Source of the DNA: Bacillus sp. ISL-45
Lineage (GTDB): Bacteria > Bacillota > Bacilli > Bacillales > Cytobacillaceae
DNA: 64,000 nucleotides
Direction: 5' to 3'
NCBI RefSeq assembly: GCF_018613195.1
Contig: NZ_JAGGQQ010000012.1
Coordinates: 1 to 64,000 of the forward strand
The notes below the pieces were generated by a model. It was not told where the DNA came from, searched no databases, and saw only the letters and a program-made list of their open reading frames with translations. Each line of letters opens with the position of its first letter. Within the stretch, counting starts at the first letter, position 1. This document shows positions 1-64,000 of the stretch, one piece after another. A program made the position numbers and the translations under genes.

Positions 1-104
1 AACCAAAATAGATTACTCGTTTCTCTTGAATTCTTCTTACACATTATCTAGTTTTGAGGGAATAAAAGCTTTTCATTAAGTGAAAAACTTTCTTAAATTT
101 TCTC

Positions 105-132
105 TTGCAAAATGCATAAAAGACAGTATAAT
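105..132 (+). promoter_or_regulatory. promoter-like sequence in the 23S-5S spacer
   Basis: TTGCAA at 105-110 and TATAAT at 127-132 are separated by 16 nt, about 20 bp upstream of the 5S gene. The -10 lies in an imperfect dyad (about 121-143) whose arms begin AGACA and end TGTCT, which could equally be a 5S processing stem. The first bases of the window (AACC) look like the last bases of 23S rRNA, so positions 5-153 are the 23S-5S spacer. Whether it is a working promoter cannot be told from sequence. Confidence 0.45.
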
Positions 133-153
133 AGATATTGTCTTTAAAAAAAT

Positions 154-269
<116 letters not shown>

Positions 270-337
270 CAGGATGCATTTTCATCCAATCTTCAAAGAT
301 GTGGATCGCGTATCCAAGTCGGAGAAATAATCATTAT

Positions 338-412
338 TCCGCAGTAGCTCAGTGGTAGAGCACTCGGCTGTTAACCGAGCGGTCGTAGGTTCGAATCCTA
401 CCTGCGGAGCCA
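338..412 (+). tRNA. tRNA-Asn (GTT)
   Basis: Acceptor arms TCCGCAG (338-344) and CTGCGGA (402-408) pair. The anticodon loop is CTGTTAA with anticodon GTT, the T-loop is GTTCGAATC, and CCA is encoded. First tRNA after 5S, as in the B. subtilis trnD cluster. Confidence 0.97.
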
Positions 413-416
413 ATTT

Positions 417-508
417 GGAGAGCTGTCCGAGAGGTCGAAGGAGCACGATTGGAAATCGTGTAGACGGTCAACGCTGTCTCAAGGGTTCGAATCCCTTGCT
501 CTCCGCCA
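417..508 (+). tRNA. tRNA-Ser (GGA)
   Basis: Class II tRNA with a long variable arm. Acceptor GGAGAGC pairs with GCTCTCC, the anticodon loop carries GGA, and CCA is encoded at 506-508. It starts 5 nt after tRNA-Asn. Confidence 0.96.
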
Positions 509-524
509 TAGAAACTTTATATCT

Positions 525-599
525 GGCCCCTTGGTCAAGCGGTTAAGACACCGCCCTTTCACGGCGGTAACACGGGTTCGAATCCCGTAGGGGTCACCA
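525..599 (+). tRNA. tRNA-Glu (TTC)
   Basis: Anticodon loop CTTTCAC with TTC lies between CCGCC and GGCGG arms. Acceptor GGCCCCT pairs with AGGGGTC, and CCA is encoded. Confidence 0.96.
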
Positions 600-657
600 G
601 AATTTTTTCGCCTAAGCGAAAAAATTATCCTTTGAAAAGTATCAGCGAACATATTAC

Positions 658-733
658 GGAGGATTAGCTCAGCTGGGAGAGCATCTGCCTTACAAGCAGA
701 GGGTCGGCGGTTCGATCCCGTCATCCTCCACCA
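658..733 (+). tRNA. tRNA-Val (TAC)
   Basis: Acceptor GGAGGAT pairs with ATCCTCC. The anticodon loop TTACAAG gives TAC, and CCA is encoded at 731-733. Confidence 0.96.
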
Positions 734-764
734 TGATTTTTTACGAAGTAAAAATAATCTTCAA

Positions 765-788
765 TTATTACCGTCGCGGGGTGGAGCA
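765..788 (+). repeat. duplicated 5' fragment of the initiator tRNA gene
   Basis: These 24 nt are identical to 906-929, which covers the last 10 nt of leader and first 14 nt of tRNA-fMet. After position 788 the sequence diverges and cannot fold as a tRNA. The 117 nt between the two copies (789-905) have no recognisable gene. The arrangement looks like a small insertion in, or partial duplication of, the 5' end of the tRNA gene, leaving one intact copy downstream. Confidence 0.85.
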
Positions 789-915
789 ACAAGCGTTACT
801 TCACTGTATGAACTGCGAGTTGTACCGATCGAGCAGCAGCTTGAATAGGCTTCCTGAGATCGGGACAGTCATTGCTCTCAAGGAGCATGAACAAAATGAT
901 ATTCTTTATTACCGT

Positions 916-989
<74 letters not shown>

Positions 990-992
990 TCT

Positions 993-1068
993 GGTCCCGT
1001 GGTGTAGCGGTTAACATGCCTGCCTGTCACGCAGGAGATCGCCGGTTCGATCCCGGTCGGGACCGCCA
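993..1068 (+). tRNA. tRNA-Asp (GTC)
   Basis: Acceptor GGTCCCG pairs with CGGGACC. The anticodon loop contains GTC, and CCA is encoded at 1066-1068. It begins only 3 nt after tRNA-fMet. Confidence 0.96.
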
Positions 1069-1096
1069 TTTTTATTAAAAGTGGCAAAGTTATAGT

Positions 1097-1172
1097 GGCT
1101 CAGTAGCTCAGTCGGTAGAGCAAAGGACTGAAAATCCTTGTGTCGGCGGTTCGATTCCGTCCTGAGCCACCA
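1097..1172 (+). tRNA. tRNA-Phe (GAA)
   Basis: Acceptor GGCTCAG pairs with CTGAGCC. The anticodon loop TGAAAAT gives GAA, and CCA is encoded. Confidence 0.96.
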
Positions 1173-1243
1173 TATATACAATACCTGGCTATTCAGGGAA
1201 TTTGATAAAATGGGTTTTTTAACATCAAAAAAGATGTTATAGT

Positions 1244-1328
1244 GGAGGGGTAGCGAAGTGGCTAAACGCGGCGGACTGTAAATCCGCTCCCTCAGGGTTC
1301 GGCGGTTCGAATCCGTCCCCCTCCACCA
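1244..1328 (+). tRNA. tRNA-Tyr (GTA)
   Basis: Class II tRNA with a long variable arm. The anticodon loop contains GTA, acceptor GGAGGGG pairs with CCCCTCC, and CCA is encoded. Confidence 0.96.
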
Positions 1329-1336
1329 CTTAATAT

Positions 1337-1410
1337 AGGGGTATAGTTTAAAGGTAGAACGAAGGTCTCCAAAACCTTTGGTGTGGGTTCGATTCCTACT
1401 ACCCCTGCCA
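1337..1410 (+). tRNA. tRNA-Trp (CCA)
   Basis: Anticodon loop TCTCCAAAA carries CCA. Acceptor AGGGGTA pairs with TACCCCT, and CCA is encoded at 1408-1410. Confidence 0.95.
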
Positions 1411-1420
1411 ATTTTATAAT

Positions 1421-1497
1421 GGCGATTGTGGCGAAGTGGTTAACGCACCTGATTGTGGTTCAGGCATTCGTGGGTTCGATTCCCATCAGTCGCCCCA
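1421..1497 (+). tRNA. tRNA-His (GTG)
   Basis: G at -1 (1421) faces C73 (1494), the tRNA-His identity pair. Acceptor GCGATTG pairs with CAGTCGC, anticodon GTG is in the loop, and CCA is encoded. Confidence 0.95.
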
Positions 1498-1537
1498 TTA
1501 TAATTCACAAATGTAATAATAAGAGCATACAATATAT

Positions 1538-1612
1538 TGGGCTATAGCCAAGCGGTAAGGCATCGCACTTTGACTGCGACATGCGTTGGTTCGAATCCAG
1601 CTAGCCCAGCCA
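1538..1612 (+). tRNA. tRNA-Gln (TTG)
   Basis: Anticodon loop CTTTGAC gives TTG. Acceptor TGGGCTA pairs with TAGCCCA, and CCA is encoded. Confidence 0.95.
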
Positions 1613-1618
1613 TTTTTT

Positions 1619-1693
1619 GCGGAAGTAGTTCAGTGGTAGAATACAACCTTGCCAAGGTTGGGGTCGCGGGTTCGAATCCCGTCTTCCGCTCCA
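1619..1693 (+). tRNA. tRNA-Gly (GCC)
   Basis: Acceptor GCGGAAG pairs with CTTCCGC. The anticodon loop TTGCCAA gives GCC, and CCA is encoded. Confidence 0.95.
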
Positions 1694-1702
1694 AAAATAT
1701 AT

Positions 1703-1777
1703 GGCGGCATAGCCAAGTGGTAAGGCAAAGGTCTGCAAAACCTTTATTCACCGGTTCAAATCCGGTTGCCGCCTCCA
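1703..1777 (+). tRNA. tRNA-Cys (GCA)
   Basis: Acceptor GGCGGCA pairs with TGCCGCC. The anticodon loop contains GCA, and CCA is encoded. Confidence 0.95.
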
Positions 1778-1819
1778 CTAACTCATTAGTGGCAGCAAGA
1801 AAGCAAGACATTTTAATAT

Positions 1820-1904
1820 GCCGGTGTGGCGGAATTGGCAGACGCGCACGACTCAAAATCGTGTTCCTTCTGGAGTGTCGGTTCGACCCCGACCACCGGT
1901 ACCA
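1820..1904 (+). tRNA. tRNA-Leu (CAA)
   Basis: Class II tRNA. The anticodon loop CTCAAAA gives CAA, acceptor GCCGGTG pairs with CACCGGT with one G:T pair, and CCA is encoded. Confidence 0.95.
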
Positions 1905-1956
1905 CTTTTATTATAAACAGGATTTCCTGTTTTCTTTATTTCATAAAGATATGTAT

Positions 1957-2030
1957 GCGGGTGTAGTTTAGTGGTAAAACCTCAGCCTTCCAAGCTGATG
2001 ATGAGGGTTCGATTCCCTTCACCCGCTCCA
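1957..2030 (+). tRNA. tRNA-Gly (TCC)
   Basis: Acceptor GCGGGTG pairs with CACCCGC. The anticodon loop CTTCCAA gives TCC, and CCA is encoded. Last tRNA of the array. Confidence 0.95.
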
Positions 2031-2045
2031 TACATACGTGACTAA

Positions 2046-2086
2046 CGCAGTATGTCGTTTCCAGAAAACGATATACTGCGTTTTTT
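2046..2086 (+). terminator. terminator of the rrn-tRNA operon
   Basis: A long near-perfect hairpin, CGCAGTAT...ATACTGCG (2046-2080), is followed by six T. It closes the 5S-tRNA transcript. Confidence 0.92.
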
Positions 2087-2143
2087 CTTTTCTTTGTCTT
2101 TGTTAAAAACTGAAAGTTGGTTTCACAGTGTTTGAAAAATAAA

Positions 2144-2323
2144 CGGAAAATATCCGCTTAAATTGGAAATGACCCTTATTTTCTTAAAAATAAGAGGAAC
2201 TTTTCCGTTTATTTCATCCAAATCGTTGTATTTTGTCTTATTTATAGCAGTTAACCGGAATACCTCCGCTTATTCCGCTTCATAAGCTTTCGCCATATAC
2301 AATAGCCGGAATTTCTCCGCTTA
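2144..2323. repeat. degenerate array of CGGAA/TCCG units (about 51-55 bp spacing)
   Basis: The 330-nt gap between the tRNA array and the next gene holds related blocks of the form (C)CGGAAnnnnTCCGCTTA near 2144, 2254 and 2305, and a diverged one near 2200. They are spaced roughly 51-55 bp and each has a small inverted repeat. A separate hairpin CTTATTTT...AAAATAAG lies at about 2175-2194. No gene is seen here. Confidence 0.6.
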
Positions 2324-2417
2324 AGAATGCTCATACCTACTTGAAAATTACAAGAAATGATAGCAAAGCCTTTTCTTTTCATTTCTTTAAATCTTCCGCG
2401 AGAAGAAAAAGGATGCC

Positions 2418-3086
2418 TTAGCATCCCGAAATTTTATATGTGCCAGCTCCGCCATGGATTTGGGTAAACATGTTCATAAGTGACTCGGTCATTTTTTGCT
2501 TCCCTTCAGGTGAAGATGATGGCCTTAGATAAACAATCTGCAGTGCATTAGTAGTTTTTTCTGTTACGGCAGTCCTTTCTGAATCGACAAATGGGCTGCC
2601 GAATGGTCCTTGTTCATCAGCAGAGATAATTAGGTTTGCCAGGTTATTGGCTCTGCCATTTAAACCAGTGTACTCTTCGTTTTCTTCTCCAATTTTAATG
2701 GTTACATCCCCCACTAGCTTATCACTGTCATAAACGCCAATTGGGATTTGATATTCAAGCGAGAAGAAATTATTTAAATCTATCGCACTATGTATGGGTT
2801 GAAGGTAATTCTGCTTTGCGATCCGGCGGTAGAGAGCTTCTGCTGAGTGTCTGTACCGGTTTGGGTCCTTCCCTGTAGTTTTGAATATTGACCGCCACTC
2901 TTTTATGCCTTCAAGATCCGTTACGTTTTTTTCCAGAAGGTCGAAGTAAATTGACTCCTGGAAAAGCTGCAATCTGCCTTTTAACATTTGCGGAGACTCG
3001 CCTACCTGTATTTCTTTATACTCGATAATCCCGACTGAGAATCCGGGAATAAGATCACATAATGCACTGGAAACTTGAATTTCCAT
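2418..3086 (-). CDS. B3/4 (PheRS beta-like tRNA-binding) domain protein
   Basis: A 222-residue soluble protein that I recognise as a stand-alone B3/B4-domain protein, related to the editing module of phenylalanyl-tRNA synthetase beta. The typical central segment (RHSAEALYRRI, then IGVYDSDKLVGDVTIKIG) is visible. The ATG at 3086 is chosen because GGAGGTGG lies 7 nt upstream; a longer frame would add 13 residues without a ribosome site. Single gene, convergent with nothing and divergent from queG. The family's role is uncertain (possible trans-editing or aminoacyl-ligand binding), so function is inferred only at domain level. Confidence 0.8.
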   Translation of the reverse strand: MEIQVSSALCDLIPGFSVGIIEYKEIQVGESPQMLKGRLQLFQESIYFDLLEKNVTDLEGIKEWRSIFKTTGKDPNRYRHSAEALYRRIAKQNYLQPIHSAIDLNNFFSLEYQIPIGVYDSDKLVGDVTIKIGEENEEYTGLNGRANNLANLIISADEQGPFGSPFVDSERTAVTEKTTNALQIVYLRPSSSPEGKQKMTESLMNMFTQIHGGAGTYKISGC

Positions 3087-3191
3087 TGATTCCACCTCCA
3101 AATTGGCTTTAAAATAGTTTATCATAAAAGTAATTTGCTTTTAAATTTAGGAATTCAATATAGATAACAAAATTGAAAGGAGGAAACATCA

Positions 3192-4349
3192 ATGGATACA
3201 GCTAGCCTGAAAAAAGATATTATTGAATACAGCAAAACGATTGGCATCGATAAAATTGGTTTTGCAGCTCCTTCAGCTTTTGAAGAGATGAAGGTCAGGT
3301 TATACAGGCAGCAGGAATTACAATATCAATCCGGGTTCGAGGAAAAGGATATTGAGAAGAGAACTGAGCCTTCCCTGATTTTTGACCGTCCTAAGACAAT
3401 CATCTCGATTGCACTAGCTTATCCTTCAAAGATGAAGACGAAAGTTGTCAGCAAGAAGGGAGAGCGGCGTGGAGTCTTCTGCCGTGCATCCTGGGGGACG
3501 GATTACCACGTGGTCCTAAGGGACAGGCTGAAAAAACTGGAGGAATACATTGTATCGAGGGTACCTGATGCGAGGTTTAAGTCGATGGTCGATACGGGCG
3601 AACTTGTGGACAGGGCTGTTGCCGAACGGGCGGGGATAGGCTGGAGTGGAAAGAACTGTTCCATCATCACACCAGAGTTTGGATCATATGTTTATTTGGG
3701 TGAGATGATCACAAATCTTCCATTTGAACCCGATACGCCGATGGAGGATCGTTGTGGCAGCTGCAATAAATGTGTGGAAATCTGTCCGACAGGAGCTCTC
3801 GTGCAGGGCGGCCAGTTAGATGCGCAAAAATGCATTGCCTTCGTGACTCAGACTAAGGGCTTTTTGGCAGACGAGTTCCGTGAAAAGCTTGGTAACCGCT
3901 TATATGGCTGTGATACTTGCCAGACAGTTTGTCCCGAGAATAAAGGGAAGGATTTTCACTTTCATCAAGAAATGGAACCTGATCCTGAGATTGCGAAGCC
4001 GCTCCTGAAACCTCTACTGACCATGAGCAACCGTGATTTTAAAGAAAAGTTCGGGCATGTATCCGGTTCGTGGAGGGGCAAGAAGCCTATTCAGCGCAAT
4101 GCGATCATTGCTCTTGCGCATTATAAGGATGATACTGCAATACCAGAGCTGATTATGGTGTTGAAGGATGACCCTAGGCCTGTGCTCAGGGGAACAGCAG
4201 CATGGGCCCTTGGCAAAATCGGCGGCCGTGATGCTTTGGACGCATTGAAACATGCTTCTGTTGTAGAGAAGGATGAGGAAGTATTAAATGAGATCAGCAA
4301 GGGAATGGAATTTTTCAAGGGCAACTCAGAGTCGAATATAACTTTGTGA
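3192..4349 (+). CDS. queG: epoxyqueuosine reductase QueG
   Basis: Catalyses the last step of queuosine biosynthesis, reducing epoxyqueuosine to queuosine in tRNA with cobalamin and two 4Fe-4S clusters. At 385 residues it is the usual length. The ferredoxin motif CGSCNKCVEICPTGAL (about residues 188-203) and a second CDTCQTVCP (about 240-248) are visible, and the last 80 residues resemble HEAT-like repeats (TAAWALGKIGG). AAAGGAGG precedes the ATG by 8 nt. It is the homologue of B. subtilis YhbA and stands first in the conserved queG-yhbB-trmL block. Confidence 0.95.
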   Translation: MDTASLKKDIIEYSKTIGIDKIGFAAPSAFEEMKVRLYRQQELQYQSGFEEKDIEKRTEPSLIFDRPKTIISIALAYPSKMKTKVVSKKGERRGVFCRASWGTDYHVVLRDRLKKLEEYIVSRVPDARFKSMVDTGELVDRAVAERAGIGWSGKNCSIITPEFGSYVYLGEMITNLPFEPDTPMEDRCGSCNKCVEICPTGALVQGGQLDAQKCIAFVTQTKGFLADEFREKLGNRLYGCDTCQTVCPENKGKDFHFHQEMEPDPEIAKPLLKPLLTMSNRDFKEKFGHVSGSWRGKKPIQRNAIIALAHYKDDTAIPELIMVLKDDPRPVLRGTAAWALGKIGGRDALDALKHASVVEKDEEVLNEISKGMEFFKGNSESNITL

Positions 4350-4438
4350 GAAGGATGGATTTTTAGAAAATCCATCTTTTTTTATGCGTGAAATCCTGGA
4401 ACACTTCATAAATATGAATGGTGAAGGGAGAGATGAAC

Positions 4439-5332
4439 ATGCGTGAGCAACTGCAGGAACTGTTGGAACAGCGTGTCCTTCAATGTGTTTCCATGCCGAG
4501 AAATCAATTGCACGAGTGCCCCAGTATAGAGCAGAAAAAGCAGAGTTTTGCCAGCAGATCTGCTGAAATTGTAAAAGCAAAGGCAAATGGCAGGGTTGAA
4601 GAGAAATTTGAAAATAAGGAGAATGCCTCGATTTTATATGAGGTTCATTTTCAGTATTTGATTAAGCAGCGGGGTCTATTTTACATGGAGGAGGAAGTGG
4701 AGAAGAGGCAGGCGGAATTTTACAAGGGTGTTCTGGTAAAGGATGAAAAGCTAAATGAGATCAGGGAGTCTAACGGCAGCGATGAAGCGTTGCCTGCTTT
4801 TGCGCAGCAGGAGGGAGACCAGGAGAGGAAGGGCTTCAGATACGACAGGCTGAAGGCCGTCCAGTATGCAGAAAGATGGTGGAATGACTACAACCCTGCA
4901 TATAAGAAGTTCGAGGTTGATTGTACCAACTATATCTCACAATGCCTGCATCAGGGCGGAGGACCGATGCGCGGGTATCCAAACCGCAGCAATGGCTGGT
5001 GGATGCAGAATGATAATTGGAGCTTCAGCTGGTCGGTAGCCAATGCGATGCGCTGGTACATCCCAGGGTCCAAGCTGGGCTTAAGGGGGAGAGAAGTAAA
5101 CAGTGCTGAAAAACTAAAGCTTGGTGATGTCATCTGCTATGATTTTGAGGGAGATGGACGTTTCGACCATACTACAATTGTTACGGGACACGATGCGGAT
5201 GGCATGCCGCTAGTCAATGCTCATACGTATAACAGCAGGATGCGATATTGGGCTTATGAGGATTCGACCGCTTATACCCCGAATATTAAATACAAGTTTT
5301 TTACGATTACGGATGATTACGACGATATTTGA
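4439..5332 (+). CDS. yhbB: YhbB-like amidase-domain protein
   Basis: A 297-residue protein with a C-terminal Amidase_6-type domain of the papain-like/NlpC fold, as judged by the pattern YNPAYKKFEVDCTNYISQC, whose Cys would be catalytic, and a downstream FDHTTIVTGH His motif. The N-terminal half is charged and probably helical. No signal peptide is seen. AAGGGAG is 8 nt before the ATG at 4439; an ATG two codons upstream is too close to it. Position between queG and trmL matches B. subtilis yhbB. A cell-wall peptide or amide substrate is plausible but unproven. Confidence 0.8.
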   Translation: MREQLQELLEQRVLQCVSMPRNQLHECPSIEQKKQSFASRSAEIVKAKANGRVEEKFENKENASILYEVHFQYLIKQRGLFYMEEEVEKRQAEFYKGVLVKDEKLNEIRESNGSDEALPAFAQQEGDQERKGFRYDRLKAVQYAERWWNDYNPAYKKFEVDCTNYISQCLHQGGGPMRGYPNRSNGWWMQNDNWSFSWSVANAMRWYIPGSKLGLRGREVNSAEKLKLGDVICYDFEGDGRFDHTTIVTGHDADGMPLVNAHTYNSRMRYWAYEDSTAYTPNIKYKFFTITDDYDDI

Positions 5333-5422
5333 TGGCTTAATGACAATAGTACGGCGCCATTTCTTTTGCTGAGAAGGAGTGAAGTGGTATAATAGCTTTA
5401 GTTTTTAACAGAGGTGAAAGTC

Positions 5423-5902
5423 ATGGCATTGCATGTAGTATTATACCAGCCGCTCATACCAGCAAACACTGGCAATATTGCTCGCACATGTGCTGGTACC
5501 GATACCGAGCTTCACTTAATCAGGCCGTTGGGATTTTCAACGGATGACAAGATGTTGAAGAGGGCGGGTTTGGATTACTGGGAGCATGTGAAGATTCACT
5601 ATTATGATTCGCTTGAGGATTTTTATCAACAGAACGAGGGCGGAGAATTCTTTTATGTGACCAAATTTGGCAAAAAGGCGCATTCCGATTTTGATTATAG
5701 TGCAGCCGAAAAGGATTTCTTTTTTATTTTTGGCAGAGAGACGACAGGACTTCCTAAAGATGTGATCGAAAACAATATGGAGACATGCCTGAGGCTGCCT
5801 ATGAATGAAAATATCCGTTCATTAAATCTGTCTAACACAGCCGCTATTTTGATTTATGAAGCGCTTAGGCAGCAGGATTATCGAGACTTGCGTAAATACT
5901 AG
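5423..5902 (+). CDS. trmL: tRNA (cytidine/uridine-34 2'-O)-methyltransferase TrmL
   Basis: A SPOUT-superfamily methyltransferase that methylates the wobble ribose of tRNA-Leu isoacceptors using S-adenosylmethionine. The 159 residues match the short single-domain family (formerly CspR). N-terminal VLYQPLIPANTGNIARTC, central FGRETTGLP and C-terminal LRLPMNENIRSLNLSNTAAI are the knotted AdoMet-site motifs. The ATG at 5423 follows AGAGGTG by 7 nt; an in-frame GTG upstream overlaps that site. An eight-pair terminator starts on the last base of its stop codon. Confidence 0.95.
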   Translation: MALHVVLYQPLIPANTGNIARTCAGTDTELHLIRPLGFSTDDKMLKRAGLDYWEHVKIHYYDSLEDFYQQNEGGEFFYVTKFGKKAHSDFDYSAAEKDFFFIFGRETTGLPKDVIENNMETCLRLPMNENIRSLNLSNTAAILIYEALRQQDYRDLRKY

Positions 5903-5926
5903 GAGGCCTGACCAGGTCTCCTTTTT
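5902..5926 (+). terminator. trmL terminator
   Basis: GGAGGCCT and AGGTCTCC pair around GACC, then TTTTT. The stem begins on the last base of the trmL stop codon. Confidence 0.85.
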
Positions 5927-6033
5927 GGCATGCCTAAGTGCCAGCTGGGATTTTGAAGACGACTGGTACTTTGCAGTGAATTAAAATGTTACTTATCCAG
6001 GCTATATATATTCCAGAAGGAGTTGTTATTTAA

Positions 6034-6783
6034 ATGAACCAGGTAATCGAGACTCTCTTACAGCATCGTTCGATCAGGCGTTTTACGGATACACCGCTGG
6101 ATCGAGAACAAATTGAAGCAATCGTGAAAAGTGCTCAGGCAGCATCAACTTCGAGCTTTATACAGGCGTATTCAATAATCGGTATAACAGATCAGGATAA
6201 AAAGACCAAGCTTGCAGAGTTGGCTGGTAATCAGGCTTATGTGGCGAATAGTGGCCATTTTTTTGTATTTTGTGCAGATCTTCATCGACATAAGGTCATA
6301 TCAGAGATGGAAGAGTCAGATCTTGATGATTCGATTGAGAGTACAGAGAAATTCATGGTTGCCTTGATCGATGCGGCTCTGGCAGCCCAGAATGCCGCCA
6401 TTGCGGCCGAATCCATGGGACTGGGGATTTGCTATATAGGAGGAATACGGAACGATCTCGAGGCAGTAAAGGAGGTTCTGAAGACACCAGAACATGTTAT
6501 CCCGCTGTTTGGCATGGCAGTAGGATATCCTGACCAGGACACGGACGTAAAGCCGCGTCTGCCTCTCGAGCATGTGTATATGGAAAATGAGTACCAACAG
6601 GACAGGGGTGTGTTTGAAAAGCAGCTCCGCGACTATAATACCACTACTTCAGAATACTACCGGGAAAGAACCGGAGGAAAACGTGAGGACACCTGGACGG
6701 AACAGATGGCAAAAATGCTTGGGCGAAAATCAAGGATGTACATGAAGGAGTTTGTGGAAAAACAGAATTTGAATAAAAAATAA
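6034..6783 (+). CDS. nfsA: NADPH-dependent nitroreductase/flavin reductase (NfsA/NfrA type)
   Basis: An FMN-dependent oxidoreductase of the group-A nitroreductases that reduces nitro compounds, quinones or FMN with NAD(P)H in the cytosol. The N-terminal HRSIRRFTDTPL motif contacts FMN phosphate. SMGLGICYIGGIRND and GYPDQD are typical of this subgroup, as is the C-terminal segment YYRERT...W. Length 249 residues is normal. GAAGGAG precedes the ATG. It is alone between terminators, an insertion relative to the B. subtilis order. Confidence 0.92.
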   Translation: MNQVIETLLQHRSIRRFTDTPLDREQIEAIVKSAQAASTSSFIQAYSIIGITDQDKKTKLAELAGNQAYVANSGHFFVFCADLHRHKVISEMEESDLDDSIESTEKFMVALIDAALAAQNAAIAAESMGLGICYIGGIRNDLEAVKEVLKTPEHVIPLFGMAVGYPDQDTDVKPRLPLEHVYMENEYQQDRGVFEKQLRDYNTTTSEYYRERTGGKREDTWTEQMAKMLGRKSRMYMKEFVEKQNLNKK

Positions 6784-6795
6784 TCATAGAAAAGT

Positions 6796-6823
6796 AAAAA
6801 AGCTGCCAATCGGCAGCTTTTTA
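6796..6823. terminator. bidirectional terminator between nfsA and the 31-codon ORF
   Basis: AGCTGCC and GGCAGCT form a stem with A-run before and T-run after, so it can act in both directions. It serves the plus-strand nitroreductase and the minus-strand small ORF. Confidence 0.85.
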
Positions 6824-6916
6824 TTTTTTGTTGACTCCCGGCTTATCATCGTAACCGCCTGTGAAAATAGCAGCTAGAAATGCAATACTTACGCCTATAA
6901 TTAGGATTAGTTTCAT
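6821..6916 (-). CDS. small single-pass membrane protein (31 aa)
   Basis: An open frame of 31 codons reading MKLILIIGVSIAFLAAIF and then a short polar tail (TGGYDDKPGVNKK). It has one hydrophobic helix at residues 2-18 and a good GGGAGG ribosome site 8-9 nt before the ATG. It shares the bidirectional terminator with nfsA. I do not recognise a family. The ribosome site, terminator and hydrophobic-then-polar design support a real gene, but there is no comparative evidence. Confidence 0.6.
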   Translation of the reverse strand: MKLILIIGVSIAFLAAIFTGGYDDKPGVNKK

Positions 6917-7071
6917 GTATGTAAGCCTCCCTTTTTATCGTTTTGTTCATATAGAAATCATTATATCCTATTATGCTGCAACTGTGAAGGATGGGCTTAT
7001 TTTTTCCTTTAGGAGGTAAAAAAGGACAATCCTCCTTGCAGAACGTTTACGCATGTTCAAATTGTTTGCTG

Positions 7072-7079
7072 CATAGAAT
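7072..7079 (+). promoter_or_regulatory. possible SigE-type -10 upstream of prkA
   Basis: CATAGAAT resembles the mother-cell SigE -10 (CATACA-T) and lies about 40 nt before the prkA start. PrkA is SigE-dependent in B. subtilis. The -35 is not clear. Confidence 0.35.
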
Positions 7080-7120
7080 TTATTAATCGTCTCTTGATAA
7101 CGCTAGATGGGGAGGTCCAT

Positions 7121-9016
7121 ATGGATATTTTAAAAAAGATTGAGATGTATCGCCAGGGTGAAGAGAAGCTTAAATGGGAAGGGACGTTCAGGGAGTATCT
7201 TGAAATTGTTAAGGAACAGCCGTGGGTAGCTCAATCGGCACATTCGCGTGTATATAATATGATCAAGGATGCAGGAATTGAAAAAGAGAAAGGCAAGAAG
7301 CGCTATTCCTTCTTCAATTCACAGTTATTCGGCCTTGAAGAGGCGCTGGAAAGGCTTGTCGAGGAGTATTTTCATCCGGCTGCGAAAAGGCTTGATGTCA
7401 GAAAGAGGATTTTACTGTTGATGGGACCTGTAAGTGGAGGTAAATCAACACTCGTCACCATGCTGAAAAGGGGGCTTGAGGCGTATTCGCATACAGACAG
7501 GGGAGCAATATATGCAATCAAAGGCTGCCCTATGCATGAAGACCCGCTGCATATGATTCCGCATCATTTGCGCAAGGATTTTTATGATGAGTATGGCATC
7601 AGAATTGAAGGCAATCTCTCACCGCTTAATATGATGAGGCTTGAACAAGAGTATGGCGGCAGGATTGAAGATGTCATCGTAGAGCGAATCTTCTTCTCCG
7701 AGGATAAGCGGACGGGAATCGGCACATTCAGTCCATCTGATCCCAAATCCCAGGATATTGCGGATTTGACTGGCAGCATTGACTTCTCGACCATCGCGGA
7801 ATATGGATCTGAGTCCGATCCGCGAGCCTACCGTTTTGATGGGGAATTAAATAAGGCGAACCGCGGGATGATGGAGTTCCAGGAAATGCTTAAGTGTGAT
7901 GAGAAATTCCTCTGGCACTTGCTGAGCCTGACGCAGGAAGGCAATTTTAAAGCGGGAAGATTCGCATTGATTAGCGCGGATGAATTGATTGTCGCGCATA
8001 CGAATGAAACGGAATACCGTTCTTTCATTTCCAACAAGAAGAATGAAGCCTTGCATTCACGTATCATTGTGATGCCGATTCCATATAACTTAAAAGTGAC
8101 CGAAGAAGAGAAGATCTATGACAAGATGATCAGAGAAAGTGATGTAAATGATGTCCATATCGCGCCGCATACTCTGAGGGTGGCTGCGATGTTCACGATT
8201 CTTACGCGCCTTAAGGATCCAAAAAAGGGCGACATCGACCTGATCAAGAAGATGAGGCTTTATGATGGAGAAAGTGTCGAAGGGTACAACAGAGCTGATG
8301 TTGAGGAATTGAAAAAAGAGCATCAGGATGAGGGAATGAGCGGAATTGACCCTCGTTATGTCATCAACCGTATTTCTTCTACAATCATCAGGAAAGAAGT
8401 CAAAACAATTAATGCTTTAGACGTCCTGAGATCACTTAAGGAAGGTCTTGACCAGCATCCATCGATTACGGCTGAAACAAGGGAGCGCTACCTGAACTAT
8501 ATATCTCTTGCCCGGAAGGAGTATGACGATATCGCCAAGAAAGAAGTACAAAAGGCATTCGTTTACTCTTATGAAGAGTCAGCTAAAACCCTTATGGATA
8601 ATTACCTTGATAATGTTGAAGCTTATTGTAATAAGGCGAAGATGCGTGATCAGCTGACTGGTGAGGAAATCAATCCTGATGAGAAGCTGATGCGCTCTAT
8701 CGAAGAACAGATCGGCATTTCCGAAAACGCCAAGAAAGCCTTCCGCGAAGAGATTTTAATCAGGATTTCTGCCTACGCGAGAAAAGGCAAGAGGTTTGAT
8801 TACAATTCGCATGACCGCTTGCGTGAAGCAATCCAGAAAAAGCTGTTTGCTGATTTGAAGGATGTCGTCAAGATTACGACTTCAACAAAGACTCCTGATG
8901 AGACGCAGCTGAAGAAAATCAATAATGTCGTCGCAAGATTGATCGATGAGCATGGATACAACTCTACCTCAGCGAATGAATTGCTGCGGTATGTCGGAAG
9001 CCTGTTGAATAGATAG
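7121..9016 (+). CDS. prkA: PrkA serine protein kinase / AAA+ protein
   Basis: A 631-residue protein of the PrkA family, active in sporulation (forespore/mother-cell development, effect on SigK) and described as kinase or AAA+ protease. The Walker A motif GPVSGGKST lies at about residues 105-113. The N-terminal AAA-like half is followed by the PrkA C-terminal domain. GGGGAGG is 6 nt before the ATG at 7121; an upstream TTG in frame is not needed. In many bacteria prkA is linked with a YeaH/YhbH and a SpoVR gene. Here yhbH follows after one small gene and spoVR lies 53 kb away. Confidence 0.95.
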   Translation: MDILKKIEMYRQGEEKLKWEGTFREYLEIVKEQPWVAQSAHSRVYNMIKDAGIEKEKGKKRYSFFNSQLFGLEEALERLVEEYFHPAAKRLDVRKRILLLMGPVSGGKSTLVTMLKRGLEAYSHTDRGAIYAIKGCPMHEDPLHMIPHHLRKDFYDEYGIRIEGNLSPLNMMRLEQEYGGRIEDVIVERIFFSEDKRTGIGTFSPSDPKSQDIADLTGSIDFSTIAEYGSESDPRAYRFDGELNKANRGMMEFQEMLKCDEKFLWHLLSLTQEGNFKAGRFALISADELIVAHTNETEYRSFISNKKNEALHSRIIVMPIPYNLKVTEEEKIYDKMIRESDVNDVHIAPHTLRVAAMFTILTRLKDPKKGDIDLIKKMRLYDGESVEGYNRADVEELKKEHQDEGMSGIDPRYVINRISSTIIRKEVKTINALDVLRSLKEGLDQHPSITAETRERYLNYISLARKEYDDIAKKEVQKAFVYSYEESAKTLMDNYLDNVEAYCNKAKMRDQLTGEEINPDEKLMRSIEEQIGISENAKKAFREEILIRISAYARKGKRFDYNSHDRLREAIQKKLFADLKDVVKITTSTKTPDETQLKKINNVVARLIDEHGYNSTSANELLRYVGSLLNR

Positions 9017-9022
9017 ATTGTG

Positions 9023-9049
9023 AGGGCCTGCAGATTGCGGGTCCTTTTA
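9023..9049 (+). terminator. prkA terminator
   Basis: A ten-pair stem AGGGCCTGCA/TGCGGGTCCT (with G:T pairs) around GAT, then TTTT. Confidence 0.75.
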
Positions 9050-9098
9050 GTTTATAAAATCCTGATAGCGGGAATAGTACAGGCAAGAGGTGATCAAC

Positions 9099-9281
9099 AT
9101 GAGTAAAAAAGAATTGCCAAAAGACTATGTCCCTAAAAATAGTTCCATGGCTCGAAATGAGGAAGAAATCGAAAATCTTGGAAAGCAAATGGAACACCGC
9201 CGTACAGGCGAAGTATTGAAAGAAGAGTATGATAAAGTACCGGATCCAATCCAATTTGATAAAGAGAATGAAAAGGAATAA
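9099..9281 (+). CDS. small acidic hypothetical protein between prkA and yhbH
   Basis: A 60-residue, highly charged, glutamate/lysine-rich soluble protein starting MSKKELPKDYVPKNSS. There is no membrane segment or cysteine. AGAGGTG lies 7 nt before the ATG at 9099, and it has its own terminator. Composition (small, polar, hydrophilic) resembles minor spore-associated proteins, and its place between two sporulation genes supports a sporulation link. I do not recognise the family, so this remains inference. Confidence 0.7.
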   Translation: MSKKELPKDYVPKNSSMARNEEEIENLGKQMEHRRTGEVLKEEYDKVPDPIQFDKENEKE

Positions 9282-9313
9282 CCTTTGCTGACCATGCAGA
9301 GGTTATTTTTTTG
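9277..9313 (+). terminator. terminator after the small acidic protein
   Basis: AATAACCT and AGGTTATT with an inner CTG/CAG pairing, followed by a run of T. Confidence 0.8.
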
Positions 9314-9580
9314 TGCACTTCTTTTAAGGGTTATATCCCTTATGGCAATGCGTGATTCGGCATCTTAAATCCTGAAGTTAAGCCGTTGCTTCTTTAAAAT
9401 GGGCTTGTCCACCCGTAGGAGAAAAGGTTAATTGTCAAAATTATTTGTAAATTATTTTGTCTTCTTGCATAAGATAGAGTAATTACAATTCTCATAAGGG
9501 AAAAGTCCATCGGGATATTGTATGAAGGTATGCTGAATTGTGTTACTGTCAAAATGAAAATTTCAAAGGAGGGGTTGAAA

Positions 9581-10750
9581 ATGACCGATGAAAGCAGTCA
9601 CCAGTTTGTGATTTCCCAGGAAGATTGGTCCCTCCACCGCAAAGGACATGATGACCAACAGCGCCATCAGGAAAAGGTGCAGGAAGCAATTAAGAGCAAT
9701 TTGCCTGATTTGATTACTGAAGAGAATATTATCATGTCCAACGGCAGGGATGTCGTAAAGATTCCTATAAGGTCACTGGATGAGTACAAAATCCGTTATA
9801 ACTATGATAAAAATAAGCATGTCGGCCAGGGGGATGGAGACAGTAAAGTAGGTGATGTCGTCGCGCGTGATGGCTCCGGGCAGCAGCAAGGTCCGGGGAA
9901 AGGGCAAGGCGCAGGAGACCAGGCCGGTGAAGACTATTACGAAGCAGAAGTATCAATGATGGAAATAGAAGAAGCGTTATTTAAAGAGCTGGAGCTTCCG
10001 AACCTCAAAAAGAAGGAAGAACAGGAGCATCTTGTTGAAAATATTGAATTCAACGATATCAGGAAGACTGGATTGATGGGTAACATTGACAAAAAGCGGA
10101 CCATGATGTCAGCTTACAAACGGAATGCCATGACAGGCAAACCATCCTTCCACCCAATCTACAAGGAAGATCTTAAATTCAAGACGTGGAATGAGGTCAT
10201 GAAGCCCGATTCAAAGGCTGTTGTTCTTGCCATGATGGATACGAGCGGCAGTATGGGACTGTGGGAAAAATATATGGCGAGGAGCTTCTTCTTCTGGATG
10301 ACGCGCTTCCTTCGCTCCAAGTATGAAACAGTCGAAATCGAATTTATTGCTCATCATACAGAAGCAAAGGTAGTCTCCGAGGAAGATTTTTTCTCAAAAG
10401 GAGAAAGCGGAGGTACCATTTGTTCATCCGCTTACCGGAAAGCACTGGAACTTATTGATCTGAAATACAATCCAAGCAAGTTTAACATCTACCCATTCCA
10501 TTTTTCAGATGGTGATAACCTGACCTCCGACAATGCCCGCTGTGTAAAATTAGTAGAAGAGCTGATGAAGGTCTCCAATATGTTTGGTTATGGAGAAGTC
10601 AATCAGTATAATCGCCACTCGACCCTAATGTCCGCGTATAAAAACATTAAAGACGATAACTTCCGTTACTATATCCTCAAGCAGAAAGCTGATGTATTCC
10701 ATGCGATGAAAAGTTTTTTCAAACAGGAAGAAAACAAGATGTATGCTTAA
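9581..10750 (+). CDS. yhbH: sporulation protein YhbH (DUF444, VWA-like)
   Basis: A 389-residue YhbH/YeaH-family protein. A VWA-like fold is shown by the MIDAS-like MMDTSGSMG (about residues 222-230). A glycine/glutamine-rich flexible stretch around residues 85-125 is typical of the family. AAGGAGGGG precedes the ATG by 7 nt. In B. subtilis yhbH is SigE-controlled and needed for efficient sporulation; CATAAGATA at about 9468-9476 could be a mother-cell -10. It works genetically with PrkA and SpoVR. Exact biochemistry is unknown. Confidence 0.93.
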
Positions 10751-10757
10751 TAAAAAG

Positions 10758-10787
10758 TCGGCAGGATAGAGCTCCTGCCGATTTTTC
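10758..10787 (+). terminator. yhbH terminator
   Basis: TCGGCAGGA and TCCTGCCGA form the stem, followed by TTTTT. Confidence 0.88.
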
Positions 10788-10837
10788 TATTTTTTCATCG
10801 TCTCACGCTGGATAGAAACTCCTATATTAACAATCTA

Positions 10838-11638
10838 TTATTTTTCAATTCCGATCGCCTGGCTGCCCATCTGGACCCAGGCATTCTCGAATGGTGTCCG
10901 TGGGACGGCCTTATAACCCTCGCTGGCAAGGGGGTCGTTTATGTAAATGTACTCCTCGTCATAGCCGACAATCAAAACACTGTGTTCTTTGTAAGTAATC
11001 TTCACATTTCCGGTATTTGTCTCCCAAACAGTAAATTCCGATTCGGGAAGCGGCGCAAAGCTTGAATTCGTAATGACCCACACTGGCGATCCAGTGTCAA
11101 TCAGTTCATAAACTGAATTTACGGATTGGCCAGTAATGTCCTTGACTTTTCCAGGCAGGTAATTCTCTGCAAGTTTTGCTACAGGACGGTGGTAAACGCC
11201 ATATCCCGACTTGCTGAAGGTATAGATATCGCCTACGAAGCCATCATAAGGATTGCTGCGAACATAACTTGTGTCGCGGAAAGGTATTTTATGTATCTGT
11301 TCAGCCAGGTTCATTTTATCGGCTGCGATTCCTTCATACTGCAAAAGCATCGTTAAGCTGGTTACTTCACAGCCTCGTTGTAATTCGGGGAGCTGACTGA
11401 TGTGCGGAACCCCTTCAATCATTTCTTTCTCCTCTGTACTGAAGAAATCCCCAAAAATTTTTTTATCTTCAATGGTCTTTGTTATGGAATGAGCTTCAGT
11501 TCGGGTGATTTTTGGTGCAACTGCAGCTTGTGTTTCTGCCGTTGGATTTTTAATCGATCGTAAATTTTCCGCTCCCAGGTAGGTCGCCAGGAAAATGCCT
11601 CCAATGGATAGTGTTCTAATAAGCAACTTTTTATTCAA
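10838..11638 (-). CDS. exported C39-like cysteine peptidase domain protein
   Basis: A 266-residue protein with an N-terminal signal/anchor (residues about 5-22) and a C39_2-type papain-like domain. The pattern PELQRGCEVTSLTMLLQYEG contains the candidate catalytic Cys, and HSVLIVGYDEEYIYINDP the His and Asp. Such proteins act on peptides outside the membrane or in the wall. I prefer the TTG at 11638 because GGAGA lies about 8 nt upstream and the next residues are a clean signal sequence; an ATG frame extends 25 residues further without a site. Stands alone, transcribed against yhbH. Confidence 0.82.
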   Translation of the reverse strand: MNKKLLIRTLSIGGIFLATYLGAENLRSIKNPTAETQAAVAPKITRTEAHSITKTIEDKKIFGDFFSTEEKEMIEGVPHISQLPELQRGCEVTSLTMLLQYEGIAADKMNLAEQIHKIPFRDTSYVRSNPYDGFVGDIYTFSKSGYGVYHRPVAKLAENYLPGKVKDITGQSVNSVYELIDTGSPVWVITNSSFAPLPESEFTVWETNTGNVKITYKEHSVLIVGYDEEYIYINDPLASEGYKAVPRTPFENAWVQMGSQAIGIEK

Positions 11639-11983
11639 AATATCGTCTCCTAACATTTCTCCTTCAGGCTGGGCATCTCTTACAATTTTAACCAAAGTTC
11701 GACAATGATTCAATAGACTAATAGAATAATATTGGAAATCGACTGGTAATAAGGTAACGATTATGCAGTGTTGATATTACAGTCGAAAAACTTGAGTCTT
11801 TGGGAAGAATATTGAGGAATTTAGTAGTTGAACATGAAAGTGAGTTCCAGTAAAAAAAGGATTTTAGACATTCATTTTTTTTGACAAATTCGGTAATACT
11901 ATCTCTGTTATGAGTACAATCTTTTAAAAAAACACTAATTTGTGTTAGGGTATTAAGGTGCAAAGTTTAACGAAGGGAGTTTT
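11639..11983. other. intergenic region, divergent promoters presumed
   Basis: The 345 nt between two divergent genes are AT-rich. TTGACA occurs at about 11881 but I find no well-spaced -10. No RNA structure, repeat or small gene with a ribosome site is recognised. Confidence 0.4.
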
Positions 11984-13501
11984 TTGATGAAAAAGGATTC
12001 ATCTGTTTTTTTCATATCGACAGGAATTTTGTTACTAATGGTTCTTTTCGGTGTGTTTGTTCCAGATAAACTTGAATCAGTTACAGCCAATATCCAGGGA
12101 TTCATTACTGATTCTTTTGGCTGGTATTATTTAATTCTTGTATCTGCAATTGTAATTGTTTGTCTGTATTTCTTGATCAGTCCTCTGGGAAAGATCAGGC
12201 TTGGCCGGCAGGATGACCGTCCAGAGTTTACTACCCTGACTTGGTATGCGATGCTTTTTAGCGCCGGTATGGGGATTGGGCTGGTATTCTGGGGCACTGC
12301 TGAACCAATAAGCCATTATATGGTCTCAACACCAACCGGAGTGGAGGCTGGATCTGACCAGGCTATCCGTGATTCAATGAGGTTCACGTTTTTCCACTGG
12401 GGTATCCATGCCTGGGCCATTTATGGAATTGTTGCATTAGTTCTTGCTTATTTCAATTTCCGGCATGGAAAGCCAGGGTTGATTAGTGCTACTCTCAGCC
12501 CGATTTTAGGCGACAAGACGAATGGAGCAGCAGGAAAAGTAATTGACGTGATTTCGGTTGTCGCGACTGTAGTCGGTGTGGCAACAACTTTGGGATTTGG
12601 AGCTGTACAAATTAACGGTGGGCTTTCTTACCTATTTGGAATACCTACTGGTTTCGTAACTCAATTGTTTATTGTTCTGATCGTAACAGTATTGTTCATG
12701 ATCTCTGCCTGGACAGGACTTGGAAAAGGTATCAAGATTTTAAGTAATGTAAACATGATACTTGCTGCGGTATTGCTCGCGGCTATGCTGTTTTTGGGAC
12801 CTACCCAATTTATCCTGAACCTTTTTACCAACACAATTGGTACATACCTTCAAAGTTTGCCGGCAATGAGTTTCAGGATTGCTCCTTTAAATGAAGAAGT
12901 CCGTTCGTGGATCAACGGCTGGACCATTTTCTATTGGGCATGGTGGATTGCCTGGGCACCATTTGTAGGGATTTTTATAGCTCGAGTTTCTAAAGGCCGT
13001 ACGATCAGAGAGTTTGTATTTGGTGTACTGCTAGTACCTTCTTTAATTGGCTTCCTATGGTTTTCTGCTTTTGGAGGTTCAGCAATCATGCTTGAGCACG
13101 AAGGGGTTGCGAATATTTCTGAACTCGCGACCGAAGAAGCGCTCTTTGGCGTGTTTGCCAATTATCCATTAAGTTCATTATTGTCCATCCTGGCAATGAT
13201 TCTTATCGGTACATTCTTTATCACTTCAGCAGACTCTGGCACATTTGTTTTAGGGATGATGACCACCAATGGATCGCTGACACCAGGAAACAGGATTAAA
13301 TTCACATGGGGAATCATGTTGGCGGCAATTTCTTTAGTATTGCTGTACTCTGGCGGGCTGCAGGCATTGCAAAATACAATGATCGTAGCCGCATTGCCAT
13401 TCTCCATCATTATGGCATTAATGGGATTAAGTCTAATTAAAGCCTTGAATCAAGAAGCGAAAGAACTGGGAATTGGAAAAATTCCTAAACGCAAGCTTTA
13501 A
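11984..13501 (+). CDS. BCCT-family betaine/choline/carnitine transporter
   Basis: A 505-residue, 12-segment secondary transporter of the BCCT family, which imports glycine betaine or related compatible solutes with sodium ions (OpuD/BetL-like). Diagnostic stretches are GMGIGLVFWGTAEPISHY (about residues 94-111), FFHWGIHAWAIYGI (about 135-148) and the tryptophan-rich WTIFYWAWWIAWAPFVG (about 312-328). GAAGGGAG precedes the ATG. It has its own terminator. Specificity among betaine, choline and carnitine cannot be read from sequence. Confidence 0.93.
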   Translation: MMKKDSSVFFISTGILLLMVLFGVFVPDKLESVTANIQGFITDSFGWYYLILVSAIVIVCLYFLISPLGKIRLGRQDDRPEFTTLTWYAMLFSAGMGIGLVFWGTAEPISHYMVSTPTGVEAGSDQAIRDSMRFTFFHWGIHAWAIYGIVALVLAYFNFRHGKPGLISATLSPILGDKTNGAAGKVIDVISVVATVVGVATTLGFGAVQINGGLSYLFGIPTGFVTQLFIVLIVTVLFMISAWTGLGKGIKILSNVNMILAAVLLAAMLFLGPTQFILNLFTNTIGTYLQSLPAMSFRIAPLNEEVRSWINGWTIFYWAWWIAWAPFVGIFIARVSKGRTIREFVFGVLLVPSLIGFLWFSAFGGSAIMLEHEGVANISELATEEALFGVFANYPLSSLLSILAMILIGTFFITSADSGTFVLGMMTTNGSLTPGNRIKFTWGIMLAAISLVLLYSGGLQALQNTMIVAALPFSIIMALMGLSLIKALNQEAKELGIGKIPKRKL

Positions 13502-13512
13502 TAATTATGTGG

Positions 13513-13544
13513 GGGGTCATTCCAATATGGGATGGCTCCTTTTT
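13513..13544 (+). terminator. BCCT transporter terminator
   Basis: An 11-pair stem between GGGGTCATTCC and GGGATGGCTCC with a five-base loop, then TTTTT. Confidence 0.82.
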
Positions 13545-13629
13545 AAATTTATTCTTTACATAATGGGGGAGGCAGATTATACTTTATGTTAGTAATTACT
13601 TACAATCATTATTTCAGGGAGGAAGGAAT

Positions 13630-15129
13630 ATGCTGAATATACTTGGTTCATTGATGTCAAAACACCCAGTTAAAATAATGTTATTAACGATAATGTCTGC
13701 TGTGCTTTTAGCTGCAGGGGCAAGTAATGTTCAAATGGCTACTGGGAATGAGACACTGGTAAGCACTGAATCAGTGGTTTATAAAAGTAACCAACAGCTT
13801 GAGGAAGAGTTCGGAGGAGAATCCATCATCATCGTATATGAAGCAACAGATGATCATAACGTGCTTACTGTCGAAAGGCTGGAGCATTTGAAAAGGCTTG
13901 AGACGCTCCTTAATACACATGAAGAAGTTTATAGTGTCATGAGTCCTGTTGTATTGGTGGAAGAAATGTCGTCCAAGCAAGCTATTAAATATAAAGAGGG
14001 TATAGCGGGAATATCAGATGGACTGAATGAAATGGGAGGGAAATTAGTAGAGGTTGGGGAACAGATGCAAGCCAATACTTCCGGAGATAGTCAGCTGCCA
14101 AATATTGAAGGGCAAATGGCGGAACTTAGTCAGGGAGTAAGCAAAATGATTGATGGCCAGAAGAAGCTAAAGGAAGGAACAACCAACCTCGTTGATGGTT
14201 ATTCCCAGTTTGGAACTTATACAAAGGAAGCTGGATTGAAACTAGGAGCATTAGCCTCAAAATACGATACAAACGATCCCCATGAGAAACAGCAGGCAGA
14301 ACAGATAAATGAAATGAGCACCCAGCTGATCCAGCTTTCTGAAAAAATGCTGCAGGGAGCCGAGAAATCAGCAGTTTTGCCGAATGTTTCAGATCAGGCA
14401 ATCAAGGGGCTAAAAGGGATGGAAAGTGGATTATTAAAAAAGCAAGGACAGTTAGAAAGCTTGCAAAAAGAAAAGACAGAGCAATCTGAGGAATTGGGGG
14501 AGCTCAGCAAAGGTCTGATTGAAATGGGCACAAACCTGGTTGAAATCAGCGGGAATTTAACCAGTATGAATGATTACTCTGATACATTGCATCCTGGATT
14601 GCCAGGTAAGCAGGAAACACTTGAATACATGATTTATGATGATCAAGGCAAAAGGCGAGATATTTTTAATGAAGTCGTCATAGATGACCATACTATGATC
14701 ATGATCGTGAAATTTAATGGACATGTTTCCGACGATGCAAAAAGTGAAGTCTCAAAAACGGTAAAATCATATCTAAATGAAAATAAAATAGAATCAACAG
14801 CCACTATGGTTTCGGGCAAACCAGTTTTGGATGATGCAATCCGCTCATCGATGAAGGAAAGTATGCAGAAAATGATGATGCTATCTATTTTGTTCATGGT
14901 CATCATCTTATTTTTCACCTTTAATGTAAGTTGGCGCTTACTTCCCTTAGGCATCATTTTAATAGCAGTCATTGGTACGGTAGGCTTGATGGGGTGGATT
15001 CAGATTCCAATTACAATGGTCTCTATGGCTGTGTTCCCGATTCTCATAGGTCTTGGCATTGATTATGCGATTCAGTTCCAAAACAGGTATTCAGAGGAAA
15101 TGGCAGAAGGGGAGAATGACCATGAATAA
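13630..15129 (+). CDS. RND/MMPL exporter, N-terminal part (frame broken)
   Basis: The first 499 residues of a YdfJ/HAE-3-type RND transporter. It has one segment near residues 15-33, a long extracytoplasmic region rich in coiled coil (about 35-400), and three segments ending in the conserved VFPILIGLGIDYAIQF (about 468-483). A full transporter continues directly into two more segments, but this frame ends at 15129. The next frame (+1) continues the protein from 15116/15122. AGGAAGGAAT precedes the ATG. The protein is thus split between transmembrane segments 4 and 5. It may be a frameshift mutation, a sequencing error, or two translationally coupled halves. Confidence 0.85.
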   Translation: MLNILGSLMSKHPVKIMLLTIMSAVLLAAGASNVQMATGNETLVSTESVVYKSNQQLEEEFGGESIIIVYEATDDHNVLTVERLEHLKRLETLLNTHEEVYSVMSPVVLVEEMSSKQAIKYKEGIAGISDGLNEMGGKLVEVGEQMQANTSGDSQLPNIEGQMAELSQGVSKMIDGQKKLKEGTTNLVDGYSQFGTYTKEAGLKLGALASKYDTNDPHEKQQAEQINEMSTQLIQLSEKMLQGAEKSAVLPNVSDQAIKGLKGMESGLLKKQGQLESLQKEKTEQSEELGELSKGLIEMGTNLVEISGNLTSMNDYSDTLHPGLPGKQETLEYMIYDDQGKRRDIFNEVVIDDHTMIMIVKFNGHVSDDAKSEVSKTVKSYLNENKIESTATMVSGKPVLDDAIRSSMKESMQKMMMLSILFMVIILFFTFNVSWRLLPLGIILIAVIGTVGLMGWIQIPITMVSMAVFPILIGLGIDYAIQFQNRYSEEMAEGENDHE

Positions 15130-16519
15130 CCAACCAAAGAAGGCCCTACATCAAACATTAATGAAAATGGTGCCTGCAGTTTTGACAGCCTTAATTGCTA
15201 CAGGGCTAGGCTTTATTGCTTTATACACATCTCCTGTACCAATGATCCAGGACTTTGGCAAGATGCTGACAGTAGGAATGATCATCAGTTTTATAGCAGG
15301 AGTTTTTATATTGATTCCGATTTTATTCTCTAGAGATCATTCCTTCAAAAAAGAAAGGAATAAAAAGAAACAAGTAAAATTAAAAAATACGAAGGGAGAC
15401 AGGCTCTTTAATGGGTTTACAAATAAACTGATTTCACTGAAGTGGTTCATTGTTTTAATTGCCTTCATAACAGCTGGTTTTGGTATTTGGGCTGATTTGC
15501 AAGCTGGGGTCGAAACGGATGTTGAAAAGTTCATGCCGCAGGATACACAGGAGTTAAAGGATATTCATAAGTTAAGAGAGATTCTCGGCAGTACCGATCA
15601 AATTTCGGTTGTTTATGAAGCTGACGATGTGTCATCCGCTGAGATATTGGAGTGGGTAGATGGGATCACCGGAACAGTTAAAAGTGAATTTCCAGAAACC
15701 GTTATTGATACACGTTCAGTCACAACTGCACTTCGACAGATGAATGAAGGGAAATTTCCTGGGAATCAAGAGATAGAGAAATATTTGGCTGAGATGCCAG
15801 AAGCCCAGAAAAAGCTGTTAATTAATGAAGAGAGAACAAAAGGTGTCATCACCCTGAGTATAGAGCACCTAGAGGCAGAGGAGCTTAAGGGGTTCATTGA
15901 TGACTTAAACGATTATTTTAAGGCGGAAGAATCAAAAGGAGTTGATACAACGGTTACCGGAAAAGCAGTGCTGGATGTTGAGATGGTTTCCGCATTGACT
16001 ACTGGCAGGTATAAAATGACATTGCTCGGGATGGGGCTTGTATTCTTTGGCTTGCTGTTAGTATACCGCCATCCTGTCAAAGCATTTATACCATTGCTGC
16101 CAATCGCCCTGATAGTCGGATGGTCAGGCGGAGCCATGTATTTACTTGATATCAAATATACCCCGTTGACTGCCACACTGGGAGCATTGATCATCGGAAT
16201 TGGCACAGAGTTCACCATCCTGATCATGGAGCGTTTTTATGAAGAACGGAAAAAAGGCAGAAACAGCATGGAAGCCATCATGGTCACGAATCGGAAAACA
16301 GGGAAGGCCATCCTCGCATCTGCCTTTACCACAATCGGCGGGTTCAGCGCGCTGCTGATTTCCGATTTTGTCATCTTGAGCAACTTCGGCATGATGACAT
16401 TAATAAATATATCCCTGGCACTGTTCAGTACAATTGTAGTTATGCCTGCCATCTTGATTATTCTAGATCGTTTTGTGAAAATAAGACATGTAGGGGAGAA
16501 TGAATTACCAGAAAACTAG
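15122..16519 (+). CDS. RND/MMPL exporter, C-terminal part
   Basis: Continues the transporter in the +1 frame over 465 residues. MVPAVLTALIATGLGFIAL (segment 5) and FGKMLTVGMIISFIAGVFIL (segment 6) come first. A second extracytoplasmic loop follows, then six more segments including ALIIGIGTEFTILIMERF, the counterpart of GLGIDYAIQF in the first half. AAGGGGAG at 15107-15114 sits 7 nt before the ATG at 15122, so re-initiation is possible. The overlap with the upstream frame is 8 nt. It is followed 10 nt later by a TetR gene, presumably its regulator. Confidence 0.85.
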   Translation: MNNQPKKALHQTLMKMVPAVLTALIATGLGFIALYTSPVPMIQDFGKMLTVGMIISFIAGVFILIPILFSRDHSFKKERNKKKQVKLKNTKGDRLFNGFTNKLISLKWFIVLIAFITAGFGIWADLQAGVETDVEKFMPQDTQELKDIHKLREILGSTDQISVVYEADDVSSAEILEWVDGITGTVKSEFPETVIDTRSVTTALRQMNEGKFPGNQEIEKYLAEMPEAQKKLLINEERTKGVITLSIEHLEAEELKGFIDDLNDYFKAEESKGVDTTVTGKAVLDVEMVSALTTGRYKMTLLGMGLVFFGLLLVYRHPVKAFIPLLPIALIVGWSGGAMYLLDIKYTPLTATLGALIIGIGTEFTILIMERFYEERKKGRNSMEAIMVTNRKTGKAILASAFTTIGGFSALLISDFVILSNFGMMTLINISLALFSTIVVMPAILIILDRFVKIRHVGENELPEN

Positions 16520-16529
16520 GGGTGGCAGT

Positions 16530-17093
16530 ATGAGGGACAAAACGGAACAAATCTTGAATGCAGCAATGAAGGTTTTTGTGAAAAAAGGACTGCAGGCTAC
16601 AACACAAGAGATTGCAAAGGAAGCAGAAGTGGCTGAAGTAACATTGTTCCGGAAATTCACCAATAAGCAAAACCTGTTTGTAACAGTCATCAAGAATATT
16701 CTGGAAAGACAATTTGATTCGCATATTAACAGAATGGCACAAACTGAGGATACTGAAGCTTTTTTGATAAAAATTATTGAAAATAGATTAGGTACTTTGT
16801 CCAGAAATGCACCTCTGGTCAAAATGCTTATATCAGAAAGCTTGATGGGGAATTTGGATGAAGAAGTCGATTTGCCTAATATGATTTTTTCGAGTCTTGA
16901 GAAGGGTCTGGCACTGCATTTCGAGAATAAGGGCCAAGTAGTTGATGCAGGTCTTGTTGCAAGGCACCTTGGGGGAATTTTCGTCAGCCAGGTTGTCTTC
17001 AAGAATGATCGTCCTTTTCATTTATTAAACGAAGAAGAAAAGATTTCACTGGCTAGGAAATACGCTCAATCAGTGATAGCAATTATTAAATAA
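16530..17093 (+). CDS. TetR/AcrR-family regulator of the RND exporter
   Basis: A 187-residue repressor with an N-terminal helix-turn-helix (TTQEIAKEAEVAEVTLFRKF, about residues 25-44) and a variable ligand-binding C-terminal part. AGGGGTGG lies 5-6 nt before the ATG at 16530. It starts 10 nt after the exporter's second half and probably shares its transcript, so autoregulation with the exporter is likely. Ligand unknown. Confidence 0.9.
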   Translation: MRDKTEQILNAAMKVFVKKGLQATTQEIAKEAEVAEVTLFRKFTNKQNLFVTVIKNILERQFDSHINRMAQTEDTEAFLIKIIENRLGTLSRNAPLVKMLISESLMGNLDEEVDLPNMIFSSLEKGLALHFENKGQVVDAGLVARHLGGIFVSQVVFKNDRPFHLLNEEEKISLARKYAQSVIAIIK

Positions 17094-17102
17094 TCTTTCT
17101 GG

Positions 17103-17132
17103 AAGGGATTGGGTTAGCGCCAATCCTTTTCC
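17103..17132 (+). terminator. terminator of the RND-tetR operon
   Basis: AAGGGATTGG and CCAATCCTTT pair around GTTAGCG, then a pyrimidine-rich T-run. Confidence 0.78.
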
Positions 17133-17227
17133 TCTTTCTCCGTTCTAAATGAGCTTCTAAGTGTTCTAACGAAGATGAACATATGTAAACCTTTGGTTAT
17201 TTATGAACATTTTGTTCTTTTTTAAAA

Positions 17228-17261
17228 TGTAAATGTTTTCATTCGGTTTTTTTGCTAGAAT
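17228..17261 (+). promoter_or_regulatory. cre-like site and -10 of deoR
   Basis: TGTAAATGTTTTCA (17228-17241) matches the CcpA cre consensus except for the central C. It overlaps the expected -35 of a promoter whose -10 is TAGAAT (17256-17261). Confidence 0.5.
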
Positions 17262-17301
17262 AAGGGTATTGAGTTTAAGTCATTTCCAAGGGTGATCACG
17301 A

Positions 17302-18240
17302 ATGGAAAAAGAAAAATTATTAAAAATAATTGAGGCAGCAAAGCTTTATTATTTACTTGATTATAACCAGAATGATATTGCCAGGGAGTTGGGAGTTTCT
17401 AGGCCTACAGTATCAAGGTTCCTGCAGATCGCAAAGCAGGAGGGTATCGTCGATATCAGAATCATGGACCCTACTGAGGATGTAGAAAATTTGTCAGCAC
17501 AGCTTGAACAAAAGTTTGGGTTAAAAAAGGCAATCGTCACTCATATTCCACAATATGAAGACAGTGTGATCAAAACATATCTCGGGGAGAAAGCTGCAGC
17601 TTTTTTGAATGAAGTGGTTGATCATGATGATATTATCGGTGTCACCTGGGGAACGACGCTTTATCATGTTGCCTTGGAATTGAAGCAGAAACCGTGCAAG
17701 AATGTAAAGGTCGTCCAGTTGAAGGGAGGAGTCAGTCACTCCGAAACAAATACGTATGCGAATGAAATATTGTATTTATTCGGCAAGGCCTTCAACAGCG
17801 CACCGCATCATCTCCCGCTTCCGGCCATCGTAGACCATGTCGTGGTCAAACAGGCAATGGAGGCTGACAGGCATATAAAAAAGATCCTGGAAATGGGGAA
17901 ACAATCGAACATAGCGGTCTATACAATTGGTCCGATCAAGTCTGAATCTTTATTGTTCCAGTTAGGATACTTTACCGAAGAAGATTTGCAAGTCATTTAT
18001 TCAAAAGCTGTCGGGGATATTTGTTCACGATTTTTTGATAAAGATGGAAAGGTTTGCAACGAGAACCTTGATGCGAGAACTTTAGGCATTGAACTTGAAG
18101 AGTTAAAGAAGAAGAAGTATTCAATATTAGTTGCAGGCGGAGCTCATAAAATCGAGGGTATTTATGGGGCTTTAAAAGGGAAGTATACAAATGTGCTTGT
18201 AACGGACCAATTTACTGCCAAATTTTTATTGGATAAGTAA
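17302..18240 (+). CDS. deoR: SorC/DeoR-type deoxyribonucleoside regulator
   Basis: A 312-residue SorC-family regulator with an N-terminal helix-turn-helix (NQNDIARELGVSRPTVSRF, about residues 22-40) and a C-terminal sugar-phosphate sensor domain resembling GlpR/DeoR ligand domains. It closely resembles B. subtilis DeoR, which represses dra-nupC-pdp and responds to deoxyribose-5-phosphate. Here only nupC follows. The start ATG is 8-9 nt after a weak GGGTGATC site. Separated from nupC by a terminator. Confidence 0.87.
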   Translation: MEKEKLLKIIEAAKLYYLLDYNQNDIARELGVSRPTVSRFLQIAKQEGIVDIRIMDPTEDVENLSAQLEQKFGLKKAIVTHIPQYEDSVIKTYLGEKAAAFLNEVVDHDDIIGVTWGTTLYHVALELKQKPCKNVKVVQLKGGVSHSETNTYANEILYLFGKAFNSAPHHLPLPAIVDHVVVKQAMEADRHIKKILEMGKQSNIAVYTIGPIKSESLLFQLGYFTEEDLQVIYSKAVGDICSRFFDKDGKVCNENLDARTLGIELEELKKKKYSILVAGGAHKIEGIYGALKGKYTNVLVTDQFTAKFLLDK

Positions 18241-18275
18241 GAGTTAAGGGAATAGGGAAGCCATAAGGTAAAAAC

Positions 18276-18312
18276 AAATACCCGGTAGGTTCGGCGCCTT
18301 GCGGGTATTTTT
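18276..18312 (+). terminator. deoR terminator
   Basis: AAATACCCG and CGGGTATTT form the stem, followed by T residues. Confidence 0.8.
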
Positions 18313-18456
18313 GTCGAAAAGATGAAAAGGGATAAATTTCATTTTACATTTGTTCAAAAATTTATTTACAAAAGTTCTTAACTTCTGATATATTTGCTAT
18401 AGAAAGTAATGAATAAACAAATGTAAACGTTTTATTGAAATTTTTTTCATAGCATT

Positions 18457-18470
18457 TGTAAACGTTAACA
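18457..18470 (+). promoter_or_regulatory. cre site upstream of nupC
   Basis: TGTAAACGTTAACA is a full match to the CcpA catabolite-response consensus (TGWAANCGNTNWCA). A second copy of the core (ATGTAAACGTTT) lies 36 bp upstream at 18421. A candidate -35 TTTACA is at 18365-18370 with a TATATT-like -10 about 18 nt on, so the sites lie downstream of the promoter, a roadblock position. Confidence 0.75.
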
Positions 18471-18508
18471 ACATTTCCGCAAATATCACAACAAGAGGTG
18501 GGTCAACA

Positions 18509-19723
18509 ATGAATATCTTATGGGGTTTGATGGGGATTGCAGTCGTTTTGGGAATAGCATTTATTTTCTCGAATAACAAAAAATCAATCAATTTTAGGAC
18601 AATCCTTGGCGGGTTGGCAATCCAATTCATTTTCGCGTTCTTAGTATTGAAATGGGAAACAGGTAAACTCTTATTGAAAAAGCTTTCACTTGGTGTCAAT
18701 GAAATCGTCAACTATACGGACGCTGGTGTGCAATTCCTGTTCGGAGGATTGTTCCAGGCCGAAAATATTGGCTTCGTATTCGCATTTCAAGTATTAACAG
18801 TTGTTATTTTCTTCTCATCATTGATTTCAGTTCTTTACTACCTGGGAGTCATGCAAGTAATCATCAAGATCCTGGGTGGAGCGCTTTCTAAATTGCTGGG
18901 AACGAGCAAGGCTGAATCACTATCAGCTGCAGCTAACATTTTCGTAGGCCAGACAGAAGCACCACTTGTTGTTAAGCCTTACATCGCGAAAATGACTCAG
19001 TCAGAGCTTTTTGCTATCATGGTTGGGGGCCTGGCTTCTGTTGCAGGTTCCGTATTGATTGGTTATTCCTTATTGGGTGTTCCGTTAGAATACTTGCTTG
19101 CAGCAAGCTTCATGGCTGCTCCGGCAGGTTTGATCATGGCTAAAATCATGATTCCGGAAACAGAAAAATCTGAGACATCTGATGAACTGAAGATGGAAAA
19201 AGATACAGATTCAGTTAACGTGATTGATGCTGCTGCTAAGGGAGCAAGCACGGGTCTACAATTAGCCTTGAATATCGGTGCAATGTTGCTTGCTTTCATC
19301 GCATTGATTGCCTTGATCAATGGAATACTAGGATTCTTCGGAGGATTCTTCGGAGCAGAAAACTTAACGCTTGAAGCAATTCTAGGCTTTGTATTCGCAC
19401 CACTTGCTTTCGCAATCGGCGTACCTTGGGATGAGGCTGTCAAAGCCGGCGGGTTCATTGGCCAAAAGTTAATCTTGAATGAATTTGTAGCTTACTCTTC
19501 ATTTGCACCTCAAATTGATCAATTATCTGCAAAAACAGTTGCAATCATCAGCTTTGCTCTATGTGGATTCGCAAACGTATCTTCAATGGGAATCTTGCTT
19601 GGCGGTCTTGGAAGCCTTGCTCCAAATCGTCGCGGAGACATCGCTCGCATGGGTGTACGAGCTGTTATAGCAGGTATGCTTGCATCATTATTGAGTGCCG
19701 CAATGGCAGGTATGCTTTTATAA
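18509..19723 (+). CDS. nupC: NupC-type concentrative nucleoside transporter
   Basis: A 404-residue CNT-family permease that imports nucleosides with protons or sodium. The N-terminal three segments, the conserved FVGQTEAPLVVKPY (about residues 151-164) and the C-terminal NEFVAY...ALCGFANVSSMGI (about 319-352) are family signatures. GAGGTGGG precedes the ATG by 6 nt. It is preceded by deoR and cre sites, indicating induction by deoxynucleosides and repression by preferred sugars. The catabolic genes dra and pdp, its usual partners, are not adjacent. Confidence 0.94.
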   Translation: MNILWGLMGIAVVLGIAFIFSNNKKSINFRTILGGLAIQFIFAFLVLKWETGKLLLKKLSLGVNEIVNYTDAGVQFLFGGLFQAENIGFVFAFQVLTVVIFFSSLISVLYYLGVMQVIIKILGGALSKLLGTSKAESLSAAANIFVGQTEAPLVVKPYIAKMTQSELFAIMVGGLASVAGSVLIGYSLLGVPLEYLLAASFMAAPAGLIMAKIMIPETEKSETSDELKMEKDTDSVNVIDAAAKGASTGLQLALNIGAMLLAFIALIALINGILGFFGGFFGAENLTLEAILGFVFAPLAFAIGVPWDEAVKAGGFIGQKLILNEFVAYSSFAPQIDQLSAKTVAIISFALCGFANVSSMGILLGGLGSLAPNRRGDIARMGVRAVIAGMLASLLSAAMAGMLL

Positions 19724-19810
19724 AAATGAGGAAAAGAGGGGGACATGGTCCTTCTCTTTTTTTGCTTTAGGTTATAATAGAGTAAATTGAAAGGAAAGCT
19801 GTGATGATGA

Positions 19811-20566
19811 ATGTGTTTGGTTTTATTTGCCTATAAAGCACATCCAGAGTATAAGCTGATTGTTGCTGCCAATAGAGATGAAGCATATGCCCGGGAAACT
19901 GCGCCGGCTTATTTTTGGGATGATGCGACCGAAGTGCTCGCCGGCCGGGATCTTGAAAAAATGGGAACCTGGATGGGGGTTACGACATCAGGCAGGTTTG
20001 CAGCTCTCACTAATTATCGAGACCCAAGTGAAACCACCGTCGGGAAAAGAACAAGAGGTGAACTTGTTGCTGATTTTCTGAAAGGGACAATCAATACCCA
20101 ATCTTATTTACAGGAGTTGGCCAATCGCCGTCAAGAATATCCTGGTTATAATTTTCTGGCAGGGGATTTGGATGAGCTCTATTACTTTTCCAATCGTGGA
20201 GGCCCGCTGCAAAAAGTGGAAGCTGGCGTCCATGGGGTCAGCAACCACTTGCTTAATACGGACTGGCCAAAGGTGAAATGGGGGAAGGCGGGACTTGCCA
20301 GCATTATTTCAGAAGGGCATCCTGACTTGGTTGACCGGTTATTTGCCCATTTGGAAAATGCCGATCCCGCTCCGGACCATCTGTTGCCATCTACCGGGGT
20401 TTCCCTGGAGTGGGAGCGCTTGTTATCACCCATCTTCATTAAAAGTGAAGGGTACGGGACGAGAAGTTCGACTGTCATTTTAATGAATGAAAAAGAAATC
20501 CAGTTTTATGAACGGGTGCATACAAAAGATCAGCGGTCGGACCAGGAGTTTTTAATAAGGCTGTGA
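19811..20566 (+). CDS. NRDE (TANGO2-like) family protein
   Basis: A 251-residue protein named after the conserved NRDE motif, seen in LIVAANRDEAYARETAPA (about residues 16-33). The start MCLVLFAY keeps a Cys at position 2, typical of the family and of Ntn-like hydrolases after Met removal. The family (TANGO2 in eukaryotes) is linked to heme or lipid handling but has no agreed bacterial function. AAAGGAAAG precedes the ATG by 11-12 nt, so the site is weakly spaced. Followed by a strong terminator. Confidence 0.87.
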   Translation: MCLVLFAYKAHPEYKLIVAANRDEAYARETAPAYFWDDATEVLAGRDLEKMGTWMGVTTSGRFAALTNYRDPSETTVGKRTRGELVADFLKGTINTQSYLQELANRRQEYPGYNFLAGDLDELYYFSNRGGPLQKVEAGVHGVSNHLLNTDWPKVKWGKAGLASIISEGHPDLVDRLFAHLENADPAPDHLLPSTGVSLEWERLLSPIFIKSEGYGTRSSTVILMNEKEIQFYERVHTKDQRSDQEFLIRL

Positions 20567-20569
20567 AGA

Positions 20570-20606
20570 AAACCAGACAACCGTGGGTTAGGTTGTCTGG
20601 TTTTTA
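20570..20606 (+). terminator. NRDE gene terminator
   Basis: AAACCAGACAACC and GGTTGTCTGGTTT form a long stem with following T residues. Confidence 0.9.
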
Positions 20607-20607
20607 T

Positions 20608-21573
20608 TTAAGCCAAGTTTTGAGCTGCTGCGTTGTATTCCATTCTTAAGTTTTCAATGATTGTCCGGACTGGTAATATGTCTTTAATTTCACTTACCCT
20701 GGCGCCAGCGAATACCAGGCCATTTTCTACATCGCCGGAAACGGAGGTGAGCAGGGAGTCCAGTGTGCAAAAACGGTAGGAGCAATTTTTCAGGCAATCA
20801 CGGCATTTTTTGATCCTGAGTTTATCTGAGGTGGTGATGAGCTTGGTGAAATGATTGGCAATGGCGCGCCCGTGCAGTCCAACTGTTGTTTTCACAAGCA
20901 GTGTGTCTTTTTCGGTGGCTGAAACGTATTTTTCCTTGAAACTTTGCGGAGCGTCACATTCATCACTGGCCACAAACCTTGTGCCTATTTGGACGCCAGA
21001 AGCTCCAAGGGAAAAAGCCTTCGCGATATCAGCACCAGTCAGGATTCCTCCAGCAGCGATTACCGGGATGGACACAGACTCAACAATATCAGGAAGTATC
21101 TCAAAAAGAGGCTTGTCAGTTCCAAGATGTCCTCCTGCCTCATATCCTTCAACTACCACAGCAGCAGCACCCAGGCGTTCCGAGATTTTAGCTAACTTTG
21201 CAGAGGATACAATTGAAATGACCGGAATGCCCGCTTGCTTGCCCCAAGAATACATATCTCTTGATATTCCTGCTCCAGAAATAATGAAATCAACTTTTTC
21301 ATCCAACGCGGCTTTCATTTTCTCAGCAAAATCGTTCATGGCAAACAAAACGTTTACACCAATGTACCCATTGCCCTGAGTCAGCTCCCTGGCTTTTCTG
21401 ATATGCTGTACCATTTCTTCTACCGGAATCCCTGTTCCAGATATGATGCCAATACCTCCAGCGTTTGCAACCGCCGAGGCCAATCCGCTTAGCGAGATAC
21501 CTACCCCCATTCCACCCTGCATAATCGGAACACTTGGAGCCATATGGCCAATTTTAAGCTTTGGGAAATCCAT
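20608..21573 (-). CDS. nitronate monooxygenase-family FMN enzyme
   Basis: A 321-residue TIM-barrel flavoprotein related to 2-nitropropane dioxygenase/nitronate monooxygenase and FabK. PIMQGGMGVGISLSGLASAV at the N-terminus, VVEGYEAGGHLG (about residues 138-149) and GASGVQIGTRFVASDEC (about 190-206) are family motifs. A cysteine cluster KKCRDCLKNCSYRFC near residues 256-270 marks the subgroup common in Firmicutes; its role is unknown to me. Preceded by AAGGGG. Substrate could be a nitronate or an enoyl thioester. Confidence 0.85.
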   Translation of the reverse strand: MDFPKLKIGHMAPSVPIMQGGMGVGISLSGLASAVANAGGIGIISGTGIPVEEMVQHIRKARELTQGNGYIGVNVLFAMNDFAEKMKAALDEKVDFIISGAGISRDMYSWGKQAGIPVISIVSSAKLAKISERLGAAAVVVEGYEAGGHLGTDKPLFEILPDIVESVSIPVIAAGGILTGADIAKAFSLGASGVQIGTRFVASDECDAPQSFKEKYVSATEKDTLLVKTTVGLHGRAIANHFTKLITTSDKLRIKKCRDCLKNCSYRFCTLDSLLTSVSGDVENGLVFAGARVSEIKDILPVRTIIENLRMEYNAAAQNLA

Positions 21574-21694
21574 GCTAAAAACCCCTTTCTGAATTTATTC
21601 TTTTGCAGTTTAACATGGACAATTATAAAAAGATGTGATTTTTAGCACCTGATACTATATTTAGGTATAAATATTTGGTGTTAGTTTTTTGAGC

Positions 21695-21720
21695 AAAAAA
21701 AGACGCAGAATCATCTGCGC
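21695..21720 (-). terminator. terminator of the minus-strand aldo/keto reductase
   Basis: On the minus strand GCGCAGA and TCTGCGTC pair around TGAT, followed by seven T. It lies beyond the 183-bp mobile repeat that separates it from the gene it serves. Confidence 0.82.
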
Positions 21721-21743
21721 CTAATGAGTTATCTTAATTAAAG

Positions 21744-21926
21744 GACCTTTTCTCAAACTTTGTTGCTATTGATCCCAAAATAAGATTGATTGACCTATTT
21801 TTTTTTCGTAAAGTAGACTCTTTTGTGAGAAAAGAGCACGCAAACTTAATACCGATCCTAAAAATGGCTTTATATTACGTTCAACTCGGCTTAAGGATTT
21901 TAACAACAATCTTTACGAAAACAGCC
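21744..21926 (+). mobile_element. MITE-like element, copy A
   Basis: A 183-bp copy of the dispersed repeat. It begins GACCTTTTCTCAAAC and ends TTTACGAAAACAGCC; the ends are imperfect inverted repeats. It is flanked by TAATTAAAG and TGATTAAAA, a 9-bp near-duplication that on the right contains the stop codon of the aldo/keto reductase. It therefore inserted between that gene and its terminator. Confidence 0.82.
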
Positions 21927-21929
21927 TGA

Positions 21930-22760
21930 TTAAAAATTGAAATTATCCGGATCCGGGCCGACACGCTCATTCTTATTTAAGCTATTCAGGCGGTCCATAT
22001 CTTCGGCTGAAAGCTCAAAATCAAAGATATCTGCATTTTCGATAATACGATGTTCCTTGACCGATTTCGGTATTGTGACCACTTCGTTTTGTAAATCCCA
22101 GCGCAGGATCAATTGGGCTGGTGATTTCTTATGCTTTTCGGCGATTTCAACAATTGTTGGTTCTGATAAAAGCTCTCCCTGCTTCAAAGGAGACCAAGCT
22201 TCCATCTGGATACCCTCGGCTTTACAGAACTCATGCAGCTCCGTCTGCGCTAAGTGTGGATGGTATTCAACCTGGTTGACCATTGGTTTGATTTCAGAAT
22301 CAGCCATCAAATCTTTTAGGTGGTGAACGTGGAAATTGCTCACGCCGATTGCTCGGACTTTTCCATCTTTATAAAGCTTTTCGAGTGCCTTCCATGTTTC
22401 TTTGTATTTGCCGGCAACTGGCCAGTGGATCAGATAAAGGTCGAGGTAATCGAGCCCAAGCTTTTCCATGCTTGTCTCAAATGCCTGGAGCGTGGATTCA
22501 TAACCCTGGTCAGAATTCCAGACCTTCGTCGTGATAAACAGTTCCTCACGTGGAACACCAGCTTCCTTGACAGCCTGTCCAACGCCTTCCTCATTCCTGT
22601 ATACTGCTGCAGTGTCGATGCTCTTGTAACCATTTCTAAGCGCCGCTTTAACAGACTCTACAACTTCAGATCCTTCCTGGACCTTGAACACACCAAGGCC
22701 AAACCATGGCATCTTCACACCATTATGTAATGTTGTTGTATCTTGGAGATTTTGTGGCAT
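21930..22760 (-). CDS. aldo/keto reductase (YvgN/AKR5 type)
   Basis: A 276-residue NADPH-dependent reductase of the AKR5 group, like B. subtilis YvgN (glyoxal/methylglyoxal reductase). The catalytic tetrad is visible: Asp and Tyr in SIDTAAVYRNEEGVG (about residues 47-61), Lys in TTKVW (about 80), His in LIHWPV (about 113). The NADPH site IPKSVKEHRI is near residue 236. AAAAAGGAGG precedes the ATG by 8 nt. Its stop codon is part of the target duplication of a mobile repeat. A paralogue lies at 51860-52684. Confidence 0.93.
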   Translation of the reverse strand: MPQNLQDTTTLHNGVKMPWFGLGVFKVQEGSEVVESVKAALRNGYKSIDTAAVYRNEEGVGQAVKEAGVPREELFITTKVWNSDQGYESTLQAFETSMEKLGLDYLDLYLIHWPVAGKYKETWKALEKLYKDGKVRAIGVSNFHVHHLKDLMADSEIKPMVNQVEYHPHLAQTELHEFCKAEGIQMEAWSPLKQGELLSEPTIVEIAEKHKKSPAQLILRWDLQNEVVTIPKSVKEHRIIENADIFDFELSAEDMDRLNSLNKNERVGPDPDNFNF

Positions 22761-22882
22761 ATCATGCGCCTCCTTTTTAATTCAATTGCATTGTTATTTT
22801 CTCATATTTTTTTATTGGTAAAAAGTTATTGGCTTCCCGAGGAAATAGTTTTTTAAAAGACAGCTGTTGTCATGCATTTAAT

Positions 22883-23180
22883 GTGTTGTCTTAAAAACAA
22901 AGGAATCATGACAGGTTTGGCTCAATCACCAGAAAAGCTGTCAGAAAAACGAAGGAATCATGACAACTTTAGTCCATTCCACCAGAGAAGCTGTCAGAAA
23001 AACGATGGAATCATGACAGCTTTAGACCAATCACCAGAGAAGCTGTCAGAAAAACAAAGGAATCATGACAGCTTTAGACCATTCACCAGAAAAGCTGTCA
23101 GAAAAACGAAGGAATCGTGACAGGTTTGGCTCATTCACCAAAAGAGCTGTCAGAAAAACAAAGGAATCATGACAGCTTTG
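22883..23180. repeat. tandem array of 52-53 bp hairpin units (about 5.7 copies)
   Basis: Units begin at about 22883, 22936, 22989, 23041, 23093 and 23145. Each contains AGCTGTCA and, 17 nt later, TGACAGCT, an 8-bp inverted repeat, followed by a less conserved 19-bp linker. The first unit is most diverged. The array fills the intergenic region between two divergent genes. An open frame across it is only repeat translation. Confidence 0.9.
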
Positions 23181-23343
23181 AGTCCACTACCTTCAAACTT
23201 GTCTAAAGTAAGCAGGAATTCCAGCTATGTCGGTAGTCCTAATCAATTGTGAGTAAAAAAGCCATACGAAAAATGACTTTTATTTTCAAAATGGGGGTAC
23301 ATTCAAGATATAAGGGTGCAAAATGTGAAAGGAGAATGAGGAA

Positions 23344-23571
23344 ATGATCATCAAAGTGTTAGGTCCTGGATGCGATAAGTGCAAAAGTCTTGTGGATAGT
23401 ATCAATGTTGCTGTAAATGAAGCTGGGGTTGCTGCTGTAGTTGAAAGGGTGGAAGACAATAAGGAAATCGAAAAGTATAAGGTGAAAGGTATTCCGGCTT
23501 TGGTCATTGATGAAAAAGTTGTTTCTGCGGGAAAGCAGTTATCAGCACAGGAAGTGAAGGGTTTATTTTAA
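23344..23571 (+). CDS. small thioredoxin-like CxxC protein (redox-active disulfide protein 2 type)
   Basis: A 75-residue one-domain thiol-redox protein. Its motif GPGCDKCKSL (residues 7-16) places the CxxC at the start of the first helix, and the cis-proline loop KGIPALVID lies near residues 48-56. It resembles the glutaredoxin-like family of archaea and Firmicutes. AAAGGAG precedes the ATG by 9 nt. Its stop codon lies inside the target duplication of mobile repeat copy B. Reductant and target are unknown. Confidence 0.87.
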   Translation: MIIKVLGPGCDKCKSLVDSINVAVNEAGVAAVVERVEDNKEIEKYKVKGIPALVIDEKVVSAGKQLSAQEVKGLF

Positions 23572-23573
23572 AG

Positions 23574-23754
23574 GCTCTTTTCCCAAACTTTGTTGCTATT
23601 GGCTCTAAAATAGGATTGAATGACCTATTTTTATTCTAAAAGTAGGCTCTTTTGTGAGAAAAGTTCATGCAAACTTAATACAGGCCTGCAAAATGGCTTA
23701 TATTACGTTAAAATCGGCTTTAGGATTTTAACAACAATCTTTACGAAAACAGCC
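23574..23754 (+). mobile_element. MITE-like element, copy B
   Basis: A 181-bp copy, GCTCTTTTCCCAAAC to TTACGAAAACAGCC. It is flanked by ATTTTAAAG and ATTTTAATA (7 of 9 identical); the left one includes the TAA stop of the thioredoxin-like gene. An internal CTCTTTT/AAAAG hairpin is present as in other copies. Confidence 0.85.
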
Positions 23755-23774
23755 ATTTTAATACAGATCAGGCC

Positions 23775-24443
23775 TTATCTTATGGCCTGGTCTGAATTTT
23801 TTTCAAGAAAAGCTTTAGTTGCCCATAATGATATCAATAAAATTAGTTCGAATCCGTTCGTGGCCGCATCACTCTCAATTGGAATCTTCACAGCACTGCC
23901 TATACCCATCAAAATGACACCGGCAGCCATCCATTTCCACTTCTGCTTTTTCCAAAGGGCAATCCCTGCAAACAGTAACGCAATGGTAACACCAATAATC
24001 ATAATTGGGGGGCCATGTGCTCCGGTGGATTCATAGCTTAGTACTCCATAATTCCTGGCGGGCTCAAGATTAAGTCCGATGGTATTTTGGACAAGATCTG
24101 CAATAATCATGGCCAGAGTAAAGATACCTGCCAGGATAAGTCCTGTGCGTCCCTTAAGCCAGCGGATCCCTGTCTCCCTGATAGCTTCCCAGGAAAATAA
24201 AATCAACAATGGGGTAAAGAATGCGTGAAACCAATAGCGCATAACATTCAAGCCTTCTAAAAAGGGGCCTTTTCCAATTATGTTCCCCATTGCAAGCACG
24301 AGGTTGTCATACACCAGGCCGAATGTTACGAGCAAAAGAACATTCATCAGTGAAAAAAATCCATACTTTATGGACAATTTTAATCCCCATAGGAATAAAA
24401 ACAAGTATACGAGGGAATATAAACCGTAGATATAAGGGTCCAT
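23775..24443 (-). CDS. uncharacterised seven-segment membrane protein
   Basis: A 222-residue integral membrane protein with about seven hydrophobic segments (for example LYSLVYLFLFLWGLKL, MIIGVTIALLFAGIAL). I do not recognise a family. Charged residues that might matter lie in segments near HAFFTPLLILFSWE and in the loop YESTGAHGPP. The start ATG at 24443 has no strong ribosome site (CGGGAGG lies 9-10 nt upstream). It converges on the small thioredoxin-like gene with a mobile repeat between them. Confidence 0.7.
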   Translation of the reverse strand: MDPYIYGLYSLVYLFLFLWGLKLSIKYGFFSLMNVLLLVTFGLVYDNLVLAMGNIIGKGPFLEGLNVMRYWFHAFFTPLLILFSWEAIRETGIRWLKGRTGLILAGIFTLAMIIADLVQNTIGLNLEPARNYGVLSYESTGAHGPPIMIIGVTIALLFAGIALWKKQKWKWMAAGVILMGIGSAVKIPIESDAATNGFELILLISLWATKAFLEKNSDQAIR

Positions 24444-24647
24444 GAGTCACTTTCCTCCCGTCAGGTTTGTTATCATTGTTCCCTCAAATCTGGATGAAAA
24501 ACATGTGTCCATGTTATTAACTTTTTCATTGTTTTTAACAAATAAATCGTATTCTTAAAAATTACTAATAGTCTTATAAGGCTTCTTCATATATCATGGG
24601 AAATGTAAGCATATTCATCGATATTTTTGACAAGAACAGGAGAAATC

Positions 24648-25493
24648 ATGACTACATTAAATGACATTGCATGGGTAACCGACAGTACATCAGGACTTAC
24701 TGAAGAATTCATAAAAAATAACCATATATACGTTGTGCCTTTAAGTATTATTTTTGGTGAGGAATCTTATTTGGAAGGGGTAGATATCACTGCCGAGGAT
24801 TTCTATCCAAAGCTGGCGGCCTCAAAGGTCCTCCCGAAAACATCGCAGCCTGCGATCGGGGAATTTGTGGAACTGTACCAGAAGCTAAAGGAGCAGTATA
24901 AGCATGCGATTGCGATTCACGCTTCGAGTGCTCTGACAGGAACTTTCCAATCGTCTGTCGCAGCTTCAAGCATGGTAGATTTCAAAGTCGATGTCATTGA
25001 CTCTAAAATAGGTTCCTACCCATTAGGGCGCATGGTTGAAAAAGGCGTTGAACTTCAAAAGCAAGGAAAGTCGTATTCGGAGATTGTTTCCTATTTAAGA
25101 ACGCTTCCTGACAAGGCCAATTTATATATGGCACCAGGAAGCCTTGAGCAGCTTCACAAAGGTGGCCGTCTATCTACGACACAGGTGATTATCGGCAGTT
25201 TGATAAAATTAAAGCTGATTGTCAGGTTCGATGATGGCAAGGTAGTCCTTTTTGATAAAATCAGGACGGAAAAAAAGGTTAAAGAACGACTGTTTCAAAT
25301 TCTTGAAGAAGCTTCAGGCAACATTAAGGAAGCCAGTGTCATTCATGGGAATGTGAAGGAATTGGCTGAGACTTGGCGTGCAGAACTTCAACAACGTTTC
25401 CCGGAAATATCATTTACAACAACCACTTTCAGTCCAGTGGCTGGTACCCATACAGGGCAGGGAACAATCGGGCTTGCCTGGATTAATGAATAG
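24648..25493 (+). CDS. DegV-family fatty-acid-binding protein
   Basis: A 281-residue DegV/FakB-type protein that binds a fatty acid for phosphorylation by FakA. N-terminal WVTDSTSGLTEEF contains the DS motif. PKTSQPAIGEFVELY (about residues 63-77), HASSALTGTF (about 92-101) and C-terminal GTHTGQGTIGLAW (about 266-278) are lipid-site signatures. AGGAGA lies 6 nt before the ATG at 24648; the frame could begin at an upstream TTG without a site. Confidence 0.93.
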   Translation: MTTLNDIAWVTDSTSGLTEEFIKNNHIYVVPLSIIFGEESYLEGVDITAEDFYPKLAASKVLPKTSQPAIGEFVELYQKLKEQYKHAIAIHASSALTGTFQSSVAASSMVDFKVDVIDSKIGSYPLGRMVEKGVELQKQGKSYSEIVSYLRTLPDKANLYMAPGSLEQLHKGGRLSTTQVIIGSLIKLKLIVRFDDGKVVLFDKIRTEKKVKERLFQILEEASGNIKEASVIHGNVKELAETWRAELQQRFPEISFTTTTFSPVAGTHTGQGTIGLAWINE

Positions 25494-25504
25494 TAAGTAA
25501 AAAG

Positions 25505-25538
25505 GAATCAGCCTGCGCGAAGGCTGATTTCTTTTTTA
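25505..25538 (+). terminator. degV terminator
   Basis: AATCAGCCT and AGGCTGATT pair around GCGCGA, then C and TTTTTT. Confidence 0.88.
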
Positions 25539-25590
25539 TGGCCAGGTTCCTGTGTACACTGGAAATAACAAACCTACAGGGGGAATACAT

Positions 25591-26499
25591 ATGTTGAAGG
25601 TTGGCGTCATTGGTTTAGGGGATATCGCGCAAAAAGCCTATCTGCCTGTTTTTGCGGAGAAGGGAGATATTGAGTTCCATCTATTCACGCGTGATCGTGA
25701 CAAACTGAATAGCCTCGCTGCAAAGTTCAGATTTCCCCATATTCATTTTAGTCTGAATGAGCTGATAGAAGGTGGGATTAAAGGTGCTTTTGTACATAGT
25801 GCAACCGAATCACATTATGACATTGTAAAACAACTGCTCCAGGCCGGTATCCATGTGTATGTGGACAAGCCAATTTCCTATCAATATGAAAAAGCCAGGG
25901 AATTAACAGAGCTAGCTGAGGAAAAAGGTTTGATATTGATGACTGGCTTTAACAGAAGATATGCTCCGGTATATAAACAGCTGGCAGAGTTGAAGGAACC
26001 GAATATGGTGATCATGCAGAAAAACAGAAAGGGTCTGCCTGGAGAAATCCGCCATTTCATTCTGGATGACTTCATCCATGTTGTTGATACACTGAGATCC
26101 TTATTCCCATACCCTATCAAGCAAGTCAACGTGACTGGAAAGAAAAATGGTGCGTTTTTGCATCTTGTTGTTATTCAGCTGCATGCGGAAGAGGGAATCG
26201 CAATCGGGATCATGAATCGGGACAGCGGAGTTGTTGAGGAAAAAGTGGAGATATTTCAATCAAATGAGAAACGGACAGCCTTGAATGTGTCTGATTTATA
26301 CGTTCAGGAAACCAGGACTGAAACAAAGCTTGGGGGTAGTGACTGGGACCCGACGCTACACAAGCGCGGCTTCGAGCAGATTGTTTTTGATTTCCTGCAG
26401 GCAGTCGGCGGAAATGCATTACCTTTAATTTCATCGAAGGATTCCCTGGAAACGCATCGGATCTGCGAGGAAATTGTGAAAGAATTAGAGGCAATTTAA
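25591..26499 (+). CDS. Gfo/Idh/MocA-family oxidoreductase
   Basis: A 302-residue NAD(P)-dependent oxidoreductase of the glucose-fructose/inositol dehydrogenase type. The Rossmann start VGVIGLGDIAQKAYLPVF and HVYVDKPISYQYEKA (about residues 89-103), with the catalytic EKP-like Lys, are clear, as is GFNRRYAPVY (about 123-132). CAGGGGG precedes the ATG at 25591 by 8 nt. No neighbouring sugar genes indicate its substrate. Confidence 0.9.
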   Translation: MLKVGVIGLGDIAQKAYLPVFAEKGDIEFHLFTRDRDKLNSLAAKFRFPHIHFSLNELIEGGIKGAFVHSATESHYDIVKQLLQAGIHVYVDKPISYQYEKARELTELAEEKGLILMTGFNRRYAPVYKQLAELKEPNMVIMQKNRKGLPGEIRHFILDDFIHVVDTLRSLFPYPIKQVNVTGKKNGAFLHLVVIQLHAEEGIAIGIMNRDSGVVEEKVEIFQSNEKRTALNVSDLYVQETRTETKLGGSDWDPTLHKRGFEQIVFDFLQAVGGNALPLISSKDSLETHRICEEIVKELEAI

Positions 26500-26504
26500 C
26501 GCTA

Positions 26505-26545
26505 AAGACCCCGGGGTATGAATTTCACCGGGGTCTTGCCTTTTT
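26505..26545 (+). terminator. oxidoreductase terminator
   Basis: AAGACCCCGG and CCGGGGTCTT form a GC-rich stem followed by CC and TTTTT. Confidence 0.85.
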
Positions 26546-27803
26546 AAAAGGACGCTTTACTGTCTGCAGAAATCTGTATGGCGTTATTCAAATAGAAGGT
26601 ATTGGCATATCCCAGATCAGCAATTTTATTTACAACACCAGCTGCCCTGGCGCCAGATGCACAGTGAACGACGATGACAGCATTCTTATCTTTTGGAAGC
26701 TGGCTTACGATAGCGGCGGGGTCGGCCAGAATCACACTGTCAGGGATATTCAGAGATCCCTTGAGAACACCGGCCCTGGTTTCATCCTTCGAACGGACGT
26801 CAAGGATGAAGGCCCCGGCACTGATTTTGTTCATGAATTCCTCTGGGTTGATTCCTCGGTTAACCTGGCCTTCGGCTACATCGAAGCTTCCGCCAGAATT
26901 GGCAGTGCCGAATGTTGGCAAGGATTGGGCAGACCAGTCAGGAAGTCCACCAGAATAGACTTTGACATTCGAATAGCCATTTTTCAGAAGTTCTTCCGCG
27001 ACAGCATGGCTTTTATGGCAGCCGAATCCGCCGCAATAGACGATCACTTCAGTTGTTTTATCTGCAGGTGCTGTTCCCTGGTACTTTTGCGCGAACAGTG
27101 TATCATCTGCAAAGACCGCATTGGGGATATGTGACTCAAAATACACCTTATACGGTCTGGCGTCAAGGATGACGAAAGGCGGCTTATCATCCCTTGATAC
27201 ATTGGCATCCATGATCAGCCCCTTAATATACGGAGCGGTAACAGCCAGGTAATTGCCTGCTTTTTTCCATTCTGGCAGTCCTTCCTGGTAAACTTTAATA
27301 TTTTTATAGCCTAGCTTCATTGCTTTTTCAGCTGAACTGCTGCTCAATTCACAGGTGACTCCACCGCAGTAAAATATAAGAAGCTTGTTTTTATCCTCTG
27401 GAAGCAGGGAAGCGAACTGGTCGAACTGTGAATCGGGAATATTGATTGCTCCATTGATATGTCCTTCATGGAAAACGGCTTCAGGACTGGAATCGACGAT
27501 GACAAAGTCCCATTCCGATGGATATTGCTCGTAAGCTTTCCTCGTGGTACTTACCTCTCCAGCGGAAGTTTTTAATCTCATCATATATTCAGTTCCAACG
27601 TAAGATAGGTTCTCTTTCAGTGGCACGGCTTTTTTCTCGGGTTCAGCTTCATCGCCAGCCTTATAGATTGAAAGGTCTGCCTTCTGGTTAAAATCTGCAG
27701 CTGCATTCGAGAACGTTTTGGCTGAATCTCCGCCAGTACCGCAACCGGCAAGGGCTATTCCAACGGTAAATATCAAACCTGCCAGCATAGTTTTCTTAAC
27801 CAT
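26544..27803 (-). CDS. lipoprotein with three rhodanese domains
   Basis: A 419-residue exported lipoprotein (signal MVKKTMLAGLIFTVGIALAG then C at about 21) with three rhodanese modules at roughly 75-175, 195-300 and 315-415. Each keeps an active-site Cys: FYCGGVTCEL, VYCGGFGCHK and VVHCASGARAA. Rhodaneses carry persulfide sulfur, so this protein probably supplies or accepts sulfane sulfur at the outer face for the adjacent reductase. AAAGGAGTG inside the end of the TorD gene precedes the ATG at 27803. Last gene of the operon. Confidence 0.9.
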   Translation of the reverse strand: MVKKTMLAGLIFTVGIALAGCGTGGDSAKTFSNAAADFNQKADLSIYKAGDEAEPEKKAVPLKENLSYVGTEYMMRLKTSAGEVSTTRKAYEQYPSEWDFVIVDSSPEAVFHEGHINGAINIPDSQFDQFASLLPEDKNKLLIFYCGGVTCELSSSSAEKAMKLGYKNIKVYQEGLPEWKKAGNYLAVTAPYIKGLIMDANVSRDDKPPFVILDARPYKVYFESHIPNAVFADDTLFAQKYQGTAPADKTTEVIVYCGGFGCHKSHAVAEELLKNGYSNVKVYSGGLPDWSAQSLPTFGTANSGGSFDVAEGQVNRGINPEEFMNKISAGAFILDVRSKDETRAGVLKGSLNIPDSVILADPAAIVSQLPKDKNAVIVVHCASGARAAGVVNKIADLGYANTFYLNNAIQISADSKASF

Positions 27804-27807
27804 GAAA

Positions 27808-28440
27808 CTATTCACTCCTTTCTTTACCAAGCTGTTCACTCCTGTAGCCAAGTGCAGGGGAGTGGACAAGCTGGTTCACTATTTGTGTAATAGATATATA
27901 GAACAAGCTTGTATCCGACTTTTTCAATTCAAGGATGAAATCGTCAAGCCAATCGAAATGGTCAGAGATAAATGATTGAATCTGGTCCGATGTCCCATGT
28001 TCGAGCAAGAAAGCGAGAAACTCAAGCAGCAGGGTCAAATGGTCCGGCATTGCCCGATATTCTTCAGGAAACTCAAGCTTGAATTGCCGGAACAGGTATT
28101 GGATATGCAGTGCAGGGTCTCCGTAGAAAAATCCTGTCTGTCTTGCAAATGAAACAGCTGCAGTGGGATCATCGGTCCATTGTTTGTAGAGTGATTCAAT
28201 CGGCGGTGCGAAAGGCTCGGAAGGACCGAGAAAACAATGAATATAGGTCTGCTTCATATTTTCAAAGGAAGAAAAAGCATTTTCATAGGTTTCTTCCATT
28301 TTTACAAATGGTCTCAGCTCTTCAAAAGCTATTCCACTTTTCAAAGCCTGATAGAGTTCAGTGGTCGGCGGCTTATAAAATTCAGCCAGCAGCAAAAGTG
28401 CATTGGACAGTCGCCGCTTTTCTTCTGTCATGGTGAACAA
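27808..28440 (-). CDS. TorD/DmsD-family redox enzyme maturation chaperone
   Basis: A 210-residue all-helical protein of the TorD family, which binds the Tat signal and guides molybdenum-cofactor insertion into the catalytic subunit. The motif EPFAPPIESLYKQW (about residues 74-87) and PDHLTLLLEFLAFLL (about 131-145) are the expected signatures (the latter near the EPDH/PDHL motif). Start TTG at 28440 has AAAGGGG 8 nt upstream; an ATG three codons later is badly spaced. It belongs to the minus-strand reductase operon. Confidence 0.88.
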   Translation of the reverse strand: MFTMTEEKRRLSNALLLLAEFYKPPTTELYQALKSGIAFEELRPFVKMEETYENAFSSFENMKQTYIHCFLGPSEPFAPPIESLYKQWTDDPTAAVSFARQTGFFYGDPALHIQYLFRQFKLEFPEEYRAMPDHLTLLLEFLAFLLEHGTSDQIQSFISDHFDWLDDFILELKKSDTSLFYISITQIVNQLVHSPALGYRSEQLGKERSE

Positions 28441-28454
28441 GTGATCAGCCCCTT

Positions 28455-28490
28455 TCCGTTTGTCCAGCTCCAGCGCTGGAGCTTTTCTAT
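28455..28490. repeat. short AGCTCCAGCGCTGGAGCT palindrome
   Basis: A perfect dyad with following TTTT between torD and nrfD. It matches the core of the GC-rich intergenic repeat at 53.5 kb and may act as a weak terminator or processing site. Confidence 0.55.
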
Positions 28491-28491
28491 T

Positions 28492-29641
28492 CTACGAGGT
28501 TATATCCCCATGCCTTTTCAGCTCTGTTGCTGGTTTGTGGTTGATGATCCGCTCCAATAATTCACGCTGCAGATACAGCAATGCCATGATGCCGACTCCG
28601 CCCACTATAAGGGCCCATTCAGACCAAGTTATACTGAAAAGATTGAAGGCGGTTCCTTCAGCTGGATTTTTGACGACTTTCAATGGAATAATCTGGCCGG
28701 CTATTACCATATTGAAACGCATGAAGAAAATTCCTGTCAGGGACAGCAGACCGGCAAGCCCGAGTTTTATGGATGAAACCTTTTGGGCTGACACGATCAG
28801 CACAAAAGGTATGACAATGGCCAGCGATATTTCCAGTACCCAATAGTTAAAACTTAAAGGTCCTGTCAGCAAAGCGAGCAGTGATTCATATTTTCCCGGC
28901 ACCTGTCCGTAGAGCCCGACGAAGGTCTTGCCGATGTAGATGATGACCATGACTCCCATCATTGACAAGCTAAGTGTCCTGAGGAACTTAACTGTTTCAA
29001 GGTTCTCACTCTTTTTCTGTCTTTCATGGAGATAGGCGATGATTGAAGCCATAGCGATTCCTGAAAAAACGGAAGTCAAAATGAAATAAAGCGGTGATAT
29101 CGGGCCGTTCCAGTACGGACGTGCAATGATGAACCCAAACAGAAACCCGATACAAACCAGAGCGACTAAGGCAGAACCAGCGGTCATGATGGCAAAAGGC
29201 CTGATCAAAGACCGATTGCCGCGAACGACAAACACTGTCAAGGAAACCAGCAGCATTAAATAAATTCCGTATAAGGGTGCCATCCACCAGATTGGCGATG
29301 TAAAGTTCGGTGTCCGGAAATAATGGATGAAGTTAAGCGGATTGCCTAACTCCACCAATAAAATCGCAAAACCACTGACCAGGAAAAAAAATGGCAAACA
29401 TCAGCGATGATTTGCCGATTGGGATAATAGCTTTCATGTGAAATACATAGCCTAATGCTGCAACCAGCAGCAGTCCCGTACTGATCCCGACAAAGTATTC
29501 ATATCCGGCTATCAGAATTCCCCATGGAATCTTATTTGTGGTTCCCATGGCATGTTCACCATGGATAAAAATATTGGCTGCTCCTGCCAGGCCGAAGAGA
29601 ATGAAGGATGCTGACAGAATACTCCATTTATTGATTTTCAC
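28492..29641 (-). pseudogene. NrfD/PsrC-type membrane subunit, frameshifted
   Basis: An eight- or nine-segment quinone-linked membrane anchor of the polysulfide-reductase NrfD family. The first frame (GTG at 29641, GGAGGTG upstream) reads to SSLMFAIFFPGQW and then runs out of register. The remainder, FLVSGFAILLVELGNPLNF onward to 28492, is in another frame. Removing one base from the A8 tract at 29384-29391 joins them as FAIFFLVSGFAILLVELG, exactly the family sequence. The break is therefore a one-base homopolymer insertion: mutation, slippage-tolerant gene or sequencing error. Without correction the anchor is truncated after about 95 residues. Confidence 0.88.
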
Positions 29642-29646
29642 GAGAT

Positions 29647-30195
29647 TCACCTCCGGTTATTTTTTACATAGAAGATACTTGGCTTCGTGCCTTTAGCTTC
29701 AAGCAATTGATAGACATCATGTTTTGCCAGCTCCTGATTCAGCTGGCTGTTTGGATCCTCCAGGTCTCCGAACAGCCTGACCTCGTTCATGCAGGTCGCC
29801 GAGCAGGCAGGCTGTTCGCCTTTTTCAAGCATCTCAGGACACCATCTGCATTTTTCAGGCACGCGATTTTCATTCAGCTGTCTTGCTTCATAAGGGCAGG
29901 CAGCCATGCAATATTTGCAGCCGATACATTTGTCAGCGTCAATTTCGACGATTCCATCCTCTCGTTTGTAAGTTGCCTGGGTTGGGCAGACAGAAACACA
30001 TGGAGCGTTGTCGCAATGCTGGCACTGTACTGGTATAATTTCCATTTTTACATTCGGGTAAGTTCCAGTCTCCAAAAATTCAAGTCGGCTATAGGAAACA
30101 TCCATACTGAGCTGATTATGCGATGCACAGGCAATGTTGCACGCGTTGCAGCCCGTACAGCGTTCCGGAAATACCAAAAGGCCGTATTTTGCCAT
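29647..30195 (-). CDS. 4Fe-4S ferredoxin-type electron-transfer subunit (PsrB/DmsB-like)
   Basis: A 182-residue four-cluster iron-sulfur protein that passes electrons between the NrfD anchor and the molybdopterin subunit. Cys motifs occur as CTGCNACNIAC (about 13-23), CQHCDNAPCVSVCP (about 59-72), CIGCKYCMAACPY (about 90-102) and CRWCPEMLEKGEQPAC (about 116-131). AAAGGAGG inside the end of the preceding gene lies 9-10 nt before the ATG, only one base after that gene's stop. Intact, unlike its two partners. Confidence 0.95.
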   Translation of the reverse strand: MAKYGLLVFPERCTGCNACNIACASHNQLSMDVSYSRLEFLETGTYPNVKMEIIPVQCQHCDNAPCVSVCPTQATYKREDGIVEIDADKCIGCKYCMAACPYEARQLNENRVPEKCRWCPEMLEKGEQPACSATCMNEVRLFGDLEDPNSQLNQELAKHDVYQLLEAKGTKPSIFYVKNNRR

Positions 30196-30196
30196 C

Positions 30197-32406
30197 CTAG
30201 TTGCCCTCCTTTGACACGGTCACGACAACCTCTTGGGCCATTGTCGAGCCTGATAGAGGGTCTACCATGATTGGGATAAAATCATTAAAATTCACGCCGA
30301 CTCCGTTCGCCGTCCTGTTCTTAGGTGAGAATCCGCCATAAGTGGAAGGGAGCCAGGCTGCTTCCGGGTGAAGAAGCTCCGTTACTTTTACCTGCACCTT
30401 TTTCTTGGCGATTTTGGATTGGAGTGTCACAGTATCTCCGGTCTTGATGCCAAGCTTCCTGGCTCTTGAAGCGTTGAGCCACATATAGGTTCCCTGATAC
30501 TTCTCGGTAAGCTTCATCAGCTGCTCGATATTTGTTGTCATGGCATGGGAATGCCATGGCTGCTTTCCGTGAATCAAGCGGAATTCATGGTCTTTGTTTG
30601 GATCCGGCTCAACAAGCGGAGGGACCCAGACGGGAATTCCAAGTTTTCCGTCAATCTTGAACAGGTCCGCAGAAAATTGGATCTTACCGGTTAGCGTAGG
30701 CAGTGCTGGTTTGCCTTTTTTTATCGGAAATCCAGGCTTGACGGTTGCCGGGAATTCCAATGTCCCTGCTTTTTTCAGCTGGTCGAATGTGATGCCGAGC
30801 GGAGCAATTGCTGCTTCTACTTCTTCTTCAATTGTAAAAGGATACAAATCCTTATGTCCCATTGCATCGGCAATCCCCTTCAGCATATCAAGCGTGTTTC
30901 TCGTGTCATACATCGGCTTGACAACAGGCTGGCGAAGGGCAAGCTGGGGACTGTCGTGCGAAATATGGCCGGATACAGCCTGAGGATGCTCCAATCTTTC
31001 CAGATAATAATGCTCAGGCAGGATGTAATCAGCCGCATAGTAGCTTGTTTCATTCCAGTCGATGTTAATGGAAACCACCAGCTCTGCATCCTTGATTTTT
31101 TTTTGCTCCTCTGGGTCCGGTGCAGTCCTGAGAGGGTTATAGTTACAAATGAATACGGCTTTTGCAAGCCCTTGTTGTACAAGCTGTGGCGTAATATGAG
31201 CGATTCCCCTGGATGGTTCCACTGTTCGGTACTTTCCGGTCACTCCAGCTCCGTCGATACGAGGGCCTTTTTCAGGCATATTTTCGATTGCTGGCAAGTA
31301 GAGATGCCCAAGCTGAAGGCTGGCAGATGGCATTAAACCGCCTTTTTCGTAGAGGTTGCCGACAAGTGCATTGAGGATGATCCCCATTTGAGCCGTTTGT
31401 GTGCTGTTTACATAATGGGAATGAAGCCCGTGCCAGCCTGGTTCAATAAAGGCCTGCGGTGCATTTTTAGCAAAGTCTCTGGCAATTTCCCTTATTTTAT
31501 CGGCTCTGATCCCCGTAATCGGTTCAGCCCATTCCGGTGTATATTCCTTGTTCATCCGTTTGAATTCGCTGAAGCCATCCACGAATTTTTGGACAAAGCT
31601 CTTATTGTATAGATTTTCTGAGATTAATATATTGGCCATTGCCAGCCTGAAAGCAAGATCCGTTCCAGGCCGGATCGGAATCCATTCATCTGCGATTTTC
31701 GCAATCTCTGAATACCTTGGATCGATGACGATCAATTTGGCACCCTTTTCCTTTGCATGGGTGATGTGGTTCATGCCATTCGGGATGATTCCGCCGGCGA
31801 AGTTTCTTCCTTCAAATATCATGTATTTAGCATTTTTATGTCACCGTTAAGGGAGGTACCGGTCATTTGCAGCCATGCATTTGTTTTAGCGTTGAAGCAA
31901 GTGGAATACTGTGTCGTGAAGTTAGGCGAGCCGATGGTGTCAAATAAGCGGTCGACATATGATTTCCGATGGGTGCCGTGCTCAAGCCATAACACAGAGT
32001 TACCGGTATACTGTTTAACGATGCTGTCGAGCTTTTCGCCGATTTCCTTGAATGCCTGGTTCCAGCTAATTGGTTCGAATTTTCCTTCACCAACCCGCTT
32101 CATTGGGCCAGTCACCCTGTCCTTAGAGTAAAGATAAGCTGCCATTCCATGTCCGCGGGCGCAGATCCTGCCGCTTGACTTCAAGTGGATAGGGTGTCCT
32201 TCGACCTTCCAGACCCGTTCGTTCTTAACATGGGCAATGATTCCGCAGTAACTTGTGCAGCCATGGCAGAAGGTTGGGATCTTCTTCACGCTTTCTTCGG
32301 TTGCAGCTTTCTTGAACTCGCTGAAGCTGAAATAAGCAGGTAAGGATCCTGCAGCGACTACGGTTGCAGAAGCTTTTAAAAAGGTACGGCGCGATAAATT
32401 TGTCAT
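30197..32406 (-). pseudogene. molybdopterin oxidoreductase catalytic subunit (PsrA/PhsA type), frameshifted
   Basis: A Tat-exported Mo-bisMGD enzyme of the polysulfide/thiosulfate reductase group. The N-terminal frame (start 32406, AAAGGAG) has the twin-arginine LSRRTFLKASA and the cluster motif CHGCTSYC, and reads to MTGTSLNGDIK before ending at 31819. The rest (541 residues, from KYMIFEGRNFAGG) lies in another frame. Adding one A to the A5 tract (T5 at 31833-31837 on the plus strand) restores DIKNAKYMIFEGRNF. It is a one-base homopolymer deletion. All later family regions are open and well conserved. Substrate (polysulfide, thiosulfate or another oxyanion) is inferred from the rhodanese neighbours. 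Confidence 0.88.
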
Positions 32407-32435
32407 CTCTTCATACTCCTTTCTCTCACAAGCTG

Positions 32436-33488
32436 TTAACCGCAGCTGGCGGCACCAGTTTCTGTCTCGAGTTTTGTATTCAGCTGTTTTACTGGATAAT
32501 TCTTAGCCTTATTGTTGGAAATCGGCATAATACCATTGATCTCTGCATTGGATGTCCATACTCTCATGCCATCTTTCATGGCATAGGCTTCATATCCAAG
32601 CATGTTGAGAATCCTTGCTGCTTTACTGGACATAGTGCCATCATGGTCAATGAGGACGATCTTATTTTCTGTAGACAATTTCTTTAACTGTTCAAGTTCT
32701 GCCAGTGATTCAAAGGCTATATTGATGGCCCCAGGTAAATGGCCTGCTGAATACTCCTTGGCTGGCCTCAGGTCAACCAGCATGAATCCAGTCGACGTAT
32801 TCTTAATGGATTCCTGGATATCCGAGGGTTTCATGATCGGTGGAATGCCTGCTTTCAGATAGTCATCAGCACTTCCTAAAATAGCTGCGGTTTCATCAGT
32901 GTATTGTTTGCTTGCTGAAGCTGGGAGATCATAGTTCCCGGCTATTGTTTCTGTTGTTTCCACTGGGAAATCAAATGGTTTCTGCGGAAGCGGTGTCCCC
33001 AAATTCGCGTCGCTAGTCCAGCCTCCCATTCCATTTACCATTGAGATTGCATCATAGCCAAGCATATTCCATAGTGCTGCTGTCTGGCTTGCAGTATGGC
33101 CGCTGTAACAAATGACAAGGATCTTTTTGTCCTTTGGCAGATTAGCGATTTGGTTTGGATTAGCTGTCATATTATAAGGAATATTAACAGAACCTTCGAT
33201 ATGTCCGGCAGCAAATGCAGCGGTATCGCGGACATCGACAATGAAGTAAGACGGGTCGTAATTCAAAATCATTTTTTCGAAAATTTCATCTGCAGCCATA
33301 GACTCTGCAGGTTTTTTCAGATAAGCATCAGCAGCTTGCTGTACGACTGAAAAAACATTCAACTGCTCACTTTGCCCATTTACTTTTGGCTGGGGTGCAG
33401 TTGAACCTTCCTGAATACCGCAGCCACCAGTGAAAGCCAGCACTGCGCCGGCAAACATGATTAATGCTTTTTTTCCAAATAGCTTCAA
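32436..33488 (-). CDS. lipoprotein with two rhodanese domains, second lacking the Cys
   Basis: A 350-residue exported protein. A signal peptide ends in LAFTGGC, a probable lipoprotein cleavage site. The first rhodanese module (about residues 65-165) has the active-site Cys in VICYSGHTAS. The second (about 225-330) has IDHDGTMSS at that place, with Asp instead of Cys, so it is probably inactive and may bind or regulate. The TTG at 33488 is chosen because AGAGGTG ends 6 nt upstream. First gene of the reductase operon. Confidence 0.87.
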   Translation of the reverse strand: MKLFGKKALIMFAGAVLAFTGGCGIQEGSTAPQPKVNGQSEQLNVFSVVQQAADAYLKKPAESMAADEIFEKMILNYDPSYFIVDVRDTAAFAAGHIEGSVNIPYNMTANPNQIANLPKDKKILVICYSGHTASQTAALWNMLGYDAISMVNGMGGWTSDANLGTPLPQKPFDFPVETTETIAGNYDLPASASKQYTDETAAILGSADDYLKAGIPPIMKPSDIQESIKNTSTGFMLVDLRPAKEYSAGHLPGAINIAFESLAELEQLKKLSTENKIVLIDHDGTMSSKAARILNMLGYEAYAMKDGMRVWTSNAEINGIMPISNNKAKNYPVKQLNTKLETETGAASCG

Positions 33489-33718
33489 AGCTCTCACCTC
33501 TCTGCTGGCGGATATACCGCCAAAATATTGATTTGGAATAGAAAAAAACTGAAAGAATGTACACCTCCATCCATGTTAGTGCCAATACTCCTATGGGTTT
33601 TTAGTGTTGCAAAAAAAAATTAAGTGCTTAAGTATTTTTACCATCTGGGGTAAGTCTATTGCTGTGGAAATTCAGTTACTATTTACGAGAATGAAAGAAG
33701 AAGTGAGGGGAATCACCT
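33489..33718. other. leader region of the reductase operon
   Basis: AT-rich region upstream of the operon. I find no FNR-type TGTGA-N6-TCACA dyad or other confident operator. An imperfect AAGTGCTTAAGTATTTTT stretch is present. No RNA structure is recognised. Confidence 0.35.
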
Positions 33719-33799
33719 ATGATTATTTTGAATTTTTTGCACATTTCACACTTAAAACACAATAGTGAATTTTGCGTGGAGGATATTACAAAGAAATAA
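33719..33799 (+). CDS. possible 26-aa peptide
   Basis: An open frame ATG to TAA with a fair ribosome site (GTGAGGGG, 7-8 nt upstream), reading MIILNFLHISHLKHNSEF and then CVEDITKK. It is divergent from the reductase operon and ends 4 nt before a hairpin. One Cys and two His are present. No family is recognised and chance occurrence is possible. Confidence 0.25.
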   Translation: MIILNFLHISHLKHNSEFCVEDITKK

Positions 33800-33827
33800 A
33801 AAAAGTCCGCAACAGAAACTGCGGACT
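33795..33827 (-). terminator. terminator of the purine permease gene
   Basis: AGTCCGC and GCGGACT pair around a short loop; on the minus strand a run of T follows. It lies just past the permease stop. Confidence 0.85.
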
Positions 33828-33836
33828 AGAAGCTTT

Positions 33837-35129
33837 TTAAATATAAATAAAATACCCTATAAACAAGAAACCAAGTACATACATAATCGGATGGACTTCT
33901 CTCAGCTTACCCATGCCAGCCATCATCAATGGGTAAAGAATGAAGCCGAGGGCAATCCCTGTTGCAACGCTGGAGGTGAGCGGCATCATGATGATAGTCA
34001 CGAAAGACGGGATAATCACAGCAAGGTTATTCCAGTTGATTTTACTGATTTCAGTTGCCATCAATGCACCGACGATGATGAGTGCCGGAGCCGTAACTTC
34101 CGGTGTGATAACAGACAGGATCGGAGAGAAGAGCATTGCCACGCCGAAGCACGCCGCAATGATCACGGAAGTGAAACCTGTCCGTCCGCCGACTGCGATG
34201 CCTGCCGATGACTCAACGAACGACGCTGTTGTGGATGTCCCCAGTACTGCACCGGCAACTGCAGAACCTGCGTCTGCAAGAAGTGCACGACCTGCATTGG
34301 GAATTTTATTATCCTTCATCAGACCAGCCTGGCTGGCGACCGCAATAAGTGCTCCAGCAGTATCAAAGAAAGCAACAAACAAGAACGTGAAAATGACGGC
34401 AAGAACATCAGGAGAGAAAATATCTCCCAGATGGTTGAAGACGACACCAAAGGTGGGTGAAATGTCAGGTACCGACCCGACGATTGCTTCTGGCTTCTCA
34501 ATCAAGCCAGTGAATATGCCAATGATCGTAGCAATCACCATTCCGTAAAAGATGCCGCCGCTGATGCCTCGCACCATCATGATCACGCTGACGATGAAGC
34601 CGAACAGGGCAAGCAGGACAGGCCCAGATGTCAGGTCGCCGATTGAGACAAAGGTCGCTTCGCTGCCAACGACGATCCCCGCATTTTTCAAACCGATGAA
34701 GGCGACGAAGAAGCCGATGCCCGCAGCGATTGCATGCTTGAGATCCTGGGGGATAACATTGATGATTTTTTCGCGAATCTTTAAAAGGCTGAGGATGACG
34801 AACAGGACACCTGCGATGAAGACACCAGTAAGCGCGACTTCCCATTGGACGCCCATGCCAATGCTGACGGTGAAAGTGAAAAATGAATTCAAGCCCATGC
34901 TTGGCGCGATTCCAATCGGGAAATTAGCCAGCAGGCCGATCAGCAGTGAGCCGATAATCGCTGAGAGTGCTGTAGCTGTAAAAACAGCTCCTTTATCCAT
35001 GCCTGCCTGGCTAAGGATTAAAGGATTGACCACAAGAATGTAGGCCATCGACAAGAACGTCGTAATTCCGGCCAGTGTTTCTTGCCTATAATTTGTATTT
35101 CGTTCTGCGAACTGGAAAAAGTTTTTCAT
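33837..35129 (-). CDS. NCS2-family guanine/hypoxanthine permease (PbuG/PbuO type)
   Basis: A 430-residue purine permease of the AzgA-like NCS2 branch. N-terminal ETLAGITTFLSMAYILVVNP, IGIAPSMGLNSFFTFTV (about residues 72-88) and FLFVAFFDTAGALIAVASQAG (about 249-269) are diagnostic. AGGAGGAC lies 6-7 nt before the ATG. Its long leader carries a guanine-type riboswitch and terminator, so expression should fall when guanine or hypoxanthine is plentiful. A paralogue lies at 47201-48502. Confidence 0.94.
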   Translation of the reverse strand: MKNFFQFAERNTNYRQETLAGITTFLSMAYILVVNPLILSQAGMDKGAVFTATALSAIIGSLLIGLLANFPIGIAPSMGLNSFFTFTVSIGMGVQWEVALTGVFIAGVLFVILSLLKIREKIINVIPQDLKHAIAAGIGFFVAFIGLKNAGIVVGSEATFVSIGDLTSGPVLLALFGFIVSVIMMVRGISGGIFYGMVIATIIGIFTGLIEKPEAIVGSVPDISPTFGVVFNHLGDIFSPDVLAVIFTFLFVAFFDTAGALIAVASQAGLMKDNKIPNAGRALLADAGSAVAGAVLGTSTTASFVESSAGIAVGGRTGFTSVIIAACFGVAMLFSPILSVITPEVTAPALIIVGALMATEISKINWNNLAVIIPSFVTIIMMPLTSSVATGIALGFILYPLMMAGMGKLREVHPIMYVLGFLFIGYFIYI

Positions 35130-35164
35130 TTATGCTGTCCTCCTGATTGTTTAGTTAAGAAAAT

Positions 35165-35348
35165 GGCTCTGTTAAAGCCCAATATTGTTTTTTACTCCTG
35201 TTGATTGCAGTGGAAGGCGCGAAGACTCCTGCGGGCTTAGCTGGTCAGGTGAGACCCCGCAGGAGCAAAGCGACGAGGAGGCTCAGCGCCAGCCCCGCGG
35301 AAAGCGAAGCGCCTGGAACGAAAATCAACAGCCTTGTAAAACAGAGCC
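35165..35348. repeat. Bacillaceae GC-rich palindromic intergenic repeat
   Basis: Outer arms GGCTCTGTT and AACAGAGCC enclose an inner element (35199-35330) starting TGTTGATTGCAGTGGAAGGC and ending GCCTGGAACGAAAATCAACA, with GCGGGG-rich complementary middle parts. Sequences like this are widespread between genes in Bacillaceae. It sits in the leader of the purine permease, between the riboswitch terminator and the start codon. Confidence 0.85.
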
Positions 35349-35354
35349 TAGAAA

Positions 35355-35388
35355 ACAAAAAAACTCCGGCAGTTCATGCTGCCGGAGT
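35355..35388 (-). terminator. riboswitch-controlled terminator
   Basis: On the minus strand ACTCCGGCAG and CTGCCGGAGT pair around a six-base loop and are followed by seven T. It lies about 50 nt downstream of the purine aptamer, as in transcription-terminating riboswitches. Confidence 0.88.
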
Positions 35389-35436
35389 ACCACAAAGGAC
35401 AAATAGTTGCTAGAAAAAATAGCAAATATCAAAGCC

Positions 35437-35505
35437 CCTTGTAGTCACGCCTTTTACGGTAGCATGGTAGAAACGTCCGAGCCATATTCTCGAACATATA
35501 CAAGG
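35437..35505 (-). promoter_or_regulatory. purine (guanine/hypoxanthine) riboswitch aptamer
   Basis: Read on the minus strand, P1 arms CCTTGTA and TACAAGG enclose the canonical ATATGGCTCGGACGTTTC (J1/2, P2) followed by TACCATGCTACCGTAAAAGG and GTGACTAC. The J3/1 base before TAC is C, the guanine-specific choice (U would mean adenine). It controls the NCS2 permease starting at 35129 through the terminator at 35355-35388. Confidence 0.93.
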
Positions 35506-35980
35506 AAAGATTATAGATTTAAATAATACTAGAGATAGTATCATGCGATTCATGGCAAGGTCAATTGCAATTCCTAAAGTTTATCTATTTGTTTTTTTCT
35601 GATTATTAGGGTACTGGAAGTTAGTTGGTATATATGTTTGCGATTTTCCAAGTCGCGGAATTATGGCGGAAATTTGCGGAATTCACCACGCTAGAATACA
35701 CAGGAAACTGGAAGCAGTAATGTTAACTGGCAATGGCAAAGACTGCGATCGGCCAGTAGGATCATCACACCTTAGGATTTGGCTGAAATCGCCGCGTTAA
35801 ACTAAAAAAATCCTGAAATGGATAAATCCGTGTATGGGTATAGAGAATCCCTTTGTTAAGGAGTTTTTGACAAATTTTTGACGAGAATATGTGAATAATA
35901 AATGAACTAAATGGCAAAACACCCCTGTTTGGATGTTAACTTACTATAATGATAGTGTAATCCAAATGGAGGTGCCAATA
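35506..35980. other. intergenic region upstream of riboswitch and DUF gene
   Basis: It should contain the minus-strand promoter of the riboswitch RNA. On the plus strand TTGACA at 35877-35882 lies upstream of an AT-rich stretch, but no -10 is well spaced. No gene, array or RNA is recognised. Confidence 0.35.
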
Positions 35981-36301
35981 ATGAACGTAACAACGATTAT
36001 TGAATTGGAAAATCGTGAAGTTGAGAAGATGGCTGGCGCAAAATTAGTTTTTATACAGGAACAGATTGATGCGAATATCGTGGAAACATGCGTTGATTGT
36101 TTTAAATATGAAGGTTCTGAAGATTGTCTGGACACAGATGACGCAATGCAAAAAGTTTTTAATGCGCTGAAAGCAGATGGACTGATCCCTGAAGCAGTGG
36201 AAGATTTTTCGTATGAAATGCCTTCTTGCGAGAGATTGAGAAAAGATGTTTATGAAGAACAGGACATGCCGCAGAAAGTGATCCTTAGCTTCGCTATATA
36301 A
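35981..36301 (+). CDS. uncharacterised acidic protein with conserved cysteines
   Basis: A 106-residue acidic soluble protein. Three cysteines cluster at residues 36-52 (ETCVDCFKYEGSEDCLDTDD) and one more is near the end (MPSCERLRKD). I do not recognise a family; the Cys pattern might bind metal or be redox-active. GGAGGTG lies 6-7 nt before the ATG at 35981, which is preferred to an in-frame ATG further up. A single gene with its own terminator. Confidence 0.7.
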   Translation: MNVTTIIELENREVEKMAGAKLVFIQEQIDANIVETCVDCFKYEGSEDCLDTDDAMQKVFNALKADGLIPEAVEDFSYEMPSCERLRKDVYEEQDMPQKVILSFAI

Positions 36302-36307
36302 TACTTG

Positions 36308-36338
36308 AAAAGGAGTTCTTTCTTGGAACTCCTTTTTT
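36308..36338 (+). terminator. terminator after the cysteine-containing protein
   Basis: AAAAGGAGTTC and GAACTCCTTTT form the stem followed by T residues. Confidence 0.85.
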
Positions 36339-36406
36339 AAGTTGATTTCAAACACTTTTTTACTAAAAACGTGACTTTTATCAAAGAGAAGCTTAGCGGA
36401 AATTTA

Positions 36407-36441
36407 TATAATGAAGATGGCATAAAATGAAAACGCTTTCA
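36407..36441 (+). promoter_or_regulatory. -10 TATAAT and perfect cre site of the kor operon
   Basis: TATAAT (36407-36412) is followed after 15 bp by TGAAAACGCTTTCA (36428-36441), an exact match to the CcpA cre consensus. The cre lies between the presumed start point and the ribosome site of the first gene, a roadblock position, so the operon should be repressed on glucose. The -35 is not clear. Confidence 0.75.
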
Positions 36442-36460
36442 ATAAGGGAGGTGGGGACCG

Positions 36461-37138
36461 GTGAAGAAAGGTGCGGATATCACCATCATTACCGGCCATT
36501 TTGGCAGCGGTAAAACAGAGATATCAATTAACCTTGCTCTGGAGGCAAGGAAAACAATGGCCAGGACGGCAGTTGCTGATCTGGACATTGTTAATCCATA
36601 TTACCGTGCGAGGGACGCTCGAGCTATTTTTGACCAACATGGAATTGAACTTATCGCCCCAGCTGAAAGGCTTGCAGCTGCTGATTTGCCGATTGTTCCT
36701 GGCGATATGGGCAGGGTGATATACGACACTGCATATAAGCTGATCGTCGATGCTGGGGGAGACAAAGATGGGGCGACGGCATTAGGGCAATTTTACAACG
36801 ATTGGAATGAAATGGAGCCTGAAGTGCTGTTTATTTTAAATGCAAACCGTCCATATGTCAGTACTCTTGAGGGGGCGGTTGAGACCTTGCGTAAAATCGA
36901 AAGTGCCTCCCGGCTGAAGATCACAGGAATCATCAATAACTCAAATGTAGGATCTGAGACGACACTTCAGGATGTGGAAAGAGGATTGACATTAAGTAAG
37001 AAGCTATCCGATACACTGGGAATTCCTTTGCTGTACACGATATTACCGCAGCATTTAACAGCTGAAAGTGCTGGAATTGAAACGGAGTCCCAAGTAAAAG
37101 TGATATCGAGGTATTTAAAATTGCCATGGGAAATGTAA
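36461..37138 (+). CDS. P-loop ATPase (CobQ/MinD-like) of the kor operon
   Basis: A 225-residue SIMIBI-class nucleotide-binding protein. The Walker A-type ITGHFGSGKTEISIN lies at residues 9-23, and VADLDIVNPYYRARDAR (about 38-54) carries the next conserved Asp. Start GTG with GGGAGGTGGGG upstream. It precedes, and its stop nearly touches the ribosome site of, the ferredoxin subunit of a 2-oxoacid:ferredoxin oxidoreductase. An assembly or cluster-maturation role for that enzyme is plausible but inferred from position only. Confidence 0.85.
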   Translation: MKKGADITIITGHFGSGKTEISINLALEARKTMARTAVADLDIVNPYYRARDARAIFDQHGIELIAPAERLAAADLPIVPGDMGRVIYDTAYKLIVDAGGDKDGATALGQFYNDWNEMEPEVLFILNANRPYVSTLEGAVETLRKIESASRLKITGIINNSNVGSETTLQDVERGLTLSKKLSDTLGIPLLYTILPQHLTAESAGIETESQVKVISRYLKLPWEM

Positions 37139-37152
37139 AGGAGGCAAAAGCG

Positions 37153-37383
37153 GTGGAGCAGAGAGTTGTTTTTAATGAAGAGACTTGTAAATCATGCAAG
37201 CTTTGCGTGGATGCTTGTCCGACAAATGTGATTTATCTTGCTGATTACTTGAATGAAAAAGGCTACCGGCCAGCGGTTGTGACAGACCAGGAAAATTGCA
37301 TCAGCTGCGGCAAGTGCGCGCAAATGTGTCCGGATTCGGTAATCACTGTCTATAAGCCAGAAAAGGTAAGGAAATCTGTATAG
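37153..37383 (+). CDS. korD: 2-oxoacid:ferredoxin oxidoreductase, ferredoxin (delta) subunit
   Basis: A 76-residue two-cluster ferredoxin. Motifs CKSCKLCVDACPTNV (about residues 12-26) and CISCGKCAQMCPD (about 47-59) each bind a 4Fe-4S cluster. The GTG at 37153 follows AAAGGAGG by 8 nt, and that site begins inside the previous stop. It passes electrons from the TPP subunit to a soluble acceptor. Confidence 0.92.
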   Translation: MEQRVVFNEETCKSCKLCVDACPTNVIYLADYLNEKGYRPAVVTDQENCISCGKCAQMCPDSVITVYKPEKVRKSV

Positions 37384-37399
37384 CAAAGGAGATTTGACA

Positions 37400-38464
37400 A
37401 TGGGGAAAGTACTTATGAAGGGTAACGAGGTTATCGCGGAAGCTGCTGTCCATGCGGGCTGCAAGTATTTTTTCGGCTATCCGATCACGCCGCAGAGTGA
37501 GCTCGTTGCCTATATGGCCAGAAGGCTGCCCGAGGTTGGCGGGTTATTTTTACAGGCGGAAAGTGAAGTAGCAGCAATCAATATGGTGTATGGAGCGGCC
37601 GGAACCGGTGTGCGTGTAATGACATCGTCATCAAGTCCCGGATTCAGTTTGAAGCAGGAAGGAATCTCATACCTGGTTGGGGCAGAACTGCCGGCACTGA
37701 TTGTGAATGTCGTACGCGGAGGGCCGGGACTTGGCAATATCCAGCCGGCGCAGTCGGACTATTTCCAGGTGACAAAAGGGGGAGGACATGGTGATTACCA
37801 TACACCTGTCCTTGCTCCGTCAACGCTGCAGGAAATCATTGACCTTACAGAAGCGGCATTTGATATTGCCGACCGCTATCGGACGCCAGTCATCCTGCTT
37901 GGGGACGGCATGCTCGGACAGATGATGGAACCGGTTGAGTTCAAGGAGCTGAATGCAAGGGAGCCGGAACAAAAGGAATGGGCTACGACCGGTACCCGCG
38001 GAGATGGCAAACCTAGAATTATTTCCTCGCTTGAATTGAATGCCGATGCGCTTGAAAAGCGGAATGAACTTTTACAGAAAAAGTTTGCCATGATTAAAAA
38101 AAATGAAGTCAGTTACGAAACGTTTGAGATTGAAGATGCCGATTATATCGTAACTGCTTACGGAACAGCAGCAAGGATTGCCATGAATGCAATTAATAAA
38201 GCGCGGAAAGACGGCTTGAAAATCGGGATGATTCGGCCGATTACGCTCTGGCCATTCCCAGAGCAGCCATTCATTGAAACCCGTGACAGGGTGAAGGGTT
38301 ATCTATCTGTAGAAATGAGCGCAGGGCAGATGATTGAGGACGTCAGACTTGCCATCGAGGGCCGGGCTCCGGTTTCATTTTTTGGCCGTACTGGCGGGGT
38401 AGTCCCTACGCAGGAAGAAATTTACGATCAAATCATACAGCTGGCAGGGGGTGTCGAGGTATGA
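37400..38464 (+). CDS. korA: 2-oxoacid:ferredoxin oxidoreductase, alpha subunit (KorA/VorB)
   Basis: The 354-residue pyrimidine-binding/transketolase-like subunit of the KOR/VOR family, which with KorB oxidises a 2-oxoacid and CoA to acyl-CoA and CO2. GNEVIAEAAVHAGCKYFFGY, FLQAESEVAAINMVYGAAG (about 48-66) and SSSPGFSLKQEGISYL are typical. The closest recall is VorB (branched-chain oxoacids), but 2-oxoglutarate is equally possible. AAAGGAG is 8 nt before the ATG at 37400. It overlaps korB by 4 nt. Confidence 0.92.
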   Translation: MGKVLMKGNEVIAEAAVHAGCKYFFGYPITPQSELVAYMARRLPEVGGLFLQAESEVAAINMVYGAAGTGVRVMTSSSSPGFSLKQEGISYLVGAELPALIVNVVRGGPGLGNIQPAQSDYFQVTKGGGHGDYHTPVLAPSTLQEIIDLTEAAFDIADRYRTPVILLGDGMLGQMMEPVEFKELNAREPEQKEWATTGTRGDGKPRIISSLELNADALEKRNELLQKKFAMIKKNEVSYETFEIEDADYIVTAYGTAARIAMNAINKARKDGLKIGMIRPITLWPFPEQPFIETRDRVKGYLSVEMSAGQMIEDVRLAIEGRAPVSFFGRTGGVVPTQEEIYDQIIQLAGGVEV

Positions 38465-39219
38465 CAATGAAAACCGTGTTCGAGAAAACAACTGGATTGA
38501 CTGGTAACCAGACCCATTATTGTCCCGGCTGTACGCACGGAATCATCCACAGGATGGTAGGCGAAGTGCTTGAAGAAATGGGGATTCTGGAGGATACAGT
38601 AGGAGTCGCTTCGGTCGGATGCTCTGTGCTGTCCTATGAATATTTCAATTGTGATATGACCCAGGCAGCCCATGGGCGGGCCCCGGCTGTCGCAACAGGA
38701 ATCAAGCGAGTACTTCCTGACCGATTTGTTTTTACCTACCAGGGAGATGGAGACCTTGCTTCGATTGGGATTGCCGAGGCTGTCCATGCCGCAGCAAGAG
38801 GTGAAAACATTACCGTCATTTTTGTTAATAATGCGATTTATGGCATGACAGGCGGGCAAATGGCACCTACTACATTGGTTGGCCAGAAAACGGCGACGAC
38901 TCCATTCGGGCGCGATGGAAGCATCCAGGGATTGCCGATCCGAGTGAGCGAAATGCTGTCAACACTGGATGGAACAGCCTATATTGAACGGGTATCTACG
39001 CATGATGTGCCAAATATCATCAAAGCAAAGAAAGCGATTCGCAAAGCATTTGAAACACAGAAACAGGGAATGGGTTTTTCTATGGTCGAGGTCCTCTCCA
39101 GCTGTCCGACGAACTGGGGCCTGGATCCAAATGAATCGCTAAATTGGATCAAGGAGAACATGGTGCCTGCCTATCCTCTAGGTGTGTATAAGGATGTACC
39201 GAAGGGAGCTGACAGATGA
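38461..39219 (+). CDS. korB: 2-oxoacid:ferredoxin oxidoreductase, beta subunit (TPP-binding)
   Basis: A 252-residue thiamine-diphosphate subunit. CPGCTHGIIHRM carries cluster/TPP-site cysteines, and the TPP/Mg motif GDGDLASIGIAEAVHAA with NNAIYGMTGGQ is at about residues 98-130. Overlapping ATGA junctions with korA upstream and korC downstream show translational coupling. Confidence 0.93.
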   Translation: MTMKTVFEKTTGLTGNQTHYCPGCTHGIIHRMVGEVLEEMGILEDTVGVASVGCSVLSYEYFNCDMTQAAHGRAPAVATGIKRVLPDRFVFTYQGDGDLASIGIAEAVHAAARGENITVIFVNNAIYGMTGGQMAPTTLVGQKTATTPFGRDGSIQGLPIRVSEMLSTLDGTAYIERVSTHDVPNIIKAKKAIRKAFETQKQGMGFSMVEVLSSCPTNWGLDPNESLNWIKENMVPAYPLGVYKDVPKGADR

Positions 39220-39764
39220 TGGAAGAAATTTTGATAGCCGGCTTTGGCGGCCAGGGAGTCATGTCAATGGGCCAGTTGATTGCCTATGCCGGGATGAATG
39301 AAGGAAAGTTTGTATCATGGCTGCCTTCTTACGGTCCTGAGCAGCGGGGCGGCACAGCCAACTGTGCTGTGGTGGTCAGCGAGGAACAGGTAGGCTCACC
39401 ACTAGTTTCAAGACCGACAACAGCGATTGTGCTGAATAACCCTTCATATGAAAAATTTGAACCTATGGTCAGGGCCGGGGGATTATTAGTTGTGAATTCA
39501 TCATTGATTTCAAAACTATCAGCCAGGACCGATATAAGAGTTTTAAATATCAATGCAACCGACAAGGGGAACGAGCTCGGCAATCCAAAGGTCGCCAACA
39601 TGATCCTGCTTGGAGCTTTCATTGCGGAAACGGGTATACTGTCCGATGACTCCATATTGGGTGCTTTGAAAAAGGTGCTTTCCCCGGAAAAACATTCTCT
39701 ATTGGATATCAATCGCCGGGCATTACAGCTGGGGCGATCATTGACTAACAGTATGGTTACGTAG
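39216..39764 (+). CDS. korC: 2-oxoacid:ferredoxin oxidoreductase, gamma subunit
   Basis: The 182-residue gamma subunit with the hallmark ILIAGFGGQGVMSMGQLIA at the N-terminus and SYGPEQRGGTANCAVVVS (about residues 38-55). AAGGGAG precedes the ATG. Last gene of the operon; a 52-bp-period repeat and a terminator follow. Confidence 0.93.
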   Translation: MMEEILIAGFGGQGVMSMGQLIAYAGMNEGKFVSWLPSYGPEQRGGTANCAVVVSEEQVGSPLVSRPTTAIVLNNPSYEKFEPMVRAGGLLVVNSSLISKLSARTDIRVLNINATDKGNELGNPKVANMILLGAFIAETGILSDDSILGALKKVLSPEKHSLLDINRRALQLGRSLTNSMVT

Positions 39765-39798
39765 AAAAGCACATCGCCACTTGCCGTGATCCCAAGAA

Positions 39799-39900
39799 GG
39801 AGCAACATCTGCCCGAAATGGGGGGAAACGGAGAATTTCGGTAACAAGCTGGAGCAACTTCTGCCCGAAATGGAGGAGAACGGAAGATTTGGGTCACACA
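39799..39900. repeat. two-unit 52-bp hairpin repeat
   Basis: GGAGCAAC occurs at 39799 and 39851, exactly 52 bp apart. Each unit has CTGCCCGAAATGG followed by ACGGA and then ATTTCGG or ATTTGGG, an inverted CCGAAAT/ATTTCGG pair. Located between korC and its terminator. Confidence 0.8.
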
Positions 39901-39925
39901 ATGTTAATGTCTGCCTTCAAGGTCC

Positions 39926-39961
39926 GAAAACGCTGCAGTTCATACGCAGCGTTTTCGTTTT
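39926..39961. terminator. terminator of the kor operon
   Basis: GAAAACGCTGC and GCAGCGTTTTC form a strong stem followed by TTTT on the plus strand. It lies between two convergent units. Confidence 0.85.
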
Positions 39962-39975
39962 AACAATTGTAAGCC

Positions 39976-40503
39976 CTATTCCAAAAGATCTAAAATTAAC
40001 GGAACGGCTGCCTGTAGCGAAGGTGCCTTCTCATCTGCAGCTGTTTCTTCGGTCCCAATGAAGACCGTTTTGCATCCTGCCTTTTTGCCGGCTTCAATAT
40101 CGCGCTCGTGATCCCCGACCATTACACTTCCTGTCAATTCGATATCATGCCTGTTTGCAAGGTCAATAAGCATTCCGGCATTTGGTTTGCGGCATTCGCA
40201 GCCTGACTTTGGTTTATGCGGGCAGTAGGCCACCTCCTTGATGTGCCCGCCATGTTCCTTGATCATCTTTACCATATGGTCATGGATTTCTTGGAGGCGC
40301 TTTTCCTTCAGGAAACCAAGGCCTACGCCGCCTTGATTGGTGACAACAAAAATCTCATAGCCGGCTTTGCTTAATTCTGCGACAGCTTCAGCTGCCCCTT
40401 CAAGCAAGTAAAGGTCTTCCGGCCGGTTGACGAACTTTACCCGGTGGGACAGTACTTCATTAAGAACCCCGTCCCTGTCCAGAAATATGGCTTTTTTCTT
40501 CAT
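39976..40503 (-). CDS. HAD-IIIA phosphatase (GmhB-like)
   Basis: A 175-residue HAD hydrolase resembling heptose-1,7-bisphosphate phosphatase GmhB. The nucleophile motif FLDRDGVLN (residues 7-15), VVTNQGGVG (about 53-61) and VMVGDHERDIEAG (about 125-137) are intact. The zinc-loop cysteines appear in CPHKPKSGCECRKP (about 94-107). Start overlaps the stop of the upstream glycosylase by 4 nt. Substrate in a Gram-positive is uncertain. Confidence 0.88.
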   Translation of the reverse strand: MKKKAIFLDRDGVLNEVLSHRVKFVNRPEDLYLLEGAAEAVAELSKAGYEIFVVTNQGGVGLGFLKEKRLQEIHDHMVKMIKEHGGHIKEVAYCPHKPKSGCECRKPNAGMLIDLANRHDIELTGSVMVGDHERDIEAGKKAGCKTVFIGTEETAADEKAPSLQAAVPLILDLLE

Positions 40504-41144
40504 TTCGATCCCCCTTTGTTCACGATGATTTTTTCAGCATTCTGATGCCGGGAAACATAGCGGTTGCCGGTGATCCAGAAACGCCATGGGTAGTCTTTCG
40601 CTTCCCCGGAATTATCGATGCCGATTCTTTTGCCTGATGAAATGCTGTCTGGCACAATTCCTTGTGTGAGGAAAAGTGGTTTCTTCGTTAAGGGATGCCC
40701 ATAATCCGACATCTTTATGCCCAACGCTTTTGTCAGCTTCCCGGGACCATTGGTAAGATTGGTGGATTCCGGCATGCCTCGCCGCCTGACCATTAGATCC
40801 AGGCCTTCCAGGGGTTCCACTGCCCGAATCAGCACAGCTTCTGGATTCCCTTCTTCTCCACTGACAACATTGAAAAGTGTATGGGTATGCATGACATAAG
40901 TATAAGCAAGACCTGCCTGGTGGAACATGACCTCCGTCCTTTTTGTCCTGCGGTTATTGTAGCTGTGTGCCGCCTGATCCATCGGTCCAATATAGGCTTC
41001 CGTCTCCACTATTATTCCTGCAGCTGTTCCTTCTTCAGATTCTTTCACTAAAGTGCATCCAAGCAGCGAAACAGCCAATTCAAGGGTGGGCTGTTGAAAA
41101 AATTCATTGTCAAGTGCCTGGAATTTCACCATATGATCTGTCAT
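40500..41144 (-). CDS. 3-methyladenine DNA glycosylase (AAG/MPG family)
   Basis: A 214-residue alkylpurine DNA glycosylase, which excises 3-methyladenine and related lesions. The catalytic Glu region IIVETEAYIGPMDQAAHSYN (about residues 44-63), RTEVMF and LTNGPGKLTKALGI (about 130-143) are conserved. GGAGG lies 4 nt before the ATG at 41144; a later ATG at codon 5 would be better spaced. Co-transcribed with the HAD gene. Confidence 0.9.
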   Translation of the reverse strand: MTDHMVKFQALDNEFFQQPTLELAVSLLGCTLVKESEEGTAAGIIVETEAYIGPMDQAAHSYNNRRTKRTEVMFHQAGLAYTYVMHTHTLFNVVSGEEGNPEAVLIRAVEPLEGLDLMVRRRGMPESTNLTNGPGKLTKALGIKMSDYGHPLTKKPLFLTQGIVPDSISSGKRIGIDNSGEAKDYPWRFWITGNRYVSRHQNAEKIIVNKGGSK

Positions 41145-41206
41145 AGAACCTCCTATTAACTGTTTTTAACCTCTATACCCTGCAGATGAAAAAGTCATCC
41201 ATTATT

Positions 41207-41403
41207 TTTGCCCAAGGCTGTTTTCGTAAAAATTGTTGTTAAAATTTTAAAACCGATTTTAACGTAATAGAACATCACTTTGCTGGTCGGTATTGAGTTT
41301 GCATGCTCTTTTCTCACAAAAGAGTCAACTTGGCGAAGAAAATAGGTAATCAATCCTATTTGTAATCAATAGTAACAAAGTTTGAGAATAGAGCTTTGCC
41401 CAA
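41207..41403. mobile_element. MITE-like element, copy C, with perfect 9-bp target duplication
   Basis: A 179-bp element at 41216-41394 in inverted orientation relative to copies A and B (begins GGCTGTTTTCGTAAAAATTG, ends GAGAATAGAGC). It is bracketed by TTTGCCCAA at 41207-41215 and 41395-41403, an exact 9-bp direct repeat. This shows the element's ends and that it moved by transposition. Confidence 0.92.
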
Positions 41404-41499
41404 AAGACCTAATGAAAAAAATAGCGGAGAGCCTAAAGATGGTATATAGTATTTTTAAAGCTCTGTTGTTTTAATTTCCTTAGAGGGAGTATCAATATT

Positions 41500-42531
41500 A
41501 TGTGGAAAAAATGGCTATCGATTGCAGTGATTGCTGTAATTATTTTTTTCCTTGTACCTTATAGCCTTCCGCTCATTTTTGCTATGTTAACAGCAGTCAT
41601 GCTCGAAGGAATGGTTCAATGGATTATCAAAAGATTTACATTTAAGCGTCTTCAGGCTGTGATTGGTGTATTTATCGGTTATGTGGTCTTCCTCGGAGTG
41701 ATAGGTTATAACCTCGTCTCGATGATTGCCCATCAGGCGGTATCCTTATCTGAGCGAACTCCTACATTCGTCAGGGATATTTACAGAACGGCAATACTTC
41801 CAATGATGGGCAAGTGGGAATTTTATTCGAAAAACTTCCCGGATGAAGTCACTGGCCAGATCGAGACGACGATTGAAACAAATATTAATACACTTGATTC
41901 TTTTTTGCAGCAATTCATTGCCGGAACAATCAATTTGCTGACGGCCATACCAGGCTTCATGATTGAATTTCTGGTTTATCTAATTGCGTTATTCTTGTTC
42001 AGTCTTGAACTTCCTAATCTTAAAATGAAGCTGGAGTCTCATTTGAGGGAAGAGACCCGGCAGAAGGTTTTCCTTGTAGGAAGCCAGTTAAACAAGGCGG
42101 GTATTGGCTTTTTAAAAGCCCAGGTGATCCTAAGTGCCGTCACCTTTATCATGGCCATGGCTGGGCTTAGCATTCTTGGGGTTAAATATACAGGACTGCT
42201 GTCATTATTGATTGTCATCGTCGATATCCTGCCGATCCTTGGAACAGGGTCTGTTCTTGTGCCCTGGGCTGTCATTGCCATTTTGCAGGATAATCATTTT
42301 TTGGGAATCGGATTAATCATACTGTTCCTGGTCATCACTGTTGTCCGCAGGGTGATCGAGCCAAAGATTTACTCAACAAACCTTGGCATATCGCCGCTTG
42401 CCTCCCTGGTCAGCATGTATATCGGACTTAAGCTGCTCGGGCTTGCCGGGATTTTTATCGGTCCAATCTTCGTGATTATCTATGATACTTTAAGAAAAGC
42501 AAATGTTATCCGGCTCAATTTCAAGATTTAA
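41500..42531 (+). CDS. AI-2E-family membrane protein
   Basis: A 343-residue AI-2E/PerM-family protein with about seven or eight segments. The central coil (about residues 80-150) and the conserved LLSLLIVIVDILPILGTG (about 233-250) then SPLASLVSMYIGLKLLGLAG (about 304-323) are family marks. Members export small molecules or ions or act in sporulation (YtvI). GAGGGAG precedes the ATG by 10-11 nt. A single gene; function not fixed. Confidence 0.87.
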   Translation: MWKKWLSIAVIAVIIFFLVPYSLPLIFAMLTAVMLEGMVQWIIKRFTFKRLQAVIGVFIGYVVFLGVIGYNLVSMIAHQAVSLSERTPTFVRDIYRTAILPMMGKWEFYSKNFPDEVTGQIETTIETNINTLDSFLQQFIAGTINLLTAIPGFMIEFLVYLIALFLFSLELPNLKMKLESHLREETRQKVFLVGSQLNKAGIGFLKAQVILSAVTFIMAMAGLSILGVKYTGLLSLLIVIVDILPILGTGSVLVPWAVIAILQDNHFLGIGLIILFLVITVVRRVIEPKIYSTNLGISPLASLVSMYIGLKLLGLAGIFIGPIFVIIYDTLRKANVIRLNFKI

Positions 42532-42609
42532 TATTTAGGCCACTTTTTTGGATAGCAGAACATGATTAAGCATAAATTATGTTTGTTACCAAGAAGGAGG
42601 AACTCAGGA

Positions 42610-42789
42610 ATGAATGTAGGCCGAGCAAAAGAAATCGTTGAGTCAGCAGATATGATCCATGTGACGTATGATGGGACGCCAGTCATTATCCAGCATGTTG
42701 ATGAGAAAAGCAAAATGGCGAGGATTTATTCTAAATCAGAACCGGAAGTTGAAAGGGACGTACCAGTTTTGAATTTAATAGAGGAATGA
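42610..42789 (+). CDS. sspH: H-type small acid-soluble spore protein
   Basis: A 59-residue SspH-family spore protein that starts MNVGRAKEIVESADMIHVTY and includes GTPVIIQHVDEKSKMARIY, the family pattern. AAGGAGG lies about 8-9 nt before the ATG. Upstream GGATA and CATAAATTA about 16 nt apart look like forespore SigG elements. A second SspH gene is at 50847-51029. Confidence 0.92.
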   Translation: MNVGRAKEIVESADMIHVTYDGTPVIIQHVDEKSKMARIYSKSEPEVERDVPVLNLIEE

Positions 42790-42823
42790 AAAAACGGGAG
42801 AATTTTACGTCTCCCGTTTTTCT
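42789..42823. terminator. bidirectional terminator between sspH and the kinase
   Basis: AAAACGGGAGA and TCTCCCGTTTT pair with T-runs on both strands. It overlaps the 3' end of the kinase gene. Confidence 0.85.
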
Positions 42824-44079
42824 ATATCATAAAGCGGCAAGGTGATCTTAAATTTAGTGCCCTTGTTCAGTTTGCTTTTTACCCCCACTGTGCCGCCCAT
42901 TTCCTGAATGATTTTATTGACGACCATCATCCCGAGACCTGTGCCTTTTTCAGCCTTGGTTGAAAAATAAGGCTCGCCGATTTTTGCTAATTGCTGTGGA
43001 GACATGCCGCATCCCGTATCTTCGATGGTTATGGATACATGGTTATTTGCCATTTCACGGCAGCTGATCACAAGGTCGCCGCCATTTGGCATAGCTTCAA
43101 TGCCATTCTTGATTATATTGAGGATACATTGATGGAATTTGGCAGCTTCACCTGAGACATCCATTCCTGCCATCAAATCCTTTTTTATATTTACAGAAAA
43201 GTGATTGGCATAAGGCAGGATTAATTCAAGAGCTTTTTCGATTTCTTCTTTCACACAGATGGATGATGCCATATTCGATTGTGGTTTTGCGAAATTCAGG
43301 TAATCCTTGATAATTGTTTCTGCACGGTCGAGTTCATCAATTGCTGTATTCAAGTAATAAAGCCTCTTTTTCTCATCTATGCTTGGATCTTTCAACATTT
43401 GTAAAAAACCACGTGTGACTGTAAGCGGATTACGGACCTCATGACTGACACTGGCAGCTAATTGTGACACGACTTCTATCTTATCAGATTTGATTACTGC
43501 TTTATGTAAAAGCTGGTTTTGCATCATGATTTCAATAAAATAAGTGACGGTAAATATCCCTCCGGATAGGGTCAGGCCGTAAAAGAACATGAATTGAAGA
43601 TCGGACGGATGTTTAAACACTGTCGCCTTCATCAGGAAAATGAGGACCGTATAGGTTAGAGCGACCGTCACAACAGTATATAATTTCCTGGTAAGCGGGA
43701 AAGCCCTGAACTTGCTGGATAGATATACGGTTAAAATGGTGATTGTGAGCATGTTGAAAAAATTGATCCATACCCCGTTGCCTCCAAAAGGGATCCTTGC
43801 CAGTACAACGGTTATGAAAAGCATGACGCTTACGGCCGGACCGCCATACAAGCCCCCGATGACGACAGGGATCAATCGGAGGTCGAAGATGAAATCAGTA
43901 CTGCCAATCACCGTAAAATACATACAAAACAGGATTTGAATTCCACCCAGTATTACGATGAGGATCTTGGCGTATTTCCTATATAAATTAGGGAATTTGT
44001 TGACGATAATGTATTGGAACACAAATGTAGTAAACAGGATGAAGATCAGATTCAATACAAGAACTGTTAATTGATCCAT
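42805..44079 (-). CDS. sensor histidine kinase (KinB-like, 5TM-LYT type)
   Basis: A 424-residue membrane sensor kinase. Residues 1-190 hold about six segments of the 5TMR-LYT type (VLNLIFILFTTFVFQYI, then RLIPVVIGGLYGGP). The H-box is AASVSHEVRNPLTVTRGFLQ (about 208-227), the N-box NIIKNGIEAMPNGG, then DTGCGM, and the ATP lid STKAEKGTGLGM. The architecture matches sporulation kinase KinB. No response regulator is adjacent, as for phosphorelay kinases. Confidence 0.9.
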   Translation of the reverse strand: MDQLTVLVLNLIFILFTTFVFQYIIVNKFPNLYRKYAKILIVILGGIQILFCMYFTVIGSTDFIFDLRLIPVVIGGLYGGPAVSVMLFITVVLARIPFGGNGVWINFFNMLTITILTVYLSSKFRAFPLTRKLYTVVTVALTYTVLIFLMKATVFKHPSDLQFMFFYGLTLSGGIFTVTYFIEIMMQNQLLHKAVIKSDKIEVVSQLAASVSHEVRNPLTVTRGFLQMLKDPSIDEKKRLYYLNTAIDELDRAETIIKDYLNFAKPQSNMASSICVKEEIEKALELILPYANHFSVNIKKDLMAGMDVSGEAAKFHQCILNIIKNGIEAMPNGGDLVISCREMANNHVSITIEDTGCGMSPQQLAKIGEPYFSTKAEKGTGLGMMVVNKIIQEMGGTVGVKSKLNKGTKFKITLPLYDIEKRET

Positions 44080-44441
44080 AGTCTAAATCTCCAGTCGACA
44101 AGGAGCCACCTGCTCCAATCAAATGATAATTTAACGAAAAAGATAAATTATTCAAATATATTACTTTTACTTTAACACAAAATGAATTATAGTTGCTTTT
44201 TTTTTACCTTAAAGTGGATGTCTAGTGGCAACTGAAAGAGTTCACTGTTGCCATACTATTTTTCAAGTGTTGGGCGGTATAATCTAAAGTTTTCCCATGA
44301 AAATTCAAGGTTTATGTACAAAATAGTGTCAAGGCATTAATACATTCTTCGGCTAAAACCAGACAGCTAAAAGCGGATAATTGGCTACGCCTCATGGCTT
44401 GGCGTTATACTAATTTTACAAAATACTTAAGGAGGTAAAAA
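44080..44441. other. intergenic region upstream of the UGA-containing glutaredoxin gene
   Basis: AT-rich region. A GGCAAC...GTTGCC inverted repeat lies at about 44226-44252. A weak promoter-like TTGGCT with TTATAC about 18 nt on lies near 44381-44410. No other gene or known RNA is recognised. Confidence 0.35.
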
Positions 44442-44723
44442 ATGACCAAAAGCTCATTAACTGTATTCACTCGGCCAATGTGAACAGACTGCCGGGACGC
44501 GAAGGAGTTTCTTTCGCAGAATCATATACCTTATGAAGAAATCAATGTCCAGGGTGACCCTGAACAGGAGAAGAAACTTAAAGAGCAGACGGGTACTGCG
44601 ATTGTACCAGCTTTTATTTTTACAAGCACGAAGCTCTTTTTTATGAAGGATAAAAAGGTTTTGATCGGATTTGAAAATAACAGGAGCGAAATAGAAAAAC
44701 TGGTTGAAAATTTGAAGCAGTAG
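44442..44723 (+). CDS. candidate selenoprotein: glutaredoxin-like protein with UGA at the first active-site Cys
   Basis: The frame has AAGGAGG 6-7 nt before the ATG, reads MTKSSLTVFTRPM, then TGA at 44481-44483 (codon 14), then TDCRDAKEFLSQNHIPYEEI and stays open to TAG at 44721, 93 codons in all. With the UGA read as selenocysteine the active site is U-T-D-C, exactly where glutaredoxin-like proteins have CxxC. The cis-proline stretch GTAIVPAFIF and KVLIGFENN follow as expected for the fold. A hairpin of SECIS geometry begins 15 nt after the UGA. A strong terminator follows and a cystine transporter gene is next. The alternative is a nonsense mutation of TGC/TGT. The selA, selB, selC and selD genes are not in this window. 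Confidence 0.75.
44481..44517 (+). promoter_or_regulatory. candidate bacterial SECIS element
   Basis: After UGA (44481-44483), GCGAAGG (44499-44505) pairs with CTTTCGC (44511-44517) in a 7-bp stem containing one G:T, leaving loop AGTTT. There are 22 nt between UGA and loop, and a G occurs within the first two loop bases, as in published models of bacterial SECIS hairpins. It lies inside the coding frame, as bacterial SECIS elements do. Confidence 0.6.
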
Positions 44724-44732
44724 AAAGACAGG

Positions 44733-44767
44733 GGAGGGTTCCGATGATGCATCGGAACCCTCTTTTT
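44733..44767 (+). terminator. terminator of the glutaredoxin-like gene
   Basis: GAGGGTTCCGAT and ATCGGAACCCTC form a 12-bp stem followed by TTTTT. Confidence 0.92.
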
Positions 44768-44864
44768 CTATCGAGACAAAATTTCTCTGACATGGAACTA
44801 TTCAGACCAACATAAATTATAATATATAAACCTATGAGAAGGAGGATCACAATTTAAATCCGAG

Positions 44865-44893
44865 TTGACTTATAAGAATACATGAATTATATT
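44865..44893 (+). promoter_or_regulatory. promoter of the cystine transporter
   Basis: TTGACT (44865-44870) and TATATT (44888-44893) are 17 nt apart, 33 nt before the start codon. Confidence 0.65.
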
Positions 44894-44925
44894 ATTCGAG
44901 AAAGATAAATTAGGGGGGAAAGACA

Positions 44926-46314
44926 GTGACCACTGGACTTGTTATTTTAAATATTGCAGTTATGCTAGGCATTATTGCTTTTCTATTTTACATGCAAAAG
45001 AAACATGTCTCTTTTTCTAAAAGAGTATTTATTGCGCTCGGAATCGGGATCATCTTCGGTTTCGCACTGCAATTCATTTACGGAGCGGGTTCCGAAATTA
45101 TTACAAAAAGTACTGACTGGTTCTCGATTATCGGAAGCGGTTATGTAAAGTTCCTGCAAATGATTGTTATGCCGCTAGTATTCATATCCATTTTGGCAGC
45201 TTTCACAAAGCTGAAGCTGACGAATAACATCGGTAAAATCAGTACATTGATTCTGGGCCTGCTGGTTGGCACAACGGCTGTAGCGGCTGCTGTAGGGATT
45301 GCCACTGCCGTCGGTTTCGACCTTGAAGCGGTACAAATCACGCAGGGTGAGGCAGAACAGGCACGTGCAGAAAAGCTCGAGGAAACATATGGAGGAATCG
45401 AGGGGCGTACGATGCCGCAGCAAATTCTGGACCTCCTGCCAGCTAACCCATTCCTGGACTTCACAGGAGCAAGACCAACTTCGACGATTTCAGTTGTAAT
45501 TTTCGCTGCGTTCCTAGGAATCGCTTACCTTGGTGTCAGGAGAAAGTCCCCGGATCAGGCAGAGCTTTTTGCGAAGATCGTTGATGCTTTCTACGCGGTC
45601 ATCATGAGGGTGGTCACGCTGATCCTGCGCCTGACTCCATATGGAGTTCTTGCCATCATGACAAAGACGGTTGCCTTAAGTGATTTTGACGCAATTTTAA
45701 AACTAGGTAAATTCGTAGCAGCTTCTTATGTTGCGCTTGCAATCATGTTCATCATCCATTTGTTATTACTGACGATTGCTGGTTTAAATCCAGTCACGTA
45801 TGTTAAAAAAGCATTTCCTGTTCTCGCGTTTGCTTTCACTTCAAGAACGAGTGCCGGGGCATTGCCGTTAAATATCAAAACTCAGCGCTCTCTAGGAGTA
45901 CCTGAAGGGATTGCGAACTTTGCCGGTTCCTTCGGCTTATCGATCGGGCAAAACGGATGCGCCGGGATTTATCCTGCGATGCTGGCAGTCATGATTGCAC
46001 CGTCGGTTGGTGTTGACCCATTGACGCCTTCATTCATCGCAACCGTGATCGCGATCGTAGCCATCAGCTCATTCGGAGTTGCCGGAGTCGGTGGTGGCGC
46101 GACATTTGCGGCGCTACTAGTTCTTTCAGCGTTGAACCTGCCGGTTGCTCTTGCTGGGTTGCTGATTTCCATCGAACCATTGATTGATATGGGGCGTACC
46201 GCTGTAAATGTGAGCGGCTCGATGACTTCGGGTATCCTCACAAGCAGAATCACTAAAGAAATTGATTCATCTACCTATACAGATATGAATCAAAAAATTG
46301 AAGCAGAAGCTTGA
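44926..46314 (+). CDS. tcyP: L-cystine:cation symporter TcyP
   Basis: A 462-residue dicarboxylate/amino-acid:cation symporter of the TcyP branch, which imports cystine. KFLQMIVMPLVFISILAAF (about residues 84-102), FAFTSRTSAGALPLNIKTQ (about 304-322) and QNGCAGIYPAMLAVM (about 343-357) are signatures. Start GTG with GGGGGG upstream. The neighbour is the UGA-containing glutaredoxin-like gene, and both concern thiol or selenol chemistry, but each has its own promoter or terminator. Confidence 0.93.
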   Translation: MTTGLVILNIAVMLGIIAFLFYMQKKHVSFSKRVFIALGIGIIFGFALQFIYGAGSEIITKSTDWFSIIGSGYVKFLQMIVMPLVFISILAAFTKLKLTNNIGKISTLILGLLVGTTAVAAAVGIATAVGFDLEAVQITQGEAEQARAEKLEETYGGIEGRTMPQQILDLLPANPFLDFTGARPTSTISVVIFAAFLGIAYLGVRRKSPDQAELFAKIVDAFYAVIMRVVTLILRLTPYGVLAIMTKTVALSDFDAILKLGKFVAASYVALAIMFIIHLLLLTIAGLNPVTYVKKAFPVLAFAFTSRTSAGALPLNIKTQRSLGVPEGIANFAGSFGLSIGQNGCAGIYPAMLAVMIAPSVGVDPLTPSFIATVIAIVAISSFGVAGVGGGATFAALLVLSALNLPVALAGLLISIEPLIDMGRTAVNVSGSMTSGILTSRITKEIDSSTYTDMNQKIEAEA

Positions 46315-46326
46315 GGAGAAAAAGTC

Positions 46327-46365
46327 AGCGCCTTGGTCAGCCTCGACAAGCGCTAGAGCTAGAAA
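46327..46365. repeat. fragment of the AGCGCC/GGCGCT-type intergenic repeat
   Basis: CAGCGCCTTGG...CGACAAGCGCTAGAGCT resembles the ends of the large composite repeat at 53.5 kb. It lies between tcyP and its terminator. Confidence 0.6.
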
Positions 46366-46393
46366 GTAAGCAAAGTACAAAAGGTGATTATTA

Positions 46394-46430
46394 AGAAAGC
46401 CAGCCAAGGAAACCTTGGCTGGCTTTCTGC
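46394..46430. terminator. terminator between tcyP and the YitT-family gene
   Basis: AGAAAGCCAGCCAAGG and CCTTGGCTGGCTTTCT form a 16-bp perfect stem. The T-run is short on both sides. Confidence 0.8.
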
Positions 46431-46453
46431 ATTAATTTTGACTCGAAAAATAA

Positions 46454-47029
46454 TTAATGAACAATACCCCTTTTAATCACACACAATGAGGTCATTACTC
46501 CCACACAGGTAATCGTAAGCAACGAAAAAATGAATTTTTCCATTCCAATTATCTTCAACCCTGATAAAACTACAATTCCATCTATTAGGAAAATCAAGAT
46601 TCCGACATTAACCGGAAAAAATTTATGCAGCAATTGCGCTAATAAATCCGTCCCGCCAGTGCTCGTTTCGTAGCGGAGCATCAAGCCGATTCCGCATCCG
46701 ACCAATACTCCTCCCAGGATTGCGCTTGAGAAGATGCCCATGTGAATACCTTTTTCAACAGGAGCGAATAGATCGATGAAAAAGCTTGATACCAATAAAC
46801 CATTCAAGCTATGAAAAAAGTATTTCCGTTCCAATATCCAAGCCAATACGTATAGAGGGATACTCAGGAGGATCATCGTAAGGCCCGTGGGAAACCCATA
46901 AAAATAGTGAATGATCAACCCAATGCCAATCATGCCGCCGTCCAGGAGATGGTGTGGGACGAGAAAACCATTCACCCCAACTCCAAGCAATATGCTTCCG
47001 ACAAGTACAGCAAGAACTTTTCCTGTCAT
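46454..47029 (-). CDS. short YitT-family membrane protein
   Basis: A 191-residue membrane protein of the YitT/DUF161 group with five segments (VLAVLVGSILLGVGVNGF at the start, STGGTDLLAQLLHKFF near residues 123-138). It lacks the C-terminal DUF2179 domain present in longer YitT proteins. The ribosome site is poor. Function unknown. Confidence 0.83.
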   Translation of the reverse strand: MTGKVLAVLVGSILLGVGVNGFLVPHHLLDGGMIGIGLIIHYFYGFPTGLTMILLSIPLYVLAWILERKYFFHSLNGLLVSSFFIDLFAPVEKGIHMGIFSSAILGGVLVGCGIGLMLRYETSTGGTDLLAQLLHKFFPVNVGILIFLIDGIVVLSGLKIIGMEKFIFSLLTITCVGVMTSLCVIKRGIVH

Positions 47030-47149
47030 CCTAAATCACCAGCCTTGTCCTTCTCCCATTATTTCTATGTAAAAAGACAAGCATTAGAACTCAGAGCAAA
47101 ACGTAATATTCACATTAAATGGAACTGATCTACAAGTATTATTTTTGCA

Positions 47150-47186
47150 GAAAAAATAAACAGAACCTGCCATAGGCAAGTTCTGT
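47150..47186 (-). terminator. terminator of the second purine permease
   Basis: On the minus strand ACAGAACTTGCC and GGCAGGTTCTGT pair around TAT, followed by a T-rich run. Confidence 0.82.
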
Positions 47187-47200
47187 CTGGTTTCAATATG

Positions 47201-48502
47201 TTAGTGAGGCAGGAATGCGAGCTGGTAAAAGAACAGCACTGCAAAAACGTAAAGCAGCGGGTGAACATCACGCCATTGTCCTTTTACAACTTTCAGTAAA
47301 GGATAGGAAATGAATCCAAGGGCGATTCCGGTTGCGATGCTTGATGTAAGCGGCATGCTCAGGATGATCAGGAAAGCAGGGAAGGCTTCATCAAGTTCAT
47401 CCCAGCTTATTTGAGAGATGCTTCCCATCATCAGGCTTCCGACAATGATCAATGCCGGAGCAGTAATTGCTGACAATCCGGAAACCGCGCTTACCAGCGG
47501 CCCGAAGAAAGCAGCGGCGATGAACAGTCCTGCCACCGTTAGCGAGGTAAGACCAGTACGTCCTCCTGCAGCAACCCCTGAAGATGATTCAATGTAAGCC
47601 GTCGTCGGGCTTGTTCCGAACATGGCACCCGCAGCAGTGGCGATCGAGTCAGAAAGCAGGGCTTCTCTTGCGCGCGGCATCGTATTTCCTTTCATCAATC
47701 CAGCCTGGTGGGCTACACCGATCATTGTTCCGGTAGTATCAAAGATTGTCACCAGGATAAAAGAGAAGACGACAGCGTATAAGCTGTTCTGTATAACATC
47801 CATCAATGCTGTCCACGGATTCAAGACAATCATGCCTTCAGGAAGGGATGGCATCGACATAAAACCTTCCTTGAAATCCAATTGGCCTGTGAGGAAGGCG
47901 ATCAATGCAGTAACGACCATTCCCAGGAAAAGAGCGCCGTTAACCTTTAGTACCATTAAGACAAGCGTGATGGCCAGGCCCATTAAAGCAAGCAGCGCAG
48001 ATGGTGAATGCAGGTCACCTAGTCCAACAAGATTTGACGGGTGGTCGGTGATGATCCCTGTCAGGCGCAAGCCGATAAAAGCAATGAACAGGCCAATGCC
48101 TGCTGTGATACCATGCTTTAAGTTGGCCGGGATGGCTTCAATTAATTTTTCGCGGAAAGGAGTCAAAGACAAGATAACAAATATTAAACCCGCGATGAAA
48201 ACAGCAGCGAACGCAGTCTCATATGAAATGTTCTGGTTATTGCCGACAACAGAATAGGCAAAGTAAGCATTCAGCCCCATACCCGGAGCGATTGCGATTG
48301 GATAATTAGCAAATAAGGCCATCCAAAGCGTACCAATCACCGCAGCGATGATTGTCGCTGTGAAAACTTGTTCAAAGGGAACACCGGCATCAGCGAGAAT
48401 AATAGGATTGACCACGACGATATAAACCATAGTGAAAAAAGTCGTTAAGCCGGCCATCATTTCTGTTTTTATATTCGTGTTGTTCTCTTTTAATTTAAAC
48501 AT
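47201..48502 (-). CDS. NCS2-family hypoxanthine/guanine permease, paralogue 2
   Basis: A 433-residue permease of the same NCS2/AzgA-like family as the gene at 33837, with MMAGLTTFFTMVYIVVVNP, IAIAPGMGLNAYFAYSV (about residues 71-87) and ILVTIFDTTGTMIGVAHQAG (about 247-266). GGAGG lies 5 nt before the ATG at 48502. Unlike its paralogue it has no riboswitch; a promoter with PurR-box-like sequences lies upstream instead, suggesting different purine control. Confidence 0.93.
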   Translation of the reverse strand: MFKLKENNTNIKTEMMAGLTTFFTMVYIVVVNPIILADAGVPFEQVFTATIIAAVIGTLWMALFANYPIAIAPGMGLNAYFAYSVVGNNQNISYETAFAAVFIAGLIFVILSLTPFREKLIEAIPANLKHGITAGIGLFIAFIGLRLTGIITDHPSNLVGLGDLHSPSALLALMGLAITLVLMVLKVNGALFLGMVVTALIAFLTGQLDFKEGFMSMPSLPEGMIVLNPWTALMDVIQNSLYAVVFSFILVTIFDTTGTMIGVAHQAGLMKGNTMPRAREALLSDSIATAAGAMFGTSPTTAYIESSSGVAAGGRTGLTSLTVAGLFIAAAFFGPLVSAVSGLSAITAPALIIVGSLMMGSISQISWDELDEAFPAFLIILSMPLTSSIATGIALGFISYPLLKVVKGQWRDVHPLLYVFAVLFFYQLAFLPH

Positions 48503-48510
48503 GAGTTCCT

Positions 48511-48572
48511 CCAAAATACGAACGATTTTTAAACACAATAAATATAATATTCGTTTTTAAGGAGTTTTACAA
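48511..48572 (-). promoter_or_regulatory. promoter with PurR-box-like pair
   Basis: On the minus strand TTGTAA (48567-48572) and TATTAT (48544-48549) are 17 nt apart. Two divergent sequences resembling the PurR box (core CGAAC) flank the -10: AAAAACGAATATT and, facing it, the complement AAATACGAACGAT. Each differs from AWWWCCGAACWWT at about two positions. Confidence 0.45.
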
Positions 48573-48623
48573 GGGGGAATTTAAAGAAAATCAAATAATT
48601 AAGGTTAGAGGAGTTATTTTCAT

Positions 48624-48800
48624 AGGGTGACGATCATGAGCTTATTGTACCCTTATGCGAGAGGGTTTATTACAAAGGGTACCTATTAAGCTGAAAGATA
48701 CCCTTATGCAATGGAATGCTTCACTATGAGGGTACCGATCAAGCTGAAAGATACCCTTATGCAATGGAATGCTTCCCTATAAGGGTACCGTTCTTACCCG
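48624..48800. repeat. tandem array of 52-53 bp hairpin units (about 3.3 copies)
   Basis: AGGGTRCC/AC blocks start at 48624, 48676, 48729 and 48782. In the two complete units AGGGTACC is followed about 14-15 nt later by GATACCCTTATG, giving an AGGGTA/TACCCT inverted repeat. The linker ATGCAATGGAATGCTTCMCT is shared. The sequence is unrelated to the array at 22.9 kb but has the same period and design. Confidence 0.88.
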
Positions 48801-48876
48801 AAGAATCAGCTTACAGTGGATGAAAAAAGACTGTCGACAAGGAACCAATTAAAGGTTTTGTCTGCAGTCTCTAAAG

Positions 48877-50697
48877 TCACCTTTTTTTAAAATAATCTCT
48901 CGTCAGCAACAAGCCTCCAATGTAAAGCGCTAGTGCGAAGTAAGCAGGCAGCAGGTGGATAAAATTAATATAACCAATATAGAAATGTGTGAAAAGCCCG
49001 GCTGCAAACGCTGGAATTCCTCCAAACAGGAATGTCCTCCATACCCAGGCAGAACCTTCATGGAAACCCCACAGCGAGAGCGTTAAAACCAGAAGGCCAA
49101 CACTGAATAGTGCGCTGCCAAAGCCTGCACGGTCATGGGCGATGACAGGGATCAGTTTCTTGTTCAATTCATTCATTTGGTCTGGTGTCATGCAAATATA
49201 TTTCAGGTCGGTATCGACAAAGACAGATGTCGCTCCAATTGTAGATATCACAATTCCGCCGAGCACAAAAGAGAAACCAAGGATGACAAGCAGAAGCTGG
49301 CCATACACTGCTTTTTTCCAGGAAGAATTGTTAGTGCGATTTTTTGAAGCAGGAGACTGATTGGCTGAGCGTGTCTTTATAAAGCCTGCGATATAAAAAG
49401 GGAGCAGGATGAGCCAGAAGAATCCGTGCAGCCAGTCAAAATAACCAAATCCCAGGAACAGCAAGATTCCAAGGAATCCGGTAATGGCCCCGATATTGAA
49501 AGCTTTTCGTGTCCAGTGGATGCCGTATTTGACGCCATGCCTGGCCAGCTGCATATAGATGTAACCGCCTGAAATCATCGTTCCGGCCAGGGTCATCCGG
49601 TCATGTGACATGAATTTATAAAGATTTGGGTTATAGGCCATCAATTCAAGCCTGGTCATTTGCATGAATGCTTCATCATAGAAGAGGATCACCTTTGTGA
49701 AACTGAAGAATAAGACCGCCGCTCCTCCTATCAGGATGAATAGTCCAAACAGCCAATACCAAATCCAGCCTGGAAGGACTTTTTGCCCGCTTCCCAGTTC
49801 GTCCATGAGCGCCTCGTTGATTCTTTTTGGCAAACCGGGTCCTGAGGCGACATAGCCTCCGGTTAGGAAGACTAGCTCTGCTCCGGCTTCAAACAGGGCG
49901 AGCGCATCGGCAGGCTGTGCAACTCCTCCGGAAGTGATAACAGGTAAATCAATTTCATTTTTTATAAGGTTCAGAGCATGTTTTATTCCAGCTGTTTGCT
50001 GAAGTGGCAAGACCTGTTTGCCGTCCCTTAGAATACGGTCTTCTTCAATCATAAATCCGTCCGTAAATTGGCTTGCTGATTTAAGCTGCAAAATATTGTC
50101 AGCTACCATCGAATGCCTGATCGCTAAAAGGACAGGTTTGTTTCCAAGAACCATTTTTATATGTGTGAGAGCATCGAAGCTTTCAATTGAATCAAACTCA
50201 ATTATGAAGACATCGCCAACATCTTTTAAATGCTCAGCAATGATTAACGATTGCTCGAGCCGAATCAGGATAGGCACTGTCCGTGCATTTGTTAATTTTT
50301 CTTTCGCTGCATTAAGACCTATCGTTTCGGCATGTTCAGGCAGGATCAAGGCATCTTGTGTTTTTGAAAGATATGCTGCTGAGTTTCGCTCTCTCATAAA
50401 TTCGGTAATCGGACCAACTTCAATTGAACCAAAGCCAAGATTTGGGAAAGCTTTGATCCCTGACAATCTCGGGTCTATCTTCCCGCTTAACCCAACCGGG
50501 CTATCGAAATGAAGTCCAAAAAGATTTCGCGACAATTTTTGCGAGGGAGACATATGCCCAAGAAATTCGATGAATGGCCTGCCACCGGGTAGCTGTGAAA
50601 GGAGGGACATCCCGCGATGAATGAATTCCCGTCCTGTGTTCCCTGGCAAAATAGGCAGCCATGGTTTAAATAATGGGTGATAGGACCAATCAGGCAT
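48877..50697 (-). CDS. dihydroorotate-dehydrogenase-like barrel fused to a membrane domain
   Basis: A 606-residue protein in two parts. Residues about 50-305 form a flavin TIM barrel resembling quinone-dependent DHODH: FGLHFDSPVGLSGKIDP, GFGSIEVGPIT, DLPVITSGGVAQPADALALF and GAELVFLTGGYVASGP. Residues about 310-606 hold seven or more membrane segments (GWIWYWLFGLFILIGGAAVL onward) that I do not recognise. GGAGGTC precedes the ATG. Usual DHODH motifs such as the catalytic Ser and NxSSPN are not evident, so it may not make orotate. It stands alone, away from pyr genes. Confidence 0.8.
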   Translation of the reverse strand: MPDWSYHPLFKPWLPILPGNTGREFIHRGMSLLSQLPGGRPFIEFLGHMSPSQKLSRNLFGLHFDSPVGLSGKIDPRLSGIKAFPNLGFGSIEVGPITEFMRERNSAAYLSKTQDALILPEHAETIGLNAAKEKLTNARTVPILIRLEQSLIIAEHLKDVGDVFIIEFDSIESFDALTHIKMVLGNKPVLLAIRHSMVADNILQLKSASQFTDGFMIEEDRILRDGKQVLPLQQTAGIKHALNLIKNEIDLPVITSGGVAQPADALALFEAGAELVFLTGGYVASGPGLPKRINEALMDELGSGQKVLPGWIWYWLFGLFILIGGAAVLFFSFTKVILFYDEAFMQMTRLELMAYNPNLYKFMSHDRMTLAGTMISGGYIYMQLARHGVKYGIHWTRKAFNIGAITGFLGILLFLGFGYFDWLHGFFWLILLPFYIAGFIKTRSANQSPASKNRTNNSSWKKAVYGQLLLVILGFSFVLGGIVISTIGATSVFVDTDLKYICMTPDQMNELNKKLIPVIAHDRAGFGSALFSVGLLVLTLSLWGFHEGSAWVWRTFLFGGIPAFAAGLFTHFYIGYINFIHLLPAYFALALYIGGLLLTRDYFKKR

Positions 50698-50846
50698 AAT
50701 GACCTCCAGATTTTATGGCTTTATCTTTATTCTATCGTACTTTATCATTTCCGGGACAGATAGCCCATTTAATTCTCATGTGCGAATAAAAAGAAATACT
50801 TCAAGCTAAAATAGGGGAGAAAAAAATGATTGCGGAGGTAACAAAC

Positions 50847-51029
50847 ATGGATTTGAATCGTGTAAAACAAATACTCTCATCATCAGCGGAAATAGATGTC
50901 ACTTATAACGGTGCATCTGTGTGGATTGATCATTTAAATGAAGATGGACGCACCGCGACTGTCCACCTGCGCGGGCCGCTGGAAGAAAGGACAACTGTCG
51001 AAATTACCGAGCTTCACGAGAGATCTTAA
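50847..51029 (+). CDS. sspH: H-type small acid-soluble spore protein, paralogue 2
   Basis: A 60-residue SspH-family protein (MDLNRVKQILSSSAEIDVTY, then VWIDHLNEDGRTATVHL). GGAGG is 7-8 nt before the ATG at 50847, chosen over an in-frame ATG seven codons upstream that precedes the ribosome site. GAATA and CTAAAATA about 17 nt apart upstream suggest SigG control. Diverged from the copy at 42610. Confidence 0.9.
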   Translation: MDLNRVKQILSSSAEIDVTYNGASVWIDHLNEDGRTATVHLRGPLEERTTVEITELHERS

Positions 51030-51184
51030 GCACCGTCCCTCTATAAAGACTATATGGACGCAGACCGCCGGAATGCAAAATAGTGTACGGCGGTTTTTCT
51101 CTATGGCACAATACTTATAATACCAATAGTGGTTTATCTGCTATAAAAGAGAGGTATTTTTTAAAATCGAAAGGAGAGATGAAA

Positions 51185-51568
51185 ATGTTCCATCATACAA
51201 TTGAAGTGGACAAGTCAATGAATGAAGCAGTATCTGCCCTTGAGACAAGCTTGAAAGAAGAGAAATTTGGTGTCCTTTGGTCCCTGAATATGAAGGAGAC
51301 ACTCGCGGGTAAAGGTGTGGAACTTGACGGTGACTATATCATCCTTGAAGTATGCAATCCGCATGAAGCAAAAAGGGTACTTGAAAAGAATCCTATCGTA
51401 AGCTATTTTCTCCCTTGTAAAATTGTAGTATATAAAGAGAACGATACGACCAAGGTCGGCCTGCCAAAACCAACTGAATTGATTAAATTTGTGGAAAATG
51501 ATGACCTGCAAGCTATTGCTGCAGACATTGAAAAAAGGTTGATCGGAGCAATTGATAATATTAAGTAA
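51185..51568 (+). CDS. DUF302-family protein
   Basis: A 127-residue single DUF302 domain. MFHHTIEVDKSMNEAVSALE, then KFGVLWSLNMKETLAGKG and YIILEVCNPHEAKRVLEKNP, fit the family, which forms small alpha/beta dimers of unknown function. The ATG at 51185 is 8 nt from AAGGAG; an ATG two codons earlier is too close. A solo end of the mobile repeat follows two bases after its stop. Confidence 0.87.
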   Translation: MFHHTIEVDKSMNEAVSALETSLKEEKFGVLWSLNMKETLAGKGVELDGDYIILEVCNPHEAKRVLEKNPIVSYFLPCKIVVYKENDTTKVGLPKPTELIKFVENDDLQAIAADIEKRLIGAIDNIK

Positions 51569-51569
51569 G

Positions 51570-51598
51570 GCACTTTTCTCAAACTTTGTTGCTATTGA
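51570..51598 (+). mobile_element. solo terminal repeat of the MITE-like element (copy D)
   Basis: GCACTTTTCTCAAACTTTGTTGCTATTG matches the left end of copies A and B, then similarity stops. Only the end of the element remains, starting 2 bases after the DUF302 stop codon. Confidence 0.75.
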
Positions 51599-51622
51599 GT
51601 TCAATAATTTCAAACTACTGAA

Positions 51623-51648
51623 GTCCGGGAGTCTTTCCCGGGCTTTTT
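51623..51648 (+). terminator. DUF302 gene terminator
   Basis: GTCCGGGA and TCCCGGGC pair around GTCTT, then TTTTT. The solo mobile-repeat end lies between the gene and this hairpin. Confidence 0.82.
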
Positions 51649-51778
51649 ATGCGTCCTGAAAAAGGAGATAAGCCCATTTTAAAAAAAGTATTGTCCGGCT
51701 GTTTAGGACAAATTTTTGCCGGGAACTTAAACACTAATTCAAAAAAATTTCGGCTGTTGAGCCGTTTATATAGATTTG

Positions 51779-51806
51779 GCGGCTGTCAGCTTGGCAGCCG
51801 TTTTGA
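51779..51806 (+). terminator. additional hairpin upstream of the aldo/keto reductase
   Basis: CGGCTG and CAGCCG form a stem followed by TTTT about 55 nt before the start of the next gene. A terminator or attenuator is possible. Confidence 0.55.
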
Positions 51807-51859
51807 TTTGTCTTAAACTTTGCCGAGGGATAAAATGGACTAAAAGGAGGCTGATTATT

Positions 51860-52684
51860 GTGAGCATTTTTGATACTCATACATTACATAATGGTGTGAA
51901 AATACCGGCTTTTGGCCTCGGTGTTTATAAGGTCGAGGGAGGAGAACAAATCGAGGAAACAATCCAGACAGCGCTGGATCTCGGATATCGGCTGATAGAT
52001 ACAGCTTCTTTTTACCAGAATGAAGAAGGTGTAGGAAGAGCTATCCGCAACAGCAGTATACCGAGGGAAGATTTATTTATCACAACGAAGGTCTGGAATT
52101 CTGAACAGGGTTATGACAATACGCTTAAAGCCTTTAATGAAAGCATGGATCGGTTAGGGCTGGATTATCTAGATTTATATCTCGTCCACTGGCCTGTTAA
52201 AGGCAAATACCTGGACACATGGCGTGCTCTCGAGCAACTGTATCGGGAAGGCAGGGTGAAGGCAATTGGTGTCAGCAATTTTAAAATACACCATTTGGAG
52301 GATCTTCTAAGCCATTGCAATGAAAGGCCAGTAATCAATCAAGTCGAACTCCATCCTTTGCTGTCGCAAGCCGACCTGCGGAATTTCTGTCAGGAAAATG
52401 ACATCAAAGTAGAGGCATGGTCCCCATTGTCCAGAGGAAGGTTCCTTGATGATCCTGTGCTGGGGAAGATTGCGGAACAGCACGCCAAGACTCCGGCTCA
52501 GGTTATTTTAAAATGGCACATGCAAAATCATATTATCCCGATTCCTAAATCAGTCAAACCGTCAAGGTTAAAAGAAAACGCAGATATATTTGATTTCAAG
52601 CTGGATCAAAAAGAACTGGAGGAGATCAATGGTCTCAATAAGGACCAGCGTTTTGGTGCCGATCCAGACCATATTGATTTTTAA
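51860..52684 (+). CDS. aldo/keto reductase (YvgN/AKR5 type), paralogue 2
   Basis: A 274-residue NADPH reductase paralogous to the gene at 21930. Tetrad residues occur in LIDTASFYQNEEGVG (about residues 44-58), TTKVW and LVHWPV; IPIPKSVKPSRL is the cofactor site. The GTG at 51860 follows AAAGGAGG by 8-9 nt; a longer frame without a site runs through the upstream hairpin. Probably an aldehyde or dicarbonyl reductase. Confidence 0.92.
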   Translation: MSIFDTHTLHNGVKIPAFGLGVYKVEGGEQIEETIQTALDLGYRLIDTASFYQNEEGVGRAIRNSSIPREDLFITTKVWNSEQGYDNTLKAFNESMDRLGLDYLDLYLVHWPVKGKYLDTWRALEQLYREGRVKAIGVSNFKIHHLEDLLSHCNERPVINQVELHPLLSQADLRNFCQENDIKVEAWSPLSRGRFLDDPVLGKIAEQHAKTPAQVILKWHMQNHIIPIPKSVKPSRLKENADIFDFKLDQKELEEINGLNKDQRFGADPDHIDF

Positions 52685-52749
52685 AGGAGCTAAATGCAGG
52701 ATGATGCTGGTACAAGCGAATCTATACAATGTATATTTTTGGAGATAAT

Positions 52750-52779
52750 GGGCTGAATTCCAATCAGTCCGTTTTTTTA
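52750..52779 (+). terminator. aldo/keto reductase terminator
   Basis: GGGCTGA and TCAGTCC (one G:T) pair, then G and seven T. Confidence 0.78.
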
Positions 52780-53058
52780 TTTGTGAAAATGGATACATTA
52801 AAAGGAAAGAGAAAACTGCGTTCTGACAGGTGTTAGAGGGATAATTAAATCCCGGTAGGTTTTAAAATAATCATTGGGTGGTAATGTAGGTGTACAAGCA
52901 GAAAGCAACACGATTCAACATCTTAGACTGCTGCTTGTTCAACTGCAGAACAGCCTGGTTTAACACCATGATATTTGAGGTAAGATAATGTTAGAGCAAG
53001 CTGGTTAGCTCCCGGGAAGCAACTAAAATCAGCAAAGGCTAGTTTTTACTTCGCTGCA

Positions 53059-53081
53059 GTTTGAACTCTTTAAAAGGGTGT
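53059..53081 (+). promoter_or_regulatory. possible SigB promoter
   Basis: GTTTGA and GGGTGT separated by 11 nt resemble the general-stress SigB consensus (GTTTAA, GGGTAT with 12-15 nt). They lie about 60 nt before a GlsB/YeaQ-type gene, a family often stress-induced. Confidence 0.4.
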
Positions 53082-53143
53082 AAAACCCCTTAGCACTATT
53101 ACTACTTGTAAAATACATCTACTTTTTAAGGAGGAATTACATT

Positions 53144-53401
53144 ATGATGAGTTTTCTTTGGGCATTAATTATCGGTGGTATTATTGGGTGGTTAGCAGGA
53201 TTGATCTTGGGAAGAGATATTCCTGGCGGCATCATCGGTAACATCATCGCTGGTTTCGTGGGTGCTTGGATTGGACAAGCAATCTTAGGAGACTGGGGAC
53301 CTGTAGTTGCTGACTTTGCGATTATCCCGGCATTGATTGGTGCGATTGCATTGGTATTCATCGTCAGCCTTGTACTGAAGAGCATGCGTAAAGCTGACTA
53401 A
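53144..53401 (+). CDS. GlsB/YeaQ/YmgE-family stress membrane protein
   Basis: An 85-residue protein with three glycine-rich segments (WALIIGGIIGWLAGLILG, GIIGNIIAGFVGAWIG, ALIGAIALVFIVSLVL), the transglycosylase-associated family pattern. AAGGAGG is 7-8 nt before the ATG. Members are induced by envelope or general stress; the molecular role is unknown. Confidence 0.92.
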   Translation: MMSFLWALIIGGIIGWLAGLILGRDIPGGIIGNIIAGFVGAWIGQAILGDWGPVVADFAIIPALIGAIALVFIVSLVLKSMRKAD

Positions 53402-53407
53402 TATAAA

Positions 53408-53442
53408 GAAATCCTTCCGAATCCGGAAGGATTTTTTTTGTT
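53408..53442 (+). terminator. terminator of the stress membrane protein gene
   Basis: AATCCTTCCG and CGGAAGGATT form the stem followed by eight T. Confidence 0.9.
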
Positions 53443-53498
53443 GTATAGGAAATTATAAAAGCATTTTTGTCTGGATAACTACATGTGGGTTTGTCTTA

Positions 53499-53895
53499 AT
53501 CCAGCTCCAGCGCCTAGCCCCTCGAGACGCTTCGTTCCTGCCAATGAAGTCAAAGAACGACTTCACTGTCAGGCCCTCCAGCGCTTGTCGGAGATGGGCA
53601 GTCGCCTCCTCTTTTCGAATTGTCTAGTGTCGCCTCCTAGAAACTCCGAAACTTCAACTCCGCCGGCAGAAGCAAAAAGCGCTTCTTTGTCGGAGTCTCC
53701 AGTTTCTGCGTTTCTAAGCAGTCGGCTATACTTTTCGAGTTCGGTCCTGCAAATGAAGTTAAAGAACGACTTCAATGTCAGGCCCTCCGAGGCACACGAT
53801 GTGCTAGATCTGCCAGCGACAGGACGTGGCGTCATAGGCGGGCAGCGCTTGTCGGGGCTGAACGAGGCGCTTGCGCTTTTTGTTCTGGAAATTTA
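53499..53895. repeat. composite GC-rich intergenic repeat
   Basis: About 400 bp beginning CCAGCTCCAGCGCCTAGCCC and ending near GAACGAGGCGCTTGCGCTTT. An internal segment with CAATGAAGTCAAAGAACGAC at about 53540 recurs at about 53750 with few changes, each followed by TGTCAGGCCCTCC, so two related units appear joined. Sequences of this kind are scattered between genes in Bacillaceae. An open frame crossing it has no ribosome site. Confidence 0.82.
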
Positions 53896-53913
53896 TGCAC
53901 TTCATAATAAAAT

Positions 53914-54834
53914 TTAAATCTCATAAGGATCAATGTTAAAAAATATCGGCGGTTGGTCGATAAAAGGTGCGTGGCATATTATTTTTTCCTTTGTGAACGG
54001 GTGGGTGAATTCCATTTTTACTGCATGCAGAGCTTGTCTGTGAAATGTATCGCTTCCGCCGTACAGGGAGTCTCCAGCAAGCGGATGCCCAATCGCGCTG
54101 AAATGCACCCGGATCTGGTGGGTCCTGCCGGTGTCAAGAGAGCATTGAACCAAGGTAAGGTTTTTATGTTTGATTTTATCTAATACTTTGAAGTGAGTGA
54201 TGGCGTGCTGGCCTGTCTCCGAGACTCTTCTTTTCGTTGGGTGATGCCGGTCCCGGCCGATTGGTTTATTGATTGTTCCTTTTTTCTGACTGATGATTCC
54301 GTCAGCCAAAGCTAAATATGTTCTTTGGATTGCGCGTTCTTCCAGCATTTTATCGAGAATGGCTGTAATGAGCGGGTTTTTCGCAAAAAGTACAGCACCG
54401 GTTGTCTCACGGTCAAGCCTGTGTATATGACGCGGCCGGGTAACTTCACCATTTGACTGCAAATGAAACGCAGCACCATTCGCCAGAGTACCACCCTGGC
54501 CGCTCTCGTTTGGATGGGTATCCATTCCTGACGGTTTATTGAATACAATCAGATGGTCATCTTCATAAAGGACATCAACGTCCAAGTATTCAGGATGGAC
54601 AGTCTGCTCTTCTACAGTAAAAAGCTTCAAGCTTAAGCGGTCATTTTTTTTAAGGGGAATTGTCCAATCGGGAACATTTCCGTTAATCAGGACGTTCTTT
54701 TCCATTCTCAAAAGATGAACAGATTTTTTTGGAGCTTTCCAAAAATCCTTGAAAAGTGTTTCCAGAGTATGCTTTTCCCATTCATCGGGAATGACAAGTT
54801 CACACCATTCGCCTTTTTTATTTGTATGTATCAT
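53914..54834 (-). CDS. yhcT: RluA-family rRNA/tRNA pseudouridine synthase (YhcT-like)
   Basis: A 306-residue pseudouridine synthase. An N-terminal S4-like part (about residues 20-75) is followed by the catalytic domain with HRLDRETTGAVLFAK (about 137-151), whose Asp is the nucleophile, and TGRTHQIRVHFSAIGHPLAGD (about 233-253, split here by line of sight). AGGAG precedes the ATG. It is divergent from yhcU, as its B. subtilis counterpart lies beside yhcU. Confidence 0.92.
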   Translation of the reverse strand: MIHTNKKGEWCELVIPDEWEKHTLETLFKDFWKAPKKSVHLLRMEKNVLINGNVPDWTIPLKKNDRLSLKLFTVEEQTVHPEYLDVDVLYEDDHLIVFNKPSGMDTHPNESGQGGTLANGAAFHLQSNGEVTRPRHIHRLDRETTGAVLFAKNPLITAILDKMLEERAIQRTYLALADGIISQKKGTINKPIGRDRHHPTKRRVSETGQHAITHFKVLDKIKHKNLTLVQCSLDTGRTHQIRVHFSAIGHPLAGDSLYGGSDTFHRQALHAVKMEFTHPFTKEKIICHAPFIDQPPIFFNIDPYEI

Positions 54835-55021
54835 ATTGATCTCCTGACTTTATTAAATTTTATTGAGTTGACGGTAAAAAACTTGTTTGCATTGAAGAAG
54901 AGTCTGTCAACTTTTACCGCATGCATGGGCATAATTACCACCCAGTTAATTGGAATGAATATGTTATTCTAGGTATATATATTACGAATAGATTACAAAG
55001 GGTATAAAGGTGGGTCGATCA

Positions 55022-55420
55022 TTGAAAATTGTATTTGCGTCTACACCCGGACAAGAAGAGAAAGTGGTAGAACTGGCAAGATATTTTTACACTGATATTT
55101 TTCCATTGTACTTTACGGATGAAGACATTCATGAATTCGAAAGGCTTGAAGTTTTACATACGAGACCCGAACAGTTCGAGAGATTCAGTACACTTGGAGC
55201 AGCTTTCCATGTTATCACAAGCATGCAGACATTGATCTCTATTTTGGAGTCTGGCCATATTCCTGAAAAATATCAGTCGATGTTCCGTAAAAATGTCCAG
55301 ACATTGACAGACTACGGAATTTGTTTCCCGTTTAATTACAGTCAATTTTCTGATTCCAAGCATGTTCATCTAGATTATATCAGTACTTATACGAAAGCTG
55401 CCAATAGACTGCTACTGTAA
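55022..55420 (+). CDS. yhcU: YhcU-family protein
   Basis: A 132-residue soluble protein matching my recollection of YhcU (DUF5365). It starts KIVFASTPGQEEKVVELARY and ends in a helical region (SKHVHLDYISTYTKAANRL). The TTG at 55022 is preferred because AAAGGTGG ends about 8 nt upstream; a GTG frame start overlaps that site. Function unknown. Confidence 0.82.
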   Translation: MKIVFASTPGQEEKVVELARYFYTDIFPLYFTDEDIHEFERLEVLHTRPEQFERFSTLGAAFHVITSMQTLISILESGHIPEKYQSMFRKNVQTLTDYGICFPFNYSQFSDSKHVHLDYISTYTKAANRLLL

Positions 55421-55453
55421 GCTGACTGGGGAGCATTAAAACTAAATCCATAT

Positions 55454-55484
55454 GAAAACGCCTGCGAATCGCAGGCGTTTTTTC
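55454..55484. terminator. bidirectional terminator between yhcU and the thioredoxin-like gene
   Basis: AAAACGCCTGCG and CGCAGGCGTTTT pair with T-runs on both strands. Confidence 0.9.
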
Positions 55485-55485
55485 A

Positions 55486-55956
55486 TTATTCTAATGTATT
55501 CTCATTGAACCAATTTTCGAAAGTCGCTTCTTCCTGATAGCCGACGATCCTGTTTACTTCTTTTCCATCCTTGTACTGTACAATGGTTGGAGTCGATTCG
55601 ATTCCGTAATCATTCCAGCCTTGTTCAAACTCCAAAAGGTTGTATTGAACCAGATCTACATCCATATCCTTTGCCAAAGGTGCAACAATCGGAGTGGTGC
55701 GAACGCAGTGAGGGCATGTCGGACTGTGGAAATAGACGGTAACATCCTCGCCGTTTTCAATTTTTTTCTCCAGTTCTTCAGGCAGGATGATATTTTGATA
55801 GTTCGGATCATCCAGCTGTTTGACGGTTTCAGGATGAAGTGTGTCTTTCCCGTAAGGATTCCCCTCAGCCTTTTCCTCATTTTGCGCCTTATTCAGAAAA
55901 AATAATGCTGCGAATAATGCAATGATAATTAATAGAAAAACAATGACCTTTTTCAA
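55486..55956 (-). CDS. membrane-anchored thioredoxin-like protein (CPHC)
   Basis: A 156-residue protein with an N-terminal anchor (VIVFLLIIIALFAALFFL) and an extracytoplasmic thioredoxin fold. The active site is SPTCPHCVRTTP (about residues 78-89) and the cis-proline is ESTPTIVQY. TTG start with AAGGAGGAAG upstream, which overlaps the stop of the BdbC gene. Together with BdbC it should form a disulfide-introducing pair for exported proteins, a BdbD or BdbA role. Confidence 0.9.
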   Translation of the reverse strand: MKKVIVFLLIIIALFAALFFLNKAQNEEKAEGNPYGKDTLHPETVKQLDDPNYQNIILPEELEKKIENGEDVTVYFHSPTCPHCVRTTPIVAPLAKDMDVDLVQYNLLEFEQGWNDYGIESTPTIVQYKDGKEVNRIVGYQEEATFENWFNENTLE

Positions 55957-55957
55957 G

Positions 55958-56395
55958 TTACGCTTCCTCCTTCGTTTTCTTCCAGACCAGCAGGCTTAAT
56001 GAAAAAATAATGATGAATGCAGTAAGTGCCAGGAATGGGATGGTAATAAAACCAAGCCAGTTGATATATTGGCCTGTACAAGGAACCCTTCCGCAAGTAA
56101 CAGCATTGTCAGCCATGAACGGCACCTTTTGCAATGAATAATGGTACAGCGATATCAACCCGCCGACAGCTGCCATAATCATCGTATAAAAGGTAATCTT
56201 ATAATCTTTTTTAACAACTGCTATTCCTAGTATCAAGGCAAAAGGATACATCAGGATTCGCTGATACCAGCACAGCAGACAAGGCTCATACTGCCGGATT
56301 TCTGAGAAATACAGACTGCCGAACATGGCAATGATCGACGCAGCCCAGGCCGTAAATAAATATGACTCCCTTGAATCTTTTTTCGTCTCTTTCAA
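55958..56395 (-). CDS. bdbC: DsbB-family disulfide oxidoreductase BdbC
   Basis: A 145-residue four-segment membrane protein that reoxidises the thioredoxin-like partner with quinone. The Cys pairs CLLCWYQR (about residues 39-46) and CGRVPC (about 101-106) are both present. TTG start with AGGGGAG about 7-8 nt upstream. Its stop overlaps the ribosome site of the partner gene. Confidence 0.93.
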   Translation of the reverse strand: MKETKKDSRESYLFTAWAASIIAMFGSLYFSEIRQYEPCLLCWYQRILMYPFALILGIAVVKKDYKITFYTMIMAAVGGLISLYHYSLQKVPFMADNAVTCGRVPCTGQYINWLGFITIPFLALTAFIIIFSLSLLVWKKTKEEA

Positions 56396-56679
56396 GCTAA
56401 TCTCCCCTAAGCCAGATAATCTCTATTTAAACACTTTATATAAAAGAAACACTTACCTCTCATTACATCTTAAGGAATGTAATAAAATATTTCAATTAAC
56501 ATTATGTGAAATAATTTTTCCCAATACAAAGGGAGAAGCTAAATAAAGAGTTATAACCAATCGATTTAGGGTATAGGAATATGATGATGATTTAGAGGCT
56601 AGTTTGTTTTTTTTACATACATAGTAAGTAAATGCTAATAATAGCGATTTTTTTTATGACAGAAAGGATGCAGATTTAT

Positions 56680-58218
56680 ATGAGTGAATTGGATTTGTCC
56701 AAATTTGAAAAAAGAATGATCATCCGCAACACGAAGCAAGAGGATATTGATGAGATCATCAAGATGCAGAACAGCTGCTTTCCTGGAATGGATCCGTGGA
56801 AGCGGGACCAGCTTGAGAGCCATCTTGACGTATTTCCAGAAGGCCAATTCGTTGCAGAATATGATGGGAAAGTAGTTGGCTCCTGTTCGAGTCTGATTAT
56901 AAACTTTGATGAATATGATGACCGCCACAGCTGGGATGATGTCACAGATGAAGGCTATATTACGAACCATAACCCAGATGGATATAACCTATATGGAATA
57001 GAAGTCATGACCCATCCTGAATTCAGGAGGATGAAAGTTGGCTACCGTTTGTATGAAGCAAGGAAGGATCTCGCAAGGCAAATGAATCTGAAAAGTATCA
57101 TTATCGGCGGGAGGATCCCAAATTACCATTTGCACGCGGAAGAAATGTCACCAAGAGAATATGTCCGGCAGGTCGCTTCCCATAAAATCTATGATCCGGT
57201 TCTCTCATTCCAGCTGAGGAACGACTTCACTCTGATGAGGATCAACCCGAACTATTTGCCGGATGATCTCCAGTCGAATAAATACGCGACATTGATGGAA
57301 TGGAACAATGTAGACTATCAGCCAAAATCGAAAAGATTCTATAAGACCAGCAATCCTGTCCGGATATGCGTTGTCCAGTATATGATGAGACAAATCAAGT
57401 CATTTGAAGATTTGGCTCACCAGGTTGAATACTTTACGGATGTTGCATCAGATGCCGGTTCTGATTTTGCCGTGTTCCCGGAAATTTTCACGACACAGCT
57501 TATGTCATTCATGGATGAAAAATCACCCTCGCTCGCGGTACGCAGGGTGACTGAATATACCGAGCAGTACATCGAGCTGTTCACCGACCTGGCTGTCCGC
57601 TACAATGTCAACATCATCGGAGGCTCGCATTTGGTAAAAGAAGAAGACGATGAGATTTACAATATTTCTTACTTGTTCCGCAGAGATGGAACAATCGATA
57701 AGCAATACAAGCTGCATATCACGCCAAATGAGCGTAGATGGTGGGGCATCAGCCGCGGCGATGAATTAAAGGTGTTCGATACAGACTGCGGCAAGATTGC
57801 GATTCAAATTTGTTATGATATCGAATTCCCTGAACTTGCGAGGATCGCCACTGATATGGGAGCCAAAATCATTTTCACACCGTTTTGTACCGAAGACCGC
57901 CAGGGTTACCTGCGGGTTCGTTACTGTGCCCAGGCGAGAGCGGTCGAAAATCAAGTGTACACGGTCATTTCGGGTACGGTTGGCAACCTGCCGCAAACAG
58001 AAAACATGGATATCCAATATGCCCAGTCAGGGATTTTCGCGCCATCTGATTTTGAATTCGCCAGGGACGGCATTGTCGGCGAAACCAATCCAAATATCGA
58101 AATGGTCATGATCGGCGATGTTGACCTGGAAATCCTCCGCCGCCAGCGCCAGGATGGGACAGTCCGCCAACTCAAAGACCGCAGGCATGATATTTACCGC
58201 ATTCAGTATAAGAAGTAA
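56680..58218 (+). CDS. yhcX: GNAT acetyltransferase-nitrilase fusion (YhcX)
   Basis: A 512-residue two-domain enzyme as in B. subtilis YhcX. Residues about 10-190 are a GNAT domain (GIEVMTHPEFRRMKVGYRLY). Residues about 220-505 are a carbon-nitrogen hydrolase with the Glu-Lys-Cys triad in AVFPEIFTTQ, YKLHITPNERRWWG and IQICYDIEFPE. AAAGGA lies 11 nt before the ATG at 56680, a long spacing. Substrate unknown; an amide plus an acetyl-transfer step is implied. Confidence 0.92.
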   Translation: MSELDLSKFEKRMIIRNTKQEDIDEIIKMQNSCFPGMDPWKRDQLESHLDVFPEGQFVAEYDGKVVGSCSSLIINFDEYDDRHSWDDVTDEGYITNHNPDGYNLYGIEVMTHPEFRRMKVGYRLYEARKDLARQMNLKSIIIGGRIPNYHLHAEEMSPREYVRQVASHKIYDPVLSFQLRNDFTLMRINPNYLPDDLQSNKYATLMEWNNVDYQPKSKRFYKTSNPVRICVVQYMMRQIKSFEDLAHQVEYFTDVASDAGSDFAVFPEIFTTQLMSFMDEKSPSLAVRRVTEYTEQYIELFTDLAVRYNVNIIGGSHLVKEEDDEIYNISYLFRRDGTIDKQYKLHITPNERRWWGISRGDELKVFDTDCGKIAIQICYDIEFPELARIATDMGAKIIFTPFCTEDRQGYLRVRYCAQARAVENQVYTVISGTVGNLPQTENMDIQYAQSGIFAPSDFEFARDGIVGETNPNIEMVMIGDVDLEILRRQRQDGTVRQLKDRRHDIYRIQYKK

Positions 58219-58223
58219 GATAA

Positions 58224-58268
58224 GGTGAAGCACCTGGGGAATAGAGCTGATTCCCCGGGTGTTTTTTT
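58224..58268 (+). terminator. yhcX terminator
   Basis: GCACCTGGGGAAT and ATTCCCCGGGTGT pair, followed by TTTTTT. Confidence 0.88.
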
Positions 58269-58360
58269 GCGTTCTTTTTGGAGTGGCTTTAAGGTAATGA
58301 AATAAGTGTACAGAAGTGTACAGGGGTATGCTCCCAGTTTTACCTTAAGCAGGGTGACGG

Positions 58361-58460
58361 CGGGATTAACCCTTTTTTTCGGGCAATTAACCCTTTGGTC
58401 CGGGCAATTAGCACAATGTTTCGGATGATTAACGGTATTATTCGGGAGATTATGGCCGAA
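58361..58460. repeat. short tandem array of about 21-bp units
   Basis: CGGG/CGGA blocks start at 58361, 58380, 58401, 58422 and 58443, spaced 19, 21, 21 and 21 bp. The shared core is CGGGCAATTAACCCTTTGG or close variants. It lies in the 500-nt gap between yhcX and pgcA, which holds no other recognisable gene. Confidence 0.75.
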
Positions 58461-58745
58461 GATTAAGAGAATAATTTTTCCAATTGGCTCAGCTGCTTTC
58501 AGCACACTCGATTTTTACAAGATAATGGAAAAAATCAAACCCGCTGATCAACCGAAATAAAAAAAGAAATCGCAATAAGGTGGATTCGTGCTGCTAATGT
58601 AAAAAACGACATTTAAAATTAGACATTTTAATGGCAAAAGCAGTGAAATATATCGAAAACAATCACACAAAAGTTATCAATCATACCCTATCTTGTTTTA
58701 TAATTAGCTGTAAGATTCAAATCTTATTTTTCAGGAGGTCATTCA

Positions 58746-60491
58746 ATGGATTGGAAGAAGAAAGCCGACAAGTGGCTTGGTTTTGCCGGATTGGATCCGG
58801 AGCTGAAAACCGAACTAGATTCATTAAAGGATAATGGACAGCAATTAGAGGAAGTATTTTATAAAGATTTGGAATTCGGCACTGGCGGAATGCGCGGTGA
58901 AATTGGCGCGGGTACCAACCGGATGAACTTATACACAGTGCGCAAGGCATCTGCCGGTCTGTCAGCATACATAGAAGCACAAGGAAATGAAGCGAAGCAG
59001 CGTGGCGTGGCAATTGCCTACGATTCCCGCCATAAGTCACCTGAATTCGCAATGGAAGCTGCAAAGACATTGGCGACCCGCGGCATCCAGACATATGTTT
59101 TTGAAGAATTAAGGCCAACACCGGAGCTTTCATTCGCAGTACGGCACCTGCATGCATATGCAGGAATCGTCATTACTGCCAGCCATAACCCGCCTGAATA
59201 TAATGGCTATAAAGTTTATGGCCCTGATGGCGGACAGCTGCCTCCAGATAGTGCGGATGAAGTGATCACAAAGGTAAACGAGATTGAAAATGAATTGGCA
59301 ATCGAGGTAATGGAAGAGCAAGAGTTGAAGGAAAAAGGCTTGATTAAGATGATTGGGTCCGAAGTGGACCGCGCTTATCTTGAAAAGCTTATGACGATAT
59401 CCGAAAATCCAACGCTGGCAGATGAAGCCGATGTGAAAGTGGTTTTCACACCATTGCATGGGACTGCCAATATGCCTGTGCGCAATATCCTGACGAACCT
59501 GAAATACCAGAACGTCACGGTCGTGAAAGAGCAGGAGCTTCCGGATCCTGAGTTTTCCACAGTTCAGAGCCCGAATCCTGAAGAGCCTGCCGCATTTGAG
59601 CTTGCGATCCGTGAAGGGAAGAAAATCGATGCTGATGTACTCATTGCAACGGACCCTGATGCAGACAGGCTCGGTATCGCTGTAAAAGACTCGGATGGGG
59701 AGTATGTTGTGCTGACAGGAAACCAGACAGGAGCCCTGCTGCTGCATTATATCCTGACGCAAAAACAGGAGAAGGAAACACTCCCAGCCAATGGTGCAGT
59801 GTTCAAGACAATCGTAACTTCCGAACTTGGACGCAAAATCGCATCATCTTTCGGGGTTAATACAATCGATGTATTGACCGGTTTTAAGTTCATCGCAGAA
59901 AAAATCAAGCAATATGAAGAATCAGGGGAGTATAAATTCCTGTTTGGCTATGAAGAAAGCTATGGATACCTAATCGGGGACTTTGCCCGTGATAAAGACG
60001 CAGTCCAGGCGGCGATGCTTGCTGTCGAGGTTTGCGCATATTATAAGAAGAAGGGCATGTCTTTGTACCAAGCTCTGCTCAGTGTATTTGAAGAATACGG
60101 TTATTATCAGGAGGGACTGCGTTCCCTGACGCTGAAAGGAAAAGAGGGCGCAGAATTAATCCAGAAAACGCTCGGGGTCTTCCGCCAGAATCCTCTTAGA
60201 CAGCTCGGTGAATTGAAGGTTACCACTGTGGAAGATTATTTAACAGGTATAAGAATGAATGAGAGCAACGAGGAAGAAAAAATCCAGCTTCCTTCTTCAA
60301 ATGTTATCAAATACTATCTTGAGGATGGTACATGGATGTGCCTTCGCCCGTCTGGAACGGAACCAAAGATCAAGTTTTATTTTGGTGTGAACGACAAGAG
60401 CCTGGCAGAAAGCAAGCAGAAGCTTCAAAAAATCGAACAGGATTTCATGGAGGCAGTTGAAAAGAAAATGGAAGCTGCAAAGAACTTGTAA
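58746..60491 (+). CDS. pgcA: phospho-sugar mutase (alpha-phosphoglucomutase PgcA)
   Basis: A 581-residue alpha-D-phosphohexomutase interconverting glucose-6- and glucose-1-phosphate for wall teichoic acid and glycolipid synthesis. The phosphoserine loop [15 protein letters not shown] (about residues 141-155), metal loop [10 protein letters not shown] (about 302-311), FGYEESYGY and RPSGTEPK (about 537-544) are intact. CAGGAGG precedes the ATG. Matches B. subtilis PgcA (YhxB). An SDR gene follows after 40 nt. Confidence 0.94.
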
Positions 60492-60531
60492 ATCACAACC
60501 TTAGAACTTCAGCAAGAAAGGAAGTAATCAA

Positions 60532-61254
60532 ATGTTAAAAGAACAAGTAGCAATCGTCACAGGTGCATCAAGAGGAATTGGCAAGGAAATAGCCGTGAAA
60601 TTGGCTGAGCAGGGAATGAAGCTCGTGATCGCAGGCAGCTCAGAAGAAATCAATCAGACAGCGGATGAAATGAAACAGAAAGGTTTTTCAGATGTCATAG
60701 CGGTCCAAACCGATGTCAGCGATGAGCAGCAGGTGAAGAACCTTGTTGAAAAAACGGTGGAAGCATTCGGCCAGGTTGACGTACTTGTCAATAATGCCGG
60801 TATCGGCTTTTTCAAACTGGCAGAAGAAGTCACGGTTGATGAATGGAAAAAGCTTTTTGAAGTTAATGTACAAGGTGTATTCCTTGGCGCCAAAGCCGTA
60901 CTTCCACATATGAAGGAACGTAAATCGGGGACCATCATTACAATCTCCTCTGATGTAGGCAGATACACGATTCCTAATGGAAGTGCTTATACAGCTTCAA
61001 AGTATGCTGTCCAGGGCTTCAGCGGGGCACTTGCCCAGGAAGTGAGGGAGTTTGGAATTCGCGTTGGCACCATTAACCCTGGAATGGTTGATACTTATTT
61101 TGCTGACTCAAAGCAGGGGCTTCCGGAAAAACATGACTGGCTGAAGGTAGAGGACATAGCAAACGCAGTTGTCTATATGGCTTCCGCTCCTAAACATATG
61201 CTTATTGATGAAATTGTCATTCACCCGCTTGTACAGAATTATCCGATTGCCTGA
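60532..61254 (+). CDS. short-chain dehydrogenase/reductase
   Basis: A 240-residue classical SDR. The cofactor motif TGASRGIG (residues 10-17), NNAG (about 85-88), catalytic Ser in ITISSDVGRY and YTASKYAVQGF with Tyr/Lys are present. The sequence resembles 3-oxoacyl reductases. AAAGGAAG precedes the ATG. Substrate unknown; likely co-transcribed with pgcA. Confidence 0.9.
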   Translation: MLKEQVAIVTGASRGIGKEIAVKLAEQGMKLVIAGSSEEINQTADEMKQKGFSDVIAVQTDVSDEQQVKNLVEKTVEAFGQVDVLVNNAGIGFFKLAEEVTVDEWKKLFEVNVQGVFLGAKAVLPHMKERKSGTIITISSDVGRYTIPNGSAYTASKYAVQGFSGALAQEVREFGIRVGTINPGMVDTYFADSKQGLPEKHDWLKVEDIANAVVYMASAPKHMLIDEIVIHPLVQNYPIA

Positions 61255-61326
61255 TTAAGGTGGGATTTAGCAAAAAAATGAAGCGGGTAGTGAGTAACAA
61301 GCCAAATAATTACTAGTAAAAATCAG

Positions 61327-61379
61327 CATAAAAAATAATAAACACGGCACCTTAATATAGGTGACCGTGTTATTTTTTT
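61327..61379. terminator. terminator between the SDR gene and yhdB
   Basis: AACACGG-CACCT and AGGTG-ACCGTGTT form an interrupted stem with A/T runs on both sides. Confidence 0.82.
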
Positions 61380-61396
61380 TGGTGGAATTCTCATGG

Positions 61397-61651
61397 TTAA
61401 ATCGAGCCGGTTACAGCGGTTTCCAGGTAGTCATCGCCGGCGGCTTCATTTGCGTGGTCGATATATCTGAGCAGGGAATACAGGCGCTTTTCAATGACAG
61501 CATAATCTTTTTCAAAGTTGTAAGCGTGGAGAAAATGTTCGATCTTTTTGGCCAGGAACTGGTCCTCTGTCCTGACCATAAGGATGAGCAGGTTATCCCA
61601 TTGGGATCGGTGCGTGTAATATAGAGCCCGATCGTAATCCGATTTCTTCAT
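61397..61651 (-). CDS. yhdB: YhdB-family small protein
   Basis: An 84-residue charged soluble protein (MKKSDYDRALYYTHRSQWDN, then EHFLHAYNFEKDYAVIEKRL) that I recognise as the YhdB family of Bacillus. The ATG at 61651 is about 7 nt from AAGGAGG; a TTG two codons upstream abuts the site. It sits beside YhdC and SpoVR as in B. subtilis. Function unknown. Confidence 0.82.
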   Translation of the reverse strand: MKKSDYDRALYYTHRSQWDNLLILMVRTEDQFLAKKIEHFLHAYNFEKDYAVIEKRLYSLLRYIDHANEAAGDDYLETAVTGSI

Positions 61652-61841
61652 ATCCAATCCTCCTTATGAGGAGTTGATAATATTATATGGATTTGGCGCC
61701 GTAACTTCCTCAGAAAATGTTGGACGCCCCTGTTTACTGGGTTTTTCAAGTTTTACCTGTATATTTGTACGCAGAAATGATCAGGATTGACTACATTTCG
61801 ATATGGGTTTACCAAGCTGGTATGCCAAAAAGGAGTGTACG

Positions 61842-62165
61842 ATGAAAAAGTATTTTTTCACCATGGCTGTATTGTTGATTTTGTTACTGGGGATCCAGAG
61901 AGTTGATATTCATGCGCAAAGGCCGGACTATGAAAAATATGGACGGATCGCTACTGCTGTAATCAAGGAGGAATATCCAGGAGAAGCTGTCCAGGATTAT
62001 AAGTATAAGGGCAGAAAGCAAATAGATGATCGCCAGGTACTCGACTCATTTCAATACAAGGTCAGTGTCGACGGAAAACCTGTTATTATGACGGTGCAAG
62101 TAGCCCACGATTTAAAAAATGAAAGGTTGTTGAGTCTTACAGTGACTGAGCAGCACCAGCAGTAA
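61842..62165 (+). CDS. yhdC: exported DUF3889 protein (YhdC-like)
   Basis: A 107-residue secreted protein. The signal peptide MKKYFFTMAVLLILLLGIQR ends near IHA (about residue 27). The mature part RPDYEKYGRIATAVIKEEYP and later SFQYKVSVDGKPVIMTVQV fit the PepSY-like DUF3889 group. AAAGGAG is 8-9 nt before the ATG. Neighbour of yhdB and spoVR as in B. subtilis. Confidence 0.85.
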   Translation: MKKYFFTMAVLLILLLGIQRVDIHAQRPDYEKYGRIATAVIKEEYPGEAVQDYKYKGRKQIDDRQVLDSFQYKVSVDGKPVIMTVQVAHDLKNERLLSLTVTEQHQQ

Positions 62166-62200
62166 AGTTTCTAACCTGTTCATCATTCTCCTTTATTTCT

Positions 62201-62208
62201 CATACATT
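62201..62208 (+). promoter_or_regulatory. SigE-type -10 upstream of spoVR
   Basis: CATACATT matches the mother-cell SigE -10 and lies about 25 nt before the spoVR start. spoVR is SigE-dependent in B. subtilis. The -35 is weak. Confidence 0.45.
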
Positions 62209-62233
62209 GTTGTAAGAGGTGAAAGGGGGAGAG

Positions 62234-63643
62234 ATGGTGTCGGAAGATCAGAAGTCACTGGAATATGCCATTTCTGAAATTACCGAAATCGCTAAAGGGT
62301 TTGGGCTGGACTTTTATCCGATGAGGTATGAAATATGTCCTGCAGAAATCATCTATACATTTGGCGCTTATGGAATGCCAACAAGGTTTTCTCATTGGAG
62401 CTTTGGCAAACAGTTTCATAAAATGAAGCTCCATTATGATTTAGGTCTCTCAAAAATTTATGAGCTGGTTATCAATTCTAATCCATGTTATGCCTTTTTG
62501 TTAGATTCGAATTCGCTGATTCAGAACAAGTTAATCGTTGCCCATGTCCTTGCCCACTGTGATTTCTTTAAGAACAATGTCCGTTTCCAGAATACGAAGA
62601 GAGATATGGTTGAAAGCATGGCGGCAACAGCTGAGAGAATCCGTAAATATGAAATCGAGCATGGAAAACAAGCGGTGGAGTCTTTCCTTGATGCGGTGCT
62701 AGCCATCGAAGAGCATATCGATCCATCGTTGATGAGGCCGAAGCTCGCATGGTCTGCCGAAGATAATTTTGAGGATGAACCAACGACAATAGCGACTCCG
62801 TATGATGATCTTTGGAACCTTGAATCCAAAAAGACGGAATCAACAGAGAAGATAAAGAAGAAGAAATTCCCGCCGCGCCCAGAGAAAGATCTGCTATTGT
62901 TCATTGAAAGTTATAGCCGCGAGCTGGAGGATTGGCAGCGGGATATCCTAACAATGATGCGTGAGGAAATGCTTTATTTTTGGCCGCAGCTTGAAACGAA
63001 AATCATGAACGAAGGCTGGGCTTCATACTGGCATCAACGGATTCTCAGGGAAATGGATCTGACGAGCGGCGAAGCAATCGAGTTCGCAAAATTGAATGCC
63101 GGAGTCGTGCAGCCATCAAAGACGGGAATCAACCCATATTATTTAGGGATTAAAATTTTCGAGGACATCGAAGAGCGCTATAACCATCCGACTGAGGAAA
63201 TGAAGCGGCGAGGCGTAAAGCCGGGGTCAGGCCGGGAGAAAATGTTTGAAGTCCGCGAAATCGAATCGGATATTTCATTTTTACGCAATTACTTGACGAA
63301 GGACCTTGTCATGCGTGAAGATATGTACCTCTTCCAAAAACAAGGACGTGAATATAAAGTCGTCGATAAAGCGTGGGAACAGGTTCGAGACCAGCTTGTC
63401 AGCATGAGAGTGAATGGGGGATTCCCATACTTGACCGTAACGGATGGCGATTATCTTAAGAATGGAGAGTTATATATAACACACAGCTTCGAGGGGATCG
63501 AGCTCGACATTAAGTACCTTGAAAAAGTCCTTCCATACGTCCATCAGCTATGGGGCAGGAAATGCCATATCGAAACAATGGTCGAAAGCAGGGCAATGCT
63601 ATACACCTATGATGGAAAAGGGATCCATCGCAAATATTTATAA
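62234..63643 (+). CDS. spoVR: stage V sporulation protein SpoVR
   Basis: A 469-residue SpoVR-family protein needed for normal spore cortex in B. subtilis. [20 protein letters not shown] and [19 protein letters not shown] near the N-terminus, and [13 protein letters not shown] (about residues 263-275), are family motifs; the His/Glu pattern suggests metal binding. AAAGGGGG precedes the ATG at 62234. The family works with PrkA and YhbH-type proteins, both encoded at 7-11 kb. Confidence 0.94.
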
Positions 63644-63648
63644 TCAAG

Positions 63649-63678
63649 AAAACCGCTGATTTCCAGCGGTTTTTAATT
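63649..63678 (+). terminator. spoVR terminator
   Basis: AACCGCT and AGCGGTT pair around a seven-base loop, then TTTT. Confidence 0.82.
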
Positions 63679-63688
63679 ATTTTTGTAA

Positions 63689-63870
63689 GGCTGTTTTCGT
63701 AAGATTGTTGTTAAAATCCTAAAGCCGATTTTAGCGTATATAAAGCCATTTTGCTGGTCGGTATTAAGTATGCAAGCTCTTTTCTCATTATAAAGAGACA
63801 AGTTTGCAAAGAAAAAAAGGTCATTCAATCTTATTTTGTAGTCGATAGCAATTAAGTTTGAGAAAAGAGC
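63689..63870 (-). mobile_element. MITE-like element, copy E
   Basis: A 182-bp copy in the same orientation as copy C (GGCTGTTTTCGTAAG to GAGAAAAGAGC). Flanks TTTTTGTAA and TTTGTGAAA agree at 7 of 9 positions. It lies just after the spoVR terminator. Confidence 0.85.
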
Positions 63871-63907
63871 TTTGTGAAAAACTACAATAATAAGGTAATT
63901 AAAATAT

Positions 63908-64000
63908 GGCTGTTTTCGTAAAGATTGTTGTTAAAATCCTAAAGCCGAGTTTAACGTGATAATAGCCATTTGGTATGTCGGTACTAAGTTTGCAAGCTCT
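63908..64000 (-). mobile_element. MITE-like element, copy F (cut by window edge)
   Basis: At least 93 bp of a further copy, GGCTGTTTTCGTAAAGATTG to GCAAGCTCT at the window end. It begins 37 bp after copy E and has the same orientation, so the two lie in tandem. Confidence 0.85.

Follow-up and report, generated by a model that had tools for sequence, protein, structure and literature searches.

Does the TGA that interrupts a short and otherwise intact frame in the window (i.e. the whole 64 kb stretch of DNA analysed here) specify selenocysteine (Sec), or does it mark a dead gene? The original prediction proposed a glutaredoxin-like selenoprotein of the U-x-x-C type, with a nonsense mutation of TGC/TGT into TGA as its nearest alternative. 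Conservation of the UGA, a compensatory hairpin that is absent from Cys homologues, and the presence of tRNA-Sec, SelA, SelB and SelD support that proposal, and on these grounds we consider it very probable (roughly 0.95) that the frame encodes a Sec-containing glutaredoxin-like redoxin, a bacterial selenoprotein and not a pseudogene.

A reading frame broken by one UGA, and its predicted product

Reading and translation of the locus bore out the claim of a single frame broken only at codon 14 (ATG at 44442, TGA at 44481-44483) and followed by 79 clean codons up to the TAG at 44721-44723. The expression signals that had been claimed were likewise found (a ribosome-binding site 5 nt before the ATG, the stop codon, and a 13-pair hairpin with a T run behind it), and the locus comprises the following features:

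44429..44436, + strand: ribosome-binding site AAGGAGGT (direct reading), with the ATG 5 nt downstream
44442..44723, + strand: predicted selenoprotein CDS, 93 residues with Sec14, MTKSSLTVFTRPM-U-TDC..., Grx/Trx-like fold
44481..44483, + strand: in-frame TGA, predicted Sec14, N-terminal residue of the U-T-D-C active site
44490..44492, + strand: TGC, Cys17, predicted resolving cysteine and C-terminal residue of UxxC, invariant in alignment A1
44499..44517, + strand: candidate bacterial SECIS-type hairpin, 15 nt past the UGA (stem 44499-44505/44511-44517, loop AGUUU 44506-44510)
44734..44762, + strand: terminator-like hairpin of 13 pairs, then TTTTT (the palindrome scan listed it on the - strand only; the TTTTT is that of the + strand)
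44926..46314, + strand: gene of the PF00375 Na+:dicarboxylate symporter family, TcyP-like, next gene downstream

Elsewhere in the window, a dense cluster of 15 tRNA genes occupies 338-2030 (+). By itself, the open run behind the TGA is weak evidence and not rare, as chance is enough to yield it (counted over all frames of both strands, the window has 2677 TGA triplets, and at least 79 open codons follow 71 of them); it is the conservation across the genomes of the genus, described below, that lifts the codon-14 TGA beyond chance.

Translated with X at codon 14, the product matches the Pfam glutaredoxin family (PF00462, 40 bits against a cut-off of 22.9), and its structure model (pLDDT 93, pTM 0.84) has the strand-helix order of a Trx-like fold. 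The leading PDB matches of the model are cGrx1 (7c10, the best), which we take to be the Sec-Grx of Clostridium oremlandii, cGrx2 and E. coli Grx3. In the alignment Sec14 takes the place of the nucleophilic Cys, and position 14 (U, shown as C), D16, C17, I54-V55-P56 (with the expected cis-Pro) and G76-F77 are invariant in alignment A1, in agreement with the active site and the fold-consistent downstream part that had been read from the sequence. Against NCBIfam the selenoprotein falls below every cut-off, including those of the YruB-family glutaredoxins (TIGR02196: 42.7 bits against 88.55) and of UXX-star (NF041212: 34.4 bits against 66), and membership in UXX-star was rejected on that score. 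Phage records gave no match.

Conservation of the UGA codon and of the hairpin behind it

Within the set of 61 genomes searched for orthologues (its own and 60 relatives), the gene was identified in 18 of 20 genomes of the same genus (by inference Mesobacillus), or 19 of 21 with its own, the relatives' copies being 68-92% identical to it and each copy having exactly one in-frame stop, a TGA. No orthologue was found in two same-genus genomes, G009 (66% complete) and G015. All 19 rows read have TGA at the aligned active-site position, within the motif TRPM-U-TDC (its T being replaced by N in one row and by S in another). At family level a profile search (E <= 1e-12) recovered the gene from 41 of 193 genomes, with one TGA in 42 of 44 places and none in two; at order level (E <= 1e-15) it was present in 46 of 397 sampled genomes, in UGA and Cys forms both. 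Thus, the in-frame UGA is conserved among close relatives, recurs at the same codon in other genera and families, and is aligned with Cys in more distant homologues.

These observations bear directly on the possibility that TGC/TGT became TGA by mutation or sequencing error and left a dead gene. Three public plasmid records do annotate UGA relatives as truncated proteins that start at or after the codon following the TGA (two of them as 'hypothetical'), and the copies of G170, which is frameshifted past the stem, and of G201 look decayed or stranded. Nevertheless, TGA stands at this codon in 19 of 21 genus genomes as well as in other genera and families, the scattered further stops expected of decaying close relatives are absent (one stop per genus copy), and both the hairpin and the downstream protein are conserved. 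We therefore regard a pseudogene as very improbable, and the nonsense-mutation alternative of the original prediction fails.

The hairpin in question (GCGAAGG-AGUUU-CUUUCGC) begins 15 nt after the UGA in the window. Bacterial SECIS elements are hairpins situated just past the UGA, with a G early in a small apical loop, and the element found here conforms to this description: G occupies loop position 1 or 2 in 45 of 45 UGA rows and in 22 of 64 Cys rows. Among these rows (distinct proteins obtained by a motif search of the collected loci, not all genomes) six or seven of the seven stem pairs are formed in 44 of 45 UGA rows (36 with seven, 8 with six and 1 with five pairs) against 1 of 64 Cys rows (Fisher 3e-28), the Cys rows coming largely from a scan with two patterns ([FY]TRP[MT]C[TS]DC and GTxIVPAFI; 80 of 101 relatives kept). 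The motif did not pick up three UGA loci (L185, L187 and L191), in which 7, 6 and 5 of 7 pairs are formed, and their addition gives 46 of 48 UGA rows with at least six; the plasmid UGA copies, three in number and likewise not counted among the 45, have 7, 5 and 7 pairs.

Pairing was furthermore compared with shuffles in the 45 UGA rows, which come from several genera and families and comprise 43 different 48-nt pieces. In these, 96.7% of stem cells are paired and 17 cells are changed on both sides, and 0 of 500 shuffles reach the paired fraction, the number of both-side-changed cells or the covariation score; with the partner strand shifted by 1-3 columns, pairing falls to 32-72%. Two of the five pair measures are no better than shuffles, namely both-side-changed pairs (2 vs 1.7) and further pair types (6 vs 5.4). 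In the 64 Cys rows only 48.3% of stem cells are paired and a slide by -3 gives more (60.5%); some of their measures, the covariation score among them, are also above shuffles, and related sequences can beat shuffles on covariation without any structure. The outermost codon of the stem illustrates the compensation, since the forms GCG/CGC, GGG/CCC, GTG/CAC and TTG/CAA stay paired while codon 20 reads Ala, Gly, Val or Leu, and despite such forms an outer pair is lost in some rows (L016 is without one pair; L180, L191 and the plasmid copy L200 are without the two outer pairs). Moreover, the stem codons 20-25 are near-frozen in 18 distinct Mesobacillus sequences (mean synonymous diversity 0.033, vs 0.352 over 45 conserved codons elsewhere, 8 of them likewise invariant; permutation p 0.0008), for which selection on the RNA is the natural reading. 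Taken singly, the 53-nt piece of the window folds no better than its shuffles (z -0.41), and Rfam gave no named element here, the only match being at E 0.63 (22.6 against a gathering score of 50). From the comparison of rows, a SECIS is the only proposed element that would also explain the split between UGA and Cys forms.

Selenocysteine machinery in the genome and its relatives

The search for selA, selB, selC and selD that had been put forward as a check on the selenoprotein claim found the full Sec machinery in the same genome (4.6 Mb, 99.84% complete). A tRNA-Sec with anticodon UCA scores 58.3 bits against a cut-off of 47 (ARAGORN agrees), SelA matches at E 6.9e-144, SelB at 365.6 bits against 242.25, and SelD, divergent from selA, at 401 bits against 125 (TIGR00476). 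The profile of the SelA N-terminal domain (PF12390) has no match in the genome, which is not evidence of SelA absence given that the main SelA family profile matched. The tRNA-Sec gene (L041:3261-3357, +, contig C19) lies beside a tyrosine integrase (PF00589) and a primase-polymerase (PF09250) at 3466-7403 (-), a neighbourhood suggestive of a mobile element inserted at this tRNA gene.

Further UGA codons point to the use of this machinery. The selD frame has a TGA of its own (L040:7864-7866, context KAG-U-GCK), and SelD is probably a selenoprotein too, judging from that context. In two formate dehydrogenase alpha genes (L204 and L205) a TGA stands at NRT-U-H, at position 1885 of either locus when read along the coding strand, and behind it comes a hairpin whose loop reads GGUCU; a weaker match with one TGA lies at G000:C17:97756-98508. 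A second redoxin (glutaredoxin) gene, of U-P-Y-C type, has its TGA at L042:3005-3007 (contig C12) with a CCUUGA-GGG-UCAAGG hairpin; it scores just under the YruB cut-off (85.7 vs 88.55) and was also present in 7 of 7 relatives fetched, all of which were picked because a TGA had been reported. The UGAs of SelD, of the formate dehydrogenases and of this second redoxin, together with the machinery, make it likely that Sec decoding is in regular use. The spore formers concerned are largely aerobic, and the gene had been called unusual for such an organism; this judgement did not hold up, Sec being common in the lineage (172 of 193 family genomes have SelA at E <= 1e-60, and two UGA formate dehydrogenases occur here).

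Across genomes, SelA accompanies the UGA form in 48 of 49 cases and the Cys form in 12 of 26 (Fisher p 2e-7, a value that overstates independence as the genomes are related; G267, whose aligned Cys stretch contains a TAA, was omitted, and weak matches of about 1e-11 in G352 and G542 were scored absent). The exception is G201 (Bacillus sp. B1-b2; L177 / L075), which has the UGA gene and its hairpin, and no match for SelA or tRNA-Sec in its genome. It could be that the machinery was lost, that the gene arrived by recent transfer, or that the assembly has gaps or contamination (5%); the copy is possibly a stranded selenoprotein gene, and the case indicates that a UGA gene can exist where it should be unreadable. 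In the opposite direction, G107 (L196) has the Cys form despite SelA and tRNA-Sec and keeps a hairpin relic (GGGAAAGAGTTTCTTTACA), and Cytobacillus purgationiresistens (L109) was noted alongside it as a Cys copy with a decayed SECIS hairpin; both likely represent a recent Sec-to-Cys change. A tree of 109 rows implies at least 6 changes between UGA and Cys, 6 being the minimum on that poorly resolved tree (88 columns, 56 open branches), of which only 2 are required by the starred branches.

A near-cognate tRNA (Trp or Cys) might instead read the UGA and give a W or C redoxin with no selenium. Low-level readthrough of UGA is known in Bacillus, and the persistence of the gene in G201 would be compatible with it. 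However, readthrough leaves both the association with SelA and a hairpin confined to UGA forms and missing from Cys forms unexplained; a Trp in place of the nucleophile would abolish the CxxC chemistry, and recoding to Cys would need no special codon. We consider this reading highly unlikely, and reject it together with the nonsense mutation on the hairpin, the SelA association and the conservation.

Under the selenoprotein reading, and by analogy with the established bacterial Sec pathway, SelB-GTP-Sec-tRNA would bind the hairpin (SECIS) and insert Sec at the UGA, and where selenium is absent the product would end at 13 residues. The fold suggests that Sec14 (as selenolate nucleophile) and Cys17 would act as a UxxC redox pair reducing disulfides. 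The genome encodes BshC, an enzyme of bacillithiol, from which we infer that the pair would more likely be re-reduced by the thioredoxin or the bacillithiol system than by glutathione.

Relation to known redoxins and the copper link

Glutaredoxin (PF00462, UxxC) is listed among the known prokaryotic selenoproteins in two reviews (PMC13188914, PMC9312934), and the tables of a 2006 survey enter glutaredoxin (3) and, for Firmicutes/Bacillales, 3 selenoproteins of 3 families (PMC1794560). With this Sec-glutaredoxin the present protein shares the Pfam family, a single Sec placed first in UxxC, and the form of a small stand-alone redoxin; it differs in its UxDC site (x being T, S, N, L, Q, G or M in the rows read, as opposed to UPYC in the second redoxin of the same genome), in 'GFENN' near the C-terminus, in scoring below the NCBIfam cut-offs, in the BshC-encoding genome and in the copper genes found nearby elsewhere. 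The UXX-star families (NF041211, NF041212, NF045501) are glutaredoxin-like (seleno)proteins too and match weakly, but here a second Cys completes UxxC. Also close are the Cys glutaredoxins of Bacillales copper clusters (e.g. NZ_CP075898.1), which show near full-length homology (36-50% identity), a CxDC active site and copper neighbours, and differ by TGC/TGT at the site and by the lack of a hairpin (1 of 64 with at least 6 pairs). On comparative grounds we have high confidence in Sec, and we regard the gene as a genuine selenoprotein gene and a further instance of Sec-glutaredoxin. The main text of the deep-Sep paper (PMC12013277) makes no mention of glutaredoxin, Grx, Bacillus, Bacillales or copper, and we found no description of the UxDC, copper-linked Bacillales branch in our searches of open-access literature. 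As three plasmid records carry truncated proteins, other members have probably been missed.

Outside Mesobacillus the neighbours of the family suggest a role in copper or disulfide stress. Of the 27 non-Mesobacillus UGA loci, 15 have motifs of copper P-type ATPase, HMA or CsoR nearby, as do 56 of the 64 Cys loci (counted as motif matches in unequal flanks, with truncated ATPases missed; protein families were assigned for the cluster examples). On an Exiguobacterium plasmid a CopY-type repressor, a copper-binding protein and a P-type ATPase precede the Cys redoxin in that order (annotated copY, copper-binding protein, P-type ATPase and grx), and a multicopper oxidase lies further on; a UGA copy carried by a plasmid of Mesobacillus foraminis has a P-type ATPase and a multicopper oxidase nearby. 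Such arrangements would fit a Sec redoxin with a specific job in copper resistance (as a soft-metal ligand, or in the repair of copper-damaged thiols) in place of a general disulfide reductase. Against this, none of the 18 distinct Mesobacillus loci has copper genes in its flanks (median about 1.5 kb upstream and 1.7 kb downstream), and three copper-gene motifs have no match in the whole 64 kb window; a dedicated copper function is a tentative suggestion that we hold to be less likely than not. The downstream neighbour matching PF00375 is presumably a TcyP-like protein of cystine uptake, and by motif a symporter of this type flanks 17 of 18 distinct Mesobacillus loci, so that the Mesobacillus copy would appear to have parted from the copper genes and to stand beside a cystine-type symporter. 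Judged by gene neighbourhood, the copper link seems strong for the family and unproven for the copy of the window; elsewhere the family may serve to counter copper/thiol stress, and exchange between Sec and Cys would have occurred at least twice. As a conjecture that we would not yet favour, the UxDC redoxins may form an unrecognised and widespread Bacillales selenoprotein subfamily, mainly of copper-stress defence, in which repeated exchange of Sec and Cys is tracked by gain and decay of the SECIS and which annotation has truncated.

A 2026 review states that selenoproteins are rarely retained by aerobic bacteria (PMC13188914), whereas an earlier survey found Sec use to be about equal in aerobes and anaerobes (PMC5029168). 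The Sec redoxin offers a conserved selenoprotein that can readily be tested in spore formers amenable to culture, whose lineage almost always has SelA. The genomes G107 (Cys, decayed hairpin, SelA and tRNA-Sec present) and G201 (UGA, neither of the two) make the exchange of Sec and Cys directly open to study, and the link to copper clusters provides a testable role for the redoxin family.
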